Assembly: GCA_029260165.1 (NCBI GenBank)
Contig: JAJDDT010000023.1
Location: 1 to 64,000, forward strand
Direction of reading: 5' to 3'
DNA from: Phycisphaerae bacterium
Lineage (GTDB): Bacteria; Planctomycetota; Phycisphaerae; UBA1845
Length of the DNA stretch: 64,000 bases
Shown here: positions 1 to 64,000 of the stretch, in pieces
Position numbering within the stretch: position 1 is the stretch's first letter
Layout: each line of letters begins with the position of its first letter
Notes under the pieces: model-generated
The model's database searches: none
Told to the model about the DNA's origin: nothing
The model's input: the letters and a program-made list of their open reading frames with translations, nothing else
Position numbers and translations under genes: made by a program

Positions 1-34
1 CCGGCCAATGGTGGGTGGGGGGGTGGTTTTGTTT

Positions 35-68
35 GGGGGGGGGGGGGTGGTTTCCCCCCCCCCCCCCC
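35..68. repeat. Homopolymer G run followed by C run (about G13-TGGTTT-C15)
   Basis: Direct reading of the first 70 bases; run lengths approximate. Confidence 0.85.
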
Positions 69-398
69 ACGACAACCAACCCCAAGGCCTGCAACCAGAC
101 GGAGGGACGTCGCTCGTGTGCAAATACTACCATGCAATGTCCAGCCTCGCGACAAAAAACCTGTGAGTTTTTCTAAAAACCTGACGCCTCGAACCTTTGT
201 TTATACCGCGCAGTGTCCACAAATACACCATTTATCGCGCCCAAATCAACCAAACCCACCGTTCGCCAAAAACGGCGCATCCATCGTGTCTTACGTTTCT
301 TCACAGGCTTGACATCGGCAAACCCTGCACACATTGACACCCTTGTCCAGCGTTCCTAAAGTGACCCCCACAACCGCGTCACTGCGATTCTCCGGACA

Positions 399-3182
399 AT
401 GACCAAAAACCTCTACATCGTTGACGGACACTACCAGATTTTCCGCGCCTACCACGCGCCTTACGCGCGACTCACCAGCCCCACCGGCGAACCCACCAAA
501 GCCGTCCACGCCTTCTGCGGCATTCTGTTCAGCCTCATCAAAAACCGAAAACCCGACTACCTCGCGATGGCCCTCGATCCCGGAGACGGAACCCTCTTCC
601 GCAAAAAGATCGACCCGGACTACAAAGCCAACCGCGAACCACCCCCCGAAGATTTCGCACCGCAAGCTGAACGAATTATCAGCATCATCACCGCCATGAA
701 CATCCCCACCCTCTGTCTGCCCGGTTACGAAGCAGACGATGTCCTCGCCACCGTCGCATACCAACTCGCCGACGAAGACCTCGACATCTACCTCGTCAGC
801 CGCGACAAAGACCTCGACCAACTCGTCACCGACCGCGTCAAACTCTACGACCCCGTCAAAAACGAGGTCGTCGATGCCGACACCATCCTCCGGAAAAAAG
901 GGTTCTCACCCACCCAGGCCATCGACGTCCAGACCCTAGTCGGCGACTCCACCGACAACATCCCGGGTGTTCACGGCATCGGACCCAAAACCGCCGCCAA
1001 ACTCATCAACAAGTATGGCTCCGCCCAGTCCGTCCTCGACCATGCCAACGAACTCACCCCCAAACAGAAGGAGCGCGTCCTCGAATTCACCGACCAACTC
1101 CCCATCACAAGACAACTCGTCACGTTGAAAAAAGACGTCCCCTTCGCGTTCGACCTCACCGCCGCCAAGTTCAACACCGCCCAACTTGAATCCGCACGCC
1201 CCATTTTCAAGGAACTCGCCTTCACGCGCATGATAGACCAGCTCAATCAGCTCACCGGCGTCGCACCGCAACTTTCCACCGCCGCGTTACAAACCAACAT
1301 CTCGCCATCCGTGACCGAAACCCCGCCCGGCATGCTCTTCGGCGACCCCACACCCTCGGACGACGCAACCCCTGCCGACATCATCGGCAACCACCACATC
1401 ATCGACACCGAAGACGATTTCGCCGCCTTCCTCGAAAAACTTCAAAAGCAAACCGCCTTCGCCTTCGACACCGAAACCACCTCACTCAACCCCGTCGATA
1501 CAAACCTCGTCGGCGTCGCCATCTCATGGAAATCAGGCGAAGGTTACTACATCCCCGTCCGAGGCGTCGGACAAACCCTGCCCGAATCACATGTCATCGA
1601 AAAACTGCGACCCATCTTCGAAAACCCCGACGTCAAAAAGGCGGGACACAACCTCAGGTTCGACATCGGCGTTATGCGACAAGCCGGCATCCGCACCAAA
1701 GGCATATGGTTCGACACACTCATCGCCAGCTTCGTCCTCCAGTCCGACCGACCCTCCCACGGTCTCAAAGCCCTCGCCCTCGACATCCTCAGCCACCGCA
1801 TGACCCCCATCACCGACCTCATAGGCCGCGGAAAAAACCAGATCACCATCGACAAGGTCGAGATCGCAAGGTCCGGACCCTACGCCGCCCAGGACGCCGA
1901 TTTCACATGGCGACTCGTCGAACACTTTGAACCGCAAATAGCCTCGTCGTCATTCAAACCACTCTTCGAGAACCTCGAAATGCCACTCGTCGAGGTGCTC
2001 GCCGACATGGAACACACCGGCGTCGCCCTCGACACCGGAATCCTCGACAACCTCAACGTATGGATCACCGACCGCGTTCAGGAACTGACCCACGAAATCC
2101 ACGACGAAGCAGGACACCCCTTCAACATCGATTCCACCAAACAACTGGCTGAGGTGCTTTTCGACGAGTTCAATCTCACCGTCGTCCGCAAGACCAAGAC
2201 GGGCAGATCCACCGACGCAGACACCCTGCAAACCCTGAACACCACCACCGACTGCCCCATTCCACCGCTCGTCCTCGAATACCGCGAACTCACCAAACTC
2301 CGCAGCACCTACATCGAAACCCTTCCCAAAATGGTCAGCCCCCGCACCGGACGCATCCACGCCTCCTTTCACCAAACCGGCGCGGTCACAGGAAGACTCT
2401 CCTCCAGCGACCCCAATCTCCAGAACATCCCCATCCGCACCGAAACCGGCAGACAAATCCGAAAAGCCTTCGTCGCGGAGTCAACCGAAAACATCCTCGT
2501 CGTAGCTGACTACTCCCAGATCGAACTCCGCGTCCTCGCCCATTTCTGCAAAGACACCGCCCTCACCCAGGCCTTCGTCGAAAATCAGGACATCCACGCC
2601 TCCGTCGCCGCACAGATCAACAACGTCCCCATCGAAGACGTCACCAGGGAACAACGATCCGCCGCAAAAGCCGTCAACTTCGGCATCGTCTACGGACAAT
2701 CCGCCTTCGGACTTTCCCGCAGCCTCGGAATCCCCCTCGCCGAAGCAAAAGACTTCATCGACAAATACTTCCTGCGTTACCCCGGCATCCGACATTTCAT
2801 CGACCAGGCCATCGCCGTCGCCCGCGCGCAAGGCTATGTCGAAACCATCCTCGGAAGACGTCGCAACATCCACGAACTACACTCGCGCAACAAACAGCAG
2901 GTCGCCCTCGGCGAGAGACTCGCAGTCAACACCGTCGTCCAGGGCAGTGCAGCCGACCTCATCAAGAAAGCCATGATCGACATCCACAAAACCCTCCGCG
3001 ACGAAAACCGCCCGTCTCAACTATTGATTCAGGTCCACGACGAACTGGTATTTGAAGTCCCGAAAAAACACGTCGAATCAGAAATGAAAATGATCACCGA
3101 CAAGATGTGCAACGCCATCCCCCTGAGCGTTCCCATCGCCATCGACATCCACCAGGGCCAAAACTGGCTCGAAAGCAAATAG
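399..3182 (+). CDS. polA: DNA polymerase I (5'-3' exonuclease, 3'-5' exonuclease and polymerase domains)
   Basis: 927 aa; 5' nuclease N-terminus (YIVDGHYQIFRAYHA, GYEADDVLAT, GDSTDNIPGVHGIGPKTA), DEDD exonuclease (FAFDTETTSL), polymerase motifs (DYSQIELRVLAH, RSAAKAVNFGIVYG, QVHDELVFEV). Confidence 0.97.
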   Translation: MTKNLYIVDGHYQIFRAYHAPYARLTSPTGEPTKAVHAFCGILFSLIKNRKPDYLAMALDPGDGTLFRKKIDPDYKANREPPPEDFAPQAERIISIITAMNIPTLCLPGYEADDVLATVAYQLADEDLDIYLVSRDKDLDQLVTDRVKLYDPVKNEVVDADTILRKKGFSPTQAIDVQTLVGDSTDNIPGVHGIGPKTAAKLINKYGSAQSVLDHANELTPKQKERVLEFTDQLPITRQLVTLKKDVPFAFDLTAAKFNTAQLESARPIFKELAFTRMIDQLNQLTGVAPQLSTAALQTNISPSVTETPPGMLFGDPTPSDDATPADIIGNHHIIDTEDDFAAFLEKLQKQTAFAFDTETTSLNPVDTNLVGVAISWKSGEGYYIPVRGVGQTLPESHVIEKLRPIFENPDVKKAGHNLRFDIGVMRQAGIRTKGIWFDTLIASFVLQSDRPSHGLKALALDILSHRMTPITDLIGRGKNQITIDKVEIARSGPYAAQDADFTWRLVEHFEPQIASSSFKPLFENLEMPLVEVLADMEHTGVALDTGILDNLNVWITDRVQELTHEIHDEAGHPFNIDSTKQLAEVLFDEFNLTVVRKTKTGRSTDADTLQTLNTTTDCPIPPLVLEYRELTKLRSTYIETLPKMVSPRTGRIHASFHQTGAVTGRLSSSDPNLQNIPIRTETGRQIRKAFVAESTENILVVADYSQIELRVLAHFCKDTALTQAFVENQDIHASVAAQINNVPIEDVTREQRSAAKAVNFGIVYGQSAFGLSRSLGIPLAEAKDFIDKYFLRYPGIRHFIDQAIAVARAQGYVETILGRRRNIHELHSRNKQQVALGERLAVNTVVQGSAADLIKKAMIDIHKTLRDENRPSQLLIQVHDELVFEVPKKHVESEMKMITDKMCNAIPLSVPIAIDIHQGQNWLESK

Positions 3183-3308
3183 AGCGAGCATCAGGGAGTT
3201 TCCTGTCTGATTTGTTTGCAAGGTCGTGTGGTTCACGCTCGCGTCACGCGGTCTTGCAACGCCGTGCTGCAATCAATGCGGTCCCGTGGATGACTTCCAC
3301 CGCGACTA

Positions 3309-4295
3309 TTGCTACAATCTCCGGCCATGCGATCGAAGAGAAAGACACCGCAGGCCAAATCCCTCCGTTCATCGCCGGTTAGCACAACGAAATCGTCGAC
3401 GAGCAGTGTCGCCAACCGGCGACAGAGCACCCCACCACCCATCACCGGACTCAACGGTCGACGAAAACTCATAGCGTTCGGTTGGTATGGTGGTAAGTTC
3501 TCACATCTAAATTGGCTGTTGCCTTTGTTGCCGGAATGCCACCATTATTGCGAACCTTTTGCCGGATCGGGTGCCGTCCTGCTGAATAGGATCTCGTCTC
3601 CAGTCGAAACATACAACGATCTTGATGGCGAGGTTTGCAATTTCTTTCGCGTGTTGAGGGATGAAAAGAACCAACTGGTAGAGTCGATTGGGCTGACCCC
3701 GTTCTCTCGCGAGGAATTCTCCATTGCATGTGCTCTGGATCCGGACCAGTCGCCTCTGGAAAGGGCACGGCGGTTCTACGTCCGTGCCCGGCAGGTGCGG
3801 ACCGGACTCGCACAAACTGCGAGCGTTGGTCGCTGGGCTAACTGCAAGAACACGAGTCGCGCCGGAATGAGCGGCGTGGTAAGTCGCTGGCTTGGTGCGA
3901 TCGAGGCCTTGCCCGAAATCGCTGACCGCCTCATCCGTGTGCAAATTGAAAATCGACCTGCAGCCGATGTTATTCGCCTTTACGACTCAAAAGACACTCT
4001 GTTTTATTGCGATCCGCCCTATGTGCATGATACGCGAGGGGACTCAAAGGCGTACGGCCACGAAATGACCGACGAACAGCATGGGGAGCTTGCGGATGTG
4101 CTGAATTCTGTCGTTGGGATGGTCGCGTTTTCCAACTACGAATGCGAATTGATCGACAAGCTTTACCCGGCGAGACGATGGCGAAAAATCGTAGCGCCCG
4201 AGCGGGTAATCCATTCGACGAAAGATACGCGGCGTGAAGTGGTCTGGGCCAACTACGGCCCCGACCGAACAGCTTCATCGGGATTGCTCTGGTAA
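3309..4295 (+). CDS. D12-class (Dam-like) N6-adenine DNA methyltransferase; N-terminal start uncertain
   Basis: FGWYGGKFSHLNWLLPLLP, YCEPFAGSGAVLLNR, YNDLDGEVCNFFRVLR, FYCDPPYVHDTRG: alpha-class adenine methylase motifs I and IV. Confidence 0.9.
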   Translation: MLQSPAMRSKRKTPQAKSLRSSPVSTTKSSTSSVANRRQSTPPPITGLNGRRKLIAFGWYGGKFSHLNWLLPLLPECHHYCEPFAGSGAVLLNRISSPVETYNDLDGEVCNFFRVLRDEKNQLVESIGLTPFSREEFSIACALDPDQSPLERARRFYVRARQVRTGLAQTASVGRWANCKNTSRAGMSGVVSRWLGAIEALPEIADRLIRVQIENRPAADVIRLYDSKDTLFYCDPPYVHDTRGDSKAYGHEMTDEQHGELADVLNSVVGMVAFSNYECELIDKLYPARRWRKIVAPERVIHSTKDTRREVVWANYGPDRTASSGLLW

Positions 4296-4303
4296 GGACC
4301 GCA

Positions 4304-5428
4304 ATGCCTGATCCACAGGAAATCCTCGATGCTGCACTTGAAGAAGCTACAGGCCTCGGAGCCAACTCCTTCATAGCTGATGGTGCCATTACGGAGCGAA
4401 TCGAGTTCGTCTGTCGTTGCCGTGCGAATCGTTCCGCAGCCCGGCTGATTCTGTCTTGCATGCTCGCAAAGATCCACCAACCTGATATTGATCCACGCAA
4501 GCCCTACACCAGGATAGGTAGTGACGATGCGTTCTCAGGTCGGACGTATGATGAACAGTATCTTTCGCATTTCATATCGGTCCATCGACTACCATGCAAC
4601 AGCACAACGGTGTTCCTCACGCCTGCGCTCCGGAATCGGAATATGGCGTTGACGATAGGGCTGGATTTGGTCGGACGCCCACCCGAAGTTTACGAAAAGA
4701 CGCTCCAAACGCTGGACGACGTAGCCAATGCCCGCGTGCCCGCTGCACAAGTCCTTACTGAAACCATCCGAGTGTTGATTCTCATCCGCGACGAAAAGCT
4801 GGCGAGAATCATGACGCTTCTTCGCGAATTGCGCCGTGACGAGGGTATTCTCCCACTTTCGTCAGAGGGAATCGTCAACCTTTTGTCGCAGCACCTTGCA
4901 TGTAGAAACAGTAGCCGCCTGTCCGTCCTTATTGTGGCCGCAGCCTATCAAGCAGTGTCAGGGCAACTTGGGGAGGAGGCGAAGGTCTTGCAGGGACACC
5001 TGTCCGCCGATGAGCAGAGCGGCGCGACAGGCGATGTGGAAATCTGTATGGCAAACGACGACCGAGTCGTGACAACATACGAAATGAAGGCGAGGCGGGT
5101 GACACGATCAGATATCGATCGTGCCCTGCAGAAAATCGCCGGGCTTGAACCACCCGTTGACAATTACATCTTCATCACGACTGATCGCATCGACGAGGAT
5201 GTGTGTGAATACGCACGCACTATCTATGAACAAACGAATGGGACTGAATTGGTGATACTCGACTGCATCGGTTTCATTCGGCACTTCCTACATCTGTTCC
5301 ACCGCCTTCGAATCGAATTCATCGATGCCTATCAGGAGTTGGTACTCGCCGAGCCTGACAGCGCTGTCAACCAGCCACTCAAAGAATCGCTTCTAACGCT
5401 TCGGCAAGCGGCGGAATCAGAAGAGTAA
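4304..5428 (+). CDS. Putative cognate type II restriction endonuclease (PD-(D/E)XK-like); family uncertain, SacI-like is a guess
   Basis: Starts 8 bp after the methyltransferase stop; candidate catalytic core GDVEICMANDDRVVTTYEMKAR (D...E-x-K); no other recognisable domain. Confidence 0.6.
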   Translation: MPDPQEILDAALEEATGLGANSFIADGAITERIEFVCRCRANRSAARLILSCMLAKIHQPDIDPRKPYTRIGSDDAFSGRTYDEQYLSHFISVHRLPCNSTTVFLTPALRNRNMALTIGLDLVGRPPEVYEKTLQTLDDVANARVPAAQVLTETIRVLILIRDEKLARIMTLLRELRRDEGILPLSSEGIVNLLSQHLACRNSSRLSVLIVAAAYQAVSGQLGEEAKVLQGHLSADEQSGATGDVEICMANDDRVVTTYEMKARRVTRSDIDRALQKIAGLEPPVDNYIFITTDRIDEDVCEYARTIYEQTNGTELVILDCIGFIRHFLHLFHRLRIEFIDAYQELVLAEPDSAVNQPLKESLLTLRQAAESEE

Positions 5429-5610
5429 TTCTTATTCCTGGAAACTGCCGCTTATTCGCAAACGATAGGGCAGGTGCTCGCACCAGCCGCCACCATCAAC
5501 CGCGCGCTTCGACACGGGCGCCCCATCGCCTCACCGTCGGGGGTGTCGATTCGATGGATACCGACAAAACCCCACCCCGAAACCGCCAACCAACGTCAAC
5601 CCGAAACCAG

Positions 5611-5640
5611 TCAATGTAGCGTCACCCCTCGTGGGTGACG
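5611..5640. repeat. Dispersed hairpin repeat copy 1: TCAATGTAGCGTCACCCCTCGTGGGTGACG
   Basis: 8-bp stem CGTCACCC/GGGTGACG with CTCGT loop; related copies near 60507 and 32619. Confidence 0.7.
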
Positions 5641-5708
5641 GGAAGGCAAAACCATCAATCGCCAATCAACCGCGCCCAAGGGCAGAAAGAACGCAACAAG
5701 AGGTAACC

Positions 5709-6104
5709 TCATTCATCATGGACGACCTCATGACCAACCTCGTCCACCCGTCCACGAACCGCTCGCACAACAATCGCGGTCAATCCCGCCAACAACACCG
5801 CAAACGGAGTTACCATCAGAAACATCAACACCCCCCCGTACGAAGCCGATCCCAACGAAAAGCCCATCAACGCCGCAGCGCACGAGTACCCGACGAACCA
5901 TCCGAACACAATCAAACCAACAGGCCAGACGTCGGAGAACCACGTCCGCCGACACCTGCTCGACGAGTAAACGATCAGCAAACCACCACCGATCATCGAA
6001 ACCAAAACCGACGAGTCCCGGGGCAGCCCCACAAGCCTCGCCAACAACGACAACGGAAAAATCGCAACCCCCAACCCAAACGCAATCCAAAAGAGTCGTT
6101 TCAC
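5709..6104 (-). CDS. Small multi-TM membrane protein, paralogue of the adjacent upstream gene
   Basis: GTG start at 6104 overlaps the upstream TGA (GTGA). Body similar to the neighbour: FWIAFGLGVAI, GGGLLIVYSSSRC, TPFAVLLAGLTAIVVRAVRG. Confidence 0.5.
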   Translation of the reverse strand: MKRLFWIAFGLGVAIFPLSLLARLVGLPRDSSVLVSMIGGGLLIVYSSSRCRRTWFSDVWPVGLIVFGWFVGYSCAAALMGFSLGSASYGGVLMFLMVTPFAVLLAGLTAIVVRAVRGRVDEVGHEVVHDE

Positions 6105-6655
6105 AATTCCCCACGCTCCCGACAATGACGCTCCAATCCAATGATACAGTAACCGCAAGCGCCACACGCCCCACTGATTTTCTCATCCGGCCCATCGACA
6201 ATCCGCACGACCAGAATCGTAAACATCGCTATCGCAAACCCGGGCAGACTAAACAACAACAGGTACCCGAGTGTCCAGCCAATCGGCTCAGATGGATGAG
6301 TGATGTCGCCACGAGCCCCCAACAAACCCGCCGAAAATCCGAGCAGAATCGGAACAAACAGCAACATTTTCGCCGCATAGGAATGATTGCGCCGGCTCGC
6401 TGAATGAATGATCAAACCCGCCGTCCCTATGAGCGAAATAGTTGACAGAACAGAGCTCGCAATCCCAAGCCCAAACGCAATGGCAAAATACCACACCACC
6501 CCATTGCACATCCATCGCCTGCCGGCATCCATACTCCTGCTCCACGACCAACGAACCAACCCCCATATTCTAGCCGCCCCAGGCTCCTGCGACCCGATTC
6601 CGCACCCGCGCCAGCCAAAATTAAAGTCACGCCACGCCTCACCCCCCGTAGCCAC
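6101..6655 (-). CDS. Multi-TM membrane protein with degenerate C-terminal zinc-ribbon tail; true start probably internal
   Basis: FAIAFGLGIASSV..., PGFAIAMFTILVVRIVDG, C-terminus CGACGYCIIGLERHCRERGEL (compare CxxCGYDLxG...RCPECG). Confidence 0.5.
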   Translation of the reverse strand: MATGGEAWRDFNFGWRGCGIGSQEPGAARIWGLVRWSWSRSMDAGRRWMCNGVVWYFAIAFGLGIASSVLSTISLIGTAGLIIHSASRRNHSYAAKMLLFVPILLGFSAGLLGARGDITHPSEPIGWTLGYLLLFSLPGFAIAMFTILVVRIVDGPDEKISGACGACGYCIIGLERHCRERGEL

Positions 6656-6893
6656 CGTGCAAACAGGCGCTCACCTCAAAAAAAAGTTCGATCACCCGGC
6701 GCGTACTTATGGGTAGAGAGGAGGTGACCCAATGTCACCCACCACCACAACCACACAACGCACCATCTTCACCCGCATCCTCCTCACCCTCGCAACCACC
6801 GCCCCAACCATTGGACACCTGCCAACCAACACTGCATCAGAGAGGACCACGGCGTGGATGGATGGGGGATTGGCTGGGTGTTATGATCCTTTC

Positions 6894-7907
6894 ATGGCGA
6901 CGATACTTGGGATCGAGACGTCCTGTGATGAGACGGCGGCGGCGGTTGTGGTGGACGGTGTGCGCGTGCTGTCGAACGTGGTGGCTTCGCAGATTGATCT
7001 TCATGCGAAGTATGGCGGGGTCGTGCCTGAGATTGCTTCTCGGGCGCACATCGAGCGGATGGACGGGGTGATTGCTGAGGCGCTCGAGCGGGCGGATTGT
7101 GCGAGTGATGACATTGATGCGATTGCGGTGACGTGCAAGCCAGGCCTTGTGGGGTCGTTGCTGATTGGCGTCACGGCTGCCAAGACGCTCGCGTGGGCGT
7201 GGGGCAAGCCTCTGGTGGGCGTGGATCATGTGCGGGCGCATGTGGTGAGTCCCGCAATCGGGCTGGATGAATCGCCCTGGCCTTGTGTGGGGTTGGTGGT
7301 TTCCGGTGGGCACACGTCTTTGTATCGGGTTTCAGATTTGGACACGATCGAGCTGTTGGGGCAGACGACGGATGACGCAGCCGGTGAGGCGTTTGACAAG
7401 GTGGCGACGATTCTGGATCTGCCGTATCCGGGCGGGCCTCACATTGATCGGTTGGCCAAGGTTGGTGATGCGTCGCGGGTTCGGTTTCCCCGGACGATGT
7501 TGGGCAAGGAATCTTTGGACTTTTCGTTTTCGGGAATAAAGACAGCCGTCCTGTATCATGTGCATGGTTCGGGGAAAACGAGCGGTGGGTTGGAAAAGCT
7601 GAGCGAGCAGGAAGTGGCTGACGTGGCTGCGAGTTTTCAAGCGGCGGTGGTTGATGTCCTGGTGAAAAAGACGATGCGCGCACTGGATGCGACGGGGTTG
7701 GAGTCGGTAGCGGTTTCGGGTGGTGTGGCTGCCAATTCGGGATTGCGAGCGGGGATGGACGCGGCTTGTGCGGAGCGTGGTGTTCGGTTTTTCGCGGCGG
7801 AATTGGCGTATTGCGGGGACAATGGCGCGATGATTGCGGCGTTGGGGGATCACGAGTTTGCCCGTGGTCGCGTGGCGGACCTGGCGTTGGATGCGTCGCC
7901 GCGTTGA
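6894..7907 (+). CDS. tsaD: tRNA N6-adenosine threonylcarbamoyltransferase TsaD
   Basis: MATILGIETSCDETAAAVV, VVPEIASRAHIERMDGV, VGVDHVRAHVVSP, SGGHTSLYRV, AVSGGVAANSGLR. Confidence 0.97.
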   Translation: MATILGIETSCDETAAAVVVDGVRVLSNVVASQIDLHAKYGGVVPEIASRAHIERMDGVIAEALERADCASDDIDAIAVTCKPGLVGSLLIGVTAAKTLAWAWGKPLVGVDHVRAHVVSPAIGLDESPWPCVGLVVSGGHTSLYRVSDLDTIELLGQTTDDAAGEAFDKVATILDLPYPGGPHIDRLAKVGDASRVRFPRTMLGKESLDFSFSGIKTAVLYHVHGSGKTSGGLEKLSEQEVADVAASFQAAVVDVLVKKTMRALDATGLESVAVSGGVAANSGLRAGMDAACAERGVRFFAAELAYCGDNGAMIAALGDHEFARGRVADLALDASPR

Positions 7908-7947
7908 GGTGCGGCGCTTGCATCATTTGCGCGTATAAACCGATGGT

Positions 7948-8520
7948 ATGGTGTTTTCTATGAAGGCGATTCGTTGGGGGTTCTTGGCCGCTCTTGTTCT
8001 CATCAGCGGCACGTCGACGATGATGCTCATCATTTCCTATACATACACCCCGCTGTTTCATTCAAAGCCAACGGCGAATTTGGAGATAAGGTGCGACGGG
8101 AAGAGGTGGTATGCGTACAGCCTATCTCTCTAGGGCAGCTCATCTTTCTGGATCGCCCAGATTGAAGGTGGGAGCATTCAAGGCAACGTTTTGTCGGAAA
8201 CCAAAATGGCACGGACGAATTTCAGTTTTGAACGGGCCGGTGTTACTTTTCGGCGAACGACTCGCTCGGGTACCTCGAATTATCGGTCACCGACGGCCGG
8301 TTTCCGGTATGCCGTCGTCGCTTCGGCACCGGTTTCTGTCGAACACGGCTTCGAGTTTCCGTTGGTGTATTTGATTTTGTTGACAGGCGCGTGGCCTATG
8401 TTCGTGCTTGCTCGTTGGTGGCGGAATCGAACGCGAGCGGGTTGCTGTCAGACATGTGGATATGATCTAACGGGGAATGTGTCGGGGCGTTGTCCGGAGT
8501 GTGGGTTGCACGTTGCGTGA
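7948..8520 (+). pseudogene. TM protein with CxxCGYDLTG-type zinc-ribbon tail, interrupted by a single in-frame TAG (8131-8133)
   Basis: ORFs 7948-8133 and 8191-8520 share a frame and are separated by one TAG with no other stop (…YAYSLSL*GSSSFWIAQIEGGSIQGNVLSETK…). C-terminus CCQTCGYDLTGNVSGRCPECGLHVA. Confidence 0.65.
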
Positions 8521-9009
8521 ATGTCTGGCGATAATCAACTAATGCTTAGGTCAACCCAGCAAACCGAACCATCTACTCCGCGACGGCGCGGGTGCCTCAA
8601 GTACGTTTGTCTGGTGGCTTGCGCTTTCATGATTGTCGCAACAATCGCCACTCGATTCGTCTCGGTACAATGGATCGTCCAATTCAATGAGGTTGACGTG
8701 GGCTGTGGCGCATCGGCAGGCTGCGTTTGTGTGTTTTTCGCTGATCCTGACCACCTGCCTTCCGGACTAAACTACGGGCGTGTTCGCCCTGGCTGGTTAA
8801 AATGGACACCATGGTTCGGCCGGTTTCTTTTTGAGACGACTGTTGGTATGCCGATCAGCTACCCTCTCGTTGCATTGTCGCTACTAACTTACTGGCTCTT
8901 CCGCCGCGACCGCGTCCATCCTGCGGGACACTGTCAGCAATGCGGCTACGACCTGCGGGCGACACCGGGGCGTTGTCCGGAGTGTGGGTTGGAAGTTAAT
9001 AATGGATGA
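8521..9009 (+). CDS. Membrane protein with C-terminal zinc ribbon (CxxCGYDLRATPGRCPECG)
   Basis: N-terminal and C-terminal TM segments, HCQQCGYDLRATPGRCPECGLEVNNG; starts directly after the preceding paralogue's stop. Confidence 0.7.
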   Translation: MSGDNQLMLRSTQQTEPSTPRRRGCLKYVCLVACAFMIVATIATRFVSVQWIVQFNEVDVGCGASAGCVCVFFADPDHLPSGLNYGRVRPGWLKWTPWFGRFLFETTVGMPISYPLVALSLLTYWLFRRDRVHPAGHCQQCGYDLRATPGRCPECGLEVNNG

Positions 9010-9811
9010 TGGGGTTTTGTTTTGTCGGCGGTATGGGGCGTCGGGGCGGCGGGTGGTTTTGTTGCATGGTGGCCCCGGGGCGGTTGGGACCATGGCACCC
9101 GTGGGGCGGCGATTGGGGAGTTCGTTTCGGGTGTTGGAGCCTTGGCAACGGAAGCGTGGGGCTGAGCGGATGACGGTGGCGAAGCATGTGGCGGACCTGC
9201 GGGAGTTTGTTGAGGCGGAGTGTGGTGGGGAGAAAGTTTGGCTGGTGGGGTCGTCCTGGGGGGCGATGTTGGGATTGGCGTTTGCGGCGGGGTTTGGGGA
9301 GATGGTTGGTGGGATTGTGTTGGTGGGGTGTGGGACGTTTGATCGGGCGTCTCGCAAGCGGATGCATGAGTTGATTGAGGATCGGATGACAGAGGCTGTT
9401 CGGCAGCGGGTGGCGGAGATCAAGCGGGAGGTGACGGACGAGGATGAGCGTTTGAAGTTGACAGGGGAGGCGATTTTGCCGGTGTATGCGCATGATCCGG
9501 TGACGACGGACCTGGAGATCGATCATTGCGACGCAACGGGTCATGTGGAGACGTGGTCGGACATGGTTCGGTTGCAGGAGGCTGGGACGTATCCGAAGGC
9601 GTTTGAGGGGATTCGATGTCCGGTGTTGATGTTGCACGGGTCTGAGGATGTGCATCCGGGTGGGATGATTCGAGATAGTTTGTTGGGGGTGTTGCCACAG
9701 ATTGAGTATTTAGAGTGGAAGCAATGCGGGCATTATCCGTGGATTGAGCGAGGATTGGGGGACGCGTTCTTCAGCAGGTTGATCGGATGGTTGAGAAACA
9801 ACGCCGGCTAA
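9002..9811 (+). CDS. Alpha/beta hydrolase (proline iminopeptidase-like)
   Basis: VVLLHGGPGAVG, nucleophile elbow GSSWGAMLGL, DVHPGG and CGHYPWIE near the C-terminus; ATG overlaps the preceding CDS by 8 bp. Confidence 0.85.
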   Translation: MDDGVLFCRRYGASGRRVVLLHGGPGAVGTMAPVGRRLGSSFRVLEPWQRKRGAERMTVAKHVADLREFVEAECGGEKVWLVGSSWGAMLGLAFAAGFGEMVGGIVLVGCGTFDRASRKRMHELIEDRMTEAVRQRVAEIKREVTDEDERLKLTGEAILPVYAHDPVTTDLEIDHCDATGHVETWSDMVRLQEAGTYPKAFEGIRCPVLMLHGSEDVHPGGMIRDSLLGVLPQIEYLEWKQCGHYPWIERGLGDAFFSRLIGWLRNNAG

Positions 9812-10311
9812 TTGTTGGATTTGGACTGGGAGGTCTTCATGTCAACGACGTACCAGCCTCCGCCGGGGGATCGTTTGAACTGGATGCGCGGGTTTTTCTT
9901 TTTTGTTAGTTCGGAATTTACGTTGTTGATGCGGAGGACGACGCGTTTGGTCCAGTCGATCTCAAGCGTTGCGGTGTTTATTTTGAATTGATCAGCCCCC
10001 TCGACGTTGATCACGATTCGGTTGGGTTTTTCGAATTTACCCGTGATCCACGCGCCGGGGTGGCCTTCCTGAATCGTGACGATCTGGACCCACTTGTCCT
10101 TTCCGTCTTCCACAGCCTGAATCAGTGACGCGGCGGAGTCGCCGTCGAATTCGACGCTGGGGGATTCGTCCGTCGCGGGTGGGGTGGGGGTGGTCTTGAT
10201 CGGCGCGTCGATCTCGGGCTTTTGTGGTGGTGATGGACGGTTGCAGCCTGCGCACGCGATGGCTGCGATGGCGATTGTGGTCATGAGCAACGATGGCAGG
10301 GTTCGATTCAT
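9808..10311 (-). CDS. Predicted lipoprotein / secreted hypothetical protein
   Basis: [29 protein letters not shown] signal with lipobox-like AGC; conserved-looking C-terminal domain. Confidence 0.55.
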
Positions 10312-10437
10312 GCGACTTGTCCGATCCTGGGTCGATTCCGGCTGCGCGTCAACCACCTGGCACGCGTTGCCAGTCGGGCTGTCCTGTTGTACCGTTTTGG
10401 CGTTGGATTGGTTGCTTCCAGGAGGGAAACATCAGCA

Positions 10438-10974
10438 ATGGCTATCGTACGTTCGACGACAATTTTATCGGTTCGCCACGGGAGTCAGGTGGCTATTGGT
10501 GGTGACGGGCAGGTCAGTCTGGGCCAGACGGTCGTGAAAGGTGACGCCGACAAGCTGCGATCGCTGCAGGACGGAAAGGTCTGGTGCGGGTTCGCGGGAT
10601 CGACGGCGGATGCATTTGCACTGTTGGATCGATTCAGCGCGAAATTGTCTGCCCACAAGAGCAACGTCCGTCGGGCAGCCATCGAGCTGGCGAAGGAGTG
10701 GCGGTCGGACAAGGTGTTGCGTCGGCTGGAGTCGCTGCTGGTGGTGGCGAGCATGGACGCGTCGCTGATGATCAGCGGTTCGGGAGACGTGATCGAGCCG
10801 TCAGACGGCGTGATCGGGGTGGGGTCGGGTGGAAATTTCGCTGTGGCGGCTGCCCGGGCGTTGTTGGGGAATACCGAGTTGTTGGCGGCGGAGATTGTGG
10901 AGAAGTCGCTGCACATCGCGGCGGACATTTGTGTGTACACGAACGATCACATCAAGGTTGTGACCATCGAGTAG
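10438..10974 (+). CDS. hslV: ATP-dependent protease subunit HslV
   Basis: [40 protein letters not shown]; mature N-terminal Thr likely in 'TTILSVR'; AGGAGG upstream; followed by hslU. Confidence 0.95.
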
Positions 10975-11002
10975 TCGATTGGCAGCATTGAGTTGGACCC
11001 TC

Positions 11003-12334
11003 ATGAATGATTTGACACCGAAAAAGATTGTGGCAGCGCTGGATCGTTACATTGTCGGACAGGATGACGCGAAGCGATCCGTGGCGATTGCCATTCGCAA
11101 CCGATGGCGTCGCCGGCAGTTACCGGATGGCATGCGCGAGGAGGTTGGTCCCAGGAACATTCTGATGATGGGTCCGACCGGTGTGGGCAAGACGGAGATC
11201 GCCCGAAGACTGGCGACGCTGGTCGGGGCGCCGTTTGTGAAGGTGGAGGCGACCAAGTACACGGAGGTTGGCTATCACGGGCGGGACGTGGAAAGCATGG
11301 TGCGCGATCTGCTTGATCGGGCGATCGATATGGTCCGTACTGAACAAACCGAGGTGGTTCGGACGGATGGGGAACGTCGGACGGAGGAATCGCTTCTGGA
11401 TTTGCTGATGCCTGCGGTGGATGGTGCGGTCGAGCAGGATGCGGAAGCGACGGATCGTCGGCATCGCAGTCGGGAGAAGATGCGGGAACGATTGCGCGAG
11501 GGGGAGCTTGAGGACAGCAGCGTCGAACTGTCTGTCAAACAGAAGGTTATGCCAACAGGCGTGTTCGCGGCTGGGGTCGATTCGCTCGACCCGGACATGC
11601 AGGGGTTTCTCGAGAAGTTGATGCCGTCGCAGAGCAAACGCAGGCGGGTACCGCTGCGTGAGGCGCGGAAGATCATTTTCGATCAGCATTGTGAGAGTTT
11701 GATCGATGAGGAGAAGGTCATCGAGATGGCTGTCCAGCGGACGGAGAACAGCGGTCTGATTTTTGTCGACGAGATCGACAAGTTGTGCAGCTCGAATCGC
11801 CAGGGTGGGCCTGATGTGTCAAGGCAGGGTGTGCAGCGGGATTTGCTGCCGATTGTGGAGGGGTGCACTGTGTCGTGCAGGCAGGGGCTGGTGCGGACGG
11901 ACCATATCCTGTTCATCGCGGCTGGTGCGTTTCATGGGACAAGTCCGTCGGACCTGATGCCCGAGCTGCAGGGTCGTTTTCCGATTCGGGTGGAGCTGAA
12001 CGATTTGACGCGGGATGATTTTCTGCGGATTCTGACCGAGCCTGAGAATGCGTTGACGAAGCAGCATATCGCCCTGATGGCCACCGAGGGAATAAAGCTG
12101 AGCTTCACGGAAGACGCGGTCGAAGCCATGGCGGAGTTGGCGGCGACGGTGAATCAATCGACGCAGAACATCGGGGCGAGACGGCTGTACACGATCATGG
12201 AAAAAGTGATGGATGATCTGTCGTTTGAGGCCGACGAAAAGGGTGGGGACCGCGTGGACGTCGATCGGTCCTATGTGATGACGAGGCTGAAAGACATCTC
12301 CGAGGACGAGGATCTGTCGCGGTTCATTTTGTAG
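11003..12334 (+). CDS. hslU: ATP-dependent protease ATPase subunit HslU
   Basis: MNDLTPKKIVAALDRYIVGQDDAKRSVAIAIRNRWRR, GPTGVGKTEIARRLA, FVDEIDKLC, NIGARRLYTIMEKVMDDLSFEA, C-terminal SRFIL. Confidence 0.97.
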   Translation: MNDLTPKKIVAALDRYIVGQDDAKRSVAIAIRNRWRRRQLPDGMREEVGPRNILMMGPTGVGKTEIARRLATLVGAPFVKVEATKYTEVGYHGRDVESMVRDLLDRAIDMVRTEQTEVVRTDGERRTEESLLDLLMPAVDGAVEQDAEATDRRHRSREKMRERLREGELEDSSVELSVKQKVMPTGVFAAGVDSLDPDMQGFLEKLMPSQSKRRRVPLREARKIIFDQHCESLIDEEKVIEMAVQRTENSGLIFVDEIDKLCSSNRQGGPDVSRQGVQRDLLPIVEGCTVSCRQGLVRTDHILFIAAGAFHGTSPSDLMPELQGRFPIRVELNDLTRDDFLRILTEPENALTKQHIALMATEGIKLSFTEDAVEAMAELAATVNQSTQNIGARRLYTIMEKVMDDLSFEADEKGGDRVDVDRSYVMTRLKDISEDEDLSRFIL

Positions 12335-12402
12335 CTGTCCCGGACGCTTGCCGGAACATGTCGCGTATTTTTTTGTTGCTATGACACGCAGTCCGGATGC
12401 AG

Positions 12403-14595
12403 TTATTCGTCCGTTGGATTGAAGAGACGCTGGAACATACCAAAATCGCGCAGGTCGACGTCGCCGTCGCAGTCTGTATCGAGTGGGGTGCAGGTCTCGG
12501 AGGCGGGTGTGTTGTCGGGGCCGTTCTCGCACACCGGGAATTCACGAAAATCAAACAGATCGATGACGTTGTTGCCGTCGTGGTCCGCGAATCCGTCGAC
12601 GGATTCGTAGGCACCGATATCGATTTGGTCGCAAAGGACGCGCGGGTTTCGGGCGAGGTCGACTTCTGTTGCGAGTACGTTTGCGGATGGGTCACCGGTG
12701 TCGATGCAGGGCGAGCCTTGCGTCAGGCGTGGATCAAACGGGAAGTCAACGAACATGGGGTCGGCGTCGATGATGGATTGGCCCTCTTCTCCGCCGCGAA
12801 CACAGCAGTAGCGAATGTTTGCAAAGCCACCGCTGGAGAATTCGGTGATGTCGGGGTTCCACATGATGGTGTTGTCGACGACGAGAGTGAGTGCCTTGTT
12901 GGACGATTTGTGGATGGCAGGACCACGAGTTGGAAAGAACGCCCCACCGATACATCCCATGCGGTTTGCGACGACGGTCGACGACGATACGCGCACCAAC
13001 GTGTCGGCGATGTTGGCGTTGTGCGAGATGGCTGGGGCCGAGCCGGGACCGCCCGGACCTCCCACGTCGTCGTCGCCGCAAGGCTGAACTCCGCCGTCAC
13101 CGGTCCAGTTTTCCCTGATCAGAGAGTTGTGAACGGACAGGCTGGTGTTCCTGGCACGAATAGCACCACCGATCCCTCCGCCGCAACTGTTCTCGTAGCA
13201 GAAAAACGCAGCGCCACCGTCACCGGTCTGATTTCCGTGAAACACGGATCGGTTCACAATGGCGTCGGACTCTTCGAGATACATCCCTCCCCCGTTGCCG
13301 CCATGACACATTGGCGTGGTGTAGTCGTCGGCGAAGCCTGCACCTGTCTTGTTGCGTGATACGCTGCAATCGGAAATGTTGAGTTTGGTGTTGATGGCCA
13401 TGATTCCACCACCTTCACCAGACACATATGTGCAATTCTCTGTGACTTCGGAATCGAGGATGTGGAGAACCATGTTCTCCGCGTAGATACCGGCACCCTG
13501 GCCTCCATGGTTACCGACTACCTTGCATTCTCGCACGATGACATCAGTCTGATTCGATGGGAACGAGCGTGGTTCGCTGCCGACAATGTATAACCCTCCG
13601 CCACTGCCGGGGGGTGCGTTGAGCGATTCAAATCCCGTGTCGCCCCCGGAGATGGTCAGTCCGTCGAGCAGAACGGTTTGCGTGGGTTCCATGATGGAGA
13701 CAACGTGGCGGGAGCGGATGGCTGATGGGGGACAGGCGAGTACCGGTGGATCGACGGAGCACTGGAAGACCGAGTTTTCTGTGAAAAATTCGACCGATTT
13801 GGATTCGGGGTCCGCCGCGACGGGATTCACGCCAATGCCGAAGAGACAGTCGATATCGCATAGTTGAAGTTTGGTGGAGTGGGTGTTTGGGTCGGGAGTG
13901 ACTTGTACACGCATTGTGGCGACAACAAGCTCACCGTTCGCCGGGATAAACAGCGCGAAGGCATCGGCAAAAGCCACCGCGGCGGGATTTGGCAAATCGT
14001 CCTGGGCGAACCATTGATTGATGTTGTTGAATTGTTCAATCCACTGGAATTCAGAGAGCGCAAGCTCGTCGGGATTGAATCCGAACTCGAAGACGATGCC
14101 CGTGATGCCGAGATCATTGTTCGTCAAATTGCGAATGCTGATCGCCACGTCCCATTCCGATCCTGGACCAGCCGTCGGTGAAACGACGAACGCCGCGAGC
14201 GGTCCGGTCGCCTGTGGCAAGGCTGGTTGACCGAGGTTGCCCGAGAGGATCGTCGGAGGATGGTCGGGGTCTCGTTGATCGACCGTGGATTCCGTTCCCT
14301 GAAATCCGCCGTAGACCGAAACCCCGCTGGGGATGTCGAACGACAGGTTCGTGTTCCTGGTTCCGCGGTCGGGTTTGTAGGTTCCCGACGCGATCCATAT
14401 TTCGTCACCGGGGCTGGCTTGGGCGAGGGCGTCCTGCAGGTCCGGGTAGGCTGATTCCCATGTGGCACCGTCGGCACCCTGGGGTTGGGCACCAGCATTC
14501 ACATGGACGACTTCTGCAATTGCGGATGTGCCGCAGATGGTGAGTATGGCGGGGGCGAGCAGAAGCATCAGTCGTCTGGTGTCGAACGTCGTCAT
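12403..14595 (-). CDS. Secreted right-handed beta-helix-like protein with C-terminal dockerin-like/EF-hand region
   Basis: Signal peptide, VHVNAGAQPQGADGATWESAYPDLQDALAQASPGDEIWIASGTYKP, CTPLDTDCDGDVDLRDFGMFQRLFNP. Confidence 0.8.
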   Translation of the reverse strand: MTTFDTRRLMLLLAPAILTICGTSAIAEVVHVNAGAQPQGADGATWESAYPDLQDALAQASPGDEIWIASGTYKPDRGTRNTNLSFDIPSGVSVYGGFQGTESTVDQRDPDHPPTILSGNLGQPALPQATGPLAAFVVSPTAGPGSEWDVAISIRNLTNNDLGITGIVFEFGFNPDELALSEFQWIEQFNNINQWFAQDDLPNPAAVAFADAFALFIPANGELVVATMRVQVTPDPNTHSTKLQLCDIDCLFGIGVNPVAADPESKSVEFFTENSVFQCSVDPPVLACPPSAIRSRHVVSIMEPTQTVLLDGLTISGGDTGFESLNAPPGSGGGLYIVGSEPRSFPSNQTDVIVRECKVVGNHGGQGAGIYAENMVLHILDSEVTENCTYVSGEGGGIMAINTKLNISDCSVSRNKTGAGFADDYTTPMCHGGNGGGMYLEESDAIVNRSVFHGNQTGDGGAAFFCYENSCGGGIGGAIRARNTSLSVHNSLIRENWTGDGGVQPCGDDDVGGPGGPGSAPAISHNANIADTLVRVSSSTVVANRMGCIGGAFFPTRGPAIHKSSNKALTLVVDNTIMWNPDITEFSSGGFANIRYCCVRGGEEGQSIIDADPMFVDFPFDPRLTQGSPCIDTGDPSANVLATEVDLARNPRVLCDQIDIGAYESVDGFADHDGNNVIDLFDFREFPVCENGPDNTPASETCTPLDTDCDGDVDLRDFGMFQRLFNPTDE

Positions 14596-15124
14596 CGTGA
14601 TGCACCTTTCTGGAAAATCGCACGGCGATGCTGAATCAACCTCACACGCGATTCACCGCCATTGTGGCATTGTACCGGACCAAACGGCGGGTTTTTGGTT
14701 CTTTTCCTGAGAAACCGAGGGGGCGCCCGAATTTTGCTCATCAGGTCGATTCAATTGAGTATCCGGGACGTGACTCGATGATCGTACAAGGCGACCACCA
14801 ATCCCTGGGGAAAACCGGTTTTGGCGGATTGACGTCCTGTGGGTGAAGGAGGGACTAAAAATGGTGGAGCGTTCGCCCGTCATCGCCGACGAAGTTGGCA
14901 GGGGTGCGATGATGGATGGGCTCCCGATGACGGGGCAGTGAACAATAATCGTAACTCATTGAAAACGCTGATGTTATGGCTATTGTCCCCGTTTCGCTGC
15001 GGTTGTGAGGTTTGGGGTCTGGTGTTGTGAGAAGTATTCGGTTAGTCTGTCCGCCCACTGATGACGGGGTCGTTGGTGGGGTTGTGACGAGGTATTTTGG
15101 GTTCTGGAAGGAAGTTGATCACCT

Positions 15125-15310
15125 GTGATTAAAGTTCGCCCACGAGGAAACGAGTCTGTTCAGCAGATGCTCAAGCGGTTCAAGCGGTTGTGTATGCGTG
15201 AGGGTTTGACGCGCGACATCAAGCGCACGAGCTACTACGAGAAGCCATCCGAGCGTCGTCGTCGCAAGGCTCGCAAGAGCGCACGTCGTCCCCTTGTCGC
15301 TCCCCGCTGA
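15125..15310 (+). CDS. rpsU: 30S ribosomal protein bS21
   Basis: MIKVRPRGNESVQQMLKRFKRLCMREGLTRDIKRTSYYEKPSERRRRKARKSARR, characteristic bS21 sequence; GTG start. Confidence 0.93.
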   Translation: MIKVRPRGNESVQQMLKRFKRLCMREGLTRDIKRTSYYEKPSERRRRKARKSARRPLVAPR

Positions 15311-15571
15311 TTCATTTTTCGTCAGCCAGGCGTGCGTGCCAACTCCGTGCGATGTCGTCGTGCGGAGTGTTTGTGTTTTTACATCGAATTGTGAAACAGG
15401 TTGAAACCTGGTCCCTGATCCGCGCGTTGCGTTGGCGGGATGCGGGTTGCCTGGCGGCGGCGTGGTTCCCGGTAGTATGAACGTGCTGATCGGTCCGCCC
15501 GACCGATGGTGAATTGGGGCGGGCCTCGATTCACCGAAGCGGGGGTCCGCCTGTGCGGGAGGAGGATGTTC

Positions 15572-16264
15572 ATGAGTAGTTATTGGTGGTCAGGAACGGG
15601 TGCGGTTGCCTGTGTTCTTGTGGGTGGTTGTGTGATTCCTGAGCGGAATATGGCACCTGGCATCAACGACGTCTACCAGACGACGGAGCTGGCAGAGTGG
15701 GTCGAACGATTCGAGGGTGAGAGTCGTGAAATCTACGTCAATCGCGAACGTGTGGCTTCGCTGACCGGGGTGGAGCAGGGGATGGCGGTGGCGGATGTCG
15801 GCGCGGGGACGGGTCTGTTTACGGAAATATTTGCGGAAAGGGTCGGTCCGACGGGAAAGGTCTACGCCGTCGATATATTGCCGGATTTTATGGAGCACAT
15901 CGACAAGCGGATGCGTGAGGCTGGTCATGCCAATGTCGAGACGGTGTTGTGCACTGCGAAGTCGACCAATCTTCCGCCTCAATCGGTCGATCTCGTGTTT
16001 TTGTGTGACGTGTATCATCATCTGGAGTATCCGGGCAGTTCGCTGGCATCGATTCGGCGGGCGTTGAAACCCGAAGGGCGACTGGTGGTGGTCGATTTTC
16101 AAAGGATTCCGGGTGTGAGCCGGGACTGGATATTGAAGCATGTGCGGGCGGATGAAATAACGGTCATCAAGGAGGCGATGTCGATGGGGTTTGTGGTGGA
16201 CGAGGAGCTGACGGCTGAGTCCGGGCTGGTAGAAAACTATTTTGTTGTGTTCGGGAAACGGTAA
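15572..16264 (+). CDS. Class I SAM-dependent methyltransferase with N-terminal lipoprotein-like signal
   Basis: Motif I VADVGAGTGLFTEIFAERVG, VYAVDILPDF, LVFLCDVYHHLEYP; N-terminus MSSYWWSGTGAVACVLVGGC; GGAGGAGG RBS. Confidence 0.8.
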   Translation: MSSYWWSGTGAVACVLVGGCVIPERNMAPGINDVYQTTELAEWVERFEGESREIYVNRERVASLTGVEQGMAVADVGAGTGLFTEIFAERVGPTGKVYAVDILPDFMEHIDKRMREAGHANVETVLCTAKSTNLPPQSVDLVFLCDVYHHLEYPGSSLASIRRALKPEGRLVVVDFQRIPGVSRDWILKHVRADEITVIKEAMSMGFVVDEELTAESGLVENYFVVFGKR

Positions 16265-16363
16265 ATCGCGTCCCGGCCAGGCGGGGGCTGGTGGAGCGGG
16301 GTGCATGACAAAACCGGCGGGTACAAAAAACCGTGGGGACAAGTTTCAGCGCGGCGGGTGAAC

Positions 16364-16382
16364 CTCGCGGCGTGGCCGCGAG
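16364..16382. repeat. Perfect 8-bp inverted repeat CTCGCGGC-GTG-GCCGCGAG (possible REP-like element)
   Basis: Direct reading; lies in the non-coding leader upstream of the DNA methyltransferase. Confidence 0.6.
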
Positions 16383-16495
16383 AACCACCTGCCCTACGCC
16401 GGGCCGCCAAAACTTTCATGCACCCGATGGAGCGTGGTTGGCGTGGATGTGGTTGGCGACTACAGTTCGGGGCGTCTCGTGCAAAGGAGGCTCTG

Positions 16496-17461
16496 TTGGC
16501 AGATATGATCGGAAAAATCCATCAGGGCGACTGCGTGGCTGGCATGAAGAAGATGTCGGCGGGTGCGGTGCGACTTGTTTTCGCGGATCCACCATTCAAC
16601 ATCGGTTATGACTACGACGAATACGACGATCGGCGTGAATCGTCAGCCTATCTCGACTGGTCGCGGGAGTGGATCGGTCAGGTGCATCGTATTCTGGCAG
16701 ACGACGGGACGTTTTGGCTGGCGATCGGGGATGAGTATGCGGCTGAGTTGAAGTTGATCGCGCAGAACGACTTCGGTTTCCACTGTCGCAGTTGGGTGAT
16801 CTGGTATTACACATTTGGGGTGAACTGCAAGAACAAGTTCAGCCGTTCGCACGCGCACATGTTTCATTTCGTGAAGGATGCCAAGAATTTCACATTTAAC
16901 GATAGTGAGATTCGTGTGCCATCGGCTCGGCAGTTGGTTTATGGTGACAAGCGGGCGAATCCTCGCGGTCGGCTGCCGGACGATACATGGATATTGAGGC
17001 CTCAGGATGCGCCGGATGGTGGTTTCGCCGCAGATCACGACGCGTGGTATTTTCCGCGGGTGGCGGGGACGTTCAAAGAGCGGATGGGATTTCATGGCTG
17101 TCAGATGCCCGAGCAACTCCTGGGACGGATCATCCGTGTCAGCTCGAATGAGGGCGAGACGGTGATGGACCCGTTCACCGGCAGCGGTACGACGCTCGTG
17201 GTGGCCAAAAAGCTGCATCGAAAGTGGCTTGGTTTCGAGCTGTCCAAGGAGTACGCAGCCAACGTGCGAACGCGGTTGAAGAAGGTCGAGCCTGGAGATG
17301 ATATTGTCGGTGCGGCTGACCCGTTGAGCAGCGCCCCTTCGACGAAGAACGGACGTCGGCTTGATGAATCCAAGCCGCGACGCAAACAACGGGCGGCGGA
17401 TCGTGGCCCCTCCCTTTTTGAGCCAGAGGGTGACCATGCAACGGGTCGCGATGCGGTTTGA
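16496..17461 (+). CDS. Orphan beta-class DNA methyltransferase (N6-adenine or N4-cytosine)
   Basis: Motif [17 protein letters not shown] precedes motif [17 protein letters not shown] (beta order). AAGGAGG upstream of TTG at 16496; alternative ATG at 16505. No adjacent nuclease. Confidence 0.88.
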
Positions 17462-17532
17462 TCGTCACGGTTGCGATCACACAACTCCGGACGCGTGACC
17501 GGTTCATGCGAATTGTAGTTTGTTGAAAGGAA

Positions 17533-17565
17533 AAACACCCCCGCCGGTGATCGACGGGGGTGTTT
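17533..17565 (+). terminator. Stem-loop between convergent genes
   Basis: Perfect 11-bp stem AAACACCCCCG / CGGGGGTGTTT, 11-nt loop, A-tract on one side and T-tract on the other. Confidence 0.8.
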
Positions 17566-17609
17566 AGTGTTGGTTTCAGTTCACGTTTGTCGTCGAACTG
17601 ATTGTTTCG

Positions 17610-19424
17610 TTAGTTGCTGCGTGACAGGATTTCCAGCACATAGCCTGCTTCGGCGCTGTTGCCATTGCCGCTGAATATCTGCTGGAATCCGGCGAAATCG
17701 GCAAAATCGTTTACGCCGTCATTGTTGAAATCGGCATTTTCGCATGTCCCGCTGCCCTGAAAACAATCGTTGAAGGCGTTCAGGTCATTCGCATCGACGT
17801 CGCCGTCACCATCGTTGTCACCACAGATGGAATTGGCGGTTACCTCGACCGTGATACTGCCTCCGAAGTGAACGAAGGACAATGCCTCCTCGATGCCGTT
17901 CCCGCCACGTTCGGACTCGGAGATCACCCCGCCACCCTCGTTGCGCACGGTCAGCGTAAGATCGCTGCAGTTGTTGTGCGTGTTGAGGACAACAGCCACC
18001 CGCGCGTTGGGTGCGAGGCCTGTTACGGTGTAGGAATCGGTGGCGTTGGCACTACCGAGAACAGCCACCGGGTCCTGATCGTGGACGTTTGTGAGTTGTC
18101 CGCCGGTTTCACCTTCGGTCATTTCGTTGGAATCCACGTTGCGGAACAGGTGGTCATTCTGATGGGCACCGATAAAGATATCGACGTAGGAGTCATTGTC
18201 GGCGTCAAAGGCGGCGGCGTGCCAACCCTCAAACTGTCCCGCGGGAAACGCGTTGCCAGGTGTCCAGTTGACGAACGAGGTTGCTCCGTTGGCGGTCGTG
18301 TTTCGCAACACGGTAGGTCGCCCGATTTCGCTCATGACGATAACGTCCATGCGACCATCCTGATTCAGATCGACGGCTGTAGCTTTTCGACTCTGACCCG
18401 AGGTTCCCCAGTTTTGATCCGCCAGTGTGAAGAAGTTGGCAAAACCATTGGGGTTGGTATGGGTGTTTCGTCGGATGCGGTCGGTGTTTGCTCCCGCGCC
18501 CGTCAGGCTCGAATGATAAATATCGAGACGACCGTCACCGTCGAAGTCGGCTACTTCCATGCCGTTTTCCGACGATGTGGCTGACCCGAGGCTTTGGGAG
18601 CTTCCCGTGTAACGATAGTCGCCGTTACCGCTGCCGTTACCATCGATGTTGTTGTAGTAGATGCGGTTCGGGCTCCAGTTTGCCAGCACGATATCGAGCA
18701 GGCCGTCACCGTTCATGTCACCGGCGGTCACGTCCACCGTGTAGTCACCGTCGGTCGGCGCGTGCGTGGCTGTGACGTTGGTGAAGTTTCCAGTTCCATC
18801 GTTGAGGAAATAGAGGTCTTGAGAGGCATTGGGGTAGTTACCCGAATAGAAATCGATGTCGCCATCGACATCAAGGTCCAGGGCGACGCCGCTGCAGGCA
18901 GGACCGTTGATCAGGCCGGGGATGCGCTCGTTTCCCTCGTTGACGAAGCGATCGAACTGGCCACCGACCTGCTTGTTGACATACAGCTTGGCCTGACCCG
19001 TCGGACCAGCGCTGTTGGAGTCGTTGAAAATCAGAATATCGAGCCAGCCGTCACCGGTAAAATCGCGCAGAAACGCATTCCGCGAGACGTCGAAATCACC
19101 GAAACCCGGAATGGCTGTCGTGCCGCTGATTTCGTTGAAAACGCCGTCATCGTTGCGATACAGCTTGTTGCGACGCTGGCCGAAATCACTGAGTGCGTTA
19201 CCAATGATAACGTCAAGGTCTCCGTCGTTATCAAAGTCCCCGTAATCGACCTCTTTTTCGTTCAAGGTCGCTACCGCTCCGTTGGGTTCTGTCTCGGGGA
19301 TGGTCTGGTTGATTCTGTCGGCTGTGACATTTTGGAGATTCAGCGTGTTGGGCAGTCTTGCGAACGCAAACGCGCTCGAAAGGCCAACGATCAACATCGC
19401 CGTTACGGTCGTTTTCTGGATCAT
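17610..19424 (-). CDS. Secreted FG-GAP/VCBS repeat protein with dockerin-like C-terminal region
   Basis: Multiple DFDNDGDLDV-type repeats, signal peptide, CGDNDGDGDVDANDLNAFNDCFQGSGTCENADFNNDGVNDFADFAGFQQIF. Confidence 0.82.
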   Translation of the reverse strand: MIQKTTVTAMLIVGLSSAFAFARLPNTLNLQNVTADRINQTIPETEPNGAVATLNEKEVDYGDFDNDGDLDVIIGNALSDFGQRRNKLYRNDDGVFNEISGTTAIPGFGDFDVSRNAFLRDFTGDGWLDILIFNDSNSAGPTGQAKLYVNKQVGGQFDRFVNEGNERIPGLINGPACSGVALDLDVDGDIDFYSGNYPNASQDLYFLNDGTGNFTNVTATHAPTDGDYTVDVTAGDMNGDGLLDIVLANWSPNRIYYNNIDGNGSGNGDYRYTGSSQSLGSATSSENGMEVADFDGDGRLDIYHSSLTGAGANTDRIRRNTHTNPNGFANFFTLADQNWGTSGQSRKATAVDLNQDGRMDVIVMSEIGRPTVLRNTTANGATSFVNWTPGNAFPAGQFEGWHAAAFDADNDSYVDIFIGAHQNDHLFRNVDSNEMTEGETGGQLTNVHDQDPVAVLGSANATDSYTVTGLAPNARVAVVLNTHNNCSDLTLTVRNEGGGVISESERGGNGIEEALSFVHFGGSITVEVTANSICGDNDGDGDVDANDLNAFNDCFQGSGTCENADFNNDGVNDFADFAGFQQIFSGNGNSAEAGYVLEILSRSN

Positions 19425-19719
19425 GGTCAACAACTCCATTCGTTATGAATACCGAAGCGCGGGCCGCTTCACGAGGTCTGATCAGGCCCCCGGACCCGCT
19501 ACTCCACACAGTACATGGTTACAGCGAAGCGCCATTCGCAGACATGGCGCACCAATTTGGTCATGCAGGAAATATGTTCGTTTTGCGCGGACCTCCCAGC
19601 TTAGCGCCCGCCATAGTTCCCCGAGGGTAGTCATTTGCATATGCGGTCGCAAGGGAAAAAGCGGTCAAATGGTAGTCCCACCTCCTGATTGCCTCAATTA
19701 TTGGACTTATGCAAACGCA

Positions 19720-21351
19720 TCATTTATCGGTTGCGTCTGGCAGGAATTCAAATCGCGCACCATCCTGATAGAGCGACAGACGGCTGTGGATTTCCTCCGC
19801 CAACGAGTGTTTTCCTGCTTCTCTGGCCTTCTTCAGGGCGATGGAAGCGGTTTTGAAGGCCCGTTCGAATTCGCCCCGTGCGGCGTGGGCAGCGGCGAGG
19901 GTATCGAGGGGTCTGGGGATTCGCCATTTGGTGCGATTGCATACTTTTTGGGCGAGCATAATCGCCCGGTCGGGGTCGCGGATTTTTTCGTCGGGACAAA
20001 CCGCCAGCAACCAGGCCAATCGATCGGTCACCGACCCGTCGTTGGGCAATTCGCGATGGCCATTTTCAAGGACGACCAGCGCGTCCGCGTACGATTCGAG
20101 CTGCATCAATGATTCTGCCAGCCGCTTGTATGCACGCGGATCGGTCGGACTGGACCGAATGGCTACGCGAAACGGTGCGACGGCGGCGGCGTGTTGGCTT
20201 CGTTTTTGCATCGCAGTGCCGAGGCCCAGGTTCGCGTCGAAATGTGACGGCTCGATGTTGCAGGCCGCCTGAAAGTGATTGGCAGCGATCGACCATTGTT
20301 GTTTTCGATGGGCGAGCAGTCCCAGGTTGTAGTGCGCCTGAACGTAGGCGGGTGACATTTCCAGCGCCCTTTTCAGGTGCTTCTCTGCCAGGTCGTTTTG
20401 ATCGACCAACAAATAGGCGGTGCCGATCTGGGCGTGCGTTTCAGGCAGGTTCGGGTTCAGCCTCAATGATTCCTCGAGCAGGGGCAACGCCTGTCGGGGA
20501 TGGTTTGATTGCATCAGCTCGATCCCGCGGTGGAGCGATTCGATCGCGCCGGTGGCGAGTGCTTCCAGTTGCCCGCGGAGTGGATCATCCAAAGGCGGGG
20601 TCAACTCCCGCTGCTTGTCAGCCAATCCGACTTGTTCGAGGGCGTCCTTCTTCCGGCCTGTCTTGCGCAATGCCTGGGCGAGAATGTACCGCGCGTGCCC
20701 ATACCGCGGCGCGATGTCGAGCGCAGCCATCAGGAACTGGATCGCGTCCCGGAACTGATCAGCCTGCATCTGACATCGGGCGAGACCGACCATGGCCACT
20801 GGGTTCTTCGGCGACACGTTCAATACGTTTTCAAACCGTGACCTGGCCTGTTCGTAGCGATTCTGACGAAAATCGAGGTCAGCCAGCTCCAACAAGGCGG
20901 GGACGTAGTCAGGTTGCTGATCAACGAATCGTGATAATGCGCGTCGTGCACGGTCCCAGTCGCCCATGCGGACCAATACCAGACCGTGGTAGTAGTGCCA
21001 CCGCCTGTCACCCTCGTCGAGGATCAGCGCCCGGCGATAGCAAACCTCCGCCTGGCTGTGGATGTCGTAGATGTGAAACAACATGCCGAGCTGTCCGTTG
21101 GCAGCCGCGTTTTCGGGGTTGGCTTGTACGGTGTTAAGGGCATCTCCGAGTTGAGCACGGACCGTCGGCTCGAGTGTTTCAAGCGGAAAAACGGGGATGT
21201 CCGGTAGCGATTGGGAGGTTTGGCCATCGTGACCGGTCGGTGCGGTTTCGGAGGACGAATCGTCATGGACGGTTGCCTTCGTCGATTGTTTCCTGTCGCA
21301 CCCCGCGCAGATCAACAACAAGGTGACGACGAACATGGGTCGCGACGTCAT
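19720..21351 (-). CDS. TPR-repeat lipoprotein
   Basis: MTSRPMFVVTLLLICAGC lipobox; repeated TPR motifs (AEVCYRRALILDEGDRRWHYYHGLVLVRMGDWDRARRAL..., LAEKHLKRALEMSPAYVQAHYNLGLLA). Confidence 0.85.
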   Translation of the reverse strand: MTSRPMFVVTLLLICAGCDRKQSTKATVHDDSSSETAPTGHDGQTSQSLPDIPVFPLETLEPTVRAQLGDALNTVQANPENAAANGQLGMLFHIYDIHSQAEVCYRRALILDEGDRRWHYYHGLVLVRMGDWDRARRALSRFVDQQPDYVPALLELADLDFRQNRYEQARSRFENVLNVSPKNPVAMVGLARCQMQADQFRDAIQFLMAALDIAPRYGHARYILAQALRKTGRKKDALEQVGLADKQRELTPPLDDPLRGQLEALATGAIESLHRGIELMQSNHPRQALPLLEESLRLNPNLPETHAQIGTAYLLVDQNDLAEKHLKRALEMSPAYVQAHYNLGLLAHRKQQWSIAANHFQAACNIEPSHFDANLGLGTAMQKRSQHAAAVAPFRVAIRSSPTDPRAYKRLAESLMQLESYADALVVLENGHRELPNDGSVTDRLAWLLAVCPDEKIRDPDRAIMLAQKVCNRTKWRIPRPLDTLAAAHAARGEFERAFKTASIALKKAREAGKHSLAEEIHSRLSLYQDGARFEFLPDATDK

Positions 21352-23078
21352 CGCAATCCCTCGCCGACAACTGGTGATCCCGCCCCTTCGACGAGGCGAA
21401 TCCTTCTGTTGGCGGGTAGGTTGTCGAATTTTTCAACACTACCCCCAGGCCAATCCACGGTGACGGATTGCGGTTTTTGATCCTCGCCCAGTCCAAAATG
21501 GACGCGTGGATCATTCGCACTGCAATAGCTGCTGTCTGCGTGCACACGCCGGACGACGGGGGGCGAGTCCCTCCTCTCAAGCGTCACCTTCGCACCGATG
21601 GCTGACCTGTTGGTCTTTGTGCCGACAAGTTCCAGGGACAGCCAGGATCGTTCCTGCCCGACGTTATTTCTCAGCAATTGAAGCGGGCCATTGCTGTTTG
21701 AAACGAGGATGTCAACGTCACCGTCGTTGTCGACATCTCCGAAGGCTGCCCCGCGCGAGACGAGAAGTCTGGTCACATCGGGTCCAGCGATGGAGGTGAT
21801 ATCTTCAAACTGAAACGACGGGGGACCGAGGTTGCGGACGAGTTGATTCGGAAACGGGTAGGGGTAATCGAGATGAGCATGTTCCTCGGCGATTTTGACG
21901 GCTCCGTTGGCGAAAAACAGATCGAGTTGTCCGTCGTTGTCGATGTCGAACCACCCGACGCCGAACGCTGTGTAAGGCAGGCTCATGGCTGCCAGAAGCA
22001 TGTGATTTGAATGATCATCGAAAGACCCCGCCCCATCGTTGGCCAGCAACGTGTTGTGCTCGCCGACAAGGTGGGCGAGGATAATATCCTCGTCGCCATC
22101 AAGGTCGAAATCGGCGGCTGACACACCCATGCCCGCCTCGGGCATGCCTTCTGCGTTGTAGGCTGCCCCAGCCAGGAGCGCCTCGTTTTCAAACGTGCCG
22201 TCCTGCTTGTTGATCCAGAGTTGATTGGCATTGCCGTCGTTGGCGACATAAATATCGGGCCAGGAGTCTCCGTTGAAATCCGAACAAACCACCCCAAGAC
22301 CGCTTCCAAAATGACGATCGACACCTGCTGGCCGAGTGATGTCGGTAAACGTTCCGTCACCGTTGTTGCGATACAAATGGTCGGGAACGGGGTTGAACGA
22401 TTGGGGGCCGCAATAGTCGCGTCGGCTTGATCGACTGTGACATATCTTGTTGTGTCGCACGTCGAAATTGACGTAGTCCGCCACGAACAGATCGAGGTCG
22501 CCATCCTTATCGACGTCAACGAACGCTGCGCTGGTGCTCCAGCCCGAACAGGGTGGCATCGCGTCGGTCGACACCTTGCGGAATGTTCCGTCACCGTTGT
22601 TTTGGTACAACGCGTTATCGCCGACGTTGGTTACATAAACGTCTACGTCCCAATCGTTGTCATAATCTCCCGTAGCTACACCCATTCCATAACCGGGATC
22701 ACCAAGCCCGGATTCGTCAGTAACGTCAACAAATGTGATGCGCGGTTGCCCCAAATCGAGGTCGTTGCGAAACAGTCGATTCCGGGCGGAGTCTGAATTA
22801 CCTGCCCTGGCTGAATCGAGCGGATGAGATTGAATGACGTAGATGTCGAGGTCACCGTCATTGTCGTAATCGAGAAACGCGCATCCCGAGCCTGCGATTT
22901 CGGGGAAATAGAATTGGCCTGTCGAACCGGTGCTGTGGACGAATTTCAGGTTGGATTCGTCGGCGATATCGACAAGCCAGGGGACGCCGGCATTGGCAGG
23001 ATGATCGTCGCGTGTCGCTGATCTTGAGGCGCCATCCCGTTTGCAGCCACCCACCGCAGCGCAGACAAACAACGTCAC
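21348..23078 (-). CDS. ASPIC/UnbV (CRTAC1-like) VCBS-repeat lipoprotein; start uncertain (GTG at 23078 is one candidate)
   Basis: DYDNDGDLDIYV repeats; C-terminal LSLELVGTKTNRSAIGAKVTLERRDSPPVVRRVHADSSYCSANDPRVHFGLGEDQKPQSVTVDWPGGSVEKF is the ASPIC/UnbV pattern. Overlaps the TPR gene by 4 bp. Confidence 0.85.
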   Translation of the reverse strand: MTLFVCAAVGGCKRDGASRSATRDDHPANAGVPWLVDIADESNLKFVHSTGSTGQFYFPEIAGSGCAFLDYDNDGDLDIYVIQSHPLDSARAGNSDSARNRLFRNDLDLGQPRITFVDVTDESGLGDPGYGMGVATGDYDNDWDVDVYVTNVGDNALYQNNGDGTFRKVSTDAMPPCSGWSTSAAFVDVDKDGDLDLFVADYVNFDVRHNKICHSRSSRRDYCGPQSFNPVPDHLYRNNGDGTFTDITRPAGVDRHFGSGLGVVCSDFNGDSWPDIYVANDGNANQLWINKQDGTFENEALLAGAAYNAEGMPEAGMGVSAADFDLDGDEDIILAHLVGEHNTLLANDGAGSFDDHSNHMLLAAMSLPYTAFGVGWFDIDNDGQLDLFFANGAVKIAEEHAHLDYPYPFPNQLVRNLGPPSFQFEDITSIAGPDVTRLLVSRGAAFGDVDNDGDVDILVSNSNGPLQLLRNNVGQERSWLSLELVGTKTNRSAIGAKVTLERRDSPPVVRRVHADSSYCSANDPRVHFGLGEDQKPQSVTVDWPGGSVEKFDNLPANRRIRLVEGAGSPVVGEGLR

Positions 23079-23097
23079 GACCAGCCACAGCGCTTGC

Positions 23098-24612
23098 CTA
23101 TTTCGGGCCTGTGACGTTTTCAAGGAATACCGCAAAATCAGCCAGGCTGACATGCTCGTCACCCTCGCGATCGAGCAGAATGCAATCTTCGCTGGCAAGG
23201 AATTCATCACCCGAGTGACAATACTGCAACCTGCCAAAATCCGCGAGATCAACGTCGCCGTCGAAATCAAAATCACCGTAAACATCACAGGCTGTATCGT
23301 ATCGGCTGACCTGATCGTCATTCGGAAAACAAAGACCACTGGGGACGAAGGTCGGAACGTGTCGGTCGAGATCAGGATCAAACAACGCGTCACGCACGAA
23401 GGCCGTCAGCTCCTGAATCTCCTGCCCGGTCAGGTTCAATGGGACAAACAACGGTGACAGGGGCAGTCCGGTTTGATCGGGAACGGCTTCGTTTTTGTAG
23501 CGAATGACATCCTCGATCGTCGCAGCCGACCCGCCGTGGAAAAACGGACCTCCCCCTTTCAGCCCACGGATACCCACCGCCCGAAACCTGAAATCGTCGG
23601 CGGGGTCGTTCGTCACGGCGGAATGTCCCGGATCGTTTTCACCGTCGGGGACCAGGGGGTGCTCAGCCACGCCCAGCGCGTGGTAGGTGGACGACTCAAG
23701 CGCACGTCCCGAATGACACGCGTAGCAATTCGCATCGCCGAAAAACAGCTCCGCCCCGTTGAGCTGCTCGATCGTCATGGCTGAGTTATTGCCGCCCAGA
23801 AACGCGTCCCAGGGCGAATGATTGCTGAGCACGGTCCGCTCGTACGACGCGATCGCACGCACAATCTGGAAAAGATCGACAAGCTCGTCCGCGGGCAGAT
23901 GTGTCTGTTCCGGGAAGGCGGCTGCGAACAAATCGAGGTATTCATCGATTTCGCGAAGCGCGTCGGCATTGATGCGATGATTCTCCAGGGCAGCGCGCAC
24001 CTGCCGCTCCAGCGGTGGCAGATCTGTTTCAAATGCCAGGAAGAACGCACCGTTCCAGGTCAGTTCCTCGAAATAAACGCTGTTGAGAATACCAGGAGAC
24101 AGGATGCCGGGATTGTCAATGGAATCAAACGTGACCACCGGTGTCGGACCCAACTCGTCATCAAGCAACCTGTTGATCGGTGTTCGCCTCGCCTGACCCT
24201 GTTCGTCAAGAAAACCCTGCCCACCAACACCAAACGCCGTCACCTGCCCAGCCCGAAACGCCGCCTGCTGAAAATGGCACGTCGCGCACGACGCTGTCAG
24301 CTCCGTCCCTTCGGCAATCGCCATGGACGTGATCGCGGGATCATGAAACAGAAATCTGCCAAGCTCGATCTTGGCGGGCGTGGTGACGAAATCAGAACGC
24401 AACTCACCGTCGGTGAAACGAGGCTGCGGCAATTCCGAGATGTCGTCTGGAATAACAAGCGCGCCCAGATCGCCGGCAACATCTGCAACAAACGCACGAA
24501 CCTCGATCGCCCGCTGCTCCAGCGGAACGTCACCGGCAGGGGAAAGCGAGCAAAACCCGAGCATACCCCAAATGGCTGCTCCCAACGCCCAGGATGTTCG
24601 ACGCTCGTTCAT
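23098..24612 (-). CDS. Diheme cytochrome c peroxidase / MauG family with C-terminal dockerin-like tail
   Basis: Two CXXCH motifs (CATCH, CYACH), ELGRFLFHDPAIT, and DFDFDGDVDLADFGRLQYC…LADFAVFLENVTGPK. Confidence 0.88.
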   Translation of the reverse strand: MNERRTSWALGAAIWGMLGFCSLSPAGDVPLEQRAIEVRAFVADVAGDLGALVIPDDISELPQPRFTDGELRSDFVTTPAKIELGRFLFHDPAITSMAIAEGTELTASCATCHFQQAAFRAGQVTAFGVGGQGFLDEQGQARRTPINRLLDDELGPTPVVTFDSIDNPGILSPGILNSVYFEELTWNGAFFLAFETDLPPLERQVRAALENHRINADALREIDEYLDLFAAAFPEQTHLPADELVDLFQIVRAIASYERTVLSNHSPWDAFLGGNNSAMTIEQLNGAELFFGDANCYACHSGRALESSTYHALGVAEHPLVPDGENDPGHSAVTNDPADDFRFRAVGIRGLKGGGPFFHGGSAATIEDVIRYKNEAVPDQTGLPLSPLFVPLNLTGQEIQELTAFVRDALFDPDLDRHVPTFVPSGLCFPNDDQVSRYDTACDVYGDFDFDGDVDLADFGRLQYCHSGDEFLASEDCILLDREGDEHVSLADFAVFLENVTGPK

Positions 24613-24681
24613 GAGTTGAATTTTGCAACCGATCGCACGTCGATCGCACCCTGATCGCGGACAACCTCAATACGCCGCCTT

Positions 24682-26658
24682 TTAGAGCGGACCGGTATTC
24701 TGCTTCTGCATTTCCGCAAGGTCAGCCTTGTCGACATCCTGGTCCACGTCGAAATCGAACACCGCGCAGCCATCGCCCAGCGGTCCCGCGTCGGGGCCTG
24801 TAAAACACAGATCGAATTGCTCGAAATCGAACACGTCGTTGTCGAAATCGCCGTCAGCGTCACCACGGACGAACGCCGTCAAATCAACCGTCGCGCTCGC
24901 CATCAGCACAGGCTCACTCTTACCGTGATTTTCCCACAGCTCAAACAGCTTGTCGCCCCAGTCATTGGTCACGTTCTGATCACGCAGAAACTCGATGTAG
25001 TCCTTGCTGGAGGTCTGGTAGAGCAGATTGACCGTCGCACTGACAGCTTCGGAATCAATCAGATAGGTGGTGTCGGACCAGAACTGCCCGTCCGCGTAGA
25101 CCGCGCCCACCGGTGCGCCCCCGAATTCTGCAAAAACCGCGTTGTCAAAACCACGCGGAGGAACGCGATTGTCCTTCACATACAGATTGTTGAGTGCGAA
25201 GTGGAACGTCACACCAGCGGGAATACCGGTGGCCTGCGAAATCGCCTCATCGATGCCCAACTGAGCTTCATACACCGTCGTATCTTCCCCATGCAGGTCA
25301 GCCGTCAGCAGATTGTACACCCCTCGTTCCCCGATCATCTGATCATTGGTATCGAAATACTGCACGTTTATCCACATCCGACGCCCTTCCGGATAACCGG
25401 TCGGCAACTTGTGACCCGTCTCGTTAATAACCCGCACGTTGAGCCCACCGCCAAGCTGGTCCGCCTCCAACGTCGCAGCCAACTGCAACATCTCGATCGA
25501 CTTCTGCTGACCCGTGTCCAGATTTGAATTGAATTCGTCCTGGTTCGGGATGAGATCGAAAGGCCACATCTCGGCCGTCAGTTCCTTGATCGCATCACGG
25601 ACCCATGAATTCCCGCCCGCAAAATCGTGTCGCGGCATGTCCGGTCGCGGTGGGTAAACCTCCTGACCTCCCAGCTCGGGCAGACCCTGAATGCAGCCAT
25701 TGCCGTCACGGTCGGGCATGTGGCAGTCCTGACAGGTACTGACCACCGTCGTCGGGAGGTTTCCACCAAATCGTCCACCGGCGTCTACACCAATGGGGTA
25801 CTCGCTGTTTAACCATTCACTGTAGGTTCGCTCGACAGGGAACATATCGTACTGATCGCCCGTCGGGTGGGGCGCGCCAAGCTCGCCCAGTGCGTAGGTA
25901 CCATCGGGCTGTTTGACGTAGGCGGGATTGCCGACATCGTGACAGGTCGCGCAGATTCCAGAGGTCTTGTGGAACGGGCTTTGAACAAACAGCGGCGACG
26001 GCAGACCCATGGACAACAACGCCGTGTCGCCAGGATGCGGCGGATCATTGATCAGGGCAAAAGGACCACGCCGGCGATCAAACGGGTCGATGATGTAATT
26101 ACCGGAACCCGGGCGCGTGGGGAGAGGACTGATCGCAGCCAGAACGTCCATGTCCTCGTCCGGGCTGATACCGGGCTTGAAATCCGGATCCACCATCCGG
26201 TGACAGATGTGACAGGCTACACCGTCGCGATCGAAATCCGTCAAGGCTGACCCATCCGTCGGAATCGACCGCCCTTCAAGCCATGCCTTGGGGGTGTGAC
26301 ACCGCAGGCAAAGGTCGCCACTGTCAGCGACGTCCTGATTGGCCACGGTCAGGCAGGCATAGAAAAGGGGATCGCGGGCAGCCTGCGCCATCATGCTTCC
26401 CTGCCAGTTGGAAGCCACCTCGACCTGTCCGACGAACTGAATACCATGACAGATGAAGCAGTCGAACGGCGCGAACGCAATGTCCGTCACGATCGTGTCG
26501 GGCTGGGTTCCGGGAACGAAAAAATCATTCAGTTGCGCTGGAACCTGGGTCTGCCCATCCTGATTCGTCGCCCTGGTCGATACGCCCAGACCGATCATCG
26601 CCACGACCACCGCCCCCGCCAATACGATCCTCTTACCTGCAAAAATTCGATGTAGCAT
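24682..26658 (-). CDS. Pentaheme c-type cytochrome with C-terminal dockerin-like tail
   Basis: Five CXXCH motifs (CFICH, CLRCH, CHICH, CATCH, CQDCH); signal peptide; GDADGDFDNDVFDFEQFDLCF…DFDVDQDVDKADLAEMQKQ. Confidence 0.82.
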   Translation of the reverse strand: MLHRIFAGKRIVLAGAVVVAMIGLGVSTRATNQDGQTQVPAQLNDFFVPGTQPDTIVTDIAFAPFDCFICHGIQFVGQVEVASNWQGSMMAQAARDPLFYACLTVANQDVADSGDLCLRCHTPKAWLEGRSIPTDGSALTDFDRDGVACHICHRMVDPDFKPGISPDEDMDVLAAISPLPTRPGSGNYIIDPFDRRRGPFALINDPPHPGDTALLSMGLPSPLFVQSPFHKTSGICATCHDVGNPAYVKQPDGTYALGELGAPHPTGDQYDMFPVERTYSEWLNSEYPIGVDAGGRFGGNLPTTVVSTCQDCHMPDRDGNGCIQGLPELGGQEVYPPRPDMPRHDFAGGNSWVRDAIKELTAEMWPFDLIPNQDEFNSNLDTGQQKSIEMLQLAATLEADQLGGGLNVRVINETGHKLPTGYPEGRRMWINVQYFDTNDQMIGERGVYNLLTADLHGEDTTVYEAQLGIDEAISQATGIPAGVTFHFALNNLYVKDNRVPPRGFDNAVFAEFGGAPVGAVYADGQFWSDTTYLIDSEAVSATVNLLYQTSSKDYIEFLRDQNVTNDWGDKLFELWENHGKSEPVLMASATVDLTAFVRGDADGDFDNDVFDFEQFDLCFTGPDAGPLGDGCAVFDFDVDQDVDKADLAEMQKQNTGPL

Positions 26659-26940
26659 CAATGTTTTCCTGCTCCGCCGGAGTCGATTGCCCTCGCCTGA
26701 ACAGGCAGAACCTTCACCCACAGCGCCCGGGAGAATTCCCGGATTTCCTCCTCACGAAAACGGTGGCAGGAACAGGAAAGCATTTGCGCCCACAACCGAT
26801 ACATACCAGCGGTCGATTATAGCGAACCGAAACGCGCCAAACCATGTACGGTTGCAGTTGATTATCCGGTTATTCGGACGTTTTCACGCGAAAACCGGCA
26901 CATTATCAAGTGTGAGTGCATCTGTTTCGCTCGCGCACGA

Positions 26941-26978
26941 AAACGGACATGAGCTTTGTTCAAAAGCCCATGCCCGTC
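26941..26978 (-). terminator. Rho-independent terminator for the small gene at 27049-27345
   Basis: Minus-strand ACGGGCATGGGCTT / AAGCTCATGTCCGT stem (14 bp with two G-U pairs) followed by TTTT. Confidence 0.65.
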
Positions 26979-27048
26979 GTTGCATGCGGTTGCGGTGATT
27001 CCTTCGTCTCAGACCCCGAAAGAACGGGTCGGAAAGGGTGAAACCGGT

Positions 27049-27345
27049 CTAGAAGTTGACCGGCAGATCGAAGTTCGATGCCAGCAGACGAGCCTTCGTC
27101 GCTGTCACGAACGGGTTGTCACAAATCTTGGTGACATAGAGTGGCTCTACACCACAGATGTTGATCATGGGGCTGCGACCAGGGGTCACGCCGTCCTGCG
27201 GTACACGAACCAGGTGGCCACTCCAGTTGCACACATAGGTGCCCGGTTCCTGAATCGAATCAAAAGCGATGCAGGTACCGGCATGCGAGGTGAACTGGCT
27301 GTTGGCTGCATTCAGTGTCTGGTTGAAAGCTTGACCTTTGCTCAT
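27049..27345 (-). CDS. Uncharacterised 98-aa protein
   Basis: AAGGAG Shine-Dalgarno 7-8 nt before ATG at 27345; own downstream terminator; no recognisable domain (MSKGQAFNQTLNAANSQFTSHAGTCIAFDSIQEPGTYVCNWSGHLVRVPQDG…). Confidence 0.65.
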   Translation of the reverse strand: MSKGQAFNQTLNAANSQFTSHAGTCIAFDSIQEPGTYVCNWSGHLVRVPQDGVTPGRSPMINICGVEPLYVTKICDNPFVTATKARLLASNFDLPVNF

Positions 27346-27599
27346 TGCGTATTCTCCTTGGAAATAAGGGGTGTAACTGGTACTCATTTCAAAAATTGTG
27401 CAGACCGCATGATCTTGTCGGTGATCGGGATTCCGAACGGCGTGTTAAGAAGATGTCCCACTCGTCGGATTCGGTTTCCCCACTCGACCGATCGGCGATG
27501 ACACGCCGATCACACCCCCAATTACGGCAAATCGGGGTCGAAATCTGAATTAGAAATTCGTAAGTTTCGCGTGCTCAGGGCGTGCGCTGGTGGGGTGAA

Positions 27600-29279
27600 T
27601 TATTGGACCTGTCGGTTGGACCATATTTCAAACCGGACCTGTCCGGATGCGTCGAAAATCGTCGTAATTCGCGGCAAATTCGGGGGGAATGGTTCGTTGG
27701 GACGCGCGATGATGATGACTGACTGATTCGGGTTGACTGAGAACGAGCGTTCCATTGTTTCGGTGGTGGTGTCTGCGACAAACGGACCAAACGATCCGAC
27801 GCGATGGAATCCGTCGGTTGGCCTGACGTAGTCCACCGATTTGTCCCACATGTGAAAATCCGCCGGCGACACGGGGAGCGTCAGCAGGGTCAGAATATAA
27901 GGCTCGCCTGAATGCCACCGCTTGTCTGCGTCGTTTTGCACTGAAATGTAGACGTGGTCGAATTCTGACCAATGGGGGCGGATGGCTTTCAATGCCCGAA
28001 CGAGGTCATCCTGATACAGTGCTTTGACCCACGGTTCGCGCGACCAAATGCTGAAATACTGCCAAAAACAAACCCCGCCGTTGATCGCGACGCCAACCGC
28101 GATCGCTGACGTGGCGCTCATTTTCAGGGATTTTCGACGCTGCGGGATGGCGGTCGAAATCGCGGCGAATCCGACCGCGCCAAGCCACTGAAACACAGGC
28201 AGTCCACAGGCGGACCGCAGCGCATGGACACCGCCGACCCCCGTTGAATCGATCCCGCCATAGGTGATCGCCCCCGGAATCGGGTACAGGATGAGCCACA
28301 ACAGCAGGAACCGATGCAAGTGACTCCGTCGGCAGTGCCACAGGCTGACACCCGTTCCGACTAACAGCAGCGGTAGCAGAACCCAGTTCAACTGCCCCAG
28401 TCCGCGAATGGATTGCAACGGGTAGGGGTCTCCGCGATCGAACAGCCAATCGAGCGAAAAATGGTGCACATACTGAACCGCGACCCGCTCAGTCTTCTCA
28501 CCGATCGTCCATGTCGGGTGATGAAACACGGACACCTGTCGCGTCCGCGCCATCACGCTGTCCGGGTCTTGAAAACAACGGATCGCCAACGGCGTTACGA
28601 TCACCCCCGCGAGCAATATCGCGCCCATGACCGCCAGCCTGAGACGGGGATTTTTCAATACGGTCAACACATCACGATAAAAACAGACAACACCAGCCAA
28701 AATCAGCATCGGCGTCACAATCCGCATCGTCGAATACGCGTAGAATGACAGGGCGGTCACGACCGCAGCAGCCACGAGATACCCCCATCCATCCCGCCAT
28801 TTCGACCCCAGCCACATGGCGATGACGATGCAGGCTGGCACCAGCGTGGCTTCATGCCCGATCCGTGACAGATGCAAATGCCAGGGCGACACAGCCAACA
28901 ACGCGGCTGCCACAAGCCCGGCTGACTCTCCGACCGACCGCTTCACCAATCCGTAAAACGCCAGAATCGTCAGCACACCAAGCACAGCGGCGGGTGCACG
29001 CGTCGACCAGATCAAATGATCCGCTCCCGCCAGCAGATGAAACGGAATACAGAGGTAGGCATACAACGCCCCGCGGTGGTCGGACCGTCCAAGCCCTTCC
29101 AGCAGCACAGGCCAATCGTGCCCCCATCGGTCCTGACCCGTTTTCAGCAGGGACCAGGCGTCGTATCCGTTACCGGCTTCGTCGTGATGAATCCCCGGTG
29201 GACAGGTCGTCAATCCGACCAACCGCGACGCAACCGCCACCAGCAGGATGCCGACCAGAATCCAACGTGAGAGGGACAT
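27600..29279 (-). CDS. Integral membrane glycosyltransferase, family 39 (ArnT/PMT-like)
   Basis: N-terminal LTTCPPGIHHDEAGNGYDAWSLLKTGQDRWGHDWPVLLEG and many TM segments. Confidence 0.75.
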   Translation of the reverse strand: MSLSRWILVGILLVAVASRLVGLTTCPPGIHHDEAGNGYDAWSLLKTGQDRWGHDWPVLLEGLGRSDHRGALYAYLCIPFHLLAGADHLIWSTRAPAAVLGVLTILAFYGLVKRSVGESAGLVAAALLAVSPWHLHLSRIGHEATLVPACIVIAMWLGSKWRDGWGYLVAAAVVTALSFYAYSTMRIVTPMLILAGVVCFYRDVLTVLKNPRLRLAVMGAILLAGVIVTPLAIRCFQDPDSVMARTRQVSVFHHPTWTIGEKTERVAVQYVHHFSLDWLFDRGDPYPLQSIRGLGQLNWVLLPLLLVGTGVSLWHCRRSHLHRFLLLWLILYPIPGAITYGGIDSTGVGGVHALRSACGLPVFQWLGAVGFAAISTAIPQRRKSLKMSATSAIAVGVAINGGVCFWQYFSIWSREPWVKALYQDDLVRALKAIRPHWSEFDHVYISVQNDADKRWHSGEPYILTLLTLPVSPADFHMWDKSVDYVRPTDGFHRVGSFGPFVADTTTETMERSFSVNPNQSVIIIARPNEPFPPNLPRITTIFDASGQVRFEIWSNRQVQ

Positions 29280-29393
29280 AACTCATGTTGTACGCCACGC
29301 CACCGCGATAGAAAAGCTCGATTCATTGACGAGGCAGGGGGTTTTTACTACGGTCGCTGTCTCAAGATGAAACCTGAAACATAAGGGCGAGCC

Positions 29394-29897
29394 ATGAATA
29401 CCTCCAAATCCGCAGTACTATTCCCTGCATTCGTCTGCCTGGCCTTCACCGCCTGCAACCTGCCGACGGTCATGACACCCCAATCCGGAGACGACGACAT
29501 TGTTATGGATGACGAGGTTGTTATGGATGACGAGGTTGTTATGGACGATGGCGTCGCGGCGAATGACGAATCGGATCCCGACGACGAATTGGCAACGTTT
29601 GAAGACCCGGACTCCGACTTCAGTACGCAGGACGTGCTTGACGTCGATGGCCAGATCGTCAGGTTCGACCCGGTCCGTCAGCAGCTTGTCTGGGTGGAGG
29701 ATGACCTCGCATTCGATGGATTCGACGTGGACGGTAACCTGCTCTCAAAAGGATTCTTCACGGTGCGGTTCGGCACCGAAGATGGTCAGCGTCGCGCCTA
29801 TTTCACCGAAACCAATCCACCGACGATTTGCGACATCAGCGCTCCCGGTGGCTCGCTCAGTATTCGCTCAACCGCGACACTCGTTCCGCAGGAATAG
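29394..29897 (+). CDS. Acidic predicted lipoprotein
   Basis: MNTSKSAVLFPAFVCLAFTACNLP lipobox-like FTAC; acidic VMDDE repeat region. Confidence 0.6.
   Translation: MNTSKSAVLFPAFVCLAFTACNLPTVMTPQSGDDDIVMDDEVVMDDEVVMDDGVAANDESDPDDELATFEDPDSDFSTQDVLDVDGQIVRFDPVRQQLVWVEDDLAFDGFDVDGNLLSKGFFTVRFGTEDGQRRAYFTETNPPTICDISAPGGSLSIRSTATLVPQE
29499..29552 (+). repeat. Three tandem 18-bp units encoding (I/V)VMDD(E/G)
   Basis: attgttatggatgacgag / gttgttatggatgacgag / gttgttatggacgatggc. Confidence 0.9.
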
Positions 29898-29902
29898 GCA
29901 CG

Positions 29903-31096
29903 CTACGAAACAGCGGACTCTGCCGGAAACCGCAGATTCAGGGAGGTGGGTGGCTTGCCGGTCGCCCACGCCTGCATGCGTCCCAACTCGGAGGGCCAGT
30001 CCGCAGCAGACCGCCGCCCCAGATACAACCCGAACAGGCTGTCCAAAAGACCCGTAACGTCCTCTATCTGCGTGAAACGCTCCTCGCATCTCGCCCGTCG
30101 ATCCGTTGCTTCGGACTCCGGGAGTCGCAAACCTGAGACAGCCAGCTTTGGTCCGTCCAATACGAATGGAAACTCGCCTCCACGACCACCAAGAATCAAC
30201 CCCGCCTTGACAGGTTGCTTACCGATGACCAATCCCGCTTTGGCCTCCGGGGATCGAGTCGGCACGTCACAACGAATGGTGTCTGACCCCGTCGAATTGA
30301 AATCGCAGTCCAGCCTCATTGTTCCACTGAACGACACAAACACGTCTTCGCCCCGCAGGCTGAACGTTCCCTCGTCCTCTTCGGACTTGTACCAAAGCCA
30401 GGTCAGAAATTCTTTCCCAAGGAACTGTTGACCGTCGAACGAAAACCCGTCGTCATCGGCGACGGCTGTGGGTGACACCAGATGGAAAGGCTCCGCGTCT
30501 TCCACCGCCCGGGCGTCACCGGCTGCACTCATGATGCGATAGGCGACATCCTCCGAGCCTCCCAAATCGAGCGACAGATCGAACGTGTCCCGGAACAGTT
30601 GAATGAATTTGTCGCCGGCGGTACTGCCCAGGCTTGCGAAATAGATGGTTTTGGCTTGTAGATCGATCAAAACCGGTACACTGGAAATACGGCGGAACCG
30701 GCCGTCACGGGCTTCCTTCTCCGCGCGATCGACGGCTTTTTGTCGGGCATCCTTGCGCTGTCGGGATGTCAGCAGTGGTCGTCCGGACGCCTCCCGCTCC
30801 ACCTCTTCCTCGACGGCGACGTAGCTGCGGACGATGTTGGCGGGGGGTGCGGTCCGGTCCATCCGCATCCACAGATGAATGAATCGGTCGATGGCGACTT
30901 TTTCCCCGGTGATATCGGTGTCGAACAGGTTCGTCGGCGCGATCCATCCGATCTGAATCCCGTCCGGACTCGCGTCGGTCGCCCGTCCGAACGCGTTCGC
31001 TTTGATCGCTTTGATCATCGCGTCATCCGCCGAAGCGGGCGACTGTCCTGTCATGAAAAACCGCCGAAACGACACAGGTCCGGAAGCAAATCCCAT
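29903..31096 (-). CDS. RdgC-like (recombination-associated) protein
   Basis: IQIGWIAPTN, FIHLWMRMDRTAPPANIVRSYVAVEEEVEREASGRPLLTSRQRKDARQKAVDR, FRRISSVPVLIDLQAKTIYFASLGSTAGDKFIQLFRDTF resemble the RdgC layout; strong GAAGGAGG RBS. Confidence 0.55.
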   Translation of the reverse strand: MGFASGPVSFRRFFMTGQSPASADDAMIKAIKANAFGRATDASPDGIQIGWIAPTNLFDTDITGEKVAIDRFIHLWMRMDRTAPPANIVRSYVAVEEEVEREASGRPLLTSRQRKDARQKAVDRAEKEARDGRFRRISSVPVLIDLQAKTIYFASLGSTAGDKFIQLFRDTFDLSLDLGGSEDVAYRIMSAAGDARAVEDAEPFHLVSPTAVADDDGFSFDGQQFLGKEFLTWLWYKSEEDEGTFSLRGEDVFVSFSGTMRLDCDFNSTGSDTIRCDVPTRSPEAKAGLVIGKQPVKAGLILGGRGGEFPFVLDGPKLAVSGLRLPESEATDRRARCEERFTQIEDVTGLLDSLFGLYLGRRSAADWPSELGRMQAWATGKPPTSLNLRFPAESAVS

Positions 31097-31386
31097 CGCG
31101 TCATCCTCCTTCAATACCGGTTAAGAGACGAGAAACTAACCGGCCATCGGAGACGGTCAATCGCCCTTATGGATACACGACCACTCCCCAAACGGCGTAA
31201 CGTCCGGAGATTGCAGACGATCCGGAATAATCAAGAATCAATTCACAGCCTCGATATTTTCGGAACCCCCCGATTCGCCTCTGTTTTCGCATCGGTTGAC
31301 ACCATTGCGGCACCGCCTACGATCCGATAGCACTACCAGTGACGGAACGCAATCCACACCATCGTTGATACCCAGGCAGGTGCCTT

Positions 31387-32607
31387 GTGCAACTTCAAAT
31401 CAGCAACGAGTACGACAAGCTCGAAGCCGTCCTCGTGCATCGTCCGGGTCAGGAAATCGAACGACTTACCCACGAGAACATGAGTCAGTTTCTTTTTGAG
31501 GACGTGCCTTACCTCAGGCGGATGGTTGAGGAACACGACGCCTTTGTCGGTAAGATGCGCGAGCAGAATATCGACGTTGTTTATCTGGAAAACTACCTTC
31601 TCGACCTCGTTCGGGACGATAAGACGCGCAGGCTGATTATCGAGCAGGTGTGTCAGGCAGCCATGGTTCCCGCCATCGTTGACGACCTCGCCAGTCTCAA
31701 ACACTGGAACGAAAACGAACTCGTCGAAATCCTTTTTGCGGGTGTCACGGCCACCGAATTCGCAAACGCCACCGGACAACGTCTCTCGCGTGGTGATGAG
31801 GGTCGTTTTCTCCTCCCGCCGGTTCCGAACGCTTATTTCAGTCGCGACCCAGCCGTCGTCGTCGGCGAGGCAGCCATCTCCAGCAAGATGCACTACCGCG
31901 AGCGCGTTCGCGAATCTCTGCTGACCCGCGCCGTTCTCGAACACCACGATGCTTTCAAGGGCCATACCATTGCCTACGGCGGAACCGATGAACCCACCGA
32001 AGATCGGCCTTTCACGGTCGAAGGCGGCGACGTCATTATCCTGTCGAAGGAGTCCGTCCTCATCGGTGCCAGCGAGCGCACCCGCAGCGAGACCATCGAA
32101 CTGATCGCCGCGAAATGCTTCCAGGATTCGAATATTCGCCGTGTCTACGAGATACCCATCCCCACCGAACGCGCCTTCATGCACCTCGATACCGTTTTCA
32201 CGGTGATCGACCGGGGCATGGTACTCACCTACGCTCCCGTCATGCACGACATTCGCTACATCCATCGATACGAACCGACGGAAGGCCCCAACGGAGCCGG
32301 CGCGAAACGCGTCACCGAGGACCGCGCGTTTCTCACGGTTTTGAAGGATGAATTCGGGTGCGATGTCACCGTTGTCGAAACGGCTGGTGGGCAGGAACAG
32401 TTCGCCTCACGCGAGCAACGCACCGACGGTACGAACGCACTGGCTGTCGCTCCCAAAACCGTGATGACCTACGAAAGAAATGAACGCACCATCACCGCCC
32501 TTGAGGACCACGGCGTCACCTGCATCAACGTGGGTGACTCCGAACTCGTTCGAGGACTGGGCGGCCCCAGGTGCATGACCATGCCCCTGCGACGTGCGAC
32601 AACGTGA
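31387..32607 (+). CDS. arcA: Arginine deiminase
   Basis: LEAVLVHRPGQEIERLTHENMSQFLFEDVPYL, YFSRDPAVVVGEAAISSKM, VEGGDVIILSKESVLIGASERTR, catalytic Cys in GGPRCMTMPLRR. Confidence 0.93.
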   Translation: MQLQISNEYDKLEAVLVHRPGQEIERLTHENMSQFLFEDVPYLRRMVEEHDAFVGKMREQNIDVVYLENYLLDLVRDDKTRRLIIEQVCQAAMVPAIVDDLASLKHWNENELVEILFAGVTATEFANATGQRLSRGDEGRFLLPPVPNAYFSRDPAVVVGEAAISSKMHYRERVRESLLTRAVLEHHDAFKGHTIAYGGTDEPTEDRPFTVEGGDVIILSKESVLIGASERTRSETIELIAAKCFQDSNIRRVYEIPIPTERAFMHLDTVFTVIDRGMVLTYAPVMHDIRYIHRYEPTEGPNGAGAKRVTEDRAFLTVLKDEFGCDVTVVETAGGQEQFASREQRTDGTNALAVAPKTVMTYERNERTITALEDHGVTCINVGDSELVRGLGGPRCMTMPLRRATT

Positions 32608-32618
32608 TCGCCCTTGTA

Positions 32619-32648
32619 TTGATGTAGCATCATCCCTCGTGGGGTCGA
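32619..32648. repeat. Dispersed hairpin repeat copy 3 (partial/degenerate)
   Basis: TTGATGTAGCATCATCCCTCGTGGGGTCGA aligns to copy 1 over its 5' portion. Confidence 0.4.
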
Positions 32649-32740
32649 ACGTGGCGGCCGGCGGTGGTTGTGGGTATGCTTGGGCGGATGGGTTGCGGAT
32701 TATTCGAGGTTGACAACGAGATTGAACGGAGGAGCTGACG

Positions 32741-33259
32741 GTGGCGGATTTGTTTGCGACGATCAGGACGGGCAAGGGTGATATTCGGATCAAACTTTTT
32801 GCGGGCGAGGCTCCGGTGACGGTGATGAATTTCGTCAATCTGGCGAAGCGCGGGTACTACGACGGGTTGACGTTTCATCGCGTGATTCCGGATTTCATGG
32901 TTCAGGGTGGTGATCCGACGGGGACGGGGACAAGTGGGCCTGGGTACAAGTTCGGCGACGAGTTTCATCCGAATTGCAAGCATGATGGCCCCGGGGTGCT
33001 GTCGATGGCGAATTCGGGCCCTGGGACGAACGGGAGTCAGTTTTTCATCACGCATGTGGCGACGGACTGGCTTGACGGGAAGCACTCGGTTTTCGGAAAG
33101 GTGGAATCAGGGCAGGACGTTGTCGACAAGGTTGCGGGGGGTGACAAAATGGATCGGGTCGAGATAGAGGGTGACCCGGCGGACCTGTTCGCGGCGCATC
33201 AGGGTCAGCTTGATGAGTGGAACGGAATTCTGGATAAGAAGTTTCCGGCCGGGAATTAG
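32741..33259 (+). CDS. Peptidylprolyl isomerase, cyclophilin type
   Basis: [77 protein letters not shown]. Confidence 0.96.
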
Positions 33260-33354
33260 GTCATTTTGAAAGCGCAATACCGTACCGGTAACTGCCTGCG
33301 GGTACATGTCGGTCCGGTCTGCGCAGGACTGGTTGTCACTTTTTCGGTCTCGGT

Positions 33355-34905
33355 CTATCGAAACCGTCTCTGCTTCCCCGCCTTCGGAGATTTGCCTTCC
33401 ACGAGGACAAGGGACTCGTTGATTTCGTTGGCGAGTGATTCGGGAAGTTTATTTGATTCTACCTGTCGTTGGAGGGATTCCAGGGCGGCGGTGCCTTTGG
33501 GACCCGCGAGGGCAAGGGATTTGACGGACAGGCGGGCGAGGAGTGTCGATGGGTCGCGGTGATTGGCGTAGGTCCAGTTGATATCCCGGTTTGTCCAGTT
33601 GGCGGGGTCGGCGCTGTCGATGAGCCAGCCGAGTGTCTGACCTGTCTGGTCGTGTGGAGCGAGCCTGCCCAGGGCGAAAATGGCTTCTGATATTTCGGCG
33701 AGTTTGGCGATTGAGATGTTTCCGGTTGGGCTGGTGATGCACTGGGTAAGGATATTGCACTGGGTTGGGTCGTTGCAGAAACCTAGGGCGCGGGCGATGT
33801 TTTGGGCGTGGGGTTTGTAGCGTGGCTGGTTGAGCATGTTGGCCAGTGTGGCAGCGGTGGTTGGGGCTGCGTTTTGGAACAACTCGCGTGGGATTCCAGC
33901 CAGGTATTTACGATTGATGACGCGGTCAAGCCAGGCTGACTGCGCTTCGTTTTCGTCGCGGGTGAATTCGTTGAGAATTGGTTTGGTGACGATGGTTTTG
34001 CCGATTGTCCTGGTGGCGGTTCCCGGTGTTGGGGAGAGAAAGGCGTTTCGTTCAAAGTCGTTGAGCGCGTTGGTGTTGGCTTCAAAGGTGTGCATGAGGT
34101 TTCGCGGGCAATCGTCGCGATGCCCCAAACCCTGGACGTGGCCCCACTCGTGCGCCCAGACGTCGGGGTCCGCGAGAGCGGAGAGGATGGCAGTTCCACC
34201 CGTGGCAGCGCAGCCTATGACGACGGTCATGTCGGAGGGGTCGGAAACACCGCACACGCCGACAAGGAGGTTGACGATCTTAATATCCTGGGGTTCGTTG
34301 AAGATGGCCTCCAGGTCTGCCTCCGAGGTGACGACAGGGTTTCCAATATCAAACGTCGTGAGAATTCCATCGCGTTGAAAGGAAACGGCTGTTGGGACGT
34401 CGGGGCAGTCGGTGTTGTCCTGATTGAGCAGGGTTGTGGCGGATGCGAGGAAGGAGTCGACCTGGGTGTCGGTGAATTCCTGTTCGATGTGTCTGGCGAC
34501 GGTGAGGTTGAATTCATTTTCGGTGTTCGGGTCGGCGGGGGTGCTGCCTGGGGAGCTGGGGTTGTTGTCGCAAAAGTTGATGAAGTTGAGTTCGTCGAAA
34601 TTGGAGCACCCGTCACCGTCGGTGTCGATGGGGTTGACGGGGGTGTCCTGGGGGTCTGTGGGGTCGGAGCCTGGGATGCCGTTGCGTTCCACGACGTCGG
34701 AGAAGCCATCACCGTCGGAGTCGATCAGGGTGCCTGTTCCGCCACCACCGACGCAGCCTGTGCAGAATCCGGTAACGACGAGAGCGACAGTGGCAAGCAG
34801 AACGAGGCGTTGATTTCGTGACACTTCCTGACTCCGTTTGGTTGCGGGCGAGACCGGGCAACGATTGGCCGTCGGCGAAAAAATGGCGGACGACAGGAAT
34901 ATCAT
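33355..34905 (-). CDS. Secreted lipoprotein-like putative zinc metalloprotease with Ca-binding (TSP3/EF-hand-like) repeats; start may be internal near 34824
   Basis: VVTGFCTGCVGGGG signal, DSDGDGFSDVVERNGIPGSDPTDPQD, HEWGHVQGLGH (HExxHxxGxxH). Confidence 0.72.
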   Translation of the reverse strand: MIFLSSAIFSPTANRCPVSPATKRSQEVSRNQRLVLLATVALVVTGFCTGCVGGGGTGTLIDSDGDGFSDVVERNGIPGSDPTDPQDTPVNPIDTDGDGCSNFDELNFINFCDNNPSSPGSTPADPNTENEFNLTVARHIEQEFTDTQVDSFLASATTLLNQDNTDCPDVPTAVSFQRDGILTTFDIGNPVVTSEADLEAIFNEPQDIKIVNLLVGVCGVSDPSDMTVVIGCAATGGTAILSALADPDVWAHEWGHVQGLGHRDDCPRNLMHTFEANTNALNDFERNAFLSPTPGTATRTIGKTIVTKPILNEFTRDENEAQSAWLDRVINRKYLAGIPRELFQNAAPTTAATLANMLNQPRYKPHAQNIARALGFCNDPTQCNILTQCITSPTGNISIAKLAEISEAIFALGRLAPHDQTGQTLGWLIDSADPANWTNRDINWTYANHRDPSTLLARLSVKSLALAGPKGTAALESLQRQVESNKLPESLANEINESLVLVEGKSPKAGKQRRFR

Positions 34906-34970
34906 CGGAATATGATGGGGCAGGGGCCAACGCGGAAGCGTGAAACGGGCGGTTTTTTCGGGCGGGGATG

Positions 34971-35060
34971 AAAAAAAGACGGGTGGGGTGTCCCGGCTCG
35001 CCGCAGCGAACCGTGTGGTCGCGACACGTTACCGCTCAATTAAGAGCGGCCCCACCCGCG
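34971..35060 (-). ncRNA. Candidate structured RNA or complex terminator: closing stem enclosing three hairpins, followed by a U-tract
   Basis: Minus strand CGGGTGGGG…CCCCACCCG closing stem; CCGCTC/GAGCGG, CGTGT/ACACG and GGTTCGC/GCGAGCC hairpins; then TCTTTTTTT. Confidence 0.55.
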
Positions 35061-35090
35061 GGATGTGCTTTTTGGCATTTTTCCGCAGCG

Positions 35091-35987
35091 TTATTGCCAG
35101 CGGAAAATTTCGAGCATTTCTTCAAGCACCTCGTGCTCGCGCTGCGTGCCGACGATGCTGAGGGCGTTTCGACCCTGACGCGAGACGATCATGCGCACGT
35201 CACCCGGCGCGAGCATGTCGAACAGGAGGTCGGTTTTCTCCTTGTCGAAGTCGTATTTTTTTCGAACGCGTTCACCTTCGATCATGTGATCAAACGCGTC
35301 GCCTCGTCTGGTCCAGTTGAGCAATTGAAGACCGACGTCGAGGGCGTCGATTTCCTGCAGTGAACCACGGACGGTCACGCGATCGCCGTTGCGAGAGACG
35401 ATAACGGTGACGTTGGGCGGTGCGAGCAGGCTGTAGAGCAATTCACCCTGCCGGGCGTTGAGGTGATATTCGTTGACGGCGTCGTGGTTCTGAGTGTTGG
35501 TCGTGGTTGGTCGTGAATCCGCGTCGTCGTTCCAGTGTCGTTCGAGTTCGTGTTTCCACTCGCGCCAGGCGGCGGTGTGTTTTTGAATGTCGCGTTCGAG
35601 CTGTTCGTAGCGGTCCCTCGCGTCCTGCTGCCAGGTGTGCCAGCGTTGGCGCCACTCGTCGGTGTATCGTTGCAGGTCGTCGCGTTTCAGTCCGTGCGGC
35701 AACGCGGGTGGACGTGGCGGAGCGGGCAAGGCTGTTGGTTGCTGATCAAGTCGGTCGTCAATGCGCTCGAGGACGGCGGTCATCTCAGCCAGCCGCTTTT
35801 CGACCGATTCGAGGCGTTGTTCGAGTTTCGCGAGGTCGTTGTGTTGCCGGCGCGCGGGGGTGCGTGGAGGTTTCGGTGCGTCGGTGTCGGGCGCGGCGGC
35901 GAGGACGGACGGGGTCAGGGCTACAGCCACGAGCATGAGTGTGAGTCGTCCGGCCAGCGGTCCGTGCGGTTTTTTTGTGCGATACAT
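35091..35987 (-). CDS. Secreted coiled-coil protein with two tandem copies of a C-terminal domain
   Basis: Signal peptide, KLEQRLESVEKRLAEMTAVLERIDDRLDQ coil, duplicated 'LL..LLAP..V..IVSR.G….G….' domain. Confidence 0.65.
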   Translation of the reverse strand: MYRTKKPHGPLAGRLTLMLVAVALTPSVLAAAPDTDAPKPPRTPARRQHNDLAKLEQRLESVEKRLAEMTAVLERIDDRLDQQPTALPAPPRPPALPHGLKRDDLQRYTDEWRQRWHTWQQDARDRYEQLERDIQKHTAAWREWKHELERHWNDDADSRPTTTNTQNHDAVNEYHLNARQGELLYSLLAPPNVTVIVSRNGDRVTVRGSLQEIDALDVGLQLLNWTRRGDAFDHMIEGERVRKKYDFDKEKTDLLFDMLAPGDVRMIVSRQGRNALSIVGTQREHEVLEEMLEIFRWQ

Positions 35988-36373
35988 GGTATTGGCTCCT
36001 TTGACATTTCCGGTGTGACACGGAATGAGCGTCCCTTGTCGAAGACACCTCAGAATGTCCACATAGATTACCCGTACGATCGTCGGGATTCGATGGAAAC
36101 CCTGTAAAAAACGGTCAGGCGTGTTCCTGTCTGAATCGCCACTGTTCATTCGTTGCGGTTGGACATTTATTGCCTGCTACACCGGTGGCCCACCAACGTC
36201 GCACTGGTTTTCGCCATTAATCGCATGAGGACGACGGTTGGTTACACTAACGCAGGAGGTGCTGTGCTGTCTCTCAATTGAGGGGCTATATTCACAATTG
36301 AGCAGCCTGGACGTTTGCGACGGTGTTCGCGATCTTTATGGAACAACTGTTCCTGTTGTATCCAATGACGACT

Positions 36374-37567
36374 TTACCTGGGCCATTTGATGCTTCGGTT
36401 GATGGGGAATGGTTTCCATGGGTCGGGATCTGGTTCGGTGACGAGTTGTCCGAGGTCGATGGCTCGGGCGAGGTGGGGTTCGTATCCGAAGGCGAGGTCG
36501 CCCCTGCGAACGATGATGTGTACAGGTTTTCCGGCGGGGACCATGTAGAGGGATTGGACGAGGTGTTGTGCGGAGTTCACGTCCTTGCCGTTGGCGTTGA
36601 TGATTTTGTCGCCGGGACGGATGCCGAGGTCGTACATGGGTGACGGGTTGGCGACGCCGACGATACGCAATCCGTCGTCGGCGCGCCGACTGAAACGAAT
36701 GCCAAGCCAACCCCGATAGATCGACTCGCCCGTCATCAGCTCCTCGCAGATCGCGTCGACGCGGTTCTTGGGTAGGGCGAAACCGATGCCCGCGTCGTAG
36801 AACTCGACGCCTGCGAGTTCGCCCGGTCGTTGTGCCATCGGGACACAGAGTCCGATAACACGTCCGTGGACATCGATGAGTGGTCCGCCGTAGTTGGCTG
36901 GCGAGAGTTTGGCGTCGGTCTGGACGGCGTTTCCCATCATGCGGTTTTGTGCGGAGACGACGCCCACGGTGACGGAGGGTTCGCTTCCGCCGAATCCGCG
37001 ACCGAGCGCAATCGCCCACTGACCTGTGCTGATTTCGTCGGGGGAGACCCACGGAGCAGGTTCGAGGTCGTCGGCGTCGATGTGCAGGAGGGCGAGTTTT
37101 CGGACCTTGTCGCTGGCGACGAGTTCAGCCACATAGCGGCGGTCGTCGCTGAGTCGAACGGTGATGTGGGTTGGGTTTCTGACGAAATTGAAGCTGCTGG
37201 TAATGATGTAGCCATCGCTGCGGTAGATGATGCCGGTGGTGGGTCCGTCGGCGACGACGAACGATGAGCCCAGGGTGTCGCGGAACGGGCTTGGCTGGTC
37301 TTCGTCTTCGGGCATACCGTCCTCGTCTTCCATGTCGGGCATGCCGTCACCGGGATCGTGGTTCAGCGTCGGGATGTCGAGGTCGGTGATGACGCCTCTT
37401 GGGATGGCTCCGCCGACGGTTTCAATCTGGACGGTGTAGCGGGTGGCTTGTTCGATGGCGTTTCGGAACACGCGTTGGTGGGTACGTTGCAGGTCGGGGT
37501 CGTCCTGATTGGCGGGTGATGTCGCGACGACCGCGAGGGTCAGGATGGCTGTTGCGATGTGGTGCAT
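36374..37567 (-). CDS. HtrA/S1C-like PDZ protein, predicted catalytically inactive (pseudoprotease B)
   Basis: DGYIITSSFNFV (His motif lost), KLALLHI (Asp lost), ANYGGPL (Ser to Tyr); PDZ domain GLRIVGVANPSPMYDLGIRPGDKIINANGKDV. Confidence 0.8.
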   Translation of the reverse strand: MHHIATAILTLAVVATSPANQDDPDLQRTHQRVFRNAIEQATRYTVQIETVGGAIPRGVITDLDIPTLNHDPGDGMPDMEDEDGMPEDEDQPSPFRDTLGSSFVVADGPTTGIIYRSDGYIITSSFNFVRNPTHITVRLSDDRRYVAELVASDKVRKLALLHIDADDLEPAPWVSPDEISTGQWAIALGRGFGGSEPSVTVGVVSAQNRMMGNAVQTDAKLSPANYGGPLIDVHGRVIGLCVPMAQRPGELAGVEFYDAGIGFALPKNRVDAICEELMTGESIYRGWLGIRFSRRADDGLRIVGVANPSPMYDLGIRPGDKIINANGKDVNSAQHLVQSLYMVPAGKPVHIIVRRGDLAFGYEPHLARAIDLGQLVTEPDPDPWKPFPINRSIKWPR

Positions 37568-38604
37568 TATCTTGGCTCCTCGAGGGTGAGGGTTGTGTTG
37601 ACGAGCTTGTTGTTGCGAATGAGGGTGACGTCGATTCTATCGCCTGCGCTTTTGGTGCGGATGATTTTTCGGAAGGCGTCGACGTCGCCGACTTTTCGGC
37701 CATTGAGCGAGACGATGAGGTCGTCTTTTTTGATGCGGGCTTTTTTGGCAGGTGAGTTTCGTTTGACGCGTTCGACGTAGACGAGGTCTTTTTGATAGCC
37801 CATCTCGAAAAGCTTGAGGCCATGGTAGGGTTCGAGGCCTGTGTCGGTGGTGGATTCGTCGGGGGCGGAGTCCGGGTCGAGGTAACGGGTGACAAATCCG
37901 TGGACGACTTCGACGGGGACGGCGTAGTTGAAGTTGGTGTGTGTTCGGTTGGAGATCACGAGTCGTCCGATAATACCGACCCAGTTTCCTTCGATATCGA
38001 CCAGTGGTCCGCCCGGGGTCCCCGGGGTGCTGGTGATGGCGTCGATGGCGAGGACTTCGCCCTGGTAGGGGAAATCGCGGGCTTTTCGTTTGGCATCGAG
38101 GTCGGTTCGGGCGCTGAAGACGCCTCGGGTGACGGAGACGTGTTCGCGTCCTTCGGCGACCTTGAAAGGATTGCCGGCTGCGATGACCCATTCACCGGGG
38201 AAGAGTTTTCTGGAGTCGCCTGGTGGGAAGTATTTGAAAGCGCCGGGGCCCGACGGTGGGTCCGGGGCGCGTTCACCCCGGAGGTTGTAGCGCGGGAGTG
38301 GGACGAGCTTGAGCAGGGCGAGTTGGAGATTGGCGTCGGTGGTGAGGACCTTCGCGCCGTAGACGTTGCCGTCCTGTGTCACGACGCGGAGTCGTTCGGA
38401 GTCGAGCAGGAGGGACATGACAGTGACGACCATTCCGTCGTCGGAGACGAGGGTTCCGCTGCCGTAACCCGCGGACAGGCCTGCCTTGAGTCCGTAGAGT
38501 CTGACGCAGCGAGGACCGACGGTTTCGATGGCGTGGTTGAACCCGCCGGCGAGGAGGGTGGTTGGTGCGAGCAGGGCAATGCAGATGGCTCGTTTCAGGT
38601 TCAC
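37567..38604 (-). CDS. HtrA/S1C-like PDZ protein, predicted catalytically inactive (pseudoprotease A)
   Basis: DGMVVTVMSLLL, NLQLALLKL, GTPGGPLVD (Ser to Pro); PDZ YVERVKRNSPAKKARIKKDDLIVSLNGRKV. Confidence 0.8.
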   Translation of the reverse strand: MNLKRAICIALLAPTTLLAGGFNHAIETVGPRCVRLYGLKAGLSAGYGSGTLVSDDGMVVTVMSLLLDSERLRVVTQDGNVYGAKVLTTDANLQLALLKLVPLPRYNLRGERAPDPPSGPGAFKYFPPGDSRKLFPGEWVIAAGNPFKVAEGREHVSVTRGVFSARTDLDAKRKARDFPYQGEVLAIDAITSTPGTPGGPLVDIEGNWVGIIGRLVISNRTHTNFNYAVPVEVVHGFVTRYLDPDSAPDESTTDTGLEPYHGLKLFEMGYQKDLVYVERVKRNSPAKKARIKKDDLIVSLNGRKVGDVDAFRKIIRTKSAGDRIDVTLIRNNKLVNTTLTLEEPR

Positions 38605-40286
38605 CTCGTCACCTCCAGGTTGGAGGCGGTTTCGATGAAATTGAGGGATTCGGAAACGACGGTCATCTGGTGAGGCCAGGTGACGCCGGAAATTTCGCGG
38701 TAGTCATCGAACGTGATTTCGAGACGTTTTTGGGTTGGGCGATCGGTGACGACGATGCGTGCGGGCAGAGATGAGCCGCGCTCGAATCCGATGTTGATGG
38801 TCATGTTTTCGTCGGGTTTCCAGGCGATGGTTTCGAGGCGTCTTTCGCGTTGGATGTGCCCGGCGTCGTCGATGGTGACGAGGGCATCGCTGCCCTGGTG
38901 GGTCGTTTCGTCGTGTTCCCAGAGCGGTTTGCTTGAAAGGAAGACCGAGCGGAGGGCGCGGGTCGCGCGGTAGAGCAGGGTTTGGTCGGTGGTGAGGGTG
39001 AATTGGCGGTCGTTTTCGGTCCAGTAGGCATCGTCGTGGGTGAGGTGGATGACGCGGGTGGTTGATCCGTCGGGTGCGGTTTCGGTGCGGGTGTATTGGG
39101 AGCCGGTGTCTTCGATGGTGAAGGTCGAAGATTGGTTGTCGTCGGTGAGGCGGGTTGCTTTCCATTTCCATTTTGCGGGCGAGGTGGCGGATGATTGATT
39201 GACGGCGGAACGGAATGCGTCGAGCGTTTCCCTGGTGGCGGATTGGTGGTGTTCCTGGGGGACGGTGTATTCGCCTCGGAGCGGCGGTGGGGCGGGGTCG
39301 AGTCGGACCACCTTGTGGTTGATGCGACCGCTGGATTTGTAGGTGATGGGTACAGGCCAACCGGCGGGGTAGGTTCCGATGAGGCTGGCGAACTGGTTGG
39401 CGCTTTGGACATCGACGTCGCCGAAGCGGAGCAGTTCGTGACCGACCCGGATGCCCGCGTTCCAGGCGGGTGCGTCTTCAAACAGTTCGTTGAATACGAC
39501 CTGATCGACGTAGTCGGTGGTGGTGGCGTGGAGGGTGCCGTGAATGGCGAGGTTTCCCGCGCGGAGCGTTGGGAGGAATCGTTTGATCTGGTTGATGGAG
39601 ATGGCGTAGCCGAGTCCGACGTTGTATCGACCGCGGGCGTATTTGTGCATTTCGGCGGAGATGCGTCCGTTGATGCCGATGACGTTGCCATCGCGGTCGA
39701 ACAGCGGTCCACCGGAGTTTCCGGGGTTGATGGCGGCGTCGGTCTGGATGCAGTCGGTGTAGACGAGCGTTTCGCCCTCGCCCTGCCAGCGGTGCACGCC
39801 GGTGACGAGTCCGGTGGAGACGGTCGGGGAGTAGTCTTCCGCGAGGGTGAAGGGATTTCCCATGGCGATGACGTCGTCGCCGACGCGGACGGCATCTGAG
39901 TTTCCGAGTTCGGCGTGGTCGTAGGTCTCTTTTCCGACGAGTTTGAACATGGCGACGTCGCCGGTGATGTCGACGCCGAGGACCTCGAGGCGATAGAGCT
40001 TGCCGTCGGAGAGTCCACCGACCCCGATGCGCGTGTTCATGAATTTCATGACGACGTGGTAGTTGGTCAGACCGTAGCCTCTGGGGTCGATGATGACGCC
40101 TGAGCCGCCTCCGAGCCTGTCTTCGTCGAAGATGCAGACGACGGATGGGGTGATGCGTTGGACGACCTCGACGCGGCGGTTTTGTTCCGACACGACCCTT
40201 GCGAGATCGTCCTTGATGTCGGTTGGGGCAGCAGTAGCGAGGCTGACGGCGGTCAGCAGGAGTCCGATGGCGAGCGTGCGGATCAT
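38601..40286 (-). CDS. HtrA/S1C-like serine protease with intact triad and additional C-terminal domain
   Basis: GYGLTNYHVV, TGDVAMFKL, NPGNSGGPLFD; 4-bp overlaps with both neighbours. Confidence 0.88.
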   Translation of the reverse strand: MIRTLAIGLLLTAVSLATAAPTDIKDDLARVVSEQNRRVEVVQRITPSVVCIFDEDRLGGGSGVIIDPRGYGLTNYHVVMKFMNTRIGVGGLSDGKLYRLEVLGVDITGDVAMFKLVGKETYDHAELGNSDAVRVGDDVIAMGNPFTLAEDYSPTVSTGLVTGVHRWQGEGETLVYTDCIQTDAAINPGNSGGPLFDRDGNVIGINGRISAEMHKYARGRYNVGLGYAISINQIKRFLPTLRAGNLAIHGTLHATTTDYVDQVVFNELFEDAPAWNAGIRVGHELLRFGDVDVQSANQFASLIGTYPAGWPVPITYKSSGRINHKVVRLDPAPPPLRGEYTVPQEHHQSATRETLDAFRSAVNQSSATSPAKWKWKATRLTDDNQSSTFTIEDTGSQYTRTETAPDGSTTRVIHLTHDDAYWTENDRQFTLTTDQTLLYRATRALRSVFLSSKPLWEHDETTHQGSDALVTIDDAGHIQRERRLETIAWKPDENMTINIGFERGSSLPARIVVTDRPTQKRLEITFDDYREISGVTWPHQMTVVSESLNFIETASNLEVTR

Positions 40287-41497
40287 GGTGTTTCCCCTGG
40301 TGTGATGAGTCGTGCGTCGGCCCAGTTGGCGAGGTCGCTGATGTCGAGTTGTTCGGCGAGGTCGGTGATGAGGGTCAGTTTTCCGATGCCCCTGATGTTG
40401 ACGGCGATGGGTCGGGGGTTGTTGGTTCCGGTGACTGAGTCGGATTCGTAAAGGATGCGACCGTCGCCGAGGATTTTGAAAACAACGTAGCCTCCGGGTC
40501 TGACCGAATCGTCGATGCCGATGGTGGCGGCGAATGTTTCACAGGGCTGGTCGAGGGTGTAGGTGATTTCCGTATTGGCGTGGGTGCCGATGCCTTTGTC
40601 GTAGGACTGTCCGGCGAGGGCGATGGGACCGTTGGCGGCGTTTCGGTCGAATCGTGGCGGGATGGGGTCGAGCAGTTTTCCTGCGGAGGATTGTTCCGTT
40701 GGGGTCAGGTCGGAGAGGTAGACAACGCGGGGGCTTTTGAATTGAAGCGTCGCGACGCGATACAACGGAAGCGTGATCGATTGTCCGATGGCGGTGTCGA
40801 AGGTGAGGGATTCGTCGTTGGAGGACGTCATTTTTCCCGGCATGACGGTGCCGTCGGTGAGGGTGGCGGTCATGGGCCAGCGTTGTTGGGTTGCGAGTCC
40901 GACGGCGAAGACAACGGCTGGGACGTTTTTGGTGGAGAAGGTGCGTTCATTACCGTTGAAGATCAGGCGTCCGCCGGTTGTGTCGAGCGAGAGAATGCCG
41001 CATTTGATGGTGGTCGGGGTGTCGTTGCGGAGGGCGATGAGGACATCTTTCCCGGCGAGGCGGTTTTGTCGGAGCTGGTCGAACTGCTCGCGGGTGTCGC
41101 GATGGGTTTTGCTGTTATCGAACCACAGGGCGGCGAGTTTGTCGAAGGGAATAGTGAGTTGATCTGCGATGGTGGTTTCGGCGACGACAGCGATATCGGC
41201 GGAGCCTGTGATCCGTCCCATCAGTTTCCCACCGGCGGCGGGGTAAAATTCGGTGAGATAGTCGGGGTTTGGGGGCGATGGCCGGTGGGTGAATCGAACC
41301 TTGTGGATGTCGGCGAGCTGGAGCGTCGTTGTCTTTTTGTTTTGCGTGATGGTGATCAGGTCAGGTTTGGCGCTTTGCCATTGGCCTGTCAACTCCGTGC
41401 CGTCGATTTTGACGATTGTAACGCGGTCAGCCTGCACAAGATGGGTGGTCAGTGCGAGGACGACAATGGTGAGGATGCTGCGGGTCGTGATGGTCAC
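40283..41497 (-). CDS. NPCBM/NEW2 domain-containing secreted protein
   Basis: YDKGIGTHANTEITYTLDQPCETFAATIGIDDSVRPGGYVVFKILGDGRILYES; signal peptide. Confidence 0.8.
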   Translation of the reverse strand: MTITTRSILTIVVLALTTHLVQADRVTIVKIDGTELTGQWQSAKPDLITITQNKKTTTLQLADIHKVRFTHRPSPPNPDYLTEFYPAAGGKLMGRITGSADIAVVAETTIADQLTIPFDKLAALWFDNSKTHRDTREQFDQLRQNRLAGKDVLIALRNDTPTTIKCGILSLDTTGGRLIFNGNERTFSTKNVPAVVFAVGLATQQRWPMTATLTDGTVMPGKMTSSNDESLTFDTAIGQSITLPLYRVATLQFKSPRVVYLSDLTPTEQSSAGKLLDPIPPRFDRNAANGPIALAGQSYDKGIGTHANTEITYTLDQPCETFAATIGIDDSVRPGGYVVFKILGDGRILYESDSVTGTNNPRPIAVNIRGIGKLTLITDLAEQLDISDLANWADARLITPGETP

Positions 41498-42549
41498 GGT
41501 TGTTTGGAAAGCTCCTGATAGTATTGTTCGACGAGTTGGCGGTATCTTGACGGAAAGCTGTCGCGCAGGGCTTGCAGGATTTTCTCGCGTTCTGCGGGCG
41601 GCATGGTGCCCCAGGATTCTCCGGGTTTGGCGGTGCGTTTATCGCGGAGATAGGTTTCGCCCGTCTGTCCACCCGGCAGAGCGGAATCGGGCATGGGTGA
41701 GGATGGGCCTTGGCTTTGCCCGCCGGACGAACCTCCGCTGCCGGAACCTGAACTGCCACTTTGTTCCTGTTGTTCAGCCTCTTCGATGAGCTTGTCGAGT
41801 AGTTCGATGGCACGTTGTTGTCGGGTTTGAACGGGTTGGCCTGTTTCGAGATGGGACAGTCTTCTTCCGGCGTAGACCATCAGGTCTGCCACTTCGTCGA
41901 TGCTTTCGGGTTTTCGGCCTTTGAGTTCGACGAGGATTTGTTGCGCACTGATGCGCAGGCGGCTTGAGGCGTCGGGGAAACGAACGAGCATTTCGAGGAA
42001 GAGTCTCTCGGCCTGCTCGAATTCGAGTTCCTGCAGGGAGAGATAGGCGCGGGTGTAAGACATTTCGGCGGCGAACCGGGTGTACAGATCGACGGCGGTC
42101 AGGTCTGCGAGGAAGGATTCGAGTTTTTGGCTGGCGATGTCGAGTTTGTCCTGCTCGATGAGTGACTTGACGACGAAGACGTTGGCGTTGGCGGACAGGT
42201 AGGGATCGGGGGCTTCGGTGAGCTTTGACATGGTCTCAAACGACTTGTCGTATTGGCTGTCTTCGTACTGATCAAGTCCGTTGAGAAAATCGGGTGATAG
42301 AACGGCGAGTGCGTCAACGATGAAGCCGTCGAGGTCTTCATCGGCGACGCGATCGTTCCATGTCTTGTTGAGGAACGATTTGGTTTTCGCGTCAACCGCA
42401 GGGTTTTTGTCGACGTGTTCCTTGAAGGAGCGAAGGGTTTCGCCGATGACGAACGGGGGGTCACTCCGGTCTTCCTGTGCCGGAATCATCGTCGCAAACA
42501 GCAACAGGATTGTCGTCGAGGCGATGGTCTTTTGTTTTCTGTTGATCAT
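41494..42549 (-). CDS. Secreted TPR-like protein with Ser/Gly-rich linker and C-terminal 'PPAEREKILQALRDSFPSRYRQLVEQYYQEL' motif
   Basis: Signal peptide, helical repeat region, conserved C-terminal motif. Confidence 0.6.
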   Translation of the reverse strand: MINRKQKTIASTTILLLFATMIPAQEDRSDPPFVIGETLRSFKEHVDKNPAVDAKTKSFLNKTWNDRVADEDLDGFIVDALAVLSPDFLNGLDQYEDSQYDKSFETMSKLTEAPDPYLSANANVFVVKSLIEQDKLDIASQKLESFLADLTAVDLYTRFAAEMSYTRAYLSLQELEFEQAERLFLEMLVRFPDASSRLRISAQQILVELKGRKPESIDEVADLMVYAGRRLSHLETGQPVQTRQQRAIELLDKLIEEAEQQEQSGSSGSGSGGSSGGQSQGPSSPMPDSALPGGQTGETYLRDKRTAKPGESWGTMPPAEREKILQALRDSFPSRYRQLVEQYYQELSKQP

Positions 42550-44555
42550 TGCCCTCGCTCCAGATCGCGCATTTCGGTGGCGATTTCAGCCACCTCTTTT
42601 TGTCGCTTGGCCAGTGCGTTGGTGGCTTCGGTCAGGTCCTGTTCGTTGGCTTTGGGATGGTCGCGCTCGGTTTCGATCACGCCGGTCCGGTTGTAGACGC
42701 GGACCTGTTGGGCTTTGAGAAGTTTGAGTTCGGCTGAGGTCGGCAGGAGTGGTTGATCCTGGGGTCCACCCTGCTGCGGTTGCCCACCGTCCTGTTGTTC
42801 CATTTCCTGGCGTTTCTTTTCGATGGCGTCGACGAGGTCCTGCAGGGTGGCGCGGATGGCTTCCTGCATGCTTTGGGTGAGGTTGTAAACTTTCAGGTCG
42901 GTCAGTCGCCTGCTGACGCTGGTCATGTCCTCGGACAATTGCTCGAGGATGGTCGGGAAGACGACGGTGGTGCCTTCTTCCTCGAGAATGTGGAGGCATT
43001 TGGCGGCTTTGCCAGCCAGGTCGGATTCGTTGGCGGACAACTCAGCGGAGCGGAGTTTTTCCGCCCGGCCAAACTGGTCTCGTTCGGTTTTGGCGAGTTC
43101 GAGGGTGCCGTTGTTGATGTCGATCTGGATGGCGAGCATGGCTCGGAAGCGGTCCTCGAGGTCGCGGAGGATTTCTTCCTGTTCCTCCTCGCGGAGTTGT
43201 TTCAGGGCTTCGTCGAGTTCCGCCAACGCTTCTTTTATTTTCTCGATGGATTTGTCCTGATCCCCGGTTGCGTCACGGGGTTTGTCCTCGTCGAGGTCTT
43301 CGGTGGCGTCTTCCATGTGTTGTTGGGCCTGGTCCATCTGCTGCTGACCTGGGGTCTGCTGCTGTTGGTCCTGCTGTCCTCCCTGCTCGCCGCCTTTTTG
43401 TCCACCTTGCTGACCACCCTGTTGTCCACCGCTTTGCATTTGTGATTCCAGGTCTTTTGCTTTTTCAGCCAACTCGCGCTGGGCGTCGGCGAGGATTTTC
43501 GGGTCCTGCTCCTGGTCGAGTTTTCGTTTGGCTTCTGCGAGTTTGTGACGCGCGCGGCGGAGCTTTTCGAGGGCGTCCTCTTGTTCCCTGGGGCTTGGGG
43601 CGCCTTCGTTCAGGTTTTTTTCAGCTTCGCCCATCTGTTGTTGGGCCTGGTCCAGCTCTTTGGCGGCTTCGTCGATTTTCTGATCACTGTCGGATTTTTG
43701 TTCGCCTGATGGCTGACCACCCTGCTGACCTGATGGTTGCCCACTCTGTTGGCCGGACTGTTGTCCACCTTGTTGGCCTGATGGCTTTCCCTCCTGTTGC
43801 CCGCCTTGTTGGCCTTCCTGGCCGCCGTTTTTCTCTGACCCTTGCTTGCCGCCTGATTCTGGTGGGTCCTGCCCGAGTTTGGCAACGTCCTGGCTGAGGC
43901 GTTTGGTCGTGTCGGCGATTTTTGCCTGTTCTGCGGCACCGCTTTTCGCATCCTGCCCTTTGGCGTCGGATGATTGTTGGTTGAGGTTTTGTTGCTGTTG
44001 GATGACGGCGTCGAGTCGGCGGATGGCATCACCGAGTTGTTTGGACTTGTCACCCGATTGGCCTGTTTTGTCGCGCAGGGTTTGTTGTTCCTCGAGCAGT
44101 TTTTCGACGCGTTTTTTCATTTCCTCCAGGCGTTTGATTTCCTCTTCGCGCTCGTCCCGGTCGGTGGATTTTTCGGTGAGTGACTTGAGCATCGAGTTCA
44201 GGTCCTCGATGAGTGATTCCTGATGTTCGGAGGCTCGGTCGAGCTGGTTGGTTATTTTGAGCAGCGCGATGATCCTGGCGACGTCGTCGTTGATTCCGAG
44301 TTCACCGGACCTTTGCAGCGCGTGGTCGAGTCGTTCGGCGTTTTCGGGTTCTTCTTCCTGGAGCTTTTCGCGCAGACGGAACATGCGATCTTCCAGACGC
44401 GCGATACGGTCGCGGATGATTTGCTGCTTGGCGGCCAGGGGATTGACGTTGCCGTCCTGAGTGGGGGCGACGGACGGATCCTGTCCGTGCACCATCGTGG
44501 TCACGACGGACATCGCGATAACCAGTGTTGCCAGGGTTCTTTTTTTCATGCGCAT
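42546..44555 (-). CDS. Secreted coiled-coil protein with two Gln/Gly-rich low-complexity tracts
   Basis: Signal peptide; heptad-rich helices; GGQQGGQQ-type tracts. Confidence 0.65.
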   Translation of the reverse strand: MRMKKRTLATLVIAMSVVTTMVHGQDPSVAPTQDGNVNPLAAKQQIIRDRIARLEDRMFRLREKLQEEEPENAERLDHALQRSGELGINDDVARIIALLKITNQLDRASEHQESLIEDLNSMLKSLTEKSTDRDEREEEIKRLEEMKKRVEKLLEEQQTLRDKTGQSGDKSKQLGDAIRRLDAVIQQQQNLNQQSSDAKGQDAKSGAAEQAKIADTTKRLSQDVAKLGQDPPESGGKQGSEKNGGQEGQQGGQQEGKPSGQQGGQQSGQQSGQPSGQQGGQPSGEQKSDSDQKIDEAAKELDQAQQQMGEAEKNLNEGAPSPREQEDALEKLRRARHKLAEAKRKLDQEQDPKILADAQRELAEKAKDLESQMQSGGQQGGQQGGQKGGEQGGQQDQQQQTPGQQQMDQAQQHMEDATEDLDEDKPRDATGDQDKSIEKIKEALAELDEALKQLREEEQEEILRDLEDRFRAMLAIQIDINNGTLELAKTERDQFGRAEKLRSAELSANESDLAGKAAKCLHILEEEGTTVVFPTILEQLSEDMTSVSRRLTDLKVYNLTQSMQEAIRATLQDLVDAIEKKRQEMEQQDGGQPQQGGPQDQPLLPTSAELKLLKAQQVRVYNRTGVIETERDHPKANEQDLTEATNALAKRQKEVAEIATEMRDLERGQ
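43315..43445 (-). repeat. Gln/Gly-rich coding tract 1
   Basis: Encodes QSGGQQGGQQGGQKGGEQGGQQDQQQQTPGQQQ. Confidence 0.8.
43700..43860 (-). repeat. Gln/Gly/Ser-rich coding tract 2
   Basis: Encodes SGGKQGSEKNGGQEGQQGGQQEGKPSGQQGGQQSGQQSGQPSGQQGGQPSGEQ. Confidence 0.8.
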
Positions 44556-44582
44556 GGTGACGCCTCTGTCATGTGGGCCTGT

Positions 44583-46682
44583 TTAACCCGGTCCCAAAAT
44601 ATCGGAAGCCTGTCGCTCCAACTCATCGACCGTTTCGCGATTCAATTCCTCCTGCAGTCGGAGGACCTCGCGGAGCATGGTGACGGCTTCGTGAAACCCT
44701 TCCCATTTTAGCATGTTGTTGAGCACACGGCGCATTTTCGTCAAAACCGCGGATTGGCGACGGTCAGCCACCTGGGCAGCGGTTTCGGCGTCCTCCATGC
44801 GACCGATGTCGCGGAGGAGGCTTGCTGCGTCGACGAGGTCGCGTTTGCCGATTTCGGTCAGAATATCGACGACACCTTCGCCCAATCGCTCCCGGACGGC
44901 GGCGGAATCCAGCCCGTTGATCTCGAACTCAGCCATGATCTGCTCGAATTGCTGCCGGACGAGGTTGACCTGTCCGGTGATCTGTCGCTGACGTCTTTCG
45001 AGAGGCACGACGCGGTTGGCGAGATCGGTGACAACGTCGGGATCGTCGATTTGTCGAATCAGGGTGAGCAGGTCGTTGCGAAGATCTTCCTGCTGCTCGA
45101 TAGCGCGTTCGAATTCCTGGCGATACTCGTGCTCGCGGCGAGCAAGCTCAGCCTGTAGTTCTTCGGGGGTAACCACCCGAAAGGTGAGTTCGGTGGACTG
45201 GCCTTCGTTGGGTCCGTTGACGTCGTCATGATCGGTGGCACGAATGAGCAGGGTGAGTTGATCGCCGGGGACGACCGAATAGAGAGCAACGTCCCGGATC
45301 GTTTTGACGTCGAACCTGGTCATGCCGGAATTGAAATCGCGGAGCGGAGCAGAACCGGTCGTGCCGTCAGGACCGATGATGCGGTGGATCAGTTGGACAT
45401 CAGCCAGTCCAAACTCGTCGGAGACGGAAACCTCGAGCGGGAGGCGAGCCTTTTTCGTGATCATGTCACTCGCACCGGCAACCTTGAGACGGGCGCGGGG
45501 GGCGGCGTCCTTTGCGATGCGAATCGAGAATCGTACCGGGCGCTTGTTTCGCAATCCCGCTTCGTCTGCAATATCGAATTGGTACGTTCTGGTTTGTTCC
45601 GGGGAAAACGTTGTGGACCATGAGCTGCCGACGCCTTCACACTCGGCAATTTGCTCCTGGCCTGCGAACAGGGCGACGGTGTCGGCGGACTTGTTCAGCG
45701 TTGCGTCGACCTTGACGATGCTTCCCAACAGCGCTTCGACGGAGCGCTGCCCCTCGGGAAGGGTGAACGGATCGATGCCGGTGTAGCCTGGGGGCGTGAC
45801 GGTGATGTCAATTCGTTCGATCCTGGGTCGTTCGGACAGTTGGGCCTGGTACCATATCGTTTCGTCGTCGCCACCGACAAGCCTGAACCGAAACGGTTCC
45901 TGCACGCGAACGAACGTGTGTCGGAATCCCCTTTCACCAACGGCGACCATGTTTTCCCGACCCGTTTTTCCCGACTCGAATTCAAAGATCACCTCGACCT
46001 CGCGCGGAACGACGCCCTGAGCGATGGCACGGAGTTCGAGATCATCGCCACGAGCACCGGTGAGAACGCCGTCATCCAACTCGGCAACGAGGATGGTTTT
46101 TCTTGGCCACTGCGCGTCGCGCAGGAGGATGTTGCGTTCAAACCATAGTCCCATGAATTCGGGGCTGGCTGCAAACGCGCTGACACTGACGCCGAGGACG
46201 ACAAGGATGGCCACGAGGGCGTATCGGGCCTTCCCGTGATTGAGAACGGTCTTGAATGTTTCGGCGTGGACGTTTCCAACGACGTCCCGAACGACCGATG
46301 TCACGAGATCCGGGGAGTTGCTCCCCGGGTGTCCGGACCCGGTCGTGACGAATTCGACCGACGTAACGAGTGACGATTTCAACTCCGGGTGCTGGTGCTC
46401 GATCAGCTTGGCCAACTCGAGCGGTCCGTATCGGAATTGCCACGGCAACCATAAACGCCTTCGGGCGAAAAGAATGATGGCGACGGCGATCAGCCCCAGC
46501 AATACGGCGCGCATGTCGCGCGGCAGGCGAAGGGTGTAGTCAACGAGTAGTTGAAACGCTACCGCGAACGCCACAAATGACATGACCGCAGCGCAACCGG
46601 TGGCAAGGACGTAGACACGCAGTCGTCGGCCTGTCGCGACGAGCGGTTTCAACACATTCTGGTCGAATTCCCTGTTGGTCAT
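44583..46682 (-). CDS. DUF4175-like membrane protein
   Basis: Start MTNREFDQN at 46682 overlaps the upstream TGA (TGATG); N-terminal TM helices; LTLLIRATDHDDVNGPNEGQSTELTFRVVTPEELQAELARREHEYRQEFERAI. Confidence 0.75.
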   Translation of the reverse strand: MTNREFDQNVLKPLVATGRRLRVYVLATGCAAVMSFVAFAVAFQLLVDYTLRLPRDMRAVLLGLIAVAIILFARRRLWLPWQFRYGPLELAKLIEHQHPELKSSLVTSVEFVTTGSGHPGSNSPDLVTSVVRDVVGNVHAETFKTVLNHGKARYALVAILVVLGVSVSAFAASPEFMGLWFERNILLRDAQWPRKTILVAELDDGVLTGARGDDLELRAIAQGVVPREVEVIFEFESGKTGRENMVAVGERGFRHTFVRVQEPFRFRLVGGDDETIWYQAQLSERPRIERIDITVTPPGYTGIDPFTLPEGQRSVEALLGSIVKVDATLNKSADTVALFAGQEQIAECEGVGSSWSTTFSPEQTRTYQFDIADEAGLRNKRPVRFSIRIAKDAAPRARLKVAGASDMITKKARLPLEVSVSDEFGLADVQLIHRIIGPDGTTGSAPLRDFNSGMTRFDVKTIRDVALYSVVPGDQLTLLIRATDHDDVNGPNEGQSTELTFRVVTPEELQAELARREHEYRQEFERAIEQQEDLRNDLLTLIRQIDDPDVVTDLANRVVPLERRQRQITGQVNLVRQQFEQIMAEFEINGLDSAAVRERLGEGVVDILTEIGKRDLVDAASLLRDIGRMEDAETAAQVADRRQSAVLTKMRRVLNNMLKWEGFHEAVTMLREVLRLQEELNRETVDELERQASDILGPG

Positions 46683-49180
46683 CACAGCAGCCTTACCCAC
46701 TTTCGGACGGCCCACTCGATCGAAAGCAGTCCGACGACGACCGCCAACGTCCACCATCGGTCCCACAGCGGGATGGGACGGGATTTAATTGTGGTGGATT
46801 CGTGCCGATCGGGGATCACGTCGATGATCTCATCGAGCTGATCGATGTTGTAATATCCGCCCCCCGTTGATCGCAATGCCAACTCTTCGAGGGCACCGCG
46901 GTCCATTCCCGGGTTGACGATTTCGATGTTGGGTCGAACGACCTGAATGTCGTGCGTGGTCGTGATCGGTTCACCATCGGCGCCGGCTTGCAGGGTCAGT
47001 CCGATGCGATAGCTGCCGGTCCGGACGGGGGTGAATCGACCTTCGTACCACCCCGGTCGATCGAGTTGCCGCTTGAGCTTGAACGATTGGGTTCGGTTGC
47101 CGACGGCCTCGGTCGCTTGAATCCGGTCTGTGCGCAGCGGCTCGAATTTCGCGTCGAACAATCGGGCGGTCACGTTGACGGTCGATCCGAGCTGGAATGA
47201 CTCGCCTTCGGTGTAGATGGTGGCGCGTTTCTTACCACCGAGGAGTTTGCCCTCGACAAGGTAGCGCATCGTCTGGACCCAGAACTGATTGTACAGATCG
47301 GTGGCGTATCGCCGCCATCGCCACGTCCCGTCGAATGAGACGAACGCAGAACGACCCGAACCGACGAACTGTGTGGCAGCCAACACATGCCCACCGTAGG
47401 AGTTTCGCATCTGCGGGTTGCTGTGTCGCATCAGAACGGTCGCGACGGGTTTTTCGCGCATAACCGGGTAGTGCCAATAAATCCCTTCGACGTCCGACCA
47501 GCGTTGTCTGGCATCGTTGACATCCATCCCAAGACGCATGATCGAATGCGCGTAGGCTTCTGTGGGGATGTCGATGGTCCAATTGCGAGTCTGGTAGTGA
47601 CCGACGCGGTTGAGGATCAGGTCTGCCTCCGCATCGGGAGTAACGGGCAGGAGATCGACCACGCGTCTGACAACAGGATCGCGCATGAACTGCGGCGTCC
47701 ATGCACGGGCTGCGACGTACAGCAATCCGCCGCCGTAGTCGGAAACAAGGGTATCGACCGCACGCGCCCAACCGGGACCAAACTCGGACGGGTCGGGATC
47801 GATGAGGATGACGGCGTCGTATTCGTACAACTCATCCGGTGTGCCGGGAAGGTGGTCGATGATGGTGTTTCCGTCGCGGACGGCGTTGATGTCGGCAGAC
47901 TGAAGCCAGCAACTGACCTCGAAGGTTTCGTCGCGAATGAGCAGACGGGACAGGTAACGGTAGTCCCAACTCGGGTAGCCAGCCACCAGCAGAACGCGCA
48001 TCTTGTCGTCGATGATGTTGACGAGAACCTGTTTGACATTGTCGTCCGGGACGCTCTCAGCCTCCTGCTCGGGAACCTCCACGCGATAGACAGCCTGGCC
48101 TAATTTTTCGCGGGTGATTTCAAACACGACCGGATCGACCACGCCGCCGGGTTTAACAGGAACGACGCGCGTCTTGATCGGAATGGATGACGCGGACTCG
48201 CCACCACCCTGCTCGAAAAGTCTGACGGTGACGCTGCCGGTGTCGATACCCTGGGTTTTGATGTGCGCGGTGACACTGAACGGGTCTTGCTTGAAGACGT
48301 TTTCGGGTGCGATGACCTCAGCCACCCGAATATTCTGAACGGGCGAATCGTCGCCAACACCGACGACGTGCAGGGGGATGCCTTGTTCCTCGACGTATCG
48401 AGCCACAACCTCGATCGGGTCTCCCTGATTAAATCCGCCGTCGGTAAAAAGGATGACCCCAGCCAGCGGGGCACCGTTGAGTGATTCCACCGAACGTCGC
48501 ATCGCACGCGAGATGTTGGTTCCAGGCCCTTGCGCGGTGATAGCCATGTTGAATCTGTCCGCGTCAACGAGGGTATCGCTGTTATCGGACGCATCCGCAC
48601 TATCGTCGGCATCGTTGCGTTCAGGATCGGTGTGATCACCGGGACCGCCAAGGGTGGCGACGAGTTTCGGTATGTCGCTAAACGTGAAAACCTTGACGCG
48701 GTTGTTTTCGGACAATCCGTTCATCAGGGCAGCCTCGTTGCGTTCGAGCACAGATTGCAAAATGTCAGCCCGTCGAACGGGCAGCGACTCGCCCGGTGGC
48801 AGAACCGATTTGACGCGCGAAGCCACCTCGGTGTCCGGATATCGATCGCGGAGGTCCATGCTTGACGAGTCGTCGAGAAGGACGATGCAGTAGGAATCGA
48901 TCCAGCGATGGATGTAGGTAGCCAACACGGGTTCGATCAGGACAGCCGCCAACGTCAGAACGACCAGTCCGCGCAGCGAAGCCAGGAACATACGCATACC
49001 CAGCGAGGCACCGCGTCGCCCCTCGGTGCGATACATGGCGAAAATCGCCCACGTCAACGCGACCAACAGAACAAGACCACCGACCGCCCACCAACCCGTT
49101 GGCAACGAGGCGAACTCGAATCGCTGCTCGGTGATCGTGCGTTGCACTTGCGCGATGGGTTGTAATCGGTCAAAATTCAT
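46682..49180 (-). CDS. vWA-domain membrane protein
   Basis: YCIVLLDDSSSMDLRDR (MIDAS-like DxSxS), LAGVILFTDGGFNQGDPIEVVARYVEEQGIPLHVVGVGDD; N- and C-terminal TM helices. Confidence 0.82.
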   Translation of the reverse strand: MNFDRLQPIAQVQRTITEQRFEFASLPTGWWAVGGLVLLVALTWAIFAMYRTEGRRGASLGMRMFLASLRGLVVLTLAAVLIEPVLATYIHRWIDSYCIVLLDDSSSMDLRDRYPDTEVASRVKSVLPPGESLPVRRADILQSVLERNEAALMNGLSENNRVKVFTFSDIPKLVATLGGPGDHTDPERNDADDSADASDNSDTLVDADRFNMAITAQGPGTNISRAMRRSVESLNGAPLAGVILFTDGGFNQGDPIEVVARYVEEQGIPLHVVGVGDDSPVQNIRVAEVIAPENVFKQDPFSVTAHIKTQGIDTGSVTVRLFEQGGGESASSIPIKTRVVPVKPGGVVDPVVFEITREKLGQAVYRVEVPEQEAESVPDDNVKQVLVNIIDDKMRVLLVAGYPSWDYRYLSRLLIRDETFEVSCWLQSADINAVRDGNTIIDHLPGTPDELYEYDAVILIDPDPSEFGPGWARAVDTLVSDYGGGLLYVAARAWTPQFMRDPVVRRVVDLLPVTPDAEADLILNRVGHYQTRNWTIDIPTEAYAHSIMRLGMDVNDARQRWSDVEGIYWHYPVMREKPVATVLMRHSNPQMRNSYGGHVLAATQFVGSGRSAFVSFDGTWRWRRYATDLYNQFWVQTMRYLVEGKLLGGKKRATIYTEGESFQLGSTVNVTARLFDAKFEPLRTDRIQATEAVGNRTQSFKLKRQLDRPGWYEGRFTPVRTGSYRIGLTLQAGADGEPITTTHDIQVVRPNIEIVNPGMDRGALEELALRSTGGGYYNIDQLDEIIDVIPDRHESTTIKSRPIPLWDRWWTLAVVVGLLSIEWAVRKWVRLL

Positions 49181-49195
49181 CTTTTTCCCTGCCGA

Positions 49196-51460
49196 CTACG
49201 ATCGCCGACCAAACCACCATGCCAAAAACTGCTCGCCCATCAGGACGACCATCGCCATCATCAGCACGCTCCGCCACAGCTCGCTCTGCGCGTCCTCACC
49301 AACCTGCCCGATCTCATCAACACCGGCGACATAGGTAATCGGCACCTCGGTGATCCGTTGCTTCAGTTCAGATTCGGTGGCTTTGACGAGGTTGCTTTCC
49401 TCCGGATCGAGATTGATCGCCACCGACCATACGTCCTGCTCTCCGGAGGTGGTCATTATCACGAACCGGTAAACACCGCTCTCGTCGGTTTGGTCCCAAT
49501 TCAGCTCGAAACCCTGGCCGTCCTCTGCTGGTTGGGCGGTGACCGGAACCTCCTGTTCGGCTGGGTATCTGGGCGTGCGAACCAGCACGTCGCGTTCATA
49601 CCTTGCAGGATCGACCGCAAAACGGATCGGATCACCAATCAGCAGATCGCTGTTCGCGCCTTCGCCTCTTGCGAGGTATTGGCCCATCTCGAGCATGGTG
49701 ACAACGTAGCTCGCATCCTTGGCCCAGTCGTTCCATTCCTGATCAACGGACGACGTCACCAGGATGACCCTGCCGTCACCGAATCGGCGTTCGACAATGG
49801 CGGGCACAGCATCGCGGTCGTCATACGATGCGATGACGGTCGCCCTGGGCGAGAAGGACTCGTCATCGCCGAGGTCGTCCTTTTCAGGCAGACATTTGAA
49901 ATATTGGTCAAAACTGATGCGTCCGATGAACGGATTGTTCCTCCCACCGAATATGCGAACAATCGGGTGCAATCGATCGACGGCGGCCAGATGCGTTCCC
50001 GATGCGGGGGCGGTCGTTCGTTCACCCAGGGCGAGCGGTAGAACACCACGACCATCCCGATACAACGTCTCGTTGTAGAAATCCGGATCGACCTGATCGC
50101 CAAGAAAAATCGCCAACCCGCCACCACTGCCGACAAAACCCGACAACGCCTCCGCCGTCGGTTCACTCACACGGTACACGTTGGCGAGAAAAACAACGTC
50201 GTAGCCTGTCAGGTCAGCCGTATCGAGTTGCGTTTCGTCGATCACCTCGACCTCGTTCCCGCTGAAAACCTCACCGGAAGGTCGCAAGGCTGTTCGCAGA
50301 AGGGTGACCTCATCGCGATAGGCGTCGGATGACGGTTCACCGTTGACGATCAGGATGCGGATGGCTTCGATCGACTCGATGACCAGGGTTCGCGCGTCGT
50401 CGGCGGGCAGTGCGTCAGCCTCTTTTGAGATCGTCACGGAGTCGAAACCTGCCTGCGTGAACACAACCGGAATCGGAACACTTGTTTGTCCCGCGGGTTC
50501 GATCGCACCCAGCGCAACCGTGGGCTGACCGGCTGCTCCGATGGTGACGTCGAGGTTCAGGCTGTCGGTCGTGCGTTCGGAAAAATTCGCGACCCGCGCT
50601 TCAACATCGCCGGACACGCCAGCCACAAAACGCGACCGCAACGATTTCAAACCACCGATAGCGACATTGGATGCTCCCAATTCACCAACGTCCACCAGCA
50701 CGACCCTCAGCTCGCGATCATCCCCGCCCCAGTTGGCCAACTCCGCCATCGGGCTGGCTGTCGCATTCTCGCTTTCGCCGCCGGATTCGATCCAATCCTT
50801 TCGTTGAAAGTCGCTGATGACATACAACGACGCACTGATCGTGCCAGCCTGTTCGTCGAGCAGTTTCCCGACCGCCGCCACCATGTCACGGCTGGACAAC
50901 GCGCTTTCCGAAACTTTCAAACCCTCGATGCGTTCAAACAGGTCATCGGTCTGCTCGTCGTTCAGGAAGACGCTTTGCGCGACGGGGTTTTGCATGGCTG
51001 ACGAACGCAAGACCGTCACCGTATCGTTGGGCGATTGCTCGCGGAGCTGTTTCACGAGTCGCGTGACAGCCTGCCTGCCACGATCAAAAACGGTCCCGTC
51101 ACCGGCTTGATAACCCATGCTGTACGAATCATCGAGAACAAAGATGCGCTCCGTACGCTCGGAACCGCCCAGCATCGCAGCCAAACCCTGTGGCTGAAAA
51201 AACGGACGAGCGACCAGCAGTCCGATCAACAAGACGGCCAGGCAGCGCAACAACAGCAGGATCAGGTCTTCCAGCTTCACGCGCCGCCGGTTCTGACGCT
51301 CCGCCTGCAACAGAAACTCGATCGCCGCCCAACGAATTCGCTTGAATCGTCGTCGAGCCAGAATATGGATGATGACCGGAACACTCATCGCCGCCGCCCC
51401 ACCCCAGAAAAGCGCCGGCCAGATCATCGCAGCCAATAGGTTCGTGCCCGGTCCCATCAT
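49196..51460 (-). CDS. BatA-type N-terminal domain membrane protein with vWA-like region
   Basis: FWGGAAAMSVPVIIHILARRRFKRIRWAAIEFLLQAERQNRRRVKLEDLILLLLRCLAVLLIGLLVARPFF; FVLDDSYSMGYQAG. Confidence 0.85.
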   Translation of the reverse strand: MMGPGTNLLAAMIWPALFWGGAAAMSVPVIIHILARRRFKRIRWAAIEFLLQAERQNRRRVKLEDLILLLLRCLAVLLIGLLVARPFFQPQGLAAMLGGSERTERIFVLDDSYSMGYQAGDGTVFDRGRQAVTRLVKQLREQSPNDTVTVLRSSAMQNPVAQSVFLNDEQTDDLFERIEGLKVSESALSSRDMVAAVGKLLDEQAGTISASLYVISDFQRKDWIESGGESENATASPMAELANWGGDDRELRVVLVDVGELGASNVAIGGLKSLRSRFVAGVSGDVEARVANFSERTTDSLNLDVTIGAAGQPTVALGAIEPAGQTSVPIPVVFTQAGFDSVTISKEADALPADDARTLVIESIEAIRILIVNGEPSSDAYRDEVTLLRTALRPSGEVFSGNEVEVIDETQLDTADLTGYDVVFLANVYRVSEPTAEALSGFVGSGGGLAIFLGDQVDPDFYNETLYRDGRGVLPLALGERTTAPASGTHLAAVDRLHPIVRIFGGRNNPFIGRISFDQYFKCLPEKDDLGDDESFSPRATVIASYDDRDAVPAIVERRFGDGRVILVTSSVDQEWNDWAKDASYVVTMLEMGQYLARGEGANSDLLIGDPIRFAVDPARYERDVLVRTPRYPAEQEVPVTAQPAEDGQGFELNWDQTDESGVYRFVIMTTSGEQDVWSVAINLDPEESNLVKATESELKQRITEVPITYVAGVDEIGQVGEDAQSELWRSVLMMAMVVLMGEQFLAWWFGRRS

Positions 51461-52377
51461 GCCCTCGATCGCAATCGGTGCATGCGGTTGGCCAGAAAAC
51501 TCGTCAACGCGATATCCAACGGGTCCGCCGTGCTCAGGAGCACATAATCAATCCCATGGTCGAGGCAACTGGCGCGCACCCGGCTGATATATGCCTGAAT
51601 GGCATCCAGATAGCTCTGACGAAGCGCCTGCGGGTCGGTTTGAATTTCAACGTTCGAGGCTTCCATCCCCTCAAACAACGTTTGATCCGTAAACGGAAAC
51701 TCCAGCTCGTCATGATCCAACACATGCATGACCATAATTTCGTGTTGACTGAATCGAAATCGCTGTAGACCGTTCACAATGTCGTCAAAATCCGTCAGCA
51801 GATCGGAAATCAACACCACCAGACCGCGTCGCGGCATCTGCTCCGCCAGATGATTGAAAAGCATCTTGACGCTCGTTTCGCGATCCGGACGCGCGTCTTC
51901 CAACACCTGCACGAGACCCGCCAGCGACGCCCGGCTCGTTGAGGTTGGCCTCTGCGCGCGAATCTCGTGATCGAACAGCGTCAAACCAACACCATCCTGC
52001 TGACCGACCATCAAATAGGCGAGCGAAGCAGCCAGCGTGGCTGCATAGTCCCATTTGGTCATTCGATCGGTGCCCGCATGCTCCGGATACGCCATCGAGT
52101 GCGAACAATCGACGAGCAGGTGCGCGCGAAGATTGGTCTCGACCTCATATTCCTTGATCAACAGTCGGTCGGTCTTGGCATACGCACGCCAATCGAGATG
52201 CCGCACGTCGTCACCGGCGACATATTGGCGATGGTCGGCGAATTCGACACTAAAACCCTTGTACGGACTTTCATGCATACCGCCGACGAACCCCTCGACA
52301 ACATGTCGGGCGCGAAGCTCAAGCCGGGAAATCTTCGATAGAATCTCAGGCCGAAAGTAGCTTGCTGAACCGCTCAT
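51457..52377 (-). CDS. DUF58 domain protein
   Basis: ELRARHVVEGFVGGMHESPYKGFSVEFADHRQYVAGDDVRHLDWRAYAKTDRLLIKEYEVETNLRAHLLVDCSHSM. Confidence 0.93.
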   Translation of the reverse strand: MSGSASYFRPEILSKISRLELRARHVVEGFVGGMHESPYKGFSVEFADHRQYVAGDDVRHLDWRAYAKTDRLLIKEYEVETNLRAHLLVDCSHSMAYPEHAGTDRMTKWDYAATLAASLAYLMVGQQDGVGLTLFDHEIRAQRPTSTSRASLAGLVQVLEDARPDRETSVKMLFNHLAEQMPRRGLVVLISDLLTDFDDIVNGLQRFRFSQHEIMVMHVLDHDELEFPFTDQTLFEGMEASNVEIQTDPQALRQSYLDAIQAYISRVRASCLDHGIDYVLLSTADPLDIALTSFLANRMHRLRSRA

Positions 52378-53425
52378 TCCTCGCCACTTCCGTTTCGTTC
52401 GGCAACACTGCCTCTAAAATCTCGTTGATAATCCGATCGGGTGTGTAGCCTTCCGCCTCAGCTGAATAATTCGTCACAACACGATGACGCAGAACAGGAC
52501 CACACAGGTCGCGGATGTCGTCAGCCGCAACGTGATGCCGACCACGAATGACCGCCAACGCCTTACCACCGAGCACGAGTGCCTGCACCGCCCGCGGTCC
52601 CGCACCCCATGTCAGCATCTTGCGGATGAACTCAGGCGAGTCATCTTCGCGAGCACGCGTCGCGCGAACAATATCAAGCGCATGTCGCAAGACATCCCTG
52701 GCGATCGGCACACGACGGACCAGTTTCTGGAACTGCAAAATATCCTCACCACCAAAGACCGGCTCAACCTCGTGCTGCTCGTCGATCGTCGTTCGCTCGA
52801 TGATCTCAACTTCCTGTTCGTAGGTCGGGTACTTGACGAAAACCTTGAACATGAAACGGTCCTGTTGCGCCTCCGGCAGCGGATAGGTTCCTTCCTGCTC
52901 GATCGGATTCTGCGTCGCCAAAACAAACGATGGCTGAGCGAGTTTGTGACGCTCCGTACCCACGGTCACCTGCCGCTCCTGCATGGCTTCCAAAAGCGCC
53001 GACTGCGTCTTGGGCGGGGTCCGGTTGATTTCGTCCGCCAGGATGATGTTCGCGAAAATCGGACCCGCGATGAACTTGAGCGCGCGCTGCCCGGTCGACT
53101 TATCCTCCTGAATCACGTCTGTCCCGGTGATGTCTGACGGCATCAGGTCGGGCGTGAACTGAATTCGGTTAAACGACAACCTGAGGCACTGCGCCAGCGT
53201 CGAAATCATCAACGTCTTGGCCAACCCCGGCACACCCTCGAGAATCACATGTCCGTTGGCGAGCAGTGCCACGAATAACTGATCAACCACGTCATCCTGC
53301 CCGACGATCACCTTTCCCAACTCCGCCCGGAGCTTGTCATAACCGTCTTTCAGACGACCGACGGCCTGAATGTCCGACTCCGCCAACGGAGCCGACGTCT
53401 CGCTGTTTGTCAATTCATCATTCAT
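52346..53425 (-). CDS. MoxR family AAA+ ATPase
   Basis: GKVIVGQDDVVDQLFVALLANGHVILEGVPGLAKTLM, FIAGPIFANIILADEINRTPPKTQSALLEAMQERQVTVG. Confidence 0.96.
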   Translation of the reverse strand: MNDELTNSETSAPLAESDIQAVGRLKDGYDKLRAELGKVIVGQDDVVDQLFVALLANGHVILEGVPGLAKTLMISTLAQCLRLSFNRIQFTPDLMPSDITGTDVIQEDKSTGQRALKFIAGPIFANIILADEINRTPPKTQSALLEAMQERQVTVGTERHKLAQPSFVLATQNPIEQEGTYPLPEAQQDRFMFKVFVKYPTYEQEVEIIERTTIDEQHEVEPVFGGEDILQFQKLVRRVPIARDVLRHALDIVRATRAREDDSPEFIRKMLTWGAGPRAVQALVLGGKALAVIRGRHHVAADDIRDLCGPVLRHRVVTNYSAEAEGYTPDRIINEILEAVLPNETEVARNERFSKLLSA

Positions 53426-53460
53426 ATCGTTCTTCTCAAAAAAACATCGTCTCTGTTTTG

Positions 53461-54504
53461 TTATCGTTGCATGATCGGTAGCGCATCGTACGGCAACTGC
53501 AACATCACCAACGCCAACGCCGTCCCATACACCTTACCAACGCTGCGATCCTCCCACGAACCGTCCTCAGCCTGTCGTTTCAGTAATTCATCGCGAAGCT
53601 GCGGAAAATAACCGTCCCATTCCTTGTCACCCGCCAGATACATCGCCTGCGACATGTAGAAATGAGCATAGAACCAATGGCCCACGCGTCCGAAACTTGT
53701 CGTGATGTGCTCCTTGCAGAATTCGAGCGCTTTCAGTGCCAGCGGGTTCTTGTATTGCCCCGCATTGAACCAGCAACAAACCGCAGCCGCCGTGATCGGA
53801 GCACGCGACGGACCACGCTGGCCCGCGCGGTACGCAATTCCACCATCGCTGTTGGTGGAAATCTTCAGATACTCCATGGCTTGATCGATCACGCTCTTGG
53901 GAACGTGAATCCCCGCATTGCGACAGGCACGCAGCGCCTGCACCTGCGTGATCGTCACCGAACCCTCATCACTCCCCGAATTCGGCGTGTAGATCCAACC
54001 CCCCAGGCGACTCTGCGCCTGACCTGTTAACTGAATCCCACGCGTCAATATCTGCTTGACCTCGTCCTGTCGACGCGGGTTTTCCGTCATCCCATACAAC
54101 TGTCCCAGGAACAACATGCTGAAACCGTGACCGTACATCGGTCTCGACTCACCACCACCGCGCGCGATCAAACCGGAGTTGGTCGCACTCGCCATCAAAT
54201 ACCGTGTCGCCCGATCGACCTTCGCGGCGTATTTGCCCTGCGTCGTCGTATCACCATGCGCCAAAAACGCCAGACCCGCGAGCGACGTCATCGAAACGGG
54301 ATAGCTCCCCATGTTGCCAGCCGACCGCCACGCTCCGTCGCGACCCTGCTGGCGCGCAAGGTATTGAAGCCCTTTCTGAATCGCGGCTTCGGTTTCCGGC
54401 GTGATGTGTTTGGGCAATCGTTTGCCCGCAAACGCAGGCGGGACGCTCCCCAGAGCGACCACCATCAACACGACCGCAAACACACCGCATCTCCGCTGTG
54501 TCAT
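53461..54504 (-). CDS. Secreted prenyltransferase/squalene-oxidase-repeat (alpha/alpha barrel) protein
   Basis: ATG at 54504 overlaps the upstream TGA (TGATG); signal peptide; ITPETEAAIQKGLQYLARQQGRDGAWRS, QAEDGSWED repeats. Confidence 0.8.
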   Translation of the reverse strand: MTQRRCGVFAVVLMVVALGSVPPAFAGKRLPKHITPETEAAIQKGLQYLARQQGRDGAWRSAGNMGSYPVSMTSLAGLAFLAHGDTTTQGKYAAKVDRATRYLMASATNSGLIARGGGESRPMYGHGFSMLFLGQLYGMTENPRRQDEVKQILTRGIQLTGQAQSRLGGWIYTPNSGSDEGSVTITQVQALRACRNAGIHVPKSVIDQAMEYLKISTNSDGGIAYRAGQRGPSRAPITAAAVCCWFNAGQYKNPLALKALEFCKEHITTSFGRVGHWFYAHFYMSQAMYLAGDKEWDGYFPQLRDELLKRQAEDGSWEDRSVGKVYGTALALVMLQLPYDALPIMQR

Positions 54505-57500
54505 CAATCCACACCTCCGACCATACCCGACGTTGCCCGCGTCACCATCGCACCGATTCCGCGTGACGCCTGCAAAACGATACGACCCGATTTTACCGAC
54601 ATTTGCGACCGCAACGGGTTCCCATCCACATATCCCGACCACACCGACGGCGAGCCGACACGCCGACCATTATCCTTGTCCAGAAGCACGACAGCCTGCT
54701 CATCTGTATACAACCGACTCCTGTCCGCCGCTGCCTTAATATCCGCCGGAAGATGTTCCATAAAAACCAACAAATCCCCATCGGACCGCAACGAGGGTCG
54801 ATGCACAAAACCGGACAGCCCATACCGCCATCTCTCACCACCATCGTTAGCATCAATCGCCACGATCGTCCACCGATCACCATTGACCGCTTCGGTATGG
54901 GCCGCCAACATCAGCAGATCACTGTGAATCCCACCGTCGACGATCAATCCGTCCACATTCTCAAGTCTGCCTTCAATTTCCACGTCGCCGGTCAACACAT
55001 CCAGCAGTCGATACACCCCCGTGCGAGACGCCACCAGGATCTTCCCCGGCGCCGGCTCGAACGAGCTGGCCGCCGGCCAATCCAAGGCCAACGTCCACTC
55101 CTCCAGACCCGATCGTACATCGTACGCAGCCAACCCACCTTCAACAGGCCCACAAACGACACCCTCGTGGTAGGTCACCGGAATGAACTCCCCACCATCC
55201 TGCAAACTGTCAGGCTGCTTGAACGTCACCTCACCCAGACCCGCCCCGTTGGACAATCGAAAGGAGCGAATGTGCTCCGTATCCGCATCAATCGTCATGA
55301 CGTAATCATCGCGAACGTACACCCCGCCAGGCTCGAACCCCAAATCACGACGCCACAAAACCGACCCGTCGAGCATCGATAAAACCGCCAGTTCCGTCGG
55401 CCTGATCATGCACGCCAGCCGACCCGATCCAACGTCCGTCCGAAACTCCCGCAAATAAGGCCTGCCATCAATCGGAACTGCCCACAAACGCAATCCGGAA
55501 ACAACCCCCACCGCGTGCAAACCCTTCGGACCATTCACGACCATCGTCTGACCATCCGACCAGCCCGTCACGATCTCCGCCTCACCGGACGACGATCCGA
55601 CATCCTCAAGACCGTACGCGAAGTCATAGGTCATCAACAACTCCGCCTCCCACTCCATCGTCCCATGCGCGACGTCGTAGGATCGCAACGTGCGCGGTCC
55701 GGCAAAAACAATCTGCCGATCGGCAGACGCCTCAGGCTCAGCCATCCTGAAATCAACCATCGCAAGCGGATGGGTCTCGTCGTCGAACGCGTCAAACGCC
55801 TCCCGACCCGCCAACTCAAACCCGTCTGTTCGCGTAACACGTTCATGCCAGTCCGCAGACAACTCGTCGACCCGCTTGCGCTTGTCCGCAACGATCCGCG
55901 CCACCAACCTGCCACCGACCTGAACGTCGGCAAACTCGCTTTCGAGTCGATCCAGCGATCGACGGGCCGACAGCGACATCGCAGGCGACTGCGCGAGGTA
56001 CAGGTCCGCCTCAAGCAACAATGCCTCAGCCAACTTCTCACGCGAACTTCCAAACCGCATCGACTCATTCAGATACTGTTCCGCACGCTCGAATCGACCA
56101 CGCCCGACCTCAAATCCCGCCAGCGCGTTCAACGATGCCTGCCCCCAGCCTCCCAACGTCCGAATGCCCGCCAACCGTCGCAACGCCCGCGTAGCCTCGG
56201 ATCGTGTTTCAAACTGCTCCAAATTCCCAACAGCCTCGTCAAACACGCGCTTCGCCCCTGCCGCCAGCAGCTTCGCCTCATCCGGACCCAGCTCCGGCTC
56301 GATCCGCAACAACACATCAGCAGCCGCAGCCCGCGCCGAACGCTTCACCTCGCCCTGCACCACGAACTCGTCCGCCAATGGATCCATCCCCATCCGCCAC
56401 AACGTTTCATACGCCTCACGATATCGCCCCATCCGACGCAGCGTGTCACCCAACGCCAACCGCGACTGCACCCGATCGCGATCGCTCGCAGCCAACCGCG
56501 ACGCCAGACGAAGATGGTCCACCGACTGATCGATGGCAGTCCCCGGTCGCGCCGCCAGATTCAACAACGCCTCAACCCGCAAATGCGCAACATGCCGAGC
56601 CATTGCGTCGTCGGGGGGCAGCTTGATGTCACGCAACGCGTCAATCGCCTTTTGCGGTGCCTTGTTGAGCAGCTCCAGAAACGCTAGGCGAATCGCAGTC
56701 CGCGGATCCTCAGGATTCACCCGGTGCGCAGCCAACGTAACCTCGTAGGAACTCAAATCCGGATACGACCGCGCCTCCGACGGATCGACACTGATCATCG
56801 CCCCCTGCGTAAACAACACATTCCCCAGCGGCGGGTGACTGGCTGGTATGGCAATCAATTCGCCCGTCTCACCGGTCAACGCATCAAACGATGCCATCGC
56901 CGTTTCCGTCGGCTGATAAATCCTCCCGCCACTCAACGCCGCCCGACCCGTGACATCTTCCACCGGTTGCGTCCACAACAAATCCTGCTTGCCAAGCGAC
57001 AGACAAGTGATATCCTCACCCCCAAGCCAAACCCGCTCACCATCTGTACCAATCAAATAACGATGATCCTCCCGAGGCCAATCCCAAACCAACGTCCCAT
57101 CGGTTCGGTCAAACGCAATCATGCGATCATCATCCGGGGGCGCCAACAACACCAACGAACCCGCCACCATCGGTGGCGACGGAAACCAAAGCGTCGGCTG
57201 CGTCTGAACCCGGACGTTGAAACGCTTGCTTCGACGACTGAAAATATCGTGCTCGCGGTAACGCGTCGCCCACCGCAACTGCCGCGTGTCAGCCTCAACA
57301 GACATCAGCAAACCAAACCCGGTCGATAAATAAATGACACCATCGTCGACGGCTGAAAACATCGCCCATTCGCGACGCACGGATCGCCCACCCAACGCGT
57401 ACAGCACAACCTGATCCAACAGGCGCCCGTCCGCCACGTCGAAAACCCCCAAAATCACCGCGTTGGCAGATTCAAACGGCACCCAGGCTTCGTCGCCGAC

Positions 57501-58895
57501 AACGACCGGAGGCGCCAATATCAATACATCCCGAAACGCCTCGTCGTCATCCAGTCCACCACGCCGCCAACGCACGCGACCGGTGCGCGCATCGTACGCA
57601 ACCAGTCGTCGCCCAACATCGACCGCACGCGGCCTGTTTCCGCTTCGCAGGACAGCCACACCGTCGGAATCAAACTCCGCGCGATCACCCGACTCCACAC
57701 TGAAAATCAAACCAGCCCCCGCACTGACCGTACCCTCGACGTAATCCCTGAATAGCTGATGCTCGTCCACAAACCCCGAACCACGCCCGAATCGCTCCGC
57801 AATACCAATCGCCGCCGACCCGCTCGACCACGCCAACGTGAAACTCAATAAATCAACCGCCTGCACAACACTGCCCGATTTCAAATACAGACGGTCGTCA
57901 TAAACAATTGGCTCCGCCACGGGCAGCGCGTCTGCACCAAAACCATCCAGCTCCGTCCATCGCATCGCGGGCGCATGAGGCAACCCGCGCCTCCACGGCA
58001 ACTCCTCCGCCATCGTCGGAACCGCCCGCGACATCCGCCGCGTGCACAAACCACCCCCACCCGGACCTGTCCAATCCAGATCATCAACAGGGTCAGCCAA
58101 TCGCAATTCATGAGACAACACATACGCGCGAACCTGCTCGGTCAACGAGTCATTGACCGCCTCGCCCAGCAGCCCCAGCATCTGCGCCCCCATCGCGCGA
58201 TCACCGAGCATCGCGTACGCAACCGCCTGCCGATGCACAAGCCAGTCCAGATTCCGACCCGCCTCCGGAAAAACGCTCCAGTACGCCTGCAAAACCTCAA
58301 GCGCCTCCGATGCCCGCCCCGCATCAAGCAACCACGACGACAACAGTCGAACCGCCTCACCCCCGTGACGACTCATCATGTACAAATCAACCGCCCGCCT
58401 CGCCGCGACAAGATCGTGCGTCTCCCTTGCCCGATCGAGCAACCCCTTCGCCCGACCGTCAAACAACACCCCATACGCCTCACGCCCCGCATCCGGCAAC
58501 GCCGCCAACATGCGATATGCCTTCAACCTCGGCGACTCGAATCGCTCCACCGCCGTCGATTCCACCGTCTTCAACAACCCCGAAGGCGACTCGATTACCC
58601 GCTGCAACGAATCGATTGCCAGCTTCCAATCCTCACGTTCAGTCGCCTGCTCTGCCGTGCGGAACAAATTGCTCACGATCGGAGATTGTTCAATCTCAGG
58701 CCCCCTGCTGATCACCTTCTCGTGCTGATTCCGTTGAGCCACAACCTCCGCCGACAAACCCGCCAACAAGGCGAAAACAAAAACACCACCAGCAGCTCTC
58801 GCCCTGACCCGTCGCGCTGACCGCACGCGGAAAACGTGCTCCGCCGCCCCGTCAGTTCTCAAATGATCGTTTGGTTGATTGTTTGGGTGGCCCAT
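54504..58895 (-). CDS. Large PQQ-like beta-propeller / outer-membrane-assembly-like repeat protein; start uncertain
   Basis: Repeated propeller motifs (YDARTGRVRWRRGG, FDRTDGTLVWDWPRED, IDANDGGERWRYGLSG, YDVRSGLEEWTLALDW); ATG at 58895 lies inside a REP-like hairpin, so the true start may be further downstream. Confidence 0.78.
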   Translation of the reverse strand: MGHPNNQPNDHLRTDGAAEHVFRVRSARRVRARAAGGVFVFALLAGLSAEVVAQRNQHEKVISRGPEIEQSPIVSNLFRTAEQATEREDWKLAIDSLQRVIESPSGLLKTVESTAVERFESPRLKAYRMLAALPDAGREAYGVLFDGRAKGLLDRARETHDLVAARRAVDLYMMSRHGGEAVRLLSSWLLDAGRASEALEVLQAYWSVFPEAGRNLDWLVHRQAVAYAMLGDRAMGAQMLGLLGEAVNDSLTEQVRAYVLSHELRLADPVDDLDWTGPGGGGLCTRRMSRAVPTMAEELPWRRGLPHAPAMRWTELDGFGADALPVAEPIVYDDRLYLKSGSVVQAVDLLSFTLAWSSGSAAIGIAERFGRGSGFVDEHQLFRDYVEGTVSAGAGLIFSVESGDRAEFDSDGVAVLRSGNRPRAVDVGRRLVAYDARTGRVRWRRGGLDDDEAFRDVLILAPPVVVGDEAWVPFESANAVILGVFDVADGRLLDQVVLYALGGRSVRREWAMFSAVDDGVIYLSTGFGLLMSVEADTRQLRWATRYREHDIFSRRSKRFNVRVQTQPTLWFPSPPMVAGSLVLLAPPDDDRMIAFDRTDGTLVWDWPREDHRYLIGTDGERVWLGGEDITCLSLGKQDLLWTQPVEDVTGRAALSGGRIYQPTETAMASFDALTGETGELIAIPASHPPLGNVLFTQGAMISVDPSEARSYPDLSSYEVTLAAHRVNPEDPRTAIRLAFLELLNKAPQKAIDALRDIKLPPDDAMARHVAHLRVEALLNLAARPGTAIDQSVDHLRLASRLAASDRDRVQSRLALGDTLRRMGRYREAYETLWRMGMDPLADEFVVQGEVKRSARAAAADVLLRIEPELGPDEAKLLAAGAKRVFDEAVGNLEQFETRSEATRALRRLAGIRTLGGWGQASLNALAGFEVGRGRFERAEQYLNESMRFGSSREKLAEALLLEADLYLAQSPAMSLSARRSLDRLESEFADVQVGGRLVARIVADKRKRVDELSADWHERVTRTDGFELAGREAFDAFDDETHPLAMVDFRMAEPEASADRQIVFAGPRTLRSYDVAHGTMEWEAELLMTYDFAYGLEDVGSSSGEAEIVTGWSDGQTMVVNGPKGLHAVGVVSGLRLWAVPIDGRPYLREFRTDVGSGRLACMIRPTELAVLSMLDGSVLWRRDLGFEPGGVYVRDDYVMTIDADTEHIRSFRLSNGAGLGEVTFKQPDSLQDGGEFIPVTYHEGVVCGPVEGGLAAYDVRSGLEEWTLALDWPAASSFEPAPGKILVASRTGVYRLLDVLTGDVEIEGRLENVDGLIVDGGIHSDLLMLAAHTEAVNGDRWTIVAIDANDGGERWRYGLSGFVHRPSLRSDGDLLVFMEHLPADIKAAADRSRLYTDEQAVVLLDKDNGRRVGSPSVWSGYVDGNPLRSQMSVKSGRIVLQASRGIGAMVTRATSGMVGGVD

Positions 58896-58961
58896 GGCTT
58901 TAGCCGTGGGGGACTCGAATCCAGGACTCCTTTCAAGTCTCCCCACCTCCCCAGGAGGTGG
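58891..58961. repeat. REP-like double hairpin
   Basis: CCCATGGC tttA GCCGTGGG (one G-T pair) at 58891-58910 and CCACCTCC-CCA-GGAGGTGG at 58943-58961. Confidence 0.65.
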
Positions 58962-59296
58962 CCATCCCTCGTTTGACGTCTGACGGAGCACCAGATATCG
59001 ATGGATGATTTGCCGATTCATATACCCAATTCCCAAGCCACGACCGCCACAAACGGTCACCAATTCCGCGCCAGGCCCAATGACCCGCCTCGATCATAAC
59101 GACGCCACCAGCCCCAAACTACACGCCCAACCAACCCCCCACCCGTTGTTACACCCCCGATACCCGTCCCGCCCATTTTCATCGACGCCGTCACACAATT
59201 TCCGACACAAAAACGTCGTATTCGTAGCTACCGGCATGTAGTCACAAGCCGGGAAGCTGCTGGCCAACTGATCAATGCGACAGATATACTGCGGCC

Positions 59297-59857
59297 ATGG
59301 GAGGTTTGCGCAGATCACGCCAACGAACGCCGTCACCTGAATCAAGGTTCATTGGTACCGCCGGAGTGGTTTTTCTCATCTTCGGCGCGTTGACCGCCGC
59401 ATGGGCGATCGCGATTCGTTCAATCTGTCTTGCGTTCGTCGCCCTCCCATCTGCTGCCTACGCGTACTACCTTGCGCACACCATCACACTGCTGATTCGA
59501 GCGAAGATTCGATGGGAACGGACGAACATCAAGGGCATTCTCATCTACGCCGACTCCCCAAACCACAAAGAGTACATCGAATCAAATTGGCTTCCGAAGA
59601 TCGGCGATAATGTTGTCGTACTGAACCATTCGCGAAAAAGACGATGGCCAAGAGACCTTGCGGCCAGAGTATTCGATCGATTTGTGCATAAGGTTCATTA
59701 CCCCGATTGTCGGTGCCCCTCTGTCATCGTATTTCGAGGACTTCGCTATCCGCTTGTGTTTCGATTCTTCTATCCGTTTCGCAACAACAAGTTTGGTAGG
59801 CCCGAAGCACTGAAAAAAATGGAAGCCGAAATGTTTGATGCATTTCAGTCTCACTAG
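59297..59857 (+). CDS. Uncharacterised protein with N-terminal TM segments
   Basis: 186 aa; two hydrophobic helices then soluble basic domain; no recognised family. Confidence 0.55.
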   Translation: MGGLRRSRQRTPSPESRFIGTAGVVFLIFGALTAAWAIAIRSICLAFVALPSAAYAYYLAHTITLLIRAKIRWERTNIKGILIYADSPNHKEYIESNWLPKIGDNVVVLNHSRKRRWPRDLAARVFDRFVHKVHYPDCRCPSVIVFRGLRYPLVFRFFYPFRNNKFGRPEALKKMEAEMFDAFQSH

Positions 59858-59888
59858 TCACGAAGACTCGCCCAACGACACAAACCCC

Positions 59889-60506
59889 CTACAAATACCC
59901 CAAATCCCGCAGGCGATCCTTGATCATCTCCTCCTCGTCCGCCGTGTACGCCGACTCGCTCACCACCTCGACCAGGCCCATCTCTTCCAGCTTCGACACG
60001 ACCTTCTCGCAACACGCCTCCGCCGACTCAACGTCCGTGTTCACCAGAACCTCCGGCTTGAAAGGCTCCTCGTACGGCGCGTTCACACCAGCCACATGCT
60101 CAATCTCCCCCCGCATCGCCTTCTCAAACAACCCCCGTTCATCCCGCGACATCAGCACTTCCATCGTCGCCCGGCAATACACCTCCACAAACGAACCCAC
60201 GTCCGCCCGAACCGCATCCCGGGTATCCCGATAAGGCGAAACCGCCGTCACCACCGTCACCACGCCGTTGCGGTTGAGCATCCTGCATTCATAACCCAGT
60301 CGCCGCACGTTCGTATCGATTTCCTCACGCGTGAAACCCATGCTGCGATTGATCTCCCGACGAATACGCGCCGAATCGAGAAACTCAACGTGCAACCCGC
60401 GCGATTTCAACCGCTCCACCAGAAGCCTCGCCACCGTCGTCTTCCCCGACCGAGGCAAACCTGTAAACCAAACTGTAAATCCCTCTCGTTCCATCCGATC
60501 CGCCAA
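59889..60506 (-). CDS. cysC: Adenylylsulfate kinase-like protein
   Basis: VWFTGLPRSGKTTVARLLVERL Walker A, GFTREEIDTNVRRLGYECRMLNRNGVVTVVTAVSPYRDTRDAVR. Confidence 0.82.
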   Translation of the reverse strand: MADRMEREGFTVWFTGLPRSGKTTVARLLVERLKSRGLHVEFLDSARIRREINRSMGFTREEIDTNVRRLGYECRMLNRNGVVTVVTAVSPYRDTRDAVRADVGSFVEVYCRATMEVLMSRDERGLFEKAMRGEIEHVAGVNAPYEEPFKPEVLVNTDVESAEACCEKVVSKLEEMGLVEVVSESAYTADEEEMIKDRLRDLGYL

Positions 60507-60536
60507 TCAATGTAGCGCTACCCCTTGTGGGTGGCG
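60507..60536. repeat. Dispersed hairpin repeat copy 2: TCAATGTAGCGCTACCCCTTGTGGGTGGCG
   Basis: 26/30 identity to copy 1 by hand alignment; stem maintained with compensatory substitution. Confidence 0.7.
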
Positions 60537-60564
60537 CAATCGCAACAACACGTCAGATTTGGCT

Positions 60565-61992
60565 CTACCCAAGCATAGGCCAATACAACCCAATCACCAC
60601 CAACATCACCACAAGGGCAATCGCGCTCATCAAAACACCCCGCCGAACAACCTCGCGCACCCGATAGAAACCAGCCGAAAAGCAGATCGCATTCGGTGGC
60701 GAGCTGATCGGCAGACTAAACGCCAAACCCGCCGTGATCCCCACCGCCATCGTCATCGTCACCGGATCGATCCCCAAAGGCTCGCACAGCGAATACCCGA
60801 TCGGAAGCAGAATCGCGACAGCAGCCGAATTGCTGATCCCCTCCGTCAACACAATCGCCGCCGTCACCATGAACGCCAACACCAGGAACGCCGGTATCTC
60901 CGGATTCAACGTCCGCTGCACGATCCAGTGGAACGCATGGGTTTCATTCAACGCAGACCCCAACGCAACAGCCCCACCATACATGATCAACACGCCCCAA
61001 TTGACGTAGTCCTGAATCTGCCGCCAATCCACGATCTGCAAAATGAATAGCAGCGTCGCTGACAAAATCGCAATCACGCCAAGCCCGACCGAATGCCCCA
61101 TCGTGATCCACGAAACAATCGTAACGACCCACAAAAAACCCAACCGCCGCTCCGGACCGGACAAAACCCCCAACCGCCTGACCCGCTCGTCCAGCATTCG
61201 CGTTGCAGGCTGAATCGAATCCACGTCGATTTTCAGCGTCCGCCGCAACATCACCCACGCCACCCCCAACATAATCACCACCACCGGGGCAGCCGCCACA
61301 AACCAATGGACGAACGAAATCGTCTTTTCGGGAAACCGTGCCGACAAAAGCCCCAACGCCAACGGTGCCCGCGCCCCACCCAGAAAAGTCCCCACCCCGC
61401 CAATCATGCACCCCCACGCAAGGGCCAGAAACAGCGTCTTGCCATAGTCCGACTTGCCTTTTTCAAGCTTCAGTATATCTGTGACTTCCACGATGATCGG
61501 AAACATCATGGCTGCGACGGCGTGCTCGGGCATCCACAACGCGAGGAAAGCCGACGACAGCAGCACACCGGCGATCAATTGTGTCGGCGTGCGGTCGAAT
61601 CGTTGTAAGAACAGTAACGTCAGGCGCTTAGACAAACCGGTCGCGATGGTGGCGGCTGCGAGCAGGAACACCCCGAGCATGAAAAACACCGCACGATTGC
61701 CGAATAGTGCGAACGCGTCCTCCTGCGGCATCACACCGAGGACGGGCAGCAATGCGACCGCGAGCAATCCGGTCGCTGCGAGCGGAATGTAGTTGGTCAG
61801 CCATAACGACATGCAAACAAGGAAGATAGCGAGCGCGCGCTGTGCGGCGAAGGGTCGATCAGCGGGCAATTCCTCCGGCGTGAGCCATAACGGTCCCCAC
61901 GCCAGAATCGCTGCCCCGATAGCGGCCACGACGACGATCACTGTTTTGGCTTGTTTGGTGCGTTTCACGCGGATTCCCGTTCCATCGGTCAC
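60565..61992 (-). CDS. DASS/SLC13-family anion (dicarboxylate/sulfate) symporter
   Basis: AIFLVCMSLWLTNYIPLAATGLLAVALLPVLGVM, FLGGARAPLALGLL, NSAAVAILLPIGYSL, ISSPPNAICF; GTG candidate start at 61992. Confidence 0.85.
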   Translation of the reverse strand: MTDGTGIRVKRTKQAKTVIVVVAAIGAAILAWGPLWLTPEELPADRPFAAQRALAIFLVCMSLWLTNYIPLAATGLLAVALLPVLGVMPQEDAFALFGNRAVFFMLGVFLLAAATIATGLSKRLTLLFLQRFDRTPTQLIAGVLLSSAFLALWMPEHAVAAMMFPIIVEVTDILKLEKGKSDYGKTLFLALAWGCMIGGVGTFLGGARAPLALGLLSARFPEKTISFVHWFVAAAPVVVIMLGVAWVMLRRTLKIDVDSIQPATRMLDERVRRLGVLSGPERRLGFLWVVTIVSWITMGHSVGLGVIAILSATLLFILQIVDWRQIQDYVNWGVLIMYGGAVALGSALNETHAFHWIVQRTLNPEIPAFLVLAFMVTAAIVLTEGISNSAAVAILLPIGYSLCEPLGIDPVTMTMAVGITAGLAFSLPISSPPNAICFSAGFYRVREVVRRGVLMSAIALVVMLVVIGLYWPMLG

Positions 61993-62119
61993 TTTGATAT
62001 CGGACCATATCACGCGTGACGTGACAAGAGCCAGCGGAACCCGCCCGGGGAATCGGAATTTCTGGTTTTGGTGCACGGGCTTGAAAATGGGGAACCTGTG
62101 AAATGTTCGTCCCGAATGT

Positions 62120-62148
62120 CTGGACTTGTGGTTCGGATTTGCTATAGT
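62120..62148 (+). promoter_or_regulatory. Possible sigma70-like promoter upstream of hppA
   Basis: CTGGAC - 17 bp - TATAGT. Confidence 0.35.
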
Positions 62149-62162
62149 CACCCGCCGTTTCG

Positions 62163-62358
62163 CAGCGTCACTGTAACCGCGGTTTGCGGGCGACGCTGTC
62201 TGGGCGAGAAGCGGGGCAAGGCGCGGCCCCAATCTGACGTAAGTGAATATCCTCAAAGAGTTTTCGATCGGGGAACCTGATCCCAAAAGTCGTGTGCGAC
62301 CAGTTGCGTCCGAGGTCGATCGACAGCGGTCCCCCACAAAGTACGGCTTGAAGCCGTA
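62163..62358 (+). promoter_or_regulatory. Structured 5' leader of hppA with three inverted repeats, last one abutting the RBS
   Basis: CAGCGTC/GACGCTG (62163-62198), GGGGC/GCCCC (62213-62230), TACGGC-TTGAA-GCCGTA (62342-62358), then AAGGAG. Confidence 0.45.
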
Positions 62359-62372
62359 AGGAGAGTCATGCC

Positions 62373-64000
62373 GTGTCTTTGCTGAGAACCGTCAGCCCGT
62401 TCTGGATGTACATCGTCGCGTTTGTCGCGTTGATTTTCGGCTCTGATGCTGCATTTGCACAAGAAGCGGGCGAAGCGGCTGCGGAAGCTGCGGTGGCTTC
62501 GAGCGGGGGAGGTTTGTCGATTCCGCTGATATGGTGGATCGCACCGTTCGGCTCGCTCGTCGCACTGGTCTTCGCCGTTGTGTTCTACAAGGACATGATG
62601 TCTGCCAACGAGGGCGATCAGGACATGATCGAAATCGCGGCCTACGTTCGCGACGGTGCTTATGCCTACCTTCGACGGCAGTACAAGGTCGTCGCGATCT
62701 TCTTCGTGTTCATCGCGGTCCTCCTTTTTGTGATGGCATTCGTATTCAACGCACAACACAAGATTGTGTTCGTCGCGTTTCTGACCGGTGGGTTCTTCAG
62801 CGGTCTCTGCGGTTACCTTGGGATGAAGACAGCCACGAACGCCGCTCATCGAACGGCGGCTGGTGCTCGCGATTCGCTGAATCGCGGGTTGGTCGTCGCG
62901 TTTAGAGCCGGTGCGGTCATGGGCATGGTCGTGGTTGGTTTCGGTCTCCTGGATATCACGCTTTGGTTCCTCCTGCTGACGAAAGTCGCCCCTGCGATGA
63001 TCGACGGATTCCACATGCCGTTGTCCGAGGTGACGGTCGTGATGCTGACGTTCGGGATGGGTGCCAGTGCTCAGGCGTTGTTCGCCCGTGTTGGTGGTGG
63101 TATTTACACCAAGGCTGCTGACGTCGGGGCTGACCTCGTCGGTAAGGTTGAGGCGGGTATCCCTGAGGATGACGCACGCAACCCGGCCACGATTGCTGAC
63201 AATGTCGGCGACAATGTTGGTGACGTCGCGGGCATGGGTGCTGACCTTTACGAAAGCTATTGCGGTTCGATTCTCGCCACGGCTGCCCTGGGTGTTGCGG
63301 CTGCGGCTGCGATGGCTGACGGGAATGCGGACCTGGCGCTTAAGAACGGGATGCTGTTTCTCGCGGCTCCGATGGTTCTCGCGGGTGTCGGTATTTTCCT
63401 GTCGATCATCGGTATCTACATGGTTCGCACCAAAGAAGGCGCATCGATGGGGCAACTGATGGGTGCGCTCGGCAAGGGTGTGAACGGCAGTTCGGTATTT
63501 ATCGCGGTTGCAGCCGGCGGCGTTTGCTACGCGTTGTTCGGCGGCATAGAGGTTCCCGCGAGCCTGGGAATCACATTCAACTGGTGGGGACCGTGGGTCA
63601 GTATCGTGACCGGGTTATTCGCCGGTATCGTCATCGGCAAGTCGACCGAATACTACACAAGTTATGAATACACCCCGACACAGAAGATCAGCGAGCAGGC
63701 CATCACCGGTCCCGCGACGGTCATCATCTCGGGAACCGCGGCGGGCATGAAGAGCACTTGGGCATCGCTGCTCACGATCGTCGTCGCGATCATCGTCGCG
63801 TTTGTCGCAGCTGGTGGTGCACAGGAGTTCATGCTTGGTTTGTACGGTGTGGGTATCGCAGCCGTCGGCATGTTGGCGACGCTGGGCATCACGCTTGCGA
63901 CGGACGCATACGGTCCGATCGCGGACAACGCTGGTGGAAACGCGCAGATGACCGAGCAGGACCCCGAGGTTCGCGAGCGGACCGACGCCCTCGACGCACT
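62373..64000 (+). CDS. hppA: Membrane-bound proton-translocating pyrophosphatase, truncated by window end
   Basis: Own translation from GTG: …GGGIYTKAADVGADLVGKVEAGIPEDDARNPATIADNVGDNVGDVAGMGADLYESY…GITLATDAYGPIADNAGGNAQM; diagnostic H+-PPase motifs. Absent from the supplied ORF track because it is open at the 3' end. Confidence 0.96.
   Translation, partial: MSLLRTVSPFWMYIVAFVALIFGSDAAFAQEAGEAAAEAAVASSGGGLSIPLIWWIAPFGSLVALVFAVVFYKDMMSANEGDQDMIEIAAYVRDGAYAYLRRQYKVVAIFFVFIAVLLFVMAFVFNAQHKIVFVAFLTGGFFSGLCGYLGMKTATNAAHRTAAGARDSLNRGLVVAFRAGAVMGMVVVGFGLLDITLWFLLLTKVAPAMIDGFHMPLSEVTVVMLTFGMGASAQALFARVGGGIYTKAADVGADLVGKVEAGIPEDDARNPATIADNVGDNVGDVAGMGADLYESYCGSILATAALGVAAAAAMADGNADLALKNGMLFLAAPMVLAGVGIFLSIIGIYMVRTKEGASMGQLMGALGKGVNGSSVFIAVAAGGVCYALFGGIEVPASLGITFNWWGPWVSIVTGLFAGIVIGKSTEYYTSYEYTPTQKISEQAITGPATVIISGTAAGMKSTWASLLTIVVAIIVAFVAAGGAQEFMLGLYGVGIAAVGMLATLGITLATDAYGPIADNAGGNAQMTEQDPEVRERTDALDA

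Follow-up and report, generated by a model that had tools for sequence, protein, structure and literature searches.

Results

The window examined here is a 64,000-nt stretch of DNA from an uncultured planctomycete, and the element of interest is an intergenic sequence of ~90 nt that lies between two secreted-protein genes on the minus strand. The gene directly upstream, which we will call fam2 (P0001; 35091–35987), encodes a secreted coiled-coil protein for which no recognized family was found; its C terminus apparently contains two similar repeats, and the fam2 protein of genome G020, at ~790 residues, matches the query twice. The downstream gene, fam1 (33355–34824), probably encodes a lipoprotein, which contains a TSP3-like repeat (with Pfam TSP3_bac scoring below its cut-off) and an HEWGHVQGLGH metzincin-type motif of the form HExxHxxGxxH and shows weak similarity to reprolysin and matrixin. 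A preliminary description of the locus had this gene begin at an ATG at 34905; the start is probably the GTG at 34822–34824 instead, because the ATG falls within a conserved CCGATR motif discussed below. Farther upstream, still on the minus strand, are three tandem trypsin/HtrA-like protease genes (36374–40286), whose order is kept, along with two further genes, in genomes G001, G021, and G014.

The whole element, a conserved structured RNA, occupies 34971–35060 of the minus strand, where it is matched by model R1 at 98.4 bits. Its 5' half reads, after one C, GCGGGTGG (P1), GGCCGCTCTTAATTGAGCGGTAAC (which contains P2), and GTGTCGCGACCACAC (the core); its 3' half reads GGTTCGCTGCGGCGAGCC (P4), GG, GACAC, C, CCACCCGT (P1'), and CTTTTTTT. 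The 5' strand of P1 (35052–35059) is nearly invariant, being ACGGGTGG in most homologues, and its 3' strand (34979–34986) is the same in all eight. Enclosed by P1 are the variable and covarying P2 hairpin (GCCGCTC-TTAATT-GAGCGGT, 35031–35050); the invariant core (35013–35027), which supplies the 5' strand of P3 and an asymmetric internal loop and contains the palindrome GTCGCGAC; the P4 hairpin (GGTTCGC-TGCG-GCGAGCC, 34995–35012); and the 3' strand of P3 (GACAC, 34988–34992), the partner of which is GTGTC at 35023–35027. On the 3' side of P1 is a terminator-like CTTTTTTT tract (34971–34978), and the downstream end at 34971–34986 can be written CCACCCG-TCTTTTTTT. A 5' flank, GCACATCCC (35060–35068), is partly conserved, with CATCYC in six of eight homologues. 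The stems, hairpin arms, and T-tract thus lie on the minus strand where the preliminary description had placed them. The closing stem that it gave as 9 bp is present as well, with a conserved part of 8 bp (GCGGGTGG/CCACCCGT); the extra G–C pairs are not conserved.

With its flanks, the minus strand folds at −50.1 kcal/mol, as against −37.6 kcal/mol (S.D. 3.7) in dinucleotide shuffles (z −3.4; 2 of 200 shuffles equally good), and folding of the plus strand is unremarkable (z −1.0). For the trimmed element, z is −5.4, with no fold of equal stability among 300 shuffles. Stability beyond the shuffled range is found in all eight homologues. The favored fold is a three-way junction composed of P1, the variable P2, and P3 with its asymmetric loop and terminal P4, an arrangement that places P3 beside P1, available for stacking. 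Two pairings compete for the same invariant GUGU, which can pair with ACAC in the core to give a four-way junction or, as GUGUC, with GACAC to give the three-way junction. The latter fold is better by 2.1 kcal/mol in the window and by 2–5 kcal/mol across all eight homologues. The four-way-junction-like fold proposed earlier is therefore rejected as the main fold, and its second hairpin, CGTGT-CGCGACC-ACACG, is possible but not favored, GUGUC pairing with GACAC at 34988–34992 instead. Covariation cannot decide between GUGU/ACAC and GUGUC/GACAC because neither pairing varies, and the RNA may alternate between them. A UCCC:GGGA pseudoknot involving the 5' flank was also considered and gains no support from the changes in G015.

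Homologues were sought in two ways. A blastn search of 60 relatives gave clear copies in six further genomes. The other search used a covariance model trained on seven sequences, which found the element in eight of the 51 genomes examined in the same GTDB family, one copy apiece, at 81–102 bits; the runner-up within the family reached 28 bits. The eight carriers represent six genera of uncultured Phycisphaerae metagenome-assembled genomes (MAGs). Model searches of wider samples gave no further homologue in the order (114 genomes), only weak matches, all without the core, in the class (397 genomes), and only the window's own copy in the phylum (392 genomes). When 84,980 species genomes were scanned for an exact pattern, seven contigs were returned, all from Phycisphaerae, Phycisphaerales, or Planctomycetota MAGs and apparently from the same seven genomes. 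No copy of the element was found in plasmid and phage collections; the bare 15-mer core is present in six IMG/VR viral contigs, none of which the model matches. Seven more distant fam1 genes share no upstream element (best score 14 bits).

Several candidates were set aside. Three copies in G164 and one match in G259, at 30–33 bits, do not have the core and were treated as unrelated hairpin repeats or chance, and L015 (G038) is located within a coding frame. The G164 loci (L074–L076) are an unrelated 70-nt multi-hairpin repeat in three near-identical copies (GGGTGCCACTGGTTGC...GGCACCC). Against Rfam 15, nothing in the window reached a gathering threshold, and at a loose E-value nothing came near the cut-off for the element or six homologous loci; ARAGORN found no tRNA or tmRNA in the window.

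The alignment of the eight genomes contains compensatory changes at 10 of 29 pairs, in 16 cells (shuffle mean 3.8; none of 500 shuffles has as many), as expected of a structured noncoding RNA. When the partners are slid by one column, paired cells fall from 98% to at most 49%. The changed pairs are confined to P2 (4 pairs) and P4 (6 of its 7 pairs). In P1 and P3, by contrast, 12 of 14 pairs never vary, and neither do any of the 15 letters of GTGTCGCGACCACAC. The loop GUGUCGCGACCACAC is invariant in the eight genomes and, with P2 and P4 covarying, forms an aptamer-like conserved core inside covarying helices, as in riboswitches. G-U pairs occur in 15 cells and would be mismatches on the opposite strand, which indicates an RNA read from the minus strand. 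P1, P3, and the core are thus constrained in sequence, beyond pairing; for the unusual invariance of P1, the likeliest explanation is that the helix is read in a sequence-specific manner. The flanks beyond the element can barely be aligned among the homologues, so its conservation is not merely recent kinship. Thus, the structured noncoding RNA suggested by the preliminary description is supported on the two counts on which it was to be judged, folding against shuffled controls and covariation in homologues.

In its usual setting, the order is fam2, element, fam1 on one strand. The element is 3' of fam2 in seven of eight genomes (31–135 nt after the stop codon; 31 nt in the window genome) and 5' of fam1 in seven of eight (112–301 nt before the start codon), always co-directionally. 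Two settings occur above fam2: the window genome, G001, and G021 have three trypsin-like protease genes there, and G020 has none. Full-length fam1 is present in 15 of the 51 family genomes, all eight carriers among them, and the fam1 tree is compatible with a single origin of the element. Clear fam2 is present in seven family genomes and is followed by the element in every one. Two genomes depart from the usual order. In G014, no fam2 is detectable genome-wide, and the element is kept above fam1, with the last of the protease genes ~750 bases above it. In G071, fam2 is followed by the element and then by an ISL3-type transposase end and the end of the contig; the element is undamaged, and the sole full fam1 lies on a different contig of this draft assembly, behind a pdxA-like gene recognized by eye from its translation. 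The transposase fragment, the C-terminal end of an ISL3-family protein (L040, 1–143), stands right behind the element's T-run. These arrangements indicate that the element is separable from either neighbor. The idea that it is tied to fam1 alone was dropped given G071 and the motif between the element and the fam1 start codon. With a single copy per genome and a conserved neighborhood, the element does not behave as a repeat or mobile sequence of the REP, MITE, or attC-like kind.

That motif, CCGATR (CCGATG at 34903–34908 of the minus strand), lies outside the element and resembles a promoter of fam1. It is found between the element and the fam1 start codon in all eight genomes, counting the leader of the separate fam1 in G071, and none of 200 shuffles reaches eight genomes for any comparable 6-mer. 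It is also found ahead of fam1 in five of seven relatives without the element, 13 genomes in all. From this distribution, transcription of fam1 probably begins independently, downstream of the element; CCGATR would then be part of fam1's own promoter, and the element would stand above the fam1 message. At these loci, the motif is 2.4 times commoner upstream of genes than inside them, partly owing to fam1. TAAGCTT stands ahead of it in three genus g4 genomes and may be reminiscent of the sigma-28 −10 sequence, GCCGATAA. A consensus scan of 33300–36200 found no sigma-70-like promoter, and a search by eye found no conserved −10/−35 pair upstream of the element.

At the 3' end, six of eight genomes have the anatomy of an intrinsic terminator, a stable G+C-rich stem, P1, and then, no more than 12 nt behind it, six to nine consecutive T residues. 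Each such run is rare for its length, being found in at most ~0.2% of background windows from its own neighborhood. The tract after P1 in G014 is broken or weak (TTATTTATT). G020 is without a T-run and has, ~15 nt downstream, a canonical hairpin (GGGCGCCGG-GTTTT-CCGGCGCCC) with a T-rich tail. Termination at the 3' end of the element thus seems to be conserved as a function. The element is absent from a scan for simple-hairpin terminators because its loop is branched.

Discussion

The element is probably a real regulatory RNA, with a putative function, and a promising candidate for a new family of structured RNAs of narrow range. Our preferred reading, which we hold tentatively, is that it is a small RNA, either stand-alone or released from the fam2 3'-UTR, that ends in its own closing-stem terminator. 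P1 stacked on P3 would act as an intrinsic terminator stem that ends the transcript, and a discrete ~90-nt RNA with a U-rich 3' end would accumulate. In the window genome, where only 31 nt separate the two, the fam2 message could release the RNA from its 3' end; in G014, where fam2 is absent, a promoter of its own would produce it. A partner, whether protein, RNA, or small molecule, would read the sequence of the invariant P1, P3, and GUGUCGCGACCACAC core, since helices without such a role would be expected to covary in the manner of P2 and P4. This partner is probably not Hfq. Its family (PF17209) was found in none of the eight carrier genomes, by a search in which E. coli, B. subtilis, and other controls were positive, which makes a classical Hfq-dependent small RNA unlikely; any action in trans would be Hfq-free. 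Further observations count against the small-RNA reading. The consensus scan gave no sigma-70-like promoter for it, and the recurrent, co-directional position of the elements behind fam2 and ahead of fam1 is also compatible with a role in cis. CCGATR, to which we assign a promoter role by inference, is modestly enriched upstream of genes in general, and the evidence of G071 comes from a draft assembly.

We favor the small RNA over two cis-acting explanations, both of them serious rivals. The first of these, which we consider unlikely, is that the element is a leader of fam1, acting as an attenuator or riboswitch. Here, the fam1 message would begin above the element, P1 stacked on P3 and the U-tract would end transcription early, and read-through would be set by a ligand, ion, or protein on the invariant core or by the GUGU switch between ACAC and GACAC. 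The co-directional position 112–301 nt ahead of fam1 in seven genomes, among them the fam2-less G014, fits this explanation, as do the aptamer-like placement of an invariant internal loop next to covarying helices, the overlap of structure and terminator, and the two rival pairings of the same GUGU. However, the intact element of G071 does not adjoin fam1, and a conserved promoter-like motif belonging to fam1 lies between the element and the gene; the riboswitch-like attenuator of the preliminary description is possible, and these two observations weaken it. The closing stems of aptamers usually vary in sequence, unlike P1. Moreover, no conserved antiterminator partner was seen, and a single gene family lies downstream.

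Ranking just after the leader, and likewise unlikely, is the view that the element does no more than terminate or stabilize the fam2 message, as an elaborate intrinsic terminator or a stability element. In favor of this view, the element follows fam2 by 31–135 nt wherever fam2 is clear, and a T-run stands behind the closing stem. But the element is retained in G014 without fam2, and a plain terminator needs neither an invariant 15-nt loop nor an invariant closing stem nor two covarying arms. For the unusually elaborate terminator envisaged earlier, then, support extends as far as the anatomy.

A further possibility, which we also regard as unlikely, is that Phycisphaerae possess an undescribed class of RNA for sensing or protein binding, with one stem serving both as terminator and as closing stem of the receptor. 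GUGU would switch partners, from ACAC in the core to GACAC in P3 or back, and what binds the invariant core would decide whether P1–P3 is completed and transcription ends. Finally, it is very improbable that the element is a protein- or recombinase-bound DNA site or a decaying mobile element whose inverted repeats are only RNA-like, for although its terminal inverted repeat (ACGGGTGG/CCACCCGT) and the palindrome GTCGCGAC are invariant and an IS end abuts the G071 element, it is single-copy and vertically kept in position, its G-U pairs and compensatory changes make sense on one strand only, the T-run is on that same strand, and phages and plasmids give no match, the model rejecting even the six core-bearing viral contigs.

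Set against known systems, the small RNA that we prefer resembles 3'-UTR-derived and terminator-ended small RNAs in lying just behind a coding gene, as a single copy with a 3' T-run. It differs from them in that no Hfq was found in the carrier genomes and in being a small RNA predicted from sequence; if this reading is true, it would be a regulator in bacteria without detected Hfq. The likeness to intrinsic (Rho-independent) terminators, a G+C-rich closing stem followed directly by a U-run, extends to six of eight genomes, but where a terminator hairpin has a loop of 3–8 nt, the stem of the element encloses ~65 nt, folded as a three-way junction whose internal loop is invariant. Among the literature on "Phycisphaerae" and "riboswitch," judged by title, we found no experimentally studied regulatory RNA of Phycisphaerae. 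The Rhodopirellula-1 motif, a candidate structured RNA of Proteobacteria and Planctomycetes that has no Rfam accession in the table of the paper describing it (PMC2864571), is like the element a planctomycete candidate. Other parallels are crcB and pfl, riboswitch candidates that overlap terminators (Weinberg et al. 2010, PMC2864571). Like them, the element is conserved and structured, usually precedes a single gene family, and shares its 3' part with a terminator; unlike them, it has no Rfam match even at loose thresholds, has one downstream gene only, and is separable from that gene in G071. Two helices and a loop that are invariant in sequence, covariation in the rest, and the lack of any relative in Rfam make it a testable candidate for a new RNA family, and if a terminator-linked receptor proves to be the correct reading, it would add to the known systems an architecture in which one stem is common to receptor and terminator.
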